This document shows positions 1 through 33,820 of a stretch of DNA of 33,820 nucleotides, piece by piece (positions within the stretch are counted from its first letter, which is position 1; the number at the start of each line of letters is the position of its first letter). Position numbers and translations under genes: made by a program. A model generated the notes under the pieces. It saw only the letters and a list, made by a program, of their open reading frames with translations. It ran no database searches and had not been told where the DNA came from. The stretch is from Flavobacteriales bacterium (GTDB lineage Bacteria; Bacteroidota; Bacteroidia; Flavobacteriales_E; Vicingaceae): the NCBI GenBank assembly GCA_002706365.1, contig PALM01000002.1:1-33820 (forward strand), written 5' to 3'.

Positions 1-233
1 CTCGATCTCACTTCTACTTGTGGTGTTACATTTTCCAATGCTTTTCTCCAAGCATCCAATCCGTTTCCATCTTCTACCTTCTTATCTACCATTTCAATGG
101 CATCGTAAAAGATCTTATAAGCTAGACTCTTCTTTCCGTGCAACATCAAGTTGTTAACGAAACGAGTAACTTCCTGACTTTGAAACTTTGGGTCTGGAAG
201 CAATGGTCTTTTTTTCGCTCTGGCTTTTCTCAT
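1..233 (-). CDS. rpsG: 30S ribosomal protein S7, N-terminal part (runs off the window)
   Basis: The gene starts at the ATG complementary to 231-233 and is cut by the left edge after about 77 codons. The translation begins MRKARAKKRPLLPDPKF and continues with VTRFVNNLMLHGKKSLAYKI, the typical S7 N-terminus that contacts the 3' domain of 16S rRNA in the small-subunit head. It lies 30 bp downstream of rpsL on the same strand, the usual str-operon order (rpsL, rpsG, then fusA). The family and gene order are established knowledge; the C-terminal half is not visible. It is probably co-transcribed with rpsL from the promoter near 689-719. Confidence 0.97.
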   Translation of the reverse strand, partial: MRKARAKKRPLLPDPKFQSQEVTRFVNNLMLHGKKSLAYKIFYDAIEMVDKKVEDGNGLDAWRKALENVTPQVEVRS

Positions 234-263
234 GATATATTAATGTATACTTCTTTCTAATCT

Positions 264-638
264 TTATTTCTTAGGACGCTTCGCACCGTACTTCGATCTT
301 CTCTGAGTTCTTCCTTCTACTCCTGCAGTATCCAATGCACCTCTTACAATGTGATATCTCACACCAGGTAAATCTTTTACTCTTCCTCCTCTAACCAATA
401 CGATAGAGTGCTCCTGCAAATTGTGACCCTCACCAGGGATATAGGCGTTCACCTCTTTTTGGTTCGTAAGTCTCACCCTTGCTACTTTTCTCATGGCCGA
501 GTTCGGCTTTTTAGGAGTGGTTGTGTATACTCTTACACATACCCCTCTTCTCTGCGGACAAGAGTCAAGAGCAGCAGACTTCGATTTCTTCTCGATCTTC
601 TTTCTACCTTTTCTTACAAGTTGCGATATTGTTGGCAT
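264..638 (-). CDS. rpsL: 30S ribosomal protein S12
   Basis: The product has 124 residues, full length for S12, the decoding-centre protein of the small subunit. The N-terminus [12 protein letters not shown], the block [19 protein letters not shown] and the block [17 protein letters not shown] are diagnostic. The lysines that correspond to K43 and K88 of E. coli S12, the classical streptomycin-resistance positions, are both present, so no resistance mutation is seen. The C-terminal tail is lysine- and arginine-rich. It is the first gene of an operon with rpsG 30 bp downstream. A promoter and a short leader with a perfect hairpin lie upstream. Confidence 0.98.
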
Positions 639-669
639 AAGCGCTTAAATAAGTCAATAAAATATTTTA

Positions 670-685
670 CCCCAAATTTTTGGGG
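670..685 (-). promoter_or_regulatory. Hairpin at the predicted 5' end of the rpsL transcript
   Basis: CCCCAAA and TTTGGGG form perfect 7-bp arms around a 2-nt centre. The palindrome begins immediately after the predicted transcription start, so the mRNA would start with a capped stem. It could stabilise the 5' end or be a regulatory target. This is inference; no known S12 or S7 leader motif was matched. Confidence 0.45.
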
Positions 686-688
686 ACG

Positions 689-719
689 CAAATGTACAAG
701 AATATTTGTTTAAAACAAT
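689..719 (-). promoter_or_regulatory. Bacteroidota-type promoter of rpsL-rpsG
   Basis: On the minus strand, TACATTTG (complement of 689-696) fits the -7 consensus TAnnTTTG. It is preceded, 19 nt upstream, by ATTG (complement of 716-719), fitting the -33 TTG element at the preferred spacing. Transcription should begin a few bases downstream, close to 685, giving a leader of roughly 45 nt before the rpsL ATG. Confidence 0.7.
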
Positions 720-942
720 GTGCGAAATGGCTTTTTTTTTCAAGCTGTGCACATTTTTCTGAAAAGCAGCAATCACAAACCTTTACCTTTATATATAGGT
801 GTGGTTTTTTTGAAGGTTTTTAAGAAGATATTTTCGACTCTTTCGATGATTTAATGAAGTATCTTTCTTGTAGGATCAAATTTCGATATTAAATCCTGCT
901 TAATAAGAGGATAATGGATTCATTTTCACTTTTTCTTCAGCA

Positions 943-965
943 CCGCAGGATTTGCAATCCTGCGG
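943..965. repeat. Short palindromic repeat, GCAGGATT family, copy 1
   Basis: Perfect inverted repeat with 10-bp arms (CCGCAGGATT) and a TGC loop. The same word recurs at 992-1012 (variant), 22890-22910 and 22936-22960, always in gene-free sequence. Form and dispersal are REP-like. The rest of the 720-1280 spacer holds another palindrome at 1081-1122 and CTCCGTGAAGCCCCGACT-like word fragments, and no credible gene. Confidence 0.7.
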
Positions 966-991
966 AATTGGTTTTATAATCAAAATGAACA

Positions 992-1012
992 CGCAGGATC
1001 ATAGATCCTGCG
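992..1012. repeat. Short palindromic repeat, GCAGGATT family, copy 2 (variant centre)
   Basis: CGCAGGATC and GATCCTGCG form 9-bp perfect arms around ATA. It has the same outer word as the repeat at 943-965, with compensating changes near the loop that keep the stem paired, so pairing rather than exact sequence seems to be kept. Confidence 0.65.
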
Positions 1013-1080
1013 ATGCGAGCTCTGTGGCCCTCTTTGCCTTCTCCGTGAAGCCCCGACTATCCCTCGATACAATTCCAATA

Positions 1081-1122
1081 GCTTGTCGAGTGATTCCGAT
1101 GAAATCGGAATAGTATCGAGAC
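1081..1122 (-). repeat. Palindromic element of the TCTCGATAC...CGACAAGC family
   Basis: On the minus strand the element reads TGTCTCGATAC, then a stem ATTCCGAT/ATCGGAAT (1093-1100 and 1104-1111), then ACTCGACAAGC. Relatives lie at 12684-12742, 28541-28587 and 32262-32312. The internal stem sequence changes between copies but remains self-complementary, while the flanking words are kept. Confidence 0.6.
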
Positions 1123-1268
1123 ATGCGGAATCACTCGGGCCCCGTCGGGGCCTCTGTGACCTAGCCGTAGTAGTTCTTCTATTTATGGCTTTTATTGAGA
1201 CTTTCTAAAAATTAATGAAAGCTTGAAAACTAAATCCAGAAGCCCTATCTTAAAGGAATGACTTTAAT

Positions 1269-1276
1269 TAATTTTG
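1269..1276 (+). promoter_or_regulatory. Possible -7 box of the helicase gene
   Basis: TAATTTTG matches TAnnTTTG and ends only 4 nt before the ATG at 1281. No TTG is present at the proper -33 spacing, so this is a weak prediction. If used, the transcript would be leaderless or nearly so. Confidence 0.35.
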
Positions 1277-1280
1277 CTAG

Positions 1281-3629
1281 ATGAGTTACCTGGATCAGTT
1301 AAATCCCGCACAAAGAGACGCAGTTTTACATACAGAAGGCCCCTCAATGGTCATAGCCGGCGCCGGTTCTGGAAAAACAAGAGTACTTACTTTCCGCATT
1401 GCACACCTTATGCAAAAAGGTGTTGATCCTTTCAATATCCTCTCCCTTACCTTTACTAATAAGGCGGCTAGAGAAATGAAGAATCGTATCGCCAAGATCG
1501 TGGGTGAAGGGGAAGCCAAGAATCTTTGGATGGGAACCTTCCACTCTGTCTTCGCTAGAATCCTTAGAGCGGAATCTGAAAAGCTCCACTACCCTTCCAA
1601 CTTTACTATATACGATACCCAGGATTCAAGATCCCTAATCAAATCCATTATTAAGGATATGGGCTTGGATGATAAAGTCTACAAACCTGCCATCGTGCTC
1701 AACCGCATCTCATCCGCCAAGAACAACCTCTTGAATGCCGCTGGCTATAATAACAACACCAATATTCAGGCTGAAGACCGACAAAGCGCCAAGCCTAAGA
1801 TCGGAGAGATCTATAAGGCATATGAGCAAAGATGTTTTAAGTCGGCCGCTATGGACTTCGATGATCTGCTTTTTAAGACCAATATCTTATTAAGAGACTT
1901 TCCCGACATATTATATAAGTATCAGCATCGTTTCAAATACATATTGGTAGATGAGTATCAGGATACCAACTTCTCTCAATATCTTATTGTAAAGAAACTG
2001 GCCGCCCTTAATGAGAATGTCTGTGTGGTAGGTGATGATGCTCAAAGTATCTACGCTTTCCGCGGTGCCAACATCCAGAACATCCTCAACTTTCAAAGAG
2101 ACTATCCCGACTGCAAGGTATTTAAGCTGGAGCAGAACTATCGCTCTACCAAGAACATCGTGAATGCCGCCAATAAGGTGATCGAAAAGAATAAGGATCA
2201 ATTGGAGAAAGTGGTGTGGACAGATAATCAAGAGGGACAAAAGATCAAGGTGCACCATACGCTCACAGATAATGAGGAAGGAAACCTTGTGGCTAACAAC
2301 ATCATCGAGACCAAGATGAATGAGCAAGCCCGCAATCACGACTTCGCCATACTCTATCGCACCAATGCGCAGTCGCGTGCTATGGAGGAATCCCTCAGAA
2401 GGAAGGATATCCCTTATAGAATTTACGGCGGACTCTCTTTCTACCAGCGTAAAGAGATCAAAGACATTTTGGCCTATGCCAGAATGGCCATCAATCCAGA
2501 TGATGAGGAAGCACTAAAGCGCGTGATCAATTATCCCGCCAGGGGAATCGGCAAAACCACATTGGATCGAATTGAATTCTTTGCCAATGAGCATGGGGTA
2601 AGCATGTGGAAAGTGATCAGCAGCGATCAGATCCATCAGATCCAGATCAATGCAGGAGCCAAGAACAAGATCGCTCACTTCGTTGAGATGATCAAGAATT
2701 TCGGCCGACTAGCCAAGCAGAAGAATGCCTATGAAGTGATGGAAGATATCGCTCGCACTTCCACCTTATTAAAGGACCTCTTTTCCGATAAGAGTCCGGA
2801 AGGTATTGCTCGATACGACAACATACAGGAATTACTGAATGGGGTACGCGAATTCGTAGAAGACACCGAACTTGAAGAATCGGGGAGTGATCTTGCAGAA
2901 TTCATGAAGGATGTGGCCCTACTCACAGATGCTGATGAAAAGGATGATACCGATACCGACAAAGTATCTTTAATGACCATTCATGCGGCAAAAGGCTTGG
3001 AATTTCCCTATGTCTTTATCGTGGGATTGGAAGAAAACCTCTTCCCTTCTCAGATGTCGCTCAATTCCAGAGCGGATTTGGAGGAAGAAAGACGACTTTT
3101 TTACGTAGCTTTGACACGCGCCGAGAAAGCAGTTCAACTTTCCTATGCTGCCAGTCGCTATAAATGGGGTAACCTCATCTATTGCGAACCCAGCAGATTC
3201 ATCGAAGAAATCGATGAGCAATTCTTAGATTACACTGAACCTGAGGAAGAAGGAGATGCTTTCGCAAACGCAAGAAGTAATTTCTTTGCTACCACAAAAC
3301 AAACAAACAGCGGTAGCGGGCAATTTAAAAAAAGGGTATCCATGTCGACAGTGAAAAAGAAGAATGCCGATAGACCTTCCGAAAAAGTAGTTCCACCTCA
3401 TAAGAAAATGGTGAGTGTGGATCAGGCTAAACGGAAAGTAGATCCTTCATTTGCCGCTAATGTCGATAAGATCGAGACCGGAATGCGCGTTGAGCATTTG
3501 CGCTTTGGAAAAGGCGAGGTTAAATCGATGGAAGGTACAGAGCCCAATAAGAAAGCCACTATAGTATTCGATAAAGTTGGTGAGAAGCAGCTATTGCTGA
3601 AGTTTGCTAAACTTAGAATTTTAAAGTAG
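1281..3629 (+). CDS. UvrD/PcrA/Rep-type superfamily 1A DNA helicase
   Basis: The product is a 782-residue ATP-dependent 3'-5' DNA helicase of the UvrD/PcrA/Rep family, acting in DNA repair and removal of replication obstacles. Visible motifs, in order, are Walker A AGAGSGKT (residues 26-33), TFTNKAAREM (Ia), DEYQDTN (from residue 224, motif II), VVGDDAQSIYAFRGA (III), NYRST (IV), TIHAAKGLEF (V, around 570) and VALTRAEKAVQL (VI). The last 60 residues, with LRFGKGEVKSMEG, resemble the Tudor-like C-terminal domain of PcrA that contacts RNA polymerase. Length and motif set are complete. The ATG at 1281 gives the canonical start YLDQLNPAQRDAV. Whether it is best called uvrD or pcrA cannot be decided here. 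Its TAG stop is the first part of a heptamer array. Confidence 0.96.
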   Translation: MSYLDQLNPAQRDAVLHTEGPSMVIAGAGSGKTRVLTFRIAHLMQKGVDPFNILSLTFTNKAAREMKNRIAKIVGEGEAKNLWMGTFHSVFARILRAESEKLHYPSNFTIYDTQDSRSLIKSIIKDMGLDDKVYKPAIVLNRISSAKNNLLNAAGYNNNTNIQAEDRQSAKPKIGEIYKAYEQRCFKSAAMDFDDLLFKTNILLRDFPDILYKYQHRFKYILVDEYQDTNFSQYLIVKKLAALNENVCVVGDDAQSIYAFRGANIQNILNFQRDYPDCKVFKLEQNYRSTKNIVNAANKVIEKNKDQLEKVVWTDNQEGQKIKVHHTLTDNEEGNLVANNIIETKMNEQARNHDFAILYRTNAQSRAMEESLRRKDIPYRIYGGLSFYQRKEIKDILAYARMAINPDDEEALKRVINYPARGIGKTTLDRIEFFANEHGVSMWKVISSDQIHQIQINAGAKNKIAHFVEMIKNFGRLAKQKNAYEVMEDIARTSTLLKDLFSDKSPEGIARYDNIQELLNGVREFVEDTELEESGSDLAEFMKDVALLTDADEKDDTDTDKVSLMTIHAAKGLEFPYVFIVGLEENLFPSQMSLNSRADLEEERRLFYVALTRAEKAVQLSYAASRYKWGNLIYCEPSRFIEEIDEQFLDYTEPEEEGDAFANARSNFFATTKQTNSGSGQFKKRVSMSTVKKKNADRPSEKVVPPHKKMVSVDQAKRKVDPSFAANVDKIETGMRVEHLRFGKGEVKSMEGTEPNKKATIVFDKVGEKQLLLKFAKLRILK

Positions 3630-3662
3630 AAGCCGGAAGCCAGATGCTGGAAGCCAGAAAAT
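3628..3662 (+). repeat. Period-7 array, GGAAGCC words, at the helicase stop codon
   Basis: Five consecutive 7-nt units, beginning in the stop codon: AGAAGCC, GGAAGCC, AGATGCT, then GGAAGCC again and a degenerate unit. Each unit starts exactly 7 nt after the last. It is purine-rich in the sense of the upstream mRNA. Confidence 0.75.
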
Positions 3663-3672
3663 CAAGAATTAT

Positions 3673-3700
3673 TTAGATATTAGATGTTAGAGTTTAGAAA
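3673..3700 (+). repeat. Period-7 array, TTAGATG words
   Basis: Four exact 7-nt steps sharing TTAG followed by three variable bases (for example TTAGATG and TTAGAGT). It is largely complementary to the array at 3720-3761, so the two can pair as a long imperfect stem with a loop of about 20 nt downstream of the helicase gene. Confidence 0.75.
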
Positions 3701-3719
3701 GATTGTTAAATCCCAAAAA

Positions 3720-3761
3720 GCTCCTACTCTAAGCTCTAAAATCTAAACTCTAATATCTCAA
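3720..3761 (+). repeat. Period-7 array, CTCTAAG words, complementary to the preceding array
   Basis: Six 7-nt units, of which CTCTAAG, CTCTAAA and CTCTAAT are the clearest. The reverse complement gives the TTAGAG words seen at 3673-3700. The array ends 10 nt before the ATG of the DUF4290 gene, so it may be both the helicase 3' end and the leader of the next gene. Confidence 0.75.
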
Positions 3762-3771
3762 GAAACAATCC

Positions 3772-4398
3772 ATGAACTACAATACTAGTCGTCCGAAGAT
3801 GATCATTCCAGAATACGGACGTCATATCCAGAAATTGATCGACCATGCCACTAAGCTGGAAGACAAGAAAGAGCGCAATGAAATGGCCACTGCCATTATT
3901 GATGTGATGGGACAATTAAATCCTCACCTTCGAGATGTTGAAGATTTCAATCACAAACTTTGGGATCACCTCTATATCATGTCTGATTTCAAATTGGATG
4001 TAGACTCTCCTTATCCTGTGCCAACGGCTGAGCATTTTCAATCAAAGCCGAACAAGCTTGATTATCCTAATCAGAACATTCGATTCAAACATTATGGTGG
4101 TGGAGTTGAAAAACTGATAGATGCGGCGGTTGAGATGGAAGATGGAGAAGAAAAAGACGCATTGCTTCTATCAATAGGCAACTTGATGAAGAAGCATTAT
4201 GTGGCTTGGAGCAATAACTCTTGCGACGATAAACAGATCATTTCAGATATTAAGAGAATCTCAAGAGGCAAGATCGAATTGCCTGAAGATTTCGAATTGA
4301 TCGATGTAAAAGAGATCAGCAATAGAGGCAACAACAATAAAGCGAAAGGAAGAAAGAAAGGAAAACGTAAATCATACAAACCGAAAAAGAAATACTAG
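3772..4398 (+). CDS. DUF4290 family protein
   Basis: A 208-residue soluble protein of the DUF4290 family, found in Bacteroidota and of unknown function. The N-terminus MNYNTSRPKMIIPEYGRHIQ and the block NPHLRDVEDFNHKLWDHLYIMSDF are typical of the family. The final 20 residues are very rich in lysine and arginine, which suggests nucleic acid or ribosome contact (inference). No signal peptide or membrane segment is seen. The gene sits 9 bp upstream of murA, an arrangement I recall from other Flavobacteriales, so the two are probably co-transcribed. The start ATG at 3772 follows the preceding array by 10 nt. Confidence 0.9.
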   Translation: MNYNTSRPKMIIPEYGRHIQKLIDHATKLEDKKERNEMATAIIDVMGQLNPHLRDVEDFNHKLWDHLYIMSDFKLDVDSPYPVPTAEHFQSKPNKLDYPNQNIRFKHYGGGVEKLIDAAVEMEDGEEKDALLLSIGNLMKKHYVAWSNNSCDDKQIISDIKRISRGKIELPEDFELIDVKEISNRGNNNKAKGRKKGKRKSYKPKKKY

Positions 4399-4407
4399 CG
4401 AATACAT

Positions 4408-5712
4408 ATGGGAACATTTGAGATCAATGGAGGAAATCGATTAAAAGGTGACCTTCATCCGCAGGGAGCAAAAAACGAAGCACTTCAAATCCTCTGCGCC
4501 GTCTTACTTACACCAGAAATTGTCACTATAAAAAATGTTCCCGACATCATCGATGTCAACAAACTGATCGACCTGCTCAAAGATCTGGGCGTTAAAGTCA
4601 AAAAGGTCGACGACACCACCTACGAATTTCAAGCAGACGATATTGATATTGAATTCCTGAACACTGCGGAATTCAAAAAGAAAGGTGCAGGACTTAGAGG
4701 TTCAGTCATGATCCTAGGTCCACTACTCTCTCGCTTTGGCAAAGGATATATTCCTCGTCCTGGAGGAGACAAGATCGGTCGCCGCAGACTAGACACCCAC
4801 TTTATTGGCTTTCAGAAGCTAGGCGCCAAATTCATCTATAACAAAGAAAGTAAGTTCTATAAGGTTGAAGCTTCAAACCTTCAAGGCACTTATATGCTTT
4901 TGGATGAAGCTTCGGTAACCGGTACAGCTAACATTGTAATGGCTGCTGTGCTGGCCAAAGGCAAGACCACTATCTACAATGCCGCTTGTGAACCATATTT
5001 GCAACAGCTGTGCAAGATGATGAATCGCATGGGTGCCAAGATCACTGGTATTGGCTCAAATATGCTACATGTTGAAGGAGTAGAATACCTCAGCGGATGT
5101 GAGCACTCCATTCTGCCCGACATGATCGAAATTGGCAGCTTCATCGGTTTGGCCGCTATGACGCAGTCGGAAATCACAATTAAGAATGTATCTTATCCAG
5201 ACCTTGGAGTGATTCCGGATACCTTTAGAAAATTGGGAATCAAAATGGAGCTCAAAGGTGATGACCTTTATATTCCAGCCCAAGAGCATTACGAAGTAGA
5301 GACATTCATTGATGGGTCGATCATGACCATTTCAGATGCTCCATGGCCAGGTTTTACTCCCGACCTTTTAAGTATCATTCTGGTGGTAGCCACACAGGCA
5401 AAAGGATCTGTATTGGTTCATCAGAAGATGTTCGAGAGTAGATTGTTCTTTGTGGATAAGCTGATCGATATGGGAGCCCAGATCATCCTTTGCGATCCAC
5501 ACAGGGCTACGGTTATCGGGCTAGACCGCCAAACCAAGCTTCGCGGAATACAGATGACCTCACCTGATATTCGTGCTGGTGTATCACTATTGATCGCCGC
5601 TCTATCGGCCAAAGGAACCTCAATTATTCACAATATTGATCAGATCGATAGAGGCTATGCCAATATCGACAAACGTCTTAATGCGCTTGGTGCCGACATC
5701 AAAAGGGTATAA
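4408..5712 (+). CDS. murA: UDP-N-acetylglucosamine 1-carboxyvinyltransferase (Asp in place of the fosfomycin-target Cys)
   Basis: Cytosolic enzyme that transfers enolpyruvate from phosphoenolpyruvate to UDP-GlcNAc, the first committed step of peptidoglycan synthesis. The 434-residue length is standard. The catalytic Lys22 (GAKNEAL) and the Asp of the active-site motif PWPGFTPDL are present. In the flexible loop, the usual PGGC becomes PGGDKIGRRRLDTH: residue 121, codon GAC at 4768-4770, is Asp where E. coli has Cys115. MurA proteins with Asp there, as in Mycobacterium and Chlamydia, remain active but are not alkylated by fosfomycin. It follows DUF4290 by 9 bp, and a TlpA-like gene follows 19 bp later. 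Confidence 0.97.
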   Translation: MGTFEINGGNRLKGDLHPQGAKNEALQILCAVLLTPEIVTIKNVPDIIDVNKLIDLLKDLGVKVKKVDDTTYEFQADDIDIEFLNTAEFKKKGAGLRGSVMILGPLLSRFGKGYIPRPGGDKIGRRRLDTHFIGFQKLGAKFIYNKESKFYKVEASNLQGTYMLLDEASVTGTANIVMAAVLAKGKTTIYNAACEPYLQQLCKMMNRMGAKITGIGSNMLHVEGVEYLSGCEHSILPDMIEIGSFIGLAAMTQSEITIKNVSYPDLGVIPDTFRKLGIKMELKGDDLYIPAQEHYEVETFIDGSIMTISDAPWPGFTPDLLSIILVVATQAKGSVLVHQKMFESRLFFVDKLIDMGAQIILCDPHRATVIGLDRQTKLRGIQMTSPDIRAGVSLLIAALSAKGTSIIHNIDQIDRGYANIDKRLNALGADIKRV

Positions 5713-5719
5713 TTGGAAC

Positions 5720-5727
5720 TATTTTTG
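5720..5727 (+). promoter_or_regulatory. Possible -7 box upstream of the TlpA-like gene
   Basis: TATTTTTG matches TAnnTTTG in the 19-bp gap after murA. It ends 4 nt before the ATG at 5732 and 13 nt before the ATG at 5741. No clear -33 TTG is seen at standard spacing, since that position falls inside murA. Confidence 0.35.
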
Positions 5728-5731
5728 AGGT

Positions 5732-6280
5732 ATGCACAATATGAAGACATTTAAACACATCCTTTTATTTTCATTTCTATTGATAGGGTTCTCCCTAATT
5801 GCCCAAGAGCAGAAAGAAGAACCCAAAGTTGGCCTAAACATAGGCAATAAAGCTCCAGAGCTTGTATTCAATGATCCAAATGGAAAAGCCATTGCGCTGT
5901 CGGACTTAAAGGGCAAGATGGTTTTGATCGATTTTTGGGCCAGCTGGTGCGGACCTTGTCGCAGAGAAAATCCAAATCTTGTAAAGGCCTATAAGAAGTT
6001 CAAGGACAAGGAATTTGAGAATGGAGAAGGATTTACAGTCTATTCTGTATCCCTTGATAAAAGTAAGGCAAGCTGGCAAAATGCCATCATGCAAGATCGT
6101 CTGGCATGGCCTTATCATGTGAGCGATCTGAAGTTCTGGCAATCTGAAGGTGCAGAGATCTACAAAGTCACATCAATCCCATCTTCCTTTCTAATTGATG
6201 GTGATGGCATCATTGTAGGAAAAGGAAACTCCTTAATGGGCGGCGGATTGGAAGCGCTTTTGGCGAATCTGCTTCGCTAG
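5732..6280 (+). CDS. TlpA/ResA-like thioredoxin-fold protein, exported
   Basis: A 182-residue exported protein of the TlpA/AhpC-TSA group, probably a periplasmic thiol-disulfide oxidoreductase. An N-terminal hydrophobic segment followed by IAQEQ (about residues 8-27) is a signal peptide ending in the usual Bacteroidota AQ site. The redox motif WCGPC has cysteines at 73 and 76, and the cis-proline motif TSIPSSF is present, as are the family blocks NIGNKAPELVF and SLDKSKASWQ. Two ATGs are possible: 5732, and 5741, which gives a more typical signal peptide beginning MKTFKHILLF. The TAG stop lies in the first unit of a period-7 array shared with dnaJ. Confidence 0.9.
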   Translation: MHNMKTFKHILLFSFLLIGFSLIAQEQKEEPKVGLNIGNKAPELVFNDPNGKAIALSDLKGKMVLIDFWASWCGPCRRENPNLVKAYKKFKDKEFENGEGFTVYSVSLDKSKASWQNAIMQDRLAWPYHVSDLKFWQSEGAEIYKVTSIPSSFLIDGDGIIVGKGNSLMGGGLEALLANLLR

Positions 6281-6332
6281 AGCCTAGAGCCTAGAGTCTA
6301 GAATCTAGACTCTCACATCTAGATTCTAATGA
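6277..6332. repeat. Period-7 CTAG array between convergent genes, with a perfect 21-nt palindrome
   Basis: Eight uninterrupted 7-nt units (CTAGAGC, CTAGAGT, CTAGAAT, CTAGACT and relatives). Bases 6293-6302 and 6304-6313 form 10-bp perfect arms (AGAGTCTAGA) around one base. The tlpA stop TAG is in the first unit and the dnaJ stop (complement of 6326-6328) is in the last. The word sense flips in the middle, so each gene reads purine-rich words after its own stop. It probably acts as a bidirectional 3' end. Confidence 0.85.
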
Positions 6333-7486
6333 AAGTAATCTTTCATTCTCTCAAAAAACCCCTTATCATTCGCCGTAGGTTGCGGTTCGAAGTTTTTGGA
6401 ATCTCTGAATTTCTCGATGGCTGCTTTTTCCTCTTTGCTAAGTTTTTGAGGTGTCCACACATTCACATTCACCAATTGATCACCGGTGCGGTAACCATTT
6501 ATATCTGGAATACCTTTGTTTCTCAAGCGCAGTACCTTACCTCCTTGTGTACCCGGTTCTATTTTGATCTTGGCTTTCCCATTTACAGTTGGTACCATTA
6601 CTTCAGTGCCTAGGATAGCATCTGCAAAGCTGATGTACAAGTCGAACAGAATGTTATTTCCGTCTCTCTTAAGTTGTGGATGCTCTTCTTCTTCAACCAA
6701 TACGATCAAGTCGCCTGGCACACCATTACGAGCTCCCATATTCCCTTTTCCGGTAACTGAAAGCTGCATACCATCTTCTACACCGGCAGGAATCTTTAGT
6801 TCGATCGTTTCATCGTCTTTCACGATTCCATCGCCATGACAAGTATTACACTTATTGGTAATCGTCTTTCCTTCTCCACCACATTTAGGACAGGCAGAAA
6901 CCGTTTGCATTTGGCCCAAGAAAGTATTGGTCACTCTGTTTACCTGTCCACTTCCATTACAAGTATCACAAGTACTGAAACCACTTCCGCCTTCTGCACC
7001 ATTCCCTCCGCAAGTATTACACTTGACGTATTTCTTGACCTTGATCTTCTTCTCAACACCATTTACGATGTCTTTAAGGCTAAGTGTAACCTTCACACGA
7101 ATATTGCTTCCGCGATTCACTCGGCGACCTCCTTGTCTGCCACCTCCGCCGCCAAAGCCAGAGAATCCGCCAAAGCCTGCACCGCCGAAAATATCTCCAA
7201 ACTGAGAGAAGATATCATCCATGCTCATACCACCGCCGAAGCCGCCGCCACCGGCTGCTCCGCCCATACCGGCATGTCCGAAACGATCGTACTTAGCCTT
7301 TTTATTCTCATCGCTAAGCACCTCATAAGCTTCTGCGGCTTCTTTGAACTTCTCTTCCGCTTCCTTATCGTCGGGGTTCTTATCCGGGTGATATTTCAAT
7401 GCCAGCTTGCGGTATGCTTTCTTGATATCCGCAGCTGCAGCATTCTTATCAACTCCTAATACTTCGTAATAATCTCTTTTCGCCAT
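6326..7486 (-). CDS. dnaJ: Molecular chaperone DnaJ (Hsp40)
   Basis: The 386-residue class I J-protein stimulates DnaK ATPase and delivers unfolded substrates. Domain order is complete: J-domain (1-70) with the HPD tripeptide in KYHPDKNPD, a Gly/Phe-rich linker (about 72-120), a zinc-binding region with four CxxCxGxG repeats ([32 protein letters not shown]), then the C-terminal substrate-binding domains. The ATG at 7486 gives the standard [12 protein letters not shown] start. It lies 47 bp downstream of grpE on the same strand. The gap between them is filled by a heptamer array, so expression of dnaJ relative to grpE may be modulated there. Its stop codon is inside the 6277-6332 array. Confidence 0.98.
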
Positions 7487-7491
7487 TTATT

Positions 7492-7540
7492 CCTAATTCT
7501 TCAGTCTAGGCTCCAGGTTCTAGACTCTAGATTCTACTGT
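7492..7540 (-). repeat. Period-7 array in the grpE-dnaJ gap
   Basis: Seven 7-nt units on the plus strand, the clearest being CTAGGCT, CTAGACT and CTAGATT. The grpE stop codon (complement of 7534-7536) lies in the last unit. In the mRNA sense the array starts at the grpE stop and ends 6 nt before the dnaJ ATG. It is the clearest case where the array separates two genes that would be expected to share a transcript. Confidence 0.8.
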
Positions 7541-8118
7541 CCAACGACAACTTTAGCGTAACGGATGACTTTATCTTTAAGCTTGTATCCTTTTTCCAGT
7601 TCATCCATAACCTTTCCTTTCTCTTTCTTGCTAGGGGCTGGAATTTGAGTCACCGCTTCGTGAATCTCACTATCGAACTCCTTACCAACAGATGACTCCA
7701 TTGGCTCTGCACCATTTGATCTAAAGACTTGAAGCATCTTATTGTAGATAAGATCCACTCCCTGTTTTAAGCTATCTAGATCTCCGCCATCATCCATTGA
7801 CTTTTTGGCACGTTCGAAGTCGTCCATGACAGGTAAAAGGCTCTTGAAAATATCCTCACCTGCCGTTTTGTACAACTCTAGTTTCTCTTTTTGAGTTCTT
7901 CTTCGGAAGTTCTCAAACTCTGAATACAGCCTTAGATACTTATCATTCAAGGCCTCCACTTCTTGCTTCAGCTTGTCTTCCTCACTTAGCTCTTCTTTAT
8001 TAGTCTCTTGATTTTCAGAAGCTTTAACCTCTTGCTCTTGCTCCTCAACCTCTTGTTGTTTTGCCTCTTGCTCTTGGGCTGTTTGCTCCATATCTTTTTC
8101 TTCTTTATTCTCGCTCAT
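7534..8118 (-). CDS. grpE: Nucleotide exchange factor GrpE
   Basis: GrpE releases ADP from DnaK. The family core is seen in KYLRLYSEFENFRRRTQKE, LLPVMDDFERA and the C-terminal LEKGYKLKDKVIRYAKVVVG. The chosen start, ATG at 8116-8118 (MSENKEEKDME), gives 194 residues. The open frame extends upstream to 8241, but that part is non-conserved and runs into a palindrome, so I reject it. The N-terminal 60 residues are a Glu/Gln/Lys-rich low-complexity stretch, long but common for GrpE, leading into the long paired helices. The neighbouring dnaJ supports the call. Confidence 0.95.
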   Translation of the reverse strand: MSENKEEKDMEQTAQEQEAKQQEVEEQEQEVKASENQETNKEELSEEDKLKQEVEALNDKYLRLYSEFENFRRRTQKEKLELYKTAGEDIFKSLLPVMDDFERAKKSMDDGGDLDSLKQGVDLIYNKMLQVFRSNGAEPMESSVGKEFDSEIHEAVTQIPAPSKKEKGKVMDELEKGYKLKDKVIRYAKVVVGQ

Positions 8119-8214
8119 AACTTCAATTTGATACCTAATTCTGGATACCGGATTTATAATCTGCTTATGCCACTCAATTCTTTTGCCAATCTGGCTTTCT
8201 TGACAAAATGACAG

Positions 8215-8251
8215 TTCCAATAATTTGAGCTCGATGCTCAAATTATTGGAA
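8215..8251. promoter_or_regulatory. Perfect 16-bp inverted repeat upstream of grpE
   Basis: Arms at 8215-8230 and 8236-8251 (TTCCAATAATTTGAGC and its exact complement) are separated by TCGAT. It lies about 97 nt upstream of the grpE start. It is not CIRCE (TTAGCACTC-N9-GAGTGCTAA). It could be an operator, a terminator-like stem without a T-run, or a mobile palindrome. No other copy was noticed in this window. Confidence 0.6.
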
Positions 8252-8269
8252 GTGCCTAAAGTGCGGCTA

Positions 8270-8295
8270 TCCTTCTACGCTAAAGCTTCGAAGGA
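8270..8295. repeat. 26-nt REP-like hairpin, copy 1
   Basis: TCCTTC pairs with GAAGGA across a GCTAAAGC-like middle. Copies of exactly 26 nt occur at 12419-12444, 12846-12871 and 28382-28407. The copy at 28382 also shares the flanking words AGTGC, GCTA and GTGCGCTA. Confidence 0.65.
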
Positions 8296-8322
8296 CAAGG
8301 TGTGCGCTAGAGTGCAGCTAGA

Positions 8323-8364
8323 GTTGGGGGTTGGGAGTTGGAATGAGAGATGTGAGATATGGAA
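8323..8364 (+). repeat. Period-7 array, GTTGGGA words
   Basis: Six 7-nt steps, GTTGGGG, GTTGGGA and GTTGGAA followed by more degenerate TGAGAGA-type units. This array is about 50 nt beyond the end of the YkgJ-type gene and is in the opposite sense to the rule seen elsewhere. Confidence 0.6.
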
Positions 8365-8366
8365 TT

Positions 8367-8418
8367 AATCATTCACACATTAACCATTTACACATTGCTA
8401 CATTGTTAAATCGTTACA
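8367..8418 (-). repeat. Period-8 array, ACATTGCT-type words, at the YkgJ-type stop codon
   Basis: Units of the type ATTTACAC and ATTGCTAC repeat at 7-8-nt spacing. The stop codon of the gene on the minus strand (complement of 8414-8416) is within it. A close relative with exact 8-nt spacing lies at 15989-16028. Confidence 0.6.
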
Positions 8419-8893
8419 TCATCGAATCTACAATTCGTGAAACTGCAGGGCATACACGTGTATTCTTGGCTGTTAGATCCAAGATCTGATGCATGCGTTT
8501 GCGGTTGGTGTGGGGGTATTCGCGACAGGCCTTGGGTCGGGATTCATAGGCCATGCATTTATTGTCCTCCATTAAGAAAGGACAAGGGGAGCTTTTTAGG
8601 ACTTGATCTCCGTCTTCATCTATCTTGAGATACTTATCGAAGAAATCAGAGGCCTTCATTTTGAAATGGCCTGACATACGTTCCACATCTTTATCGTAGA
8701 AAATGGGAGAGGTAGTCTTGCAGCAATTAGCGCAATCTAAGCAATCGATCTGTTCAAAAGCTTCTTCATGCGCACGATGGAATTGTTGATCGAGATCTTT
8801 TGGTGGATTCTTCTTGAGTTTATTGAAGAAGCGATTGATCAACTTGCGTTGACTCTTGGCTTTATCGAGATATGATTGGAGTTCTGCTTTCAA
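8414..8893 (-). CDS. YkgJ-type cysteine-cluster protein (putative Fe/Zn-binding)
   Basis: The 159-residue product has the cysteine pattern CLDCANCCKTT (about residue 54) and CPFLMEDNKCMAYESRPKACREYPH, which is the YkgJ/UPF0153 metal-binding cluster family (zinc or Fe-S chelating, role not established). The N-terminal 50 residues are basic and helical. The start is inferred as TTG (complement of 8891-8893), since no ATG or GTG is available close by in frame and the family N-terminus fits. No signal peptide is present, so it is probably cytosolic. It lies about 100 bp downstream of the secreted-protein pair and the spacer contains repeats, so co-transcription is uncertain. Confidence 0.85.
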   Translation of the reverse strand: MKAELQSYLDKAKSQRKLINRFFNKLKKNPPKDLDQQFHRAHEEAFEQIDCLDCANCCKTTSPIFYDKDVERMSGHFKMKASDFFDKYLKIDEDGDQVLKSSPCPFLMEDNKCMAYESRPKACREYPHTNRKRMHQILDLTAKNTRVCPAVSRIVDSMM

Positions 8894-8908
8894 TTTAAAC
8901 TTACTAGC

Positions 8909-8955
8909 TGTGCCACAAAGGTGCTCAAAGGTTTCGCTAAGGTTCTCAAAGCGAG
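8909..8955 (-). repeat. Degenerate 9-11-bp word array (AACCTTTGTG family)
   Basis: On the minus strand the words AACCTTAGCG, AAACCTTTG and ACCTTTGTGG follow each other at about 10-nt spacing. Relatives occur at 28291-28342 and 32103-32133, and single words near 1021, 12341 and 33440. It is distinct from the 7-bp arrays. Confidence 0.5.
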
Positions 8956-8962
8956 AATTCGT

Positions 8963-8997
8963 CTAGACTCTAGGCTCTAGATTCTAGGTTCTCAATT
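8963..8997 (-). repeat. Period-7 CTAG array at a stop codon
   Basis: Five exact 7-nt units (CTAGACT, CTAGGCT, CTAGATT, CTAGGTT, CTCAATT). The TGA stop of the following minus-strand gene (complement of 8992-8994) is inside the last unit. The array at 12891-12925 has nearly the same word order. Confidence 0.85.
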
Positions 8998-9897
8998 AGA
9001 ATCATACATTTTATCCTGCTCCAGGATCTTGTCTTTCTTTTTGAAGTCGCTTTTGCTCTTCTTTACCCCTTCTTCTATATCCACATCGGGATAGTATTGC
9101 CAGCTTCCTCCTTCCCATCTAAAGGCATCGAAAGATAGATCAGGACCGTAGTATTCATATACGCCTTCAAATTCAGGTTCAGCGGGAGAAAGGTGATCCA
9201 TGATGATGCGATCGTTTAGCTCATCATAGCTCAACTTCATGGTGGTTTGCGCTGAATAATCGTAGATCAGTCTATTCTGACGTTTTCCATTGATATTAAA
9301 GATAGGTTTACCGTATTCTATGCGTGGGACTTGATTCTCTTTTTTGAACTCCAAAACCTCTACTACTTTTCGATGTAAGAGTCGGTTAATCGGTGTCCAC
9401 CCTAGAAGAGTGTAATGTATTTCACCAAACTTATCCTCAGTTTCAATTAAATCATAATACCATGCTCTAGGAACATTATTCTTGCAAAAGCAATAGACCG
9501 AGTCCTTTGAGTATTCGCTAATGGCCCGACTACCAATTGCACTTATAGTTGTATTCTTATAATCAGTTTCCTCATCAGGTAAGAATTCTTTACTAATATG
9601 CCCTCTTAAGATAAACTCTCCATTATCCAATGGAATGAAATAAGACACCACCCTTAAAGTAGAATCTGATGAGCGCAAATCACTAAAAAACTCAAGGGAT
9701 GATAGATCTAATTCCGGTTTTAGATGAACTGCCGCACCAATTTGCCCTTCAAAGGAATGCAACATGGCTTGTCTAGCCTTTGGATGATCTTCCTCTAATA
9801 AGTCCTTCCAAGCTTTTTCAATCTTTTCCAAATCTGAGGATTGAGCTAACCCAGAAAATAATGTGAAAAAAAGTATAGATAGTATAGCAAGTTTCAT
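8992..9897 (-). CDS. Secreted protein of unknown function
   Basis: The product has 301 residues with a signal peptide (about residues 1-20, ending GLAQS). I do not recognise a characterised family. The C-terminal part has tyrosine- and aspartate-rich segments such as YYGPDLSFDAFRWEGGSWQYYPDVD, a pattern I associate with Bacteroidota secreted proteins. The very C-terminus is lysine-rich and lacks a T9SS sorting domain, so a periplasmic location is likely. The first part resembles the next gene upstream: both begin the mature protein with LE..., a tryptophan and a helix around a DxP motif, then a strand pair near WFFE or YFIPLDNGE. They are probably diverged paralogues, 32 bp apart in one operon. 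Confidence 0.75.
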   Translation of the reverse strand: MKLAILSILFFTLFSGLAQSSDLEKIEKAWKDLLEEDHPKARQAMLHSFEGQIGAAVHLKPELDLSSLEFFSDLRSSDSTLRVVSYFIPLDNGEFILRGHISKEFLPDEETDYKNTTISAIGSRAISEYSKDSVYCFCKNNVPRAWYYDLIETEDKFGEIHYTLLGWTPINRLLHRKVVEVLEFKKENQVPRIEYGKPIFNINGKRQNRLIYDYSAQTTMKLSYDELNDRIIMDHLSPAEPEFEGVYEYYGPDLSFDAFRWEGGSWQYYPDVDIEEGVKKSKSDFKKKDKILEQDKMYDSN

Positions 9898-9929
9898 TGC
9901 TGCAAAGTAACAATATTCACGCCGTATTG

Positions 9930-10535
9930 CTAACGAACCGCATCAGGTTGATTATTATTCAAAAAAATCATTTTACAATTCGGAGAAACTGAATAATAAT
10001 GTTGTACTGTCAAAGTATCTGTTGCCCCAAATTGAAGTCCCTCCAACCTGACTATAAGCAGGCTATCTTCATAAAACGCATTCATACTTGTATAATACGT
10101 GCCTTCCCAGTCATTATTTTGTCCTTTCCCGCGATCACATTCGCGACAATCAATTTCATGTTCGTTATAGCATCCATTCATATTGAATCTGTAACCAGCC
10201 TTTTCTAAATAGCCACAAGCAGAATTAAAAGAATACTGAATCTTACCAGCTTCAATTTCAAAAAACCAAGAAAGCCATCTAATGCGACCCTCTTCATCAA
10301 TCAAATCAGAAACCCCATCAATCTGACTCAGATCAGTGTCTCTAACTAACCTCTTTTGATCAAAATCATAGTTATTCAACATCAAAGTTTTACTCATTCG
10401 GCAACTTCTCATGATCTTTTCTCTAGGATTATCAGCTGCAAGAATAGCTTCCCATTGATTTTTGACTAATTCCAGATTTTGGGAATTGGAGGTGAGGAAA
10501 AAAAATGAGAGCAGTATGAGGAATAGAATTCTCAT
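9930..10535 (-). CDS. Secreted protein of unknown function, paralogue-like neighbour
   Basis: A 201-residue protein with a signal peptide (about residues 1-18, ending TSNSQ). The N-terminal domain parallels the neighbouring 301-residue protein (LELVKNQWEAILAADNPREK against LEKIEKAWKDLLEEDHPKAR). The central region has six cysteines including NSACGYLEK, NGCYNEHEIDCRECDRG and PNCKM, which suggests disulfides in the periplasm. Function is unknown. It is followed 32 bp later by its partner and lies about 170 bp downstream of the ferredoxin gene, separated by a repeat-rich spacer. Confidence 0.75.
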   Translation of the reverse strand: MRILFLILLSFFFLTSNSQNLELVKNQWEAILAADNPREKIMRSCRMSKTLMLNNYDFDQKRLVRDTDLSQIDGVSDLIDEEGRIRWLSWFFEIEAGKIQYSFNSACGYLEKAGYRFNMNGCYNEHEIDCRECDRGKGQNNDWEGTYYTSMNAFYEDSLLIVRLEGLQFGATDTLTVQHYYSVSPNCKMIFLNNNQPDAVR

Positions 10536-10643
10536 GATCGTTCCAAATTACGATAAAATGGAATATGAAGGTGAATTCAATGCTTTGGCTACTACACAGA
10601 GGAGCCCTGCACTTTGTTAGGGCTCACACAGAGATCACTGAGT

Positions 10644-10696
10644 CTAGATTCTAAACTCTAGTGCACTCTAGTTGCACTCCAAACTCTAGTGCACTC
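10644..10696 (-). repeat. Period-7 array with a 28-nt higher-order repeat, after the ferredoxin gene
   Basis: Words CTAGATT, CTAAACT and CTAGTGC run at 7-nt spacing. The 16-mer AAACTCTAGTGCACTC occurs twice exactly 28 nt (four units) apart, at 10653 and 10681. The upstream part of this spacer also has an AGCCCT/AGGGCT stem near 10602-10626. Confidence 0.75.
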
Positions 10697-10707
10697 AGCG
10701 AAGCTGA

Positions 10708-11052
10708 CTAATGCATCACATCCTTCTTCGCCAAAAGCGCTTCTTCGCTTTCGCGGACGTCTGGGTCGTCTACGCAGCAGTCGACCGGACAAACAGCGGC
10801 ACATTGTGGCTCATCGTGGAAGCCCATGCATTCGGTGCATTTATCAGGCACGATGTAATAGAAGTCCATGCTGATCGGCTCTTGCTCAGCATCAGCATCC
10901 ACTGAACTACCATCCATTCGTTTTACATCACCGCTCAGTGAAGTTCCATCTGAAAACCTCCACTCTTCTCCACCTTCGTAAATGGCGTTATTAGGACATT
11001 CGGGCTCGCAAGCTCCGCAGTTGATACATTCGTCGGTGATAATGATAGCCAT
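10708..11052 (-). CDS. 4Fe-4S dicluster ferredoxin
   Basis: The product has 114 residues, an electron carrier with two [4Fe-4S] clusters. Cluster ligands are in [12 protein letters not shown] (residues 11-22) and [22 protein letters not shown] (about 72-93); the second motif has the longer spacing of the Azotobacter FdI/Chromatium-type family. An acidic linker lies between them. No signal peptide is present, so it is cytosolic. It is divergent from the LuxC-type acyl-CoA reductase gene; I recall this pairing from other Flavobacteriales, but no functional link is proven. The ATG at 11052 gives [13 protein letters not shown], typical of the family. Confidence 0.93.
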
Positions 11053-11122
11053 GTTTGGTCGTTTTGTATGTGTAATTTTGCTCTTTCAACCCAAAGGGCT
11101 GCGCTTTGTTCAATTTACATAA

Positions 11123-11130
11123 CAAAAGTA
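11123..11130 (-). promoter_or_regulatory. Possible -7 box for the ferredoxin gene
   Basis: On the minus strand TACTTTTG fits TAnnTTTG, 70 nt upstream of the ferredoxin ATG, inside the divergent intergenic region. On the plus strand TAATTTTG (11073-11080) could serve the acyl-CoA reductase. Neither has a clear -33 element. Confidence 0.3.
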
Positions 11131-11157
11131 GCCGAAAATTTTAGGAGAAACATCCAT

Positions 11158-12219
11158 TTGACCGAAGTGAAAAAACAATCTATTGTTGATAATCTGACTC
11201 AGCTAGGTCGATTCTTTGAATTGAGCCTAGATAATGAAGCTAAAAGCGAAGTTGAAGCACTGAATCCACTGCTGAAAAAGAGTCGTGAACTCATTGATAC
11301 TGCCTATCAAAAGAATAGCTGGTTCACTCCGGAAGCTGTGCAGATATCCTATTCAGCATGGGCTAAAAGTTTGAGCAAAGATGCTGTTGAAAATTGGTTG
11401 GGCAATTACGAACTTAAAGAGAACAGCCATCCAAAGAAAGTTGGAGTGATCATGGCGGGAAATATCCCCATGGTAGGCATGCATGATGCCCTTTCTGTAC
11501 TTGTAAGTGGAAATATTCTACACGCCAAACTATCCTCTAAGGATGAAGACTTAATGGCTTTGGTTCTAGATGCTTTATCGGCAATTGATAATGAATGGGC
11601 AAATCGAATCCATAGAGTGGATCAAATGAAAGAAGCCGATGTGTTTATTGCTACGGGTAACGACAATTCGGCTCGTTATTTCGAATACTACTTCAGAGAT
11701 AAACCCAAGATCATTCGCAAGAACAGAACTGCTTTGGCTATTCTTAGTAATGATGCCCCTGAAGCTGAGATCGAAAAGCTGGCCGATGATGTATTCACTT
11801 ATTTCGGATTGGGATGCAGAAATGTGACCAAGGTATACATTCCTCAAGATTTTGATCTAGATAGGCTCTTCAAGGCTTTCTATAAATACAAAGATGTAGT
11901 TCAACATAATCAATACGCCAATAATTACGATTACAATAAAGCGGTGTATTTAATGACTCAAGTTGAGCTTGTCGAGAATGGATTCTTATTGCTGAAGGAA
12001 GATGAAGGTATTCACTCTCCCCTTGGTGTGCTCTTCTACGAGCGATATAATGAGTTGAAGGATGTGGAGAAGAAACTGAAGTCGCTTGAGGATGAGATCC
12101 AAGTGGTGGTCTCCGACTTTGAGCATCCTGAATTTGAGAATCTTGGAAAGGCCCAGCAGCCGGAGCTTTGGGATTATGCTGATGGGGTTGATACGCTTCG
12201 ATTTTTACTAGAAGCTTAG
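11158..12219 (+). CDS. LuxC-type acyl-CoA reductase family protein
   Basis: From the proposed start the protein has 353 residues of the LuxC/acyl-CoA reductase family (NAD(P)H-dependent reduction of acyl-thioesters to aldehydes). The family blocks HPKKVGVIMAGNIPMVG, VFIATGNDNSARYF and FGLGCRNVTKVYIP are present, with Cys220 as the likely acylated nucleophile. The open frame extends back to an ATG at 11068, but residues added there are unlike the family; I prefer TTG at 11158, preceded by AGGAG at 11143-11147, one of the few SD-like sequences here. GTG at 11167 is an alternative. The substrate is not known. Its last 15 residues are duplicated as an orphan at 12502-12549. The stop lies in a heptamer array. 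Confidence 0.85.
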   Translation: MTEVKKQSIVDNLTQLGRFFELSLDNEAKSEVEALNPLLKKSRELIDTAYQKNSWFTPEAVQISYSAWAKSLSKDAVENWLGNYELKENSHPKKVGVIMAGNIPMVGMHDALSVLVSGNILHAKLSSKDEDLMALVLDALSAIDNEWANRIHRVDQMKEADVFIATGNDNSARYFEYYFRDKPKIIRKNRTALAILSNDAPEAEIEKLADDVFTYFGLGCRNVTKVYIPQDFDLDRLFKAFYKYKDVVQHNQYANNYDYNKAVYLMTQVELVENGFLLLKEDEGIHSPLGVLFYERYNELKDVEKKLKSLEDEIQVVVSDFEHPEFENLGKAQQPELWDYADGVDTLRFLLEA

Positions 12220-12286
12220 GTTTAAGAGTTTAGATATTAGTCCTTCGGCTGCGCTCAGGAACCAAGGTTAGCGTTTATAGTTTAGA
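12215..12286 (+). repeat. Two period-7 arrays, TTTAGAT words, around a REP-like hairpin
   Basis: Units CTTAGGT, TTAAGAG, TTTAGAT and ATTAGTC (12215-12242) begin in the luxC stop codon. Three more units (GGTTAGC, GTTTATA, GTTTAGA) lie at 12266-12286. Between them is the common intergenic word CCTTCGGCTGCGCTCAGGA, which has clearly interrupted an originally longer array. Confidence 0.65.
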
Positions 12287-12348
12287 CAGAGGGTCATAAA
12301 ATTAAAATGACATCCGCTTTAACCACAAGCCCGACTCTGTCGGGCCAC

Positions 12349-12496
12349 AAAGGCGCTTCGCTTTGCACAGTGGACACGGCGGCATTACATTCCTAAATTC
12401 CGGCTATCGACTATTTTATCCTCCGTAGCCTTGGCGTAGGAGGACGGCCATCGGCCTCAAAATCTAGGTTCTAGACTCTAGGTTCTAGGTTCTCAA
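12349..12496. repeat. 148-bp direct repeat, copy A
   Basis: Copy B is at 12776-12923, equal in length, and differs at about five positions (for example G/A at the third base of the CGGCTATC word). Each copy contains the GGCGCTTCGCTTTGCACAG word, a 26-nt hairpin (12419-12444) and a CTAG heptamer array (12464-12498). The 704-bp spacer 12220-12923 is almost wholly made of such elements; I see no intact gene. Confidence 0.9.
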
Positions 12497-12501
12497 ATAG
12501 G

Positions 12502-12549
12502 GACTATGCAGATGGGGTTGATACTTTAGATTTTCTTTTGAAAGCCTGA
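12502..12549 (+). pseudogene. Orphan 3' end of a second LuxC-type gene
   Basis: Sixteen codons reading DYADGVDTLDFLLKA and stop TGA match the C-terminus of the intact gene (DYADGVDTLRFLLEA) at 13 of 15 residues. At DNA level about 16 of 48 bases differ, mostly at synonymous positions, so it is an old diverged copy that was under selection, not a recent duplication. The central GATGGGGTTGATAC is identical in both. Nothing of the gene remains 5' of this: direct-repeat copy A abuts it. Confidence 0.8.
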
Positions 12550-12592
12550 TTCGAACTTCAATCTATATTAGTCAACTCATGTAGTTTTCCTT

Positions 12593-12674
12593 GAATTACG
12601 AATTGTCAATTACGAATTACGAATGGCAGCAGAAATCGAAATCAGCTCCATTGCCTTATATTATCATTCACTTT
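12593..12674 (+). repeat. GAATTAC heptamer array plus 49-bp conserved tail, copy 1
   Basis: Five 7-nt units (GAATTAC, GAATTGT, CAATTAC and relatives) at 12593-12627 run into a 49-bp tail starting GCAGCAGAA. The tail recurs with equal length at 15796-15844 after the array at 15770-15797, so array and tail move or are inherited as one unit. Confidence 0.75.
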
Positions 12675-12683
12675 CTACTACAA

Positions 12684-12742
12684 AAGCCCCGATGGTTCCC
12701 GAGTGATTCCGCTCCGCGGAATTGTATCGAGGAACGGGGCTT
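12684..12742. repeat. Compound palindrome, TCTCGATAC family
   Basis: Nested stems: AAGCCCC (12684-12690) with GGGGCTT (12736-12742), GTTCC (12695-12699) with GGAAC (12731-12735), and ATTCCGC (12706-12712) with GCGGAAT (12716-12722). The inner half matches the palindrome family at 1081-1122 and 32262-32312. It could form a cruciform or a strong RNA stem. Confidence 0.7.
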
Positions 12743-12775
12743 CACCCCACCTAGGCTAAAGCTTCAGTGGGCAAG

Positions 12776-12923
12776 AAAGGCGCTTCGCTTTGCACAGTGG
12801 ACACGGAGGCATTACTTTCCTAAATTCCGACTATCGACTATTTTATCCTCCGTAGCCTTGGCGTAGGAGGACGGCCATCGACCTCAAAATCTAGGTTCTA
12901 GACTCTAGGCTCTAGGTTCTCAA
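12776..12923. repeat. 148-bp direct repeat, copy B, ending at a stop codon
   Basis: About 97 percent identical to copy A (12349-12496). Its terminal CTAG heptamer array (12891-12925, five units) runs into the TAA stop (complement of 12924-12926) of the beta-helix lipoprotein gene. Confidence 0.9.
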
Positions 12924-14396
12924 TTAAGGAGTGAATTCATAAGCACCTAGATCCGGCATACCATCTGCTGTTCTAGAGTTACCTTCAATATCCAAAGGCA
13001 CCACATTAGCTAGGTTTACATCTCCTAAATCGCGGGCGAGGGAGTTTTCGGAGAGAGAGAAATCCAGATTCGATGGGTCTTCGAAGATCATATTCGCCGG
13101 ATTGCGAATGATATTCTTGAATTGGGTAGTGTCTGATGTGTTTTGTGTGGTTTTTAGGATCAGAGAGCGAAAATCGAGGTTTAGGGTTCCGTTATTGATG
13201 ATCTCGGTCTCAAATTCATTTTCTAAATCTCCGTAGATGATCGAATTGTAGATTCCCACATTCGGTTCGCCAATTACTTGAGTGTTATTGGCAGTGACAA
13301 AGGAGTTCTGTATTAGGACGGAGGGTGTTTCTCTGGCTGCCTGAGCAAAATAGTTGGCAAAAGTGCAGTGGTAGAAATCGTAATTGCCAGCTGAACGAAG
13401 CACCATATTGTATTGTCCGCTATTGCTGATCACAAGGTTCTCAGCTCTAACATTGTAAATTGATGAGATCATACCAAAGCCTGAACAGTTCTCAATAATG
13501 GTATTGGTGATCAATAGGCTAGTTGGATCGTAAGGAGGATCATCAAATGGCAAGACTTCTGGCTGTAGCCCGATGAAGCCATTGCGAATTCGCGCATGAT
13601 GTATCTCGTTCTGTCCGCCTTCATTGATCCAGATCCTATCCCATTGTCCTGGACGATTCACATAATTGGCATCCAATCGATCTCCTTGAAAAGTCACCGG
13701 CTCTGATGCTGTGCCCATCACTTTTAAGGTTCCACCTCTGTAAACCCACATTCCTCCATCTTGATGGAAATAGATCCTCGCTCCCGCCTCTATCGTGAGC
13801 ACATCCAGGGAATCAATTGCGATGAATCCATAGATCACATAAGGCTTGTCTTTTGTCCAGGTCACATTTACCGGTGCTACGGTATCGCTACACGGACCGG
13901 TCAAGCAGGTAAAGTCGGGCAAATTTTGATTGAAGGAAGTTGGGGTAAAATATATGGCGTTTTGGCCCCATGCCACTAGATCCACATCCTGACGGTTGCC
14001 ATTGGTGACGAATTCGATAAAATCAGTGATCACAAATGGATTATTCACATTGGTAGGATCGATCGTAGCCTCTATGAAGATAAACATGCTGTCTTCTCCG
14101 GCGATCTCCACATTTGAATGAGTTGGGCCGGGACTTCCATCCACATTGATCCTAAAAGCGGAGGCTTGTCCGCCATTCAATCGAATACTGCTGATGCGAA
14201 TTCTTTCTTTATAGGGATTATAGACGCGAATATTTGCAGTAACTGTCCCCACAGAAGTGAAGACAGTATCAAAGCTCACTGAATCTGTTGAGAAACGCAG
14301 CTGCGCTGAGGGACTGTCGAAGATCTCCTCATCGGGGCGACAAGCAAACAGCAGCATAATGCCGCTAAATAATATGATCAAGCTTGATAAACGCAT
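12924..14396 (-). CDS. Lipoprotein with a right-handed parallel beta-helix domain
   Basis: The 490-residue product has a lipoprotein signal (hydrophobic stretch from residue 4 and lipobox LLFAC, Cys about residue 19), so it is likely anchored in the outer membrane. Residues about 25-170 look like Ig-like beta domains (LRFSTDSVSFDTVFTSVGT, IRVYNPYKERI). From about 200, repeated short blocks such as IEAGARIYFHQDGG, VRAENLVISNSGQYNMVLRS and YDFYHCTFANY suggest a parallel beta-helix of the pectate-lyase-like type. The C-terminal DIEGNSRTADGMPDLGAYEF is a common ending of Bacteroidota beta-helix proteins. No catalytic residues can be named. It lies 43 bp downstream of the thioredoxin-like gene. 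Confidence 0.85.
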   Translation of the reverse strand: MRLSSLIILFSGIMLLFACRPDEEIFDSPSAQLRFSTDSVSFDTVFTSVGTVTANIRVYNPYKERIRISSIRLNGGQASAFRINVDGSPGPTHSNVEIAGEDSMFIFIEATIDPTNVNNPFVITDFIEFVTNGNRQDVDLVAWGQNAIYFTPTSFNQNLPDFTCLTGPCSDTVAPVNVTWTKDKPYVIYGFIAIDSLDVLTIEAGARIYFHQDGGMWVYRGGTLKVMGTASEPVTFQGDRLDANYVNRPGQWDRIWINEGGQNEIHHARIRNGFIGLQPEVLPFDDPPYDPTSLLITNTIIENCSGFGMISSIYNVRAENLVISNSGQYNMVLRSAGNYDFYHCTFANYFAQAARETPSVLIQNSFVTANNTQVIGEPNVGIYNSIIYGDLENEFETEIINNGTLNLDFRSLILKTTQNTSDTTQFKNIIRNPANMIFEDPSNLDFSLSENSLARDLGDVNLANVVPLDIEGNSRTADGMPDLGAYEFTP

Positions 14397-14401
14397 GGCT
14401 G

Positions 14402-14409
14402 CAAATATA
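14402..14409 (-). promoter_or_regulatory. Possible -7 box of the beta-helix lipoprotein gene
   Basis: TATATTTG on the minus strand fits TAnnTTTG and ends 5 nt before the ATG (complement of 14394-14396). If used, the transcript is leaderless or nearly so. No -33 element at the usual distance. Confidence 0.4.
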
Positions 14410-14439
14410 CTTAACCCAAGAAGCCTGCGCTTATTGTGC

Positions 14440-15048
14440 CTATTGCCATTTTTGCATTAATTCCAAGATCTCATTCTCAGTAGATCTCCCCTTGTCTTTG
14501 GCATACCAAAGTTGTATCTGTTTAGAGAATTCATCTTTGGTCATTTCCGGATCTGCCTTATAAGCAGCTAGTAAATGAGTAGGCTCAGTAGGTCTTGGGC
14601 CCCAACTACCTAGTACTTGATAATTATTGGCATCTACTGCAATGAGCATAGGAATAGAACGACCACCATTCGTAAGGAAACGATCCATCAAATCGAGATT
14701 CTCGTCCCTTAAAAGCAATTTCATCTCCACATTGGGGAAATGATTTTCCAGCTTTCCCAAAATGGGTATGATCTGAGCCGCATCTCCGCACCAACCTTCA
14801 GTGAGTACGATCCAATTGATCTTGCGATCTAATTTACTAGCGGCTTCAATGAATTCTGGAGAAGGATTGAAGGTTTTTGTAATCCGCTTCATGCGTTGCT
14901 GATTCAAGCCTGCATAATTGATCATATTTTCAGATTGATCATTACCAGTGGTCTTGCCCTCCGCGAAAAGCTTATCGAGCAATTCCACATACTCCGAATA
15001 GCTCATGGCCGAATCTAGATATTTCTGTTCAATTGTCTCTTGGCTCAT
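14440..15048 (-). CDS. Thioredoxin-like protein with WCGDA in place of WCxxC
   Basis: A 202-residue cytosolic protein of the thioredoxin superfamily. The segment IVLTEGWCGDAAQIIPILGKL occupies the active-site position: only the first cysteine is present and the second is replaced by alanine (WCGDA). The cis-proline motif is conserved as RSIPMLIAV. The N-terminal 80 residues are helical. Such single-cysteine members are common in Bacteroidota; the partner and reaction are unknown, and monothiol chemistry or a non-redox role is inference. A -7-like box (TAATTTTG) lies at 15064-15071. Confidence 0.88.
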   Translation of the reverse strand: MSQETIEQKYLDSAMSYSEYVELLDKLFAEGKTTGNDQSENMINYAGLNQQRMKRITKTFNPSPEFIEAASKLDRKINWIVLTEGWCGDAAQIIPILGKLENHFPNVEMKLLLRDENLDLMDRFLTNGGRSIPMLIAVDANNYQVLGSWGPRPTEPTHLLAAYKADPEMTKDEFSKQIQLWYAKDKGRSTENEILELMQKWQ

Positions 15049-15110
15049 TCCTTCAATTTTTCAGCAAAATTACATCCGAGCATCAATGAAATTGGTAACA
15101 TTTGTGACAA

Positions 15111-15782
15111 ATGCAAAGAAAGCTAACAACTACAAAAGACGGCTCACACAGTCTGTATCTGCCCGATATGGATGAACAGTATCATTCCATGCATGGCTCT
15201 ATTGCCGAAGCTTTGGTGGTGTATATTGGGAATGGACTCCTTGAAAAAGCCAAAGAGCAATCGACTATCAAGGTCTTTGAGATGGGCTTTGGCACCGGGC
15301 TCAATGCCATGCTTTCTTGGATGGAAAGCAGAAAGAAAGCGTTGAAGCTGGAATATCTCTGCTTGGAAAAATATCCCTTGGAAGAAAAGGAATGGAAATC
15401 GCTCAACTTTGCCAAACAATCTGAATTCGATCAACAGAAGTTTGAAGATCTGCATCTAGCAAATTGGGGAGAATGGGTAGAAATGGATGAGTTCTTCAAG
15501 ATCAAAAAGCTTCAAGATGATCTGCGGACGGTTGAATTGCCAAATGATATTGACCTCATTTACTTTGATGCCTTTGCGCCGGAAAAACAGCCTCATCTTT
15601 GGAAGAAGGAAGTCTTTGAGAAGATGTATGCATCCTTAAAACCAGCAGGTATCTTAACTACCTATTGTGTGAAGGGAGAGATTAGAAGAAGGTTGAAGGA
15701 GATCGGTTTTGAAATAGAGAAACTACCTGGGCCAGTTGGGGGGAAACGGGAGGTTTTGAGGGCGATAAAGAATTACGAATGA
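15111..15782 (+). CDS. mnmD: tRNA (5-methylaminomethyl-2-thiouridine)(34)-methyltransferase, MnmD type
   Basis: SAM-dependent methyltransferase, 223 residues, that completes the wobble-uridine modification of certain tRNAs. The SAM-binding motif EMGFGTGLNAM lies at about residues 57-67, and the acidic motif IDLIYFDAFAPEKQPHLW around 144-161 is characteristic of the MnmC2/MnmD group. It is stand-alone, without the FAD-dependent oxidase half of E. coli MnmC. The ATG at 15111 follows a CATTTG/CAAATG inverted repeat. The final residues KNYE and the stop TGA are encoded by the first units of a GAATTAC heptamer array, so the array overlaps the gene. Confidence 0.92.
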   Translation: MQRKLTTTKDGSHSLYLPDMDEQYHSMHGSIAEALVVYIGNGLLEKAKEQSTIKVFEMGFGTGLNAMLSWMESRKKALKLEYLCLEKYPLEEKEWKSLNFAKQSEFDQQKFEDLHLANWGEWVEMDEFFKIKKLQDDLRTVELPNDIDLIYFDAFAPEKQPHLWKKEVFEKMYASLKPAGILTTYCVKGEIRRRLKEIGFEIEKLPGPVGGKREVLRAIKNYE

Positions 15783-15844
15783 TTAATTACGAATTGCAGC
15801 AGAATTTGAAATCAGCTCCATTGTCTGATTTTATCATTCGCTTT
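15770..15844 (+). repeat. GAATTAC heptamer array plus 49-bp conserved tail, copy 2
   Basis: Units GAATTAC, GAATGAT, TAATTAC and GAATTGC at 7-nt spacing begin inside the mnmD reading frame. The 49-bp tail 15796-15844 matches 12626-12674. It is followed by an 18-bp perfect palindrome (GCCCGCCAGCTGGCGGGC, 15853-15870), by GCGCAAAGG words at 9-nt spacing, and by three CGCAGATTT-type words (15954-15981). Confidence 0.75.
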
Positions 15845-15988
15845 AACCACAAGCCCGCCAGCTGGCGGGCCGCAAAGAAGGCGCAAAGGGCGCAATGTTA
15901 GATTATCTTAAGCCAAAATATCAACGGTAAATAATTAGAATATTCATGTTTCCCGCAGATCTCGCAGATTCTCGCAGATTTAGCCTTC

Positions 15989-16064
15989 ACATTTACACAT
16001 TGCTACATCTGCAAATTGATACATTAACTTTTCAGATTTCTGATTTCAGATTTCAGATTTATTC
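15989..16064 (-). repeat. Period-8 array followed by a period-7 TTTCAGA array, at the moxR stop
   Basis: Five exact 8-nt units (ACATTTAC, ACATTGCT and others) at 15989-16028, then four exact 7-nt units (TTTCAGA, TTTCTGA) at 16030-16057 and a degenerate unit. The moxR stop (complement of 16067-16069) follows at once. In the moxR mRNA sense the first words are TCTGAAA, purine-rich. Confidence 0.8.
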
Positions 16065-16066
16065 TC

Positions 16067-17041
16067 CTACTCTACACCTTCAACCAACTCCTTAATAATC
16101 CTTTCCAAACTATAGCCTTCAGCTTCTGCTTTGTAGTTCAGTACGATTCTATGACGGAGGATGGCTTCTGCTACGGCCTTCACATCTTCGATGTCTGGTG
16201 AGTATTTACCGTGGAGGGCGGCATGACATTTAGCACCGATTACCAAGTATTGAGAGGCACGCGGACCGGCACCCCAGCTTAGGTATTCATTTACCAACTC
16301 ACTGCTTCCCTCGCGATTAGGACGACTGGCAGCTGAGAGTTTTACCGCATATTCCATCACATTGTCGGGAACTGGAATCTTGCGGACTAGCTTCTGGAAA
16401 TAGCTGATCTCTTCGCCGCTCATGATCTTTTTCAATTCCACCTCAGCACCGGTAGTGGTTGATCTTACGATCTCCAATTCATCAGCCAATTCTGGATAAT
16501 CCAGCCAAATGCTGAACATGAATCTATCTAACTGAGCTTCCGGCAAAGGATAGGTTCCCTCCTGCTCAATTGGGTTTTGGGTTGCCAAAACAAAGAAAGG
16601 CTTGGGCAATTCATAAGTCTTTCCTCCTGTAGTAATGGCCTTTTCCTGCATAGATTCTAGCAATGCCGACTGGGTTTTAGGAGGTGTACGGTTGATCTCA
16701 TCTGCCAGGATCAAATTGGCGAAGAGCGGACCGGGAATGAATTTGAAGTTTCTATGTTCATCGAGGATCTCAGAACCGATCAAATCGGAAGGCATAAGAT
16801 CAGGAGTGAACTGCACACGGTTAAAGCTTAAACCCAAGACTTCCGAAATGGTATTTACCAAAAGCGTCTTAGCCAATCCGGGTACACCCACCAAAAGGCA
16901 ATGGCCATTGCTAAAGATCGAGATCAATAGCTTTTCAACCACATCTTTTTGTCCTACGATCACTTTGCCAATCTCATTATTTAGAGTGGCAACCTTTTCT
17001 ACCAGGGCATCAACAGCTTCTTTATCGGAATTGTAATTCAT
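16067..17041 (-). CDS. MoxR-family AAA+ ATPase
   Basis: AAA+ ATPase of the MoxR family, 324 residues from the ATG at 17039-17041 (MNYNSDKEAVDAL); the open frame extends to 17092 but that part overlaps surA and looks unrelated to the family. Walker A is GVPGLAKT, Walker B LILADEINRTPPKTQSALLESM, and sensor I lies in FFVLATQNPIEQEGTYPLPEAQLDRF. MoxR ATPases act as chaperone-like factors in assembly of complexes, often with von Willebrand A-domain partners; no such partner is visible in this window. The start lies one base after the surA stop, which indicates translational coupling. Confidence 0.95.
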   Translation of the reverse strand: MNYNSDKEAVDALVEKVATLNNEIGKVIVGQKDVVEKLLISIFSNGHCLLVGVPGLAKTLLVNTISEVLGLSFNRVQFTPDLMPSDLIGSEILDEHRNFKFIPGPLFANLILADEINRTPPKTQSALLESMQEKAITTGGKTYELPKPFFVLATQNPIEQEGTYPLPEAQLDRFMFSIWLDYPELADELEIVRSTTTGAEVELKKIMSGEEISYFQKLVRKIPVPDNVMEYAVKLSAASRPNREGSSELVNEYLSWGAGPRASQYLVIGAKCHAALHGKYSPDIEDVKAVAEAILRHRIVLNYKAEAEGYSLERIIKELVEGVE

Positions 17042-17042
17042 C

Positions 17043-18413
17043 TTATTGTGTGTCTTCATCTGCGAACTGCATCCAGTCTTGCTGAAACTCACAGTTCTTT
17101 AAATATTCTGGATCTAATTTAATATAGGTTTCCTGCATTGCGCGAGTCAACCATTCTTGCAGCACCTCTTGCTCTTTCTCAGCTCTGGCTGCACTTTTCA
17201 CCTTTTGATAATCCGCTTCTAAACTCGCTCTATGAGGCTCAGTTCGCTTTTGCAATTTAACTAGCTTAAATCCGGCTTTCCCACCCGGCTCGGCCAATTG
17301 TACAATTTCTGACATCTCCCCCTCTTCTAGATTATCGATCACCAAAAATAGGGAAGGATCCAGATTGTCCATTGGGATCATACTTGAAGCATCATAAGGG
17401 TTGATGAGGAGTCCGCCATTGTTTCTGCTGTCTTCATCATCGGTAAACTTCTTAGCCGCTTGTTCAAAAGTAAGGCTGCCTTCATTGATCAGATCGGCTA
17501 TACTATCCAGCTCTGATCTAGCTTTCTCCAAACCTACAGCATCCATCTGAGGGCGTATAAGAATATGACGAACATTCACTCTATCTCCTCTGCGTTCGAT
17601 CAATTGAAGAATATGAAATCCATATCTCGTCTCAACAATCGGAGAAACTTGTCCGGCCTTCAACTTAAAAGCAGCAGCTCCAAACTCAGCTTCTACCTCT
17701 GCTCTACCTACAAAGCCAATCTCGCCACCTCTCACAGCTGAAGCTTTATCTTCTGAATACAAAACGGCTAAAGTGGAGAACTTTTCGCCATTCTCAACTC
17801 GCTCTTTGAACTCTCTCAATCGCGATTTTGCAGCTTGCTTAGCCTCTCTAGAAATTGGAGCGTACTTGATGATCTGGGCAATTTCAACTTCCGCATCGAT
17901 CAATGGTAAACTGTCGGTTGGTATGCGATTGTAGAATTCTTCTACTTCTGCCGGAGTGACATTTACATCTGAGGTAAGCTCGCCCTGCATGCTTTGCACC
18001 ATCAAATTCTCGAAAAGCGCATCTCGCATCCTGTTTTTGATATCGCTAATGCTCTCCCCATAAACTTCTTCCATTCGCTCTTCGGAACCAAGTTGGGCGA
18101 TGAAATGCCTTAACCTACGGTTCATTTCAGCTTCTACCTGATCATCTGTAACCTCAAGACTATCTACCTTAGCTTGGTTGAGTAACATTTTTGTAAAAAG
18201 CACTTCCTCAAGTACTTCACACCTTGAATTATCTGTGATCACCGCACCCGATTGATTCAGACTGTTGAATTTCGTCTCTACTTCAAATTTGGTAACGATC
18301 TCATTGCCCACTACGCCAATAACTTCATCTAGCACAACCTTCTTTTGAGCTGAAATGCTAAATGAAATAGCAAAAAGGGAACATATCAATACCGACTTAG
18401 CGATATACTTCAT
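17043..18413 (-). CDS. surA: SurA-type periplasmic peptidyl-prolyl isomerase/chaperone
   Basis: The 456-residue product has a signal peptide (about residues 1-22, ending SISAQ), a SurA N-terminal chaperone domain (from VVLDEVIGVVGNEIVTKFEVE) and two parvulin/rotamase domains (about 175-275 and 278-385) with the motifs GGEIGFVGRAEVEAEFGAAAF, RYGFHILQLIERRG and NVRHILIRPQ. Its role is in outer-membrane protein folding in the periplasm. It overlaps the end of the preceding lipoprotein gene by 17 bp and is followed one base later by moxR, so the four genes 16067-21179 form one operon. Confidence 0.93.
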   Translation of the reverse strand: MKYIAKSVLICSLFAISFSISAQKKVVLDEVIGVVGNEIVTKFEVETKFNSLNQSGAVITDNSRCEVLEEVLFTKMLLNQAKVDSLEVTDDQVEAEMNRRLRHFIAQLGSEERMEEVYGESISDIKNRMRDALFENLMVQSMQGELTSDVNVTPAEVEEFYNRIPTDSLPLIDAEVEIAQIIKYAPISREAKQAAKSRLREFKERVENGEKFSTLAVLYSEDKASAVRGGEIGFVGRAEVEAEFGAAAFKLKAGQVSPIVETRYGFHILQLIERRGDRVNVRHILIRPQMDAVGLEKARSELDSIADLINEGSLTFEQAAKKFTDDEDSRNNGGLLINPYDASSMIPMDNLDPSLFLVIDNLEEGEMSEIVQLAEPGGKAGFKLVKLQKRTEPHRASLEADYQKVKSAARAEKEQEVLQEWLTRAMQETYIKLDPEYLKNCEFQQDWMQFADEDTQ

Positions 18414-19251
18414 ATCTATTTTTCAAATTTCCTTCTTCAAAGATCTGTTTGCGCACATCTTCTAAGAGTTTCAAACGTCTTTGATTCTTAATGATTGCCT
18501 TGATCTGATCAGAAACATAACTCACCGGAGCAGTTTCTCCCCTAAGTTTCATATCAAAGAGGTCTAAGTATATTGTATTCAGACTATCGCTCAAGGAATT
18601 TTGTCCTTTCCTCACATCATTGTATTGCAACTGACGATCGGGCAAATAGTTCGATAAGGTGCTCAAAGGGACCCATTCAGAAGTATCCAAGGCACACTTT
18701 TCTGCGAAGCTTGTGCAGTAATCCACTAGATTGTAAATCGCAGTAGAATCCCTTCCAAACAGCCAATATTTGACTGAATCCTGATTTGGAGCGGCATTGC
18801 GCACCATTACCATGCGCATTTGGAAGATCACCTCCCTCAACTCAAAATTCTCTTTATTATTCTGATAGTAAACTTCGATCTGATCAGCGCTGATATTCGT
18901 ATCCAGCTTTTGACGAAGAAGTTGATTCTCGTATGCGTAAATAATGAGTGATCTGCGGTAATTCTCGAGCTGCTTTTCAAAATTCACATCTTCTTCAGGT
19001 AAATTCTGAAGTGCCTTTTGCAATAGCAATTGCTCCTTGATCCACTTATCGATATAGTTGGCCGTAAATTGAGCAGAATCCTCTGTCTTGGCTCCTGCCA
19101 TACCTTCTATATCTTCCAAGTAGAGATATTTATCTCCTACTCTGGCTACCGCATTCTCTTCTTCGTTATTCTGAAAGAGTTGACAGGATGATAAGACCGA
19201 CAAAAATGTCAGTAAGAGTAAAAAGGATCTTATTTGAGGAGAAAAAATCAA
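18397..19251 (-). CDS. SurA N-domain-like lipoprotein lacking a clear PPIase domain
   Basis: The 284-residue product has a lipoprotein signal with lipobox VLSSC (Cys about residue 23). The region AVARVGDKYLYLEDIEGM resembles the start of SurA/PpiC N-terminal domains, and the middle is helical (KWIKEQLLLQKALQN). I see no rotamase signature such as GGxLGxF or GxHIxK, in contrast to both flanking genes. The likely role is a membrane-anchored holdase or partner of the adjacent chaperones, which is inference from context. It overlaps the upstream gene by 4 bp and surA by 17 bp, so translation is coupled on both sides. Confidence 0.85.
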   Translation of the reverse strand: MIFSPQIRSFLLLLTFLSVLSSCQLFQNNEEENAVARVGDKYLYLEDIEGMAGAKTEDSAQFTANYIDKWIKEQLLLQKALQNLPEEDVNFEKQLENYRRSLIIYAYENQLLRQKLDTNISADQIEVYYQNNKENFELREVIFQMRMVMVRNAAPNQDSVKYWLFGRDSTAIYNLVDYCTSFAEKCALDTSEWVPLSTLSNYLPDRQLQYNDVRKGQNSLSDSLNTIYLDLFDMKLRGETAPVSYVSDQIKAIIKNQRRLKLLEDVRKQIFEEGNLKNRYEVYR

Positions 19252-21179
19252 TTCAATTCTGTCTTCAATTTATCGAGCAATTCCTGATTCACAGAATACT
19301 CATACTTCTGGCGAAGCGCTTCAATCCATTCTGCCTCTAACTGCTCTTGATAGTCTGAGATGATCAAACCTCTAGCTTCATTGAGCTTCTTTGTATCAGC
19401 CTTAAGCACATCTTTTACATGAACCAAGATAATACGACCGTTCTTTGGGAACTCATACACACCCTTCTTCCACTTCACCTCTTTGAGAATTGGATTATCC
19501 TTCATTTCGTATTTCTTCTGCTCGTAGCGCAAGTTCAATTGAGAACTTTCATTTACGATCTTCATGATCGTATCCGGACTCAGACCTTTATTGATCAGCT
19601 CTTTTACCTGATTGCTGATCTCTTGATCTTTAAGGGTGTAAATTACGGCATCCAATCGTTTTTCCCAGCGATAATCTCCTTTATTCGCTTCATAGAAGGC
19701 TTCCAAACCAGCAGTATCGTTTGAGGCCTTAGACCAAACCAATTCATCTGTTAGGTTGAATAAAAGAATCCCATCGTGATACTCCTCAACTAATGCTTTG
19801 AATTCAGGAAACTCCTTTTCAAGCTGCTGATCCTTGTAGTTGAGTATCTCTCTTTCCTTGAAGGATTGGTAACGCTGATTGATCAATACTCTTAAGTCCA
19901 TCTTGCGACTCCCTCTTTGGGTTTGATCTAGAAACTGAGCAAAATCAGCTTGAGTAAGTTCTCTATCGCCAATGCTAAACATCAACTTATCCATTCCCTC
20001 TGTTGCAGCTACATTCCATGCATTGGCAAAGTATGAACTATCGATCACCTTATAAAAATCAGCTAGAACTTTCGGATTCTCTTCAAATCCGTACTCACTT
20101 TTAATACGCTTGATCACAGCCACCTGACCAAGATTCGATCTGCCGTCTTTGCGTACTTTCTTATCGATCACATTTTCGATCTGCTCATAAGAGCCCATCT
20201 CATCCTTCTTGATGCGCTTTACAATGTGCCAACCCAAACGAGTTTGAAAAGGCTCAGAGATATCGCCATCTTTCTCTAATGCAAATGCCGCAGCTTCGAA
20301 TTCAGGCATCATCTTACCCACTCCGAAGATTGGCAACACACCACCATTCTTGGCAGAACGCGTATCATCTGAGAATTTTCCAGCCATAGTCTCAAAAGGA
20401 GTTCCATCTTGGATTTCCTGATAGATTTCTTTGATCTTGCCTTCAGGATCGCTCACTTTAGAGATCTCAGGGTCTGTAGAGATCAAGATATGAGCAACTG
20501 TCCATTCGCCGCTATTCGGACGACGGTCGTTCACTTTCAAAAGGTGATAGCCAAAACGAGTTTTCACAACCTCTGATACTTCACCCACTTTGGTTTCATA
20601 AGCAGCACTTTCAAAAGGATATACCATTGCAAAGGCAGTGAAATATCCCAGATCACCTTTATTGTTCTTCACAGAAGGATCCTCAGAATATTGCATTGCC
20701 ATAGTTTCGAATGGCTCACCTCTATCTAAGCGCTTCTTCACTTTCAGGATCTTCTTATATGCTTCCAATGTATCTTCAGGAGCATCTGTTGGAGAAGATT
20801 TGATCATGATATGAGAAACCTTTACTTCCTCTTGTAGTCTTTTATAAGCTTCTTGCTTCAACTCCTCTATCATTCCATCAGCGGTGAGGTAAGGCTGAGC
20901 CAATTGCTTGCGATAGCCGGCCAACTCTTCTACAAACACCTCATTGGTATCTAATCCAAGAGCCTCAGCTTCCATTACCTTAAGCTTGAAGTTAATGTAG
21001 AGCTCCAGATACTCATCTACACTGCTTTTTTCAACCATTTCCCCGCTGTTGTTCTTCAGGTATACTCTTTTGAATTCAGCTGGACTCACTTGTTCATCAC
21101 CAATGGTGATAAGGGCCTCTTGGGCGTTGACTTGAGTAAAGGTTAATAGGACTGATAAGGTTAAGAGAAGATTTTTCAT
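19248..21179 (-). CDS. Periplasmic PpiC-type peptidyl-prolyl isomerase with two rotamase domains
   Basis: A 643-residue exported protein. A signal peptide (about 1-19, ending NAQ) is followed by a helical region, then two parvulin domains at about 118-218 (KVSHIMIKSS, GDLGYFTAF, RFGYHLLKVND) and 226-326 (VAHILISTDPE, GGVLPIFGVGKMMPEFEAAAF, RLGWHIVKRI). The remaining 300 residues are helical and charged, as in other large Bacteroidota PpiC proteins. It is the first gene of the chaperone operon; the spacer to guaB contains two heptamer arrays. Function in folding of outer-membrane or secreted proteins is from family knowledge. Confidence 0.92.
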   Translation of the reverse strand: MKNLLLTLSVLLTFTQVNAQEALITIGDEQVSPAEFKRVYLKNNSGEMVEKSSVDEYLELYINFKLKVMEAEALGLDTNEVFVEELAGYRKQLAQPYLTADGMIEELKQEAYKRLQEEVKVSHIMIKSSPTDAPEDTLEAYKKILKVKKRLDRGEPFETMAMQYSEDPSVKNNKGDLGYFTAFAMVYPFESAAYETKVGEVSEVVKTRFGYHLLKVNDRRPNSGEWTVAHILISTDPEISKVSDPEGKIKEIYQEIQDGTPFETMAGKFSDDTRSAKNGGVLPIFGVGKMMPEFEAAAFALEKDGDISEPFQTRLGWHIVKRIKKDEMGSYEQIENVIDKKVRKDGRSNLGQVAVIKRIKSEYGFEENPKVLADFYKVIDSSYFANAWNVAATEGMDKLMFSIGDRELTQADFAQFLDQTQRGSRKMDLRVLINQRYQSFKEREILNYKDQQLEKEFPEFKALVEEYHDGILLFNLTDELVWSKASNDTAGLEAFYEANKGDYRWEKRLDAVIYTLKDQEISNQVKELINKGLSPDTIMKIVNESSQLNLRYEQKKYEMKDNPILKEVKWKKGVYEFPKNGRIILVHVKDVLKADTKKLNEARGLIISDYQEQLEAEWIEALRQKYEYSVNQELLDKLKTELN

Positions 21180-21196
21180 TGGAGTAAAAATGTTTT

Positions 21197-21224
21197 TTAG
21201 ATGTTAGACTTTAGAGTTTAGATA
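21197..21224 (-). repeat. Period-7 array, TTAGATG words, in the guaB-ppiC gap
   Basis: Four exact units (TTAGATG, TTAGACT, TTAGAGT, TTAGATA). Words match those at 3673-3700. It is followed by the word TAAGAGTCATTCA, also present at 28254-28266. Confidence 0.75.
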
Positions 21225-21249
21225 AGAGTCATTCATATTACACAACTGT

Positions 21250-21284
21250 CTAGATTCTAGGTTCTAGATTCTAGACTCCAAACT
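21250..21284 (-). repeat. Period-7 CTAG array at the guaB stop codon
   Basis: Units CTAGATT, CTAGGTT, CTAGATT, CTAGACT and CCAAACT at exact 7-nt steps. The guaB TAG stop (complement of 21283-21285) overlaps the last unit. In guaB mRNA sense the words read purine-rich (AATCTAG, AGTCTAG). Confidence 0.85.
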
Positions 21285-22761
21285 ACCTACTATAATTCGG
21301 TGCCTCTCTGGTTATAGAAATATCATGCGGATGACTTTCGCGCATACCGGCGGCGGTAATTTTAATAAAACGAGCATTGGTTTTCAGCAATTCAATGTTC
21401 TTACAACCGCAATAACCCATACCAGCGCGAATACCACCGATCATTTGATATACCACTTCACTTAGTGAACCTTTGAAAGGCACTCTACCGCTAATCCCTT
21501 CCGGAACCAGCTTTTTAATATCATCTTCCATATCTTGGAAATAACGGTCTTTAGAACCTTTTTGCATGGCCTCCAAAGATCCCATTCCACGATAAGCTTT
21601 GAATTTTCTTCCTTCGTAGATGATGGTTTCACCTGGCGACTCCTCCACTCCGGCAAAAAGCGAGCCAGCCATAGCAGTGTCTGCTCCAGCAGCCAATGCT
21701 TTTACAATATCACCGGTAAATCTCAATCCACCATCGGCAATAATTGGAATATTTTTTCCCTTCAAGGCATCAGCTACCATCATTACAGCAGAGAATTGGG
21801 GAACTCCCACACCGGCGATCACTCTGGTTGTGCAGATAGATCCTGGACCTATACCCACTTTAATGGCATCGGCACCAGCCTCAGCTAATGCAAGAGCCGC
21901 TTCAGCAGTAGCGATATTACCTACTACTACATCTATACTATCGAATTTGGCTTTTACTTTCTTCAGGGTTTCAATAACGCCTTTAGAGTGACCGTGAGCT
22001 GTATCGATGATCACCGCATCCACACCTACAGCTTCCAAAGCGCTAATACGCTCCATTACATCTGCAGTTACACCAACAGCAGCAGCTACTCTTAAACGAC
22101 CGTACTCATCTTTACATGCATTCGGTCTTTCTTTGATCTTGATGATATCTCTGTAGGTGATCAAGCCCATTAGCTTATTATCCTTATCCACTACAGGGAG
22201 CTTCTCGATCTTATATTGTTGAAGGATCTCTTCGGCTTTGCTCAGGTCGGTACCTTTGCTCACTGTAACCAAATTATCCTTGCTCATCACCTCTTTCACA
22301 TCGCGATTCATGTCTTTCTGGAAGCGCAGATCACGGTTGGTGACAATACCTTGCAATTTATTTTCCTTATCCACTACCGGAATACCTCCGATGCTATTCT
22401 CTTTCATCAAATTCAAGGCATCCATCACAGTGGCATCCATGTGAAGTGTGATAGGATCCTGGATCATACCACTCTCTGAACGCTTCACCTTGCGCACTTC
22501 AGCAGCTTGCTGCTCAATGCTCATATTCTTGTGCAGCACGCCAATTCCACCTTCACCTGCAATTGCAATTGCAAGAGCTGATTCGGTAACGGTATCCATT
22601 GCCGCAGAAACAATAGGCGTATTCAAACGGATATTTCGCGAAAATTGAGAGCTAATATCCACCTCTCTCGGCATCACTTCAGAATAATCAGGAACAAGGA
22701 GAACATCGTCGTAGGTAAGGCCTTCAGGCAAAAAACGATTGTTGGAAGAATCCTCTTTCAT
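21283..22761 (-). CDS. guaB: Inosine-5'-monophosphate dehydrogenase
   Basis: The enzyme oxidises IMP to XMP with NAD+, the rate-limiting step of guanine nucleotide synthesis, and acts in the cytosol as a tetramer. The 492-residue length is standard. The N-terminal block GLTYDDVLLVPDYSEVMPREV, a pair of CBS domains (about 100-215), the catalytic loop GIGPGSICTTR with Cys310, and the flap region YRGMGSLEAM are all visible. The downstream block EGISGRVPFKGSLSEVVYQMIGGIRAGMGYCG is complete. A -7-like box lies 19 nt upstream. It sits between the giant secreted protein gene and the chaperone operon on the same strand, with repeat-filled spacers on both sides. Confidence 0.98.
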   Translation of the reverse strand: MKEDSSNNRFLPEGLTYDDVLLVPDYSEVMPREVDISSQFSRNIRLNTPIVSAAMDTVTESALAIAIAGEGGIGVLHKNMSIEQQAAEVRKVKRSESGMIQDPITLHMDATVMDALNLMKENSIGGIPVVDKENKLQGIVTNRDLRFQKDMNRDVKEVMSKDNLVTVSKGTDLSKAEEILQQYKIEKLPVVDKDNKLMGLITYRDIIKIKERPNACKDEYGRLRVAAAVGVTADVMERISALEAVGVDAVIIDTAHGHSKGVIETLKKVKAKFDSIDVVVGNIATAEAALALAEAGADAIKVGIGPGSICTTRVIAGVGVPQFSAVMMVADALKGKNIPIIADGGLRFTGDIVKALAAGADTAMAGSLFAGVEESPGETIIYEGRKFKAYRGMGSLEAMQKGSKDRYFQDMEDDIKKLVPEGISGRVPFKGSLSEVVYQMIGGIRAGMGYCGCKNIELLKTNARFIKITAAGMRESHPHDISITREAPNYSR

Positions 22762-22780
22762 AGGGCTGAATTTTGGAGAG

Positions 22781-22788
22781 CAAAAATA
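22781..22788 (-). promoter_or_regulatory. Possible -7 box of guaB
   Basis: TATTTTTG on the minus strand fits TAnnTTTG, ending 19 nt before the guaB ATG. The -33 region has no clear TTG. Confidence 0.4.
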
Positions 22789-22854
22789 AGCATTATAGGC
22801 GGGGAAGGTGTTAATGAAAATTAAAAATGCCTAGCTGTTTGTAGACAATGCCAT

Positions 22855-22960
22855 CGCTCGGACTACAAGTCCGAGCGAGCGTCGTGCATCGCAGGATTTG
22901 CAATCCTGCGAGGGCCTTTATAAACAAAAGAGATTTCCGCAGGATTTGCAATCCTGCGGA
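22855..22960. repeat. Three REP-like palindromes upstream of guaB
   Basis: CGCTCGGACT/AGTCCGAGCG around ACA (22855-22877, 10-bp arms); CGCAGGATT/AATCCTGCG around TGC (22890-22910); TCCGCAGGATT/AATCCTGCGGA around TGC (22936-22960, 11-bp arms). The last two match 943-965. All share an ACA or TGC triloop. The 351-bp spacer 22762-23112 contains these, one more stem and a terminator, but no gene. Confidence 0.75.
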
Positions 22961-23014
22961 GCAATACAGACACAAACAACAACTAAAGCCGCTTGCGCAG
23001 ATACAAACAAAAAC

Positions 23015-23056
23015 TAAAGCCGCTTGCGCGGACATGCTGTCCGTGCAACGGCTTTA
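23015..23056. repeat. Compound stem, GCCGCTTGCGC family
   Basis: TAAAGCCG (23015-23022) pairs with CGGCTTTA (23049-23056), and GGACA (23030-23034) with TGTCC (23038-23042) around TGC. The first half, CTAAAGCCGCTTGCGC, also occurs at 22983-22998 without its partner, so that copy is truncated. Confidence 0.65.
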
Positions 23057-23062
23057 ACAAAA

Positions 23063-23092
23063 AAAAGGGGATTGCGAAAGCAATCCCCTTTT
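23063..23092 (-). terminator. Intrinsic terminator of the giant secreted protein gene
   Basis: AAAAGGGGATTGC and GCAATCCCCTTTT form 13-bp perfect arms around a GAAA loop (TTTC on the minus strand). On the minus strand the stem is followed by eight T residues (complement of 23059-23066). It begins 20 nt after the stop codon. It is the only canonical rho-independent terminator I am confident of here. Confidence 0.9.
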
Positions 23093-23112
23093 CATTATTC
23101 AATTGACAATTA

Positions 23113-26100
23113 TTATTTGATCAAGGTTACTGTACCTTTTCTTCGGTGTTCGTTACCGTAGGCATCAACGAATCTGATGGTGTAGACATAAGAACCGAGT
23201 GGAGCATCTTCTCCATTCACTGTTCCGTCCCATCCTTTATTGATGTCGCGGCTTTCGTAGATCAACTCACCCCAACGATTGTAAATCATCATTTCAAATA
23301 GGGTGAAGTCGAAGAACTGTCCACTAGGACCGAAGTATTTGTTCACTCCATTTGGAGAGAAGGCATTCGGCACATAGAATAGTGGCTCTTGAACTACACA
23401 AACTTCGTTAGAGTTCGAGATCCCTTGTTCAACTGCTCCAGCATAAGCTGGGTTTACAGGACCTTGAACAGCCTCTATTCTGTAGCAGTACTTACCTACA
23501 TCATAGATGTTATCATATACATCATCAACATATACCTGAACATCTTCTCCACTAGCAGGTACTGTAGTGAGCAGCTCAACAGCTGGCACTCCATCTACTC
23601 CTCTGTAGATATTGTAGAAGGCCACAGCGCTATCCCAACCTTGATATTCATTCCAGCTCAACACATTCGTCAATGCTTCATTATCCGCATTTACCGTTAA
23701 GTGTATACTGTTACCTGCATTTGAGGTATCAATAGGGTTACCACATTCATTCTCGATAAGGATGTTGTAGTAGTACGCCTGAGTACCTGTTTTAACCGCA
23801 TTATCAATAATGGTCACATGCGAAGTATCAGGATCACCATCGATTCTTCTAATTGGAACAAGATCCATTGGGTTATCACCTCTGTACAATCTCATACCGG
23901 CAATATCAATTAAGGTATCGCGATAAAGATCCAATTGGATCGCTCCACCAGGAGTAATGTTCACATTCGACAGATAGTTGAATGCTGGAACTGCACCCCA
24001 AACGGCTCTGGCAGAATCCCATCCTGAGATGGCCTCGATGCCATTGGTACCAGTAGGACGAGCAATTACTCTATATCCATAAAGTCCATTCTCGCGATCT
24101 ACTTTCACACTAAATGTTGTATCAGTCGTAGTACCTTTTTCCTCAGCGATAGCCCATCCAACTTGAACTCCACCTTGAACCGCTGGTATAAGCTCTTCAA
24201 TAGTGTATTCAACCTGATTAGGACTTTGGAAATAATAATATCCATTCCAGCTCAAGTTCATAGTAGAATCACATTCTACAAAGTCGATATCTAATACTAT
24301 GTTCTTATGATAATCGAACTGACTGAAGTTCACCGCTCTTCTTCCACAAGCATCGATAGATTGTGCTGACCAGTAGAATGAGGTGTCAGTTGCTGGCTTT
24401 TGGGCATAAGGGATTGTCACTATGTTATCATCCCATAAAACCGTATTCAATTCATCATTTTGACCAGTATTTTGATCTAAAGTGAAGAACAATAGTGAAT
24501 CGATATCATCAGAAGGTCTTTCTATCCAATTGATAATAATATCTCCTTCAAGGTCAATCACATCAACAAAGTTTCCACTTCCTGGAGGAAATTGAGCTTG
24601 ACCAATGATACGCTCATTACTCACTGAAACTAATCTCTGTGGTCCAGGAGGGATTTGATCGATGATTCTAGCCGTATCTGGTCTAGAACGGTTGATACAA
24701 CCCATCAATTCATCCGACTTGGAGATCCAGTAGTTACCAATGGTATCACAGATGGTCAAGTTGGCATCATCGATGATGGAGTTTGGATCTGCATCCTCAA
24801 CTCTACCCATAATTGCAGGGAAGAAGTAATTGGTAAGACCGTATCCTTTACCGATGAATTCAGCAGTATTCGAGCTCACACCCGTACCTGTCCAGGTAAT
24901 CTGTACTCTCTTATTTGAGTCGCCCACTATAGCTGTAGCTGTTGGCTCTATCAAATTGATCGTAGCATAAGGTGCTTCTTCTGTTCCGGAACATCCAGAG
25001 ATCGAAGTTGCTCTGAACTGATATGAGTTGATTCTCGCATCAATTCCACCGATGAATAAACTATCTGTATCCTGTGGAAGGGTAACAGAGTTTGGCAAGT
25101 CTACCCAGTTACCACCAGTCTGGCGATACTGGAACTTATAACTGATCCAGTTTCCTGTTGTATCAAATCCTCTGGCAGGAGTTGATGGCAAGAAGCTCAA
25201 TCCAACAGTACCATCATCATACACATAAGAACATCTAAGTTCTGGTGCAGCTACCACTTCATAGGTACGGATGTTACCCACTGAAACTTGATGTTCAGCA
25301 GAGATGATCACCGCTTGTTCCTGATCATAAGCCACCACTTTATAGATAAAGTCGGCATTTGCTCTAATAGGCATTGAAGCAGTAAGGGTGTTGGCATTGG
25401 TAATTGTTCTCACCAATTCCCAGTTTGAATAGGCAGGAGCACCTGCATCTCTATCTCTGCGATAGATTCTATATCCTCTTACTCCATTTGGGAAACCTGT
25501 TGGCTTGATCCAGCTCAGGTCATATACACCCGCACATGGATCTGCAGGGAATCCTCCGGTAGGAATAAAGGTTTGATAGACTGCAGAATTTGCTCTGGTA
25601 TTACTATCACATTCATCCAAACCTTGGATCACGATGTTTGCTGGGTTCAGCTGATAGTTCTGATTAGTGAGTGTTAGCTCATAAGTTGGCTTTATGATGC
25701 TTCCAAGAAGATTTCCCGGAGCAATTGTACCATCAAAGAATCTAAACTCACCAGTAGTACCCGCAGCACCGGCATCGATCTTCATATACAGGTCGCCATT
25801 GGCCAATACTTCAAGCGTATCGAACTTAGGTTTTGGGATAAAACCTGGATTTACCATAAACAAGGTATCCAAAGTTGTAAAGGTGCTAAAGATCAGGGTA
25901 TCTAGGGTATCCTGACGAGGAGCTGTACCCTTCTTATAGGTAATAACCGTATCTCTGGCCTCTACTCTAAAGGCGATAAAGCCGCTACAAGTAGTGGTAG
26001 TCAGATCAAGGCTAGTAGCATAAGTAGAACCTCTCAACAACCATTTATCGGCATTGTCGTGACCGCTGTATACACCAGGAGTCGCACCAAATGTCACCGA

Positions 26101-28044
26101 ATCATTAGAGTATACATAGTAACGCGTTGGCGATACATACTCGAAGTACGGATGGTTGAAAGAGTTCGTTGGCTTCGCTCTGTTCCAGCTAAGTGTAGCT
26201 TTAGAACGAACCGGCTGAGGTGCAGCACCAGAAGGCGTAGCGGTTAATTCCATTACCCTTGCAGGCTGAGACCAGATTGAAGGAACATCCTTTGTACAAC
26301 CTGAGATCGACTGCATACGGATATAGAAGTCCTTATTCTGTACAGGTCTGAAGATATCCGACAAGTTAGGATTACCAGGCTGTGGTACATAGACTGAAGG
26401 AATAGTTGCTCTCCTATCTTGCTGGTATCTTCTCTCATTGGTATCTAAGAACTGATAAAGGGCAGGGTTTGGTGGGAAACCATCATTAGGGGTGATGAAT
26501 TCCACTCTATATTTTACAAAACCATTGGCCGAATCGAGCGGTGGCACCCATTGGTAGGCAATACTACCATCGAGGTTCACAGAAACACCCTTCATGATCG
26601 GCTGCAATAGCGGAATAGGGTCTTTCACTCGAATGGTGATCGTAGGATAGTTAATACCCGGGATCGGACAGTGGTCGTCATAGGTTCTCATAACGAAGTT
26701 GTAAATACCCACATTTTGTCCGGGTACACCAGTACCAACGGTGGCAATGTGGTGACAACGCGTATCCCAAACGAATTCCGTTGCAATACCGGCATATCCA
26801 CTAATTTCATATCTAGGTGGTTCTGCTATACCGTTAAATACGGGGTCTTGGTTTTGAAGATAGGCACAACGCTCATCTTCACCAGGAGGTGCATTATAAT
26901 AACAGAAATCGACTGTTTGCAGGTTACGCGAGAACATGAAACCCGCAGGTTCCACTGTAATTCTTTGTAGGCCAGGTATCCCTGGAGAAATATCCAGATC
27001 CTGAGCCTGGAAAGGCACTCTAACCGGCTGTCCGGCAGTAATTTCTTCTACAACTCCATCAGCCGAATCACCATCGATATAGATCGCAGGCGGACGGTTG
27101 ATTTGTCCGTTCGTCAATCTTGGACAATCAAAGAACACGAAAGGAATCTCACGGAAAACAGAAGCGATCACTCTACCCTCACGATAAGCATCTACACGAA
27201 CAACAGTAAGGTAGTCGAGAGTAAGTGGAGATCCAGAATAAACTGCCATTTTGATCTGACCGGTAATTGGGTCTAGAGTAGCAGGAATGTTTTGTGGATT
27301 GAAAGACTGGTTAGGAGTTGGGTTGTTAAAGTTATAACCAGAACGATAAGGAACAGGCTGTGGAGCAGCAGGAGGAGAATTATATGTTCTATCCCAGCTG
27401 TACACCAATGAGTCAAGGTCCTTATCAATAGCGGTGTGGTTGTAAGTAAACTCATACCCTCTACAAAGCATATTAGTAGGAAGGGCCAAGAATTCAGGAG
27501 AAGAGTCCTTACAAGGATTCGTATTGCTGTTTTGCTTATCAGAATACATGATCGCTCTAAGCATCATGGTACCGGTAGTAGCAAGGTTTGTAACGTTTGG
27601 ACGACAACAAGGCTGTACCAAATAGAATTTCCAACCACCTGCAGGCGGTGTACCGCTCAGTTTGATCGGATCAGATTGGAAAAAGAACTGTTGAATCGCA
27701 CCCTCATCTGCATTACCGCAGCTGATTGTTTGTCCACCAGGCTTACAAGTAGGTGAAGTATCACCAAAGCGGTTGTTGATCCAAGTATTTGAATCCGGCT
27801 TAAGGATAATACTAGAGATCGTAGAGTTAGTCACCGATCTTGGCAGTGGGTTACCTACAATTTGCAGTGTTTTATTATCGAATGGGTAAGGGATACCCGT
27901 ACAATCGCGGAATACTTTGGCGAAGAAAACGAAGTTTCCATTACCGAGACATTCCCAGCGAATTTCACCTCCCAAAACGTGGGAAGCCTTTACTGCTCCT
28001 TGCGAAGCGAATACGAGAGCTAGTATTAAAAGTAACTTTTTCAT
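23113..28044 (-). CDS. Giant secreted protein with T9SS type-B (gliding motility-associated) C-terminal domain
   Basis: The 1643-residue product has a signal peptide (about 1-20, ending VKA) and begins the mature chain with SHVLGGEIRWECLGNGNFVF, a start common in Bacteroidota surface proteins carrying this sorting domain. The middle is a long series of beta-rich modules, many with fibronectin-III-like strands (for example YRVEFITPNDG, RGYRIYRRDRDAGAP, FYNIYRGVDGVPA). The last 85 residues, from YVPNAFSPNGVNKYF through IYNRWGELIYES and WDGTVNGEDAPLGSYVYTIRF to a basic end, are the type-B sorting domain of the type IX secretion system. It is thus exported across the outer membrane and probably surface-attached; adhesion is a guess. 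It is the only gene here with a canonical terminator. Confidence 0.95.
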   Translation of the reverse strand: MKKLLLILALVFASQGAVKASHVLGGEIRWECLGNGNFVFFAKVFRDCTGIPYPFDNKTLQIVGNPLPRSVTNSTISSIILKPDSNTWINNRFGDTSPTCKPGGQTISCGNADEGAIQQFFFQSDPIKLSGTPPAGGWKFYLVQPCCRPNVTNLATTGTMMLRAIMYSDKQNSNTNPCKDSSPEFLALPTNMLCRGYEFTYNHTAIDKDLDSLVYSWDRTYNSPPAAPQPVPYRSGYNFNNPTPNQSFNPQNIPATLDPITGQIKMAVYSGSPLTLDYLTVVRVDAYREGRVIASVFREIPFVFFDCPRLTNGQINRPPAIYIDGDSADGVVEEITAGQPVRVPFQAQDLDISPGIPGLQRITVEPAGFMFSRNLQTVDFCYYNAPPGEDERCAYLQNQDPVFNGIAEPPRYEISGYAGIATEFVWDTRCHHIATVGTGVPGQNVGIYNFVMRTYDDHCPIPGINYPTITIRVKDPIPLLQPIMKGVSVNLDGSIAYQWVPPLDSANGFVKYRVEFITPNDGFPPNPALYQFLDTNERRYQQDRRATIPSVYVPQPGNPNLSDIFRPVQNKDFYIRMQSISGCTKDVPSIWSQPARVMELTATPSGAAPQPVRSKATLSWNRAKPTNSFNHPYFEYVSPTRYYVYSNDSVTFGATPGVYSGHDNADKWLLRGSTYATSLDLTTTTCSGFIAFRVEARDTVITYKKGTAPRQDTLDTLIFSTFTTLDTLFMVNPGFIPKPKFDTLEVLANGDLYMKIDAGAAGTTGEFRFFDGTIAPGNLLGSIIKPTYELTLTNQNYQLNPANIVIQGLDECDSNTRANSAVYQTFIPTGGFPADPCAGVYDLSWIKPTGFPNGVRGYRIYRRDRDAGAPAYSNWELVRTITNANTLTASMPIRANADFIYKVVAYDQEQAVIISAEHQVSVGNIRTYEVVAAPELRCSYVYDDGTVGLSFLPSTPARGFDTTGNWISYKFQYRQTGGNWVDLPNSVTLPQDTDSLFIGGIDARINSYQFRATSISGCSGTEEAPYATINLIEPTATAIVGDSNKRVQITWTGTGVSSNTAEFIGKGYGLTNYFFPAIMGRVEDADPNSIIDDANLTICDTIGNYWISKSDELMGCINRSRPDTARIIDQIPPGPQRLVSVSNERIIGQAQFPPGSGNFVDVIDLEGDIIINWIERPSDDIDSLLFFTLDQNTGQNDELNTVLWDDNIVTIPYAQKPATDTSFYWSAQSIDACGRRAVNFSQFDYHKNIVLDIDFVECDSTMNLSWNGYYYFQSPNQVEYTIEELIPAVQGGVQVGWAIAEEKGTTTDTTFSVKVDRENGLYGYRVIARPTGTNGIEAISGWDSARAVWGAVPAFNYLSNVNITPGGAIQLDLYRDTLIDIAGMRLYRGDNPMDLVPIRRIDGDPDTSHVTIIDNAVKTGTQAYYYNILIENECGNPIDTSNAGNSIHLTVNADNEALTNVLSWNEYQGWDSAVAFYNIYRGVDGVPAVELLTTVPASGEDVQVYVDDVYDNIYDVGKYCYRIEAVQGPVNPAYAGAVEQGISNSNEVCVVQEPLFYVPNAFSPNGVNKYFGPSGQFFDFTLFEMMIYNRWGELIYESRDINKGWDGTVNGEDAPLGSYVYTIRFVDAYGNEHRRKGTVTLIK

Positions 28045-28169
28045 GATTATAATTTTTCCTGAATTTCAGGTGTATGACGCAGATTTCTGCGATGGTTGCC
28101 TTAGCGGAACTCAAATTTCGCGAAAAAGTTTGGGAATGTGAAGAAATAAGGGTTTGCGAAATTTGGATG

Positions 28170-28197
28170 CCAGAAGCCGGAAGACAGAGGCCGGAAG
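28170..28197 (+). repeat. Period-7 array, CCGGAAG words
   Basis: Four exact units (CCAGAAG, CCGGAAG, ACAGAGG, CCGGAAG), related to 3628-3662. It lies in the 713-bp spacer 28045-28757, which also holds a period-7 CATTCAC array (28262-28282), AACCTTTG words at 28291-28342, and GCCCTGAGCGAAGTCGAAGG (28229-28248), a word common in intergenic DNA of many bacteria. No gene is visible in this spacer. Confidence 0.65.
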
Positions 28198-28381
28198 AAT
28201 TTTGAATGTGTGAATGTTCAATGCGTCGCCCTGAGCGAAGTCGAAGGGTGTGAATAAGAGTCATTCACAATTCACAATTACTGGAACTAGCCTAGCGAAC
28301 CTTTGCGAGCGCGAAGCGCCTTGGTGAATCCTTGCGTTACAGCTTAGTAATGGCCGGTAAAGAAGTTGGGAGTGCAGCTAA

Positions 28382-28407
28382 TCCTTCTTTGCTACAGCTT
28401 CGAAGGA
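28382..28407. repeat. 26-nt REP-like hairpin, copy 4
   Basis: Same length and end words (TCCTTC/GAAGGA) as the copy at 8270-8295, with matching flanks. The middle differs but keeps GCTNNAGC. Confidence 0.65.
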
Positions 28408-28493
28408 CAAGGAGTGCGCTAAAGTTGGTTGGAGATAGGTTTGGCCCCTCGACTGAGTTTATCCTGAGCCAAGTCGAAGGACTCGGGGTGACA

Positions 28494-28587
28494 AGTAAGG
28501 AGTAAGGATTGAGGGTAAAAGAGTATTGGTTAGCCGGTCTCTCGATACTATCCAGATAAATCGGGACAACGACAAGCGATAATTGAA
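28494..28587 (+). repeat. Left flanking repeat of the deoxyhexose cassette
   Basis: A period-7 array (AAGTAAG, GAGTAAG, GATTGAG and so on, 28494-28535, ending in TATTGGTTAGC) is followed by a 47-bp palindromic element (28541-28587). Both modules recur, in the same order and orientation, to the right of the cassette at 32010-32065 and 32266-32312. Confidence 0.75.
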
Positions 28588-28757
28588 TGGAAACTAATTC
28601 AAGTAAATTTAAGTATGCCATCTTCGATCTACGTCCTCAATCCTCTTAAACGAAACTCCACAATGCAAGCAGAATAGTATTATCATCAGAAAATTCTGCT
28701 AAATCCACCAATACTAACCTCTATTTTATAATTTGGCTATCAATTTAATAGCAAAGA

Positions 28758-29528
28758 ATGAAAGTACTCATCCTAGCAGGAGGTTTTGGAAGTCGGATTT
28801 CTGAGGAAACAACCCTCAAGCCAAAGCCCATGGTAGAAATCGGAGGAATGCCAATACTCTGGCATATCATGAAGATCTACTCTCACTACGGTTTTAACGA
28901 CTTTGTAATACTTTTAGGATACAAAGGCTATGTGATCAAGGAGTATTTCTCGAATTACTTTTTACATCAGTCGGATGTAACCATTGACCTCTCTTCAAAT
29001 AAAATGGAAGTCCATAACAATAGTTCAGAACCTTGGAAGGTGACCTTGATCGATACAGGACTCAACACCATGACCGGTGGAAGAATAAAAAGAGCGAAAG
29101 ATCATATAGGCAATGAGCCTTTTATGCTCACTTATGGGGATGGAGTTGCCAATGTTGATCTGAATGAACTGAATAAGTTTCACAAAGAGCATGGCAAATT
29201 GATCAGCATGACATCCGTTCAACCAGCAGGAAGATTTGGCGCTTTAGATATTCAAGAAAATGATCGTGTTGCCACCTTTATTGAGAAACCAAAAGGTGAA
29301 GGCAATTGGATCAATGGCGGATTCTTTGTTTGTCAGCCCGAAGTCCTGGATTACATCGACGGAGATCAAAACGTATTTGAAAGGGAGCCTCTGGAAAAAC
29401 TGGCTAAAGATGGGGAACTATACACCTATAAACATCATGGCTTTTGGCAGTGTATGGACACCATGCGCGACAGAAATCATTTGAATGAAGCCTGGGATAG
29501 CAATAAAGCAGCCTGGAAAATCTGGTAA
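28758..29528 (+). CDS. rfbF: Glucose-1-phosphate cytidylyltransferase
   Basis: The enzyme makes CDP-glucose from CTP and glucose-1-phosphate, the entry to CDP-deoxyhexose synthesis. The length of 256 residues is standard. The nucleotide-binding signature LAGGFGSRISEETTLKPKPM lies at residues 6-25, and the blocks MLTYGDGVANVDLNEL and WINGGFFVCQPEVLDYI are typical of RfbF. It is cytosolic. It is the first gene of four, with two bases to rfbG. A TATAATTTGG sequence about 30 nt upstream resembles a -7 box but does not fit the consensus exactly. Confidence 0.97.
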   Translation: MKVLILAGGFGSRISEETTLKPKPMVEIGGMPILWHIMKIYSHYGFNDFVILLGYKGYVIKEYFSNYFLHQSDVTIDLSSNKMEVHNNSSEPWKVTLIDTGLNTMTGGRIKRAKDHIGNEPFMLTYGDGVANVDLNELNKFHKEHGKLISMTSVQPAGRFGALDIQENDRVATFIEKPKGEGNWINGGFFVCQPEVLDYIDGDQNVFEREPLEKLAKDGELYTYKHHGFWQCMDTMRDRNHLNEAWDSNKAAWKIW

Positions 29529-29530
29529 GT

Positions 29531-30634
29531 ATGTTCAATAACTTTTATAAAGATAAGAAAGTACTGGTCACCGGAAATACAGGTTTCAAAGGCTCTTGGC
29601 TAAGTCTATGGCTTAAGCAAATGGGTGCAGTAGTATACGGCATATCCGATCGTATTCCCACCAAGCCCTCCCTATTTGAGATCTTGAATCTGGAAAGAAG
29701 TTCCAATCACACTTTTGAAGACATCCGCAATCTGGATGCACTCAAGTCAATCATTAAAGCAATTGCACCGGATATCATCTTTCATTTGGCAGCCCAGCCA
29801 ATTGTAAAGCTTTCTTATGATGATCCAATCGATACTTTTTCCACCAATGTAATGGGGACAGCTCATATGCTGGAAGCGGCTAGAGAATTGAAAAACCAAT
29901 GCCTGTTCATCTCAATCACTAGCGACAAATGCTACGATAATCAAGAATGGGAATGGGGGTACAGAGAAAATGATGCTCTTGGAGGAAAAGATCCTTACAG
30001 CGCTTCCAAGGCAGCAGCTGAGATCACTATTCGATCCTATTATGAATCCTTCTTTAAAAAAGATGAGTCCAACATTAAGCTTTGTTCGGTAAGAGCAGGG
30101 AATGTAATAGGTGGTGGCGACTGGGCAGATAGTCGTTTAATTCCCGATATCTACAGAGCCTGGTCGGAGAAAGAAAGTGTGCACATTCGCAGTCCGCACT
30201 CCACCCGTCCTTGGCAACATGTGCTGGAACCATTGAGCGGATATTTAAGTCTGGCTCAACATCTTTCAGAGAAGCCTCAGTTAAATGGCATGGCTTTCAA
30301 TTTCGGTCCGAATGCCAATCAAAATCATTCCGTACTTGACGTATTGAATGAATTGGAGAAATACTGGAGCAATGACGGACAAAAAGAGCTCTTTAGCATA
30401 CAGGAGAATTCAGATTTTCATGAGGCCGGTTTATTGAAATTGAATTGCGATCGGGCTTTGCATGAATTACAATGGAGACCGACATTGGAATTTGAGTCTA
30501 CCTTAGCGATGACCGCCAAATGGTACAATCAGTATTATAATGAGAGCGAGAGTGATATGATTGCTTTTTCTCAGAAGCAGATCGAGTCTTATGTAGAAGC
30601 AGCTAAAAAGCAAGGAATTCCATGGGCGAAATAG
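29531..30634 (+). CDS. rfbG: CDP-glucose 4,6-dehydratase
   Basis: Extended short-chain dehydrogenase, 367 residues, that converts CDP-glucose to CDP-4-keto-6-deoxyglucose. The Rossmann motif TGNTGFKGSWL is at about 14-24, the catalytic tyrosine and lysine are in DPYSASKAAAEI, and the family-typical ENDALGGKDPYSASK and NVIGGGDWADSRLIPD blocks are present. Start ATG at 29531 is two bases after rfbF. Its last 13 bases overlap the open frame of the next gene. Confidence 0.97.
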   Translation: MFNNFYKDKKVLVTGNTGFKGSWLSLWLKQMGAVVYGISDRIPTKPSLFEILNLERSSNHTFEDIRNLDALKSIIKAIAPDIIFHLAAQPIVKLSYDDPIDTFSTNVMGTAHMLEAARELKNQCLFISITSDKCYDNQEWEWGYRENDALGGKDPYSASKAAAEITIRSYYESFFKKDESNIKLCSVRAGNVIGGGDWADSRLIPDIYRAWSEKESVHIRSPHSTRPWQHVLEPLSGYLSLAQHLSEKPQLNGMAFNFGPNANQNHSVLDVLNELEKYWSNDGQKELFSIQENSDFHEAGLLKLNCDRALHELQWRPTLEFESTLAMTAKWYNQYYNESESDMIAFSQKQIESYVEAAKKQGIPWAK

Positions 30635-31077
30635 TGGAGCAAATGCAGGGCATCACACTAACTCCTCTAAAGATCATTGAAGGAGATGCAGGAAAGGTGA
30701 TGCATGCCTTAAAGGCCAATGAGGAAAGCTTTAGCGAATTTGGTGAGGCATATTTCTCGACGGTTGAACAGGGCAAGATCAAAGGCTGGAAGAAGCATAC
30801 AAAGATGATCTCGAACTTGCTGGTTGTTCAGGGAGAAGTGCAGTTTGTGTTCTACGACGATAGAGAAGGCAGTGCGACCAAGGGAAAGTACTTTTCCATC
30901 AAGCTATCCCCTTCTGTGAATTATCAAAGACTAACTGCAGAGCCAGGCTTATGGATGGCCTTTAAGGGCATAGGAGAAGGAGAGAATATGTTGCTGAATG
31001 TGTCTAGCATAGTCCACGACCCTGAAGAAGCAATGAGTAAGCCATTGGGAGAGTCTGAAATTAAGTTTCCCGAATAA
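30622..31077 (+). CDS. Cupin-fold sugar epimerase-like protein (RmlC/WxcM type)
   Basis: A 151-residue small cupin. The strand pattern IKGWKKHTKMISNLLVVQGEV, FVFYDDREGSATKGKYFSIKLSP and WMAFKGIGEGENMLLNVSS resembles the dTDP-4-dehydrorhamnose 3,5-epimerase superfamily, so it may epimerise or isomerise the 4-keto-6-deoxy sugar from RfbG. The His in KKHTK is a plausible active-site base; I cannot assign the rest of the catalytic set, and length is shorter than RmlC (about 180). Start is uncertain: ATG at 30622 overlaps rfbG by 13 bp, ATG at 30643 follows it and gives MQGITLTPLK. One base separates its stop from the next gene. Confidence 0.8.
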   Translation: MGEIVEQMQGITLTPLKIIEGDAGKVMHALKANEESFSEFGEAYFSTVEQGKIKGWKKHTKMISNLLVVQGEVQFVFYDDREGSATKGKYFSIKLSPSVNYQRLTAEPGLWMAFKGIGEGENMLLNVSSIVHDPEEAMSKPLGESEIKFPE

Positions 31078-31078
31078 G

Positions 31079-32008
31079 ATGGAGGCCAAAACCATACTTC
31101 TTACAGGCGGTTTAGGCTATGTTGGCGGACGCTTATCCAAATACTTCGCCGATCAAGGACATAAGGTGATCGCTTTAAGTCGAAATAAAACAGTAGACTA
31201 CCCCAATATTCAAGTCAACAGTAATACAGATGTATTAAAGGCCGGTCTATTAGATGATCATAAAGTTGATGTGCTCATACATTTGGCTTCACCCAATGAA
31301 ATTGAATTCGAGAAAAACCCTGATCACTGCAAAGAAGTCCATCAAAAGGGAACAATCGAATGGCTAGAATGGGCAAAAAGCAAGACCGTAGGTCAATTCA
31401 TTTACTTCTCTACAGTGCATGTATATGCTAGGCCATTAGTCGGGGAGTTCAATGAAAACTCCCTTTGCAATCCTCAGCATCCCTACTCCATCTCGCATAA
31501 AAATGTCGAGGAGCATGTATTGAATTACCAAAAGGACCATGAATTGAATGTGAAGGTGGTTCGACTATCAAACTCATTTGGTTTTCCAGCTTTTCCCACT
31601 TCCAATCGTTGGACCCTATTTATCAATGACCTCTGCAAGCAAGCTGTTGAAACAGCGAAAATAGAAATCCGCTCGAATCCACTTCAGCAGCGCGACTTTA
31701 TCAGTCTATCAAATGTGTGCACCGCAGTTGAGTCCATTATACAGTCAAAAGGAAAAGACTCCCCAATCTACAACCTCAGCAGCGGTCATTCGACTACCTT
31801 ATTGGAAATGGCAGAAAGGATCAAATCAATTGCTGAGAAAAAACTTGGTAAAGAAATTCCATTGATCTTCGATAAGCAAAAGATGCAGGAATCAGGTGAA
31901 GTCGAGATCAGTAATGAAAAACTAAGGTCGATTGGCTGGGAGTTGGATCAAGTCCATTTTGAGATGGAAATTGAGAAGACAGTTGAATTCTTAGTTAAGA
32001 GTACATAA
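31079..32008 (+). CDS. NAD-dependent epimerase/dehydratase family protein (extended SDR)
   Basis: The 309-residue product has the NAD(P)-binding motif TGGLGYVGGRL (about 9-19) and a YSISHK active-site pair (Y-x3-K form, around 140), typical of extended SDRs acting on nucleotide sugars. In this cassette it probably reduces or epimerises the CDP-4-keto-6-deoxyhexose. The specific product cannot be read from the sequence. It is the last gene of the operon. The TAA stop is followed after one base by a period-7 array. Confidence 0.88.
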   Translation: MEAKTILLTGGLGYVGGRLSKYFADQGHKVIALSRNKTVDYPNIQVNSNTDVLKAGLLDDHKVDVLIHLASPNEIEFEKNPDHCKEVHQKGTIEWLEWAKSKTVGQFIYFSTVHVYARPLVGEFNENSLCNPQHPYSISHKNVEEHVLNYQKDHELNVKVVRLSNSFGFPAFPTSNRWTLFINDLCKQAVETAKIEIRSNPLQQRDFISLSNVCTAVESIIQSKGKDSPIYNLSSGHSTTLLEMAERIKSIAEKKLGKEIPLIFDKQKMQESGEVEISNEKLRSIGWELDQVHFEMEIEKTVEFLVKST

Positions 32009-32009
32009 A

Positions 32010-32065
32010 GTTAAGTTTGGAGTAAGGATTAAGGGGTAAGGATTAAGGAGTATTGGTTAGCTATA
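32010..32065 (+). repeat. Period-7 AAGGATT array, right flank of the cassette
   Basis: Eight 7-nt steps, the clearest AAGGATT, AAGGGGT and AAGGAGT, ending in TATTGGTTAGC as on the left flank. It is purine-rich in the mRNA sense of the upstream gene. The 463-bp spacer 32009-32471 then has AACCTTTGTG words (32103-32133), a second CTCCGTG word pair (32190-32250) and the palindrome at 32262-32312. Confidence 0.8.
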
Positions 32066-32261
32066 AACAGTTTGATATTTTATTATGTGAGGAGACCTTG
32101 AGAACCCTAGTGAAACCTTAGCGAACCTTTGTGTAATAGCTATAGGGCGATGACCAACAGCCGATGTCCGGTTAAGAATTGAGAACATAAACTCCGTGGG
32201 ACTCTGAGAATAACCTGCCGGCAGGCAGGCTCCGTGAAACTCTGTGGCACAGCTACTAATG

Positions 32262-32312
32262 CTTGTCTCGATACATCCCGATAAATCGGGACACTCGACA
32301 AGCGGTAATTGA
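32262..32312 (+). repeat. Palindromic element, TCTCGATAC...CGACAAGC family
   Basis: The stem TCCCGAT/ATCGGGA around AA, flanked by GCTTGTC and GACAAGC as outer arms. The 47 bp at 32266-32312 match 28541-28587, and the element also resembles 1081-1122 (reverse strand) and part of 12684-12742. Confidence 0.7.
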
Positions 32313-32359
32313 TAAGTAATCTTAGGTCTGGACACTTCGGCTTCGCTCAGTGCGACGCT

Positions 32360-32387
32360 CTGGTTTCTGGACTCTGGATTCCGAATA
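32360..32387 (+). repeat. Period-7 array, CTGGACT words
   Basis: Four 7-nt units (CTGGTTT, CTGGACT, CTGGATT, CCGAATA). The word is a one-base variant of CTAGACT. Confidence 0.65.
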
Positions 32388-32442
32388 CGAAAGCATTCAT
32401 AAACGATTTTCTCTATATTAGTGCCTTTCTAACCAAACAGGT

Positions 32443-32461
32443 AAATCTGTAAAACAGATTT
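32443..32461 (+). promoter_or_regulatory. Hairpin with T-run directly upstream of the DUF6089 gene
   Basis: AAATCTGT and ACAGATTT form 8-bp arms around AAA, followed by a run of T to 32464. It is 10 nt before the ATG. It could be a weak terminator or an attenuator-like leader stem that limits translation. Confidence 0.5.
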
Positions 32462-32471
32462 TTTGCACAAG

Positions 32472-33359
32472 ATGAAAAAACTCGCATTTCTATTTATTCT
32501 ATTTCTAGGGCTAAGCGGTATAAGTCGCGCCCAATACAGTATGGACTTTGGTTTAAATCTAGGTGGATCCACCTATATGGGTGATATAGATGAGCCAGGT
32601 GATGATTATGCATTACCAATCAATCTACTCCCAAGAGGTTCTAGATATAATATCGGTTTATTCTATAGATTCAATTTCACCAAGAATATCGCCGCTCGCA
32701 TAGGAGCACATTGGGTAAGGGTTGCAGGAGACGATGGCTTGTCGGATGATGCCTATAATATGGGTAGAAACCTGAGCTTTAGGACAGATATCTATGAATT
32801 TACACTCCAAGGAGAATATGCCTGGTGGGTGAGGAATGAGATTGGCAACAATTCAAATGTCGATTTTAGAGCAGATGTGCATGGTGGAATTGGATACATG
32901 ATTTTCAACCCTCAAGGCGAACTCCAAAGTGAATGGTACGACCTACGACTATTAGCAACGGAAGGGATTGAAAATGAATACAATAGAGGAAGCTTAATCA
33001 TTCCGGCGGGATTAGGTTTTAGCTGGACATTTAATAAAAAGATCAGGCTTGGTATGGATTTTAACTATCGATACACCTTTACTGATTATTTAGATGATGT
33101 GAGCACAGATTATGCATATGCCACTGAATTACCTTATTTAGAATCAATAGCATTTGCAAATAGAAGTGGTGAAGCCTACGAAAGCGGAAATGAAAACTTA
33201 CCAGACCCAAGTATCTATGAGCCCGGTCAAGACAGAGGCAATCCAGATGATAACGACAGCTATATATTGATCCAATTCAAAATAGCTTATGTGATCAATT
33301 TGGAAGGTAGTGGATTTTCAAAGCCGAGACATAGGAAGTTGATCAAGGGGAGAAGGTAG
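32472..33359 (+). CDS. DUF6089 family outer-membrane beta-barrel-like protein
   Basis: From the ATG at 32472 the protein has 295 residues: a signal peptide (about 1-20, ending SRAQ) then SMDFGLNLGGSTYMGDIDEP, a start typical of DUF6089. Alternating strands such as RYNIGLFYRFNFTKNIAARIG, DIYEFTLQGEYAWW and IRLGMDFNYRYTFTDYLDDVSTDYAY indicate a small outer-membrane beta-barrel. The C-terminus is basic. An in-frame TTG at 32463 is not preferred. In Flavobacteriales, DUF6089 often precedes uppS and bamA, so envelope biogenesis genes are probably next. The following partial gene starts with an almost identical signal peptide. Confidence 0.85.
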   Translation: MKKLAFLFILFLGLSGISRAQYSMDFGLNLGGSTYMGDIDEPGDDYALPINLLPRGSRYNIGLFYRFNFTKNIAARIGAHWVRVAGDDGLSDDAYNMGRNLSFRTDIYEFTLQGEYAWWVRNEIGNNSNVDFRADVHGGIGYMIFNPQGELQSEWYDLRLLATEGIENEYNRGSLIIPAGLGFSWTFNKKIRLGMDFNYRYTFTDYLDDVSTDYAYATELPYLESIAFANRSGEAYESGNENLPDPSIYEPGQDRGNPDDNDSYILIQFKIAYVINLEGSGFSKPRHRKLIKGRR

Positions 33360-33364
33360 GTAAT

Positions 33365-33392
33365 TGAGGCCGAGGCCGAAGACCGAGGTCGG
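33365..33392 (+). repeat. Period-7 array, GAGGCCG words, after the DUF6089 stop
   Basis: GAGGCCG, AAGACCG and AGGTCGG at 7-nt steps after a 6-nt unit, beginning 6 nt past the stop. It is purine-rich in the mRNA sense. Confidence 0.6.
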
Positions 33393-33446
33393 CATTTGGA
33401 TTCGAAATACCGCCGTGTCCTCCGTGCCTAGCGCAGCGCCTTTGTG

Positions 33447-33469
33447 AAGCCCCGACTACGTAGGGGCTT
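33447..33469 (+). terminator. Terminator-like hairpin in a repeat word
   Basis: AAGCCCC (33447-33453) pairs with GGGGCTT (33463-33469), followed by only two more T. The sequence is also part of the GTGAAGCCCCGACT repeat word seen at 1042-1055, so it may be an element with terminator activity rather than a dedicated terminator. Confidence 0.45.
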
Positions 33470-33598
33470 TTGTGGTTAAATCAAATGGTAGTTAGTTGTT
33501 CTGCTTCTAATTGCTCCTTTCGAGAGTTCTTCGGCAGGCTGAAGAACCACCTCAAGCAGCGGCATTATCTATGCTTGTTAAATTGTATACTTCAAAAT

Positions 33599-33672
33599 CC
33601 AGCCTCTAGCTTCTGGCTTCCAGCCTCCTGAGAAAAGTCTTTTCTCTTTAATCTTTGTTCTTTGTTCTCTCC
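33599..33672 (+). repeat. Two period-7 arrays, CTGGCTT and TCTTTGT words
   Basis: CCAGCCT, CTAGCTT, CTGGCTT, CCAGCCT at exact 7-nt steps (33599-33626), then TCTTTAA, TCTTTGT, TCTTTGT, TCTCTCC (33645-33672). The rest of the 33360-33775 spacer contains a GTTCTTC/GAAGAAC stem near 33527-33548 and no gene. Confidence 0.7.
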
Positions 33673-33762
33673 CTAGACCTTCCTCTATAAACCATTTTCA
33701 TTACTTTAGCACAAATTCTAACTTTTTACGCAATAAGAACGTAGAGAGCTAGAACAGATTTA

Positions 33763-33770
33763 TATCTTTG
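33763..33770 (+). promoter_or_regulatory. -7 box of the last gene
   Basis: TATCTTTG is a perfect TAnnTTTG, ending 5 nt before the ATG at 33776. As with the helicase and beta-helix genes, the transcript would have almost no leader. Confidence 0.5.
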
Positions 33771-33775
33771 CATAG

Positions 33776-33820
33776 ATGAAAAAGCTAGCATTTCTTTTCT
33801 TATTGATATTGGGAATAAGC
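33776..33820 (+). CDS. N-terminal fragment of an exported protein, probable DUF6089 paralogue
   Basis: Fifteen codons are visible, MKKLAFLFLLILGIS, a signal peptide start that differs at only three positions from that of the DUF6089 protein (MKKLAFLFILFLGLS). DNA identity is lower, since several codons differ synonymously, so if paralogous the duplication is not recent. The short length prevents a firm family call. Confidence 0.6.
   Translation, partial: MKKLAFLFLLILGIS

Follow-up and report, generated by a model that had tools for sequence, protein, structure and literature searches.

Replacement 3' ends are carried by integrative elements at icd or tRNA genes, and REP sequences are mobilised by RAYT (Y1) transposases. 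Homology-facilitated illegitimate recombination (HFIR) is known from Streptococcus pneumoniae, Acinetobacter baylyi and Pseudomonas stutzeri; its products usually combine a deletion of about 1 kb with an insertion of about 1 kb and show 3-10 bp of microhomology (PMC3240628). HFIR has also been proposed for T6SS, Rhs and CDI loci, where insertion supplies a complete new gene end and leaves the previous 3' part as a downstream orphan, and displaced gene ends are thus already described at effector and immunity loci (PMC5361080). Intergenic heptamer repeats with the unit TAACTGA occur in Beggiatoaceae, Cyanobacteria and five Bacteroidetes (PMC4679880).

Here we describe a luxC locus with parallels to these systems. 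As in HFIR, its structure would result if a linear incoming fragment were attached through homology on one side and illegitimately on the other. However, the locus has a short duplication of a gene end: some 50 bp of luxC occurs twice, with the convergent neighbour intact and no coupled deletion. An insertion with a 50-bp duplication, and not with a deletion, is a counterpoint to import. As for the distinction between foreign and resident DNA that is made for HFIR, the locus holds two alleles with coding-constrained divergence, neither of which is assignable as foreign. By analogy, we suggest that the locus works like HFIR, but it is not an established member of that class. As at the T6SS, Rhs and CDI loci, the old 3' end would stay downstream of the newly complete gene. 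Unlike the whole orphan genes of those effector and immunity loci, the displaced ends described here are scraps of 14-36 codons of ordinary single-copy genes.

The window, i.e., the whole stretch of 33,820 bp that was analysed, contains the following features at the locus.

11158-12219, plus strand: intact LuxC-type acyl-CoA reductase gene (Pfam PF05893; orthologue in 58 of 60 relatives); the ORF opens at 11068 and TTG at 11158 is the likely start
12220-12341, no strand: spacer X, dispersed repeats (GTCCTTCGGCTGCGCTCAGGA family and TTTAACCACAAGCCCG hairpin family) with copies genome-wide; hairpin at 12329-12345, folding z -3.9
12349-12496, no strand: copy A of a 148-bp composite repeat, three families
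12346-12404, within copy A: part 1 of the unit, CACAAAGGCGC..GGACACGG
12398-12455, within copy A: part 2, TATCCTCCGTAGCCTTGGCGTAGGAGGAC hairpin within GGCTATC repeats
12459-12496, within copy A: part 3, period-7 array of TCTAGGT heptamers
12500-12549, plus strand: displaced 3' end of a probable second luxC allele, read in frame up to a TGA stop of its own
12550-12768, no strand: spacer Y, a short unique stretch followed by dispersed families
12591-12628, within spacer Y: ATTACGA heptamer array
12620-12675, within spacer Y: GCAGCAG..CATTCACTTT family
12677-12744, within spacer Y: long hairpin family, hairpin z -4.4
12776-12923, no strand: copy B of the 148-bp composite repeat; it runs up to the convergent gene's stop codon
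12924-14396, minus strand: convergent neighbour, 490 aa, C-terminus GAYEFTP, no Pfam family matched; abuts luxC in relatives

Positions 12220-12923 thus form an expanded interval, filled with repeats, between two convergent genes that lie directly against each other in relatives. The distance between the two stops is -11 to +11 bp in 12 relatives of the family, 101 bp in the genus mate G001 and 704 bp in the window. A search of 12000-13100 for known RNA families found none. The luxC gene is single-copy, with few exceptions, in the 60 relatives searched. The earlier note had raised the case of a remnant common to all relatives at this position; none of those examined at the locus (12 genomes and G001) carries it. 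G001 is the one genus mate in the comparison set, and the best nearer relative sought among named genomes was too distant at 50% identity.

A direct duplication of 148 bp with about five differences around an orphan luxC end had been reported from the letters alone. Both copies are indeed 148 bp long and differ by exactly five substitutions (12380, 12389, 12403, 12454 and 12483) with no gaps, and an extended alignment of the direct repeat covers 162 bp at 94% (BLASTN E 5e-69). Its own genome (G000, 3.02 Mb, 47 contigs) has the full unit nowhere else, while the three component parts of the unit are each dispersed separately over many intergenic regions; a genome-wide search showed the remainder of 12220-12923 to be mostly dispersed repeats as well. 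Among the 40 relatives searched, only G001 gave matches to the unit. The dispersal of the three parts and the restriction of matches to G001 identify the unit as intergenic repeat DNA and not as a flank made by integration. The repeat was considered as an att-like flank, and this was rejected when its parts proved to be dispersed intergenic repeats. Since the unit is composed of three dispersed families, the duplication and the luxC tail, both of them real, are separate things that touch.

The 285 kb of non-ORF DNA of G000 contain 350 tandem arrays with a period of exactly 7, made of 98 different units; the next commonest periods are 14 (73 arrays) and 10 (59). The density of period-7 arrays is 123 per 100 kb in G000 against 18-33 in three other genera, and the arrays are concentrated in convergent intergenic regions and sparse in divergent ones. 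Examples lie at 12459-12496, 12591-12628 and 16040-16060 of the window and at L036:540-620. They share with the TAACTGA repeats a 7-bp period and an intergenic position, but there one unit dominates, as opposed to the 98 units here. This sequence-independent period has no obvious explanation. The locus can also be compared with REP sequences: intergenic hairpin families with several to tens of copies occur in a genome with a Y1 transposase, and of the three Y1_Tnp matches (PF01797) in G000 one stands among GGAC..GTCC hairpins resembling the hairpin of the MerR insert described below. However, other families make up the mosaic of the luxC insert, and by eye the GGAC..GTCC hairpins at the RAYT flank appear to differ from the repeats of 12220-12923. 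A RAYT-like Y1 transposase gene amid GGAC..GTCC hairpins and repeats of about 40 bp (CCGCGCGAGCGTT) is located at L256:4858-5431.

The second luxC 3' end behind copy A is 48 bp long and encodes DYADGVDTLDFLLKA followed by a stop (12499-12549 of the window translates as RDYADGVDTLDFLLKA and a stop). The intact luxC ends with DYADGVDTLRFLLEA and a stop at 12219. The description of the former as the C-terminus of a second LuxC-type protein with many synonymous differences is borne out: 13 of 15 residues and the stop agree, while 16 of the 48 bases differ, nine at third positions. In three leucine codons two of the three bases differ, yet leucine is still encoded. The next best peptide match to the luxC tail in the whole window reaches just 7 of 15 residues, so the remnant is not a product of chance. 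The 14-bp core that had been noted as shared by the two ends is a true identity (GATGGGGTTGATAC), but it lies inside the conserved codons DGVDT and is conserved coding sequence.

The divergence was compared with a simulation of neutral decay, in which a spare local copy decays freely while the gene keeps its protein. With the remnant treated as such an unconstrained local duplicate, the observed pattern appears in 0.1% of runs (P 0.001), and in about 3e-5 or less under a stricter setting. As the divergence is mainly synonymous and rare under neutral decay, it arose mainly while both sequences were functional luxC ends. Most likely, the remnant derives from a diverged functional luxC allele. 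The divergence between tail and remnant is about that between the tails of G000 and G001, and judged by sequence the remnant appears about as different from the present luxC as are alleles of different species of the genus.

A scan for gene ends with a further copy no more than 2 kb away, covering 1.94 of the 3.02 Mb of G000 (1539 ORFs), yielded five convincing displaced 3' ends, that of luxC and those listed below.

L093:14519-14650: displaced tail of an exosortase gene
L107:2539-2619: displaced tail of an MFS transporter gene
L105:11811-11852: displaced tail of a MerR regulator gene
L269:1683-1748: displaced tail of the DNA ligase gene ligA, the product being named from its sequence

No displaced 5' ends or opposite-strand cases scored beyond chance among the 1539 ORFs, with paralogues and tRNA-related matches set aside. 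Matches at L266, L119, L113, L137, L151, L247, L092, L099 and L130 were set aside by eye as tandem paralogues or stretch-end effects, and that at L276 as a tRNA-type or non-coding artefact. No displaced tails were found in 306 ORFs of three other genera and in 27 ORFs of G001, a control (333 ORFs in total) too small to prove specificity. A nucleotide scan recovered luxC, exosortase and ligA, missed MFS and MerR, and added no unconstrained displaced tail. At the MFS locus, a gene for a 23S rRNA-intervening-sequence-type protein (PF05635; L107:2034-2390, reverse strand) lies between the intact MFS gene and the displaced tail, and related copies of it are found elsewhere in the genome. At the ligA locus, a repeat element of about 150 bp with inverted ends (CCCGCAGAT...ATCAGCGGG; L269:1530-1680) stands between the intact gene and the displaced tail, and it too has copies elsewhere in the genome. 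In G001, a diverged 25-residue internal fragment of grpE is located at L170:17540-17635, between other genes and 1.8 kb from the intact grpE.

The five genes have orthologues throughout the family, and exosortase, MFS, MerR and ligA are each mostly single-copy in relatives. All five displaced tails are found at convergent gene pairs, which account for 181 of 1172 intergenic regions (five of five by chance, 0.15^5 = 9e-5). The luxC, MFS, MerR and ligA pairs clearly overlap or lie a few bases apart in several relatives; the exosortase pair has just a weakly matched neighbour in G001, and its remnant extends as far as the convergent neighbour's stop, the place at which one would expect the native end. 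The remnants measure 42-115 bp (14-36 codons) against genes of 340-1500 bp or more, and are shorter than evenly spread breakpoints would give (Fisher P 0.005). Neutral decay gives P 0.005-0.009 at three further loci, while ligA by itself does not reject it (P 0.33). Over the five loci the combined Fisher P is 1.7e-6, a value somewhat favourable to the claim because the search for remnants relied on protein similarity, which favours those under coding constraint. The spare copies thus diverge under coding constraint at luxC and over the five loci, unlike the products of local tandem duplication. No recombination breakpoint or mosaic is visible along the five genes in comparison with G001 and the relatives.

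Hence, we suggest that the luxC locus arose by import of an allele, one side of which was joined by homologous recombination and the other illegitimately, close to the end of the gene. We infer the event itself from the present arrangement and give it a probability of roughly 0.6. In this process DNA from a relative, with a complete luxC and a repeat array behind it, would enter the cell. Homologous recombination within or upstream of luxC would join one end of the incoming DNA; the other end would be joined illegitimately at a point some 50 bp short of where the resident luxC ends, and the resident tail would be left as a non-coding scar. Repeat arrays and hairpins would form the edge of the inserted DNA. 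In the mirror case an imported tail would be joined next to the resident array, giving an identical structure that is indistinguishable here. The earlier note had proposed allele replacement or integration at a gene 3' end. Replacement is supported by the mostly synonymous divergence, by the single luxC without remnant in relatives and by the same anatomy at four other single-copy genes; integration finds no such support. The limitation of the scars to convergent pairs is most simply explained by selection, since neither promoters nor operons are cut there. A donor or recipient genome was sought and none was found, and the luxC join gives no clear case of microhomology.

Several other histories could produce a second gene end. 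Repeats adjoin both tails and follow in similar order in both halves (luxC end, TTTAACCACA-type family, hairpin, 148-bp unit), which favours a local event, slippage or unequal crossover, that duplicated the luxC 3' end along with intergenic repeats and was followed by decay of the spare copy. We consider this improbable in view of the retained leucines, the neutral simulation (P 0.001 or less) and the two 148-bp units, which are 97% alike while the tails are 67% alike, so that repeat units and tails have no common date of duplication. Coding-constrained divergence would also be expected if one gene of an ancient tandem luxC pair had been deleted save for its last 50 bp. However, nearly all of the relatives with a luxC match have one copy, and the same loss would have to be repeated independently for exosortase, MFS, MerR and ligA, which leaves this history with a low probability. 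The genome is a draft and the tails resemble alleles of two species, as an assembly chimera of two related species in a metagenome would have it. Such a chimera is hardly more credible, as the joins between repeats and remnants lack a long shared overlap at which an assembler might pass from one species to the other, the luxC locus contains no run of N, the estimated contamination is 0.13% and one anatomy is common to five joins.

Site-specific integration of an element bringing a replacement 3' end to luxC would account for the identical 14-bp core and the restored gene end, but the insert consists of 330 bp of repeats, different genes are hit, the five loci have no common core and their junction sequences are unrelated. 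Inspection of the window ORFs revealed no integrase or recombinase, in agreement with the earlier note. This explanation is mostly refuted and, in our estimate, highly improbable. The hairpin and heptamer elements, and not the allele import, may be the driving force, inserting into the final 100 bp of genes that belong to tight convergent pairs; the survivors would then be insertions whose upstream gene tail was restored by recombination with a relative. Repeat DNA touches the start of the remnant at luxC and ligA and resumes close behind its stop at MerR, ligA and MFS, the MerR insert is filled by a hairpin, and array density is 2.97 per kb in convergent against 0.87 in divergent regions. Nevertheless, arrays abound throughout the genome (33% of convergent regions have them), which makes their presence weak evidence, and no target-site duplication is seen. 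We rate this alternative as unlikely, though above the others.

With allele import as the preferred reading, the fact that one genome carries such scars at five ordinary single-copy genes, in each case at a convergent pair, suggests that untidy import is visible and countable in housekeeping DNA. To count such events, any genome can be screened for a simple computed signature: a second 3' end under coding constraint, no more than 1-2 kb downstream. The scars would also show how compact convergent pairs come by spacer DNA. A further proposal, which we hold to be unlikely as it stands, is that the intergenic heptamer and hairpin arrays of the genus are recombination edges that repeatedly bring 3' ends of relatives' genes into tight convergent pairs. 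If so, the pairs would be prised apart with the old 3' ends left as scars, and the displaced tails would record a continuing, array-guided exchange of alleles.
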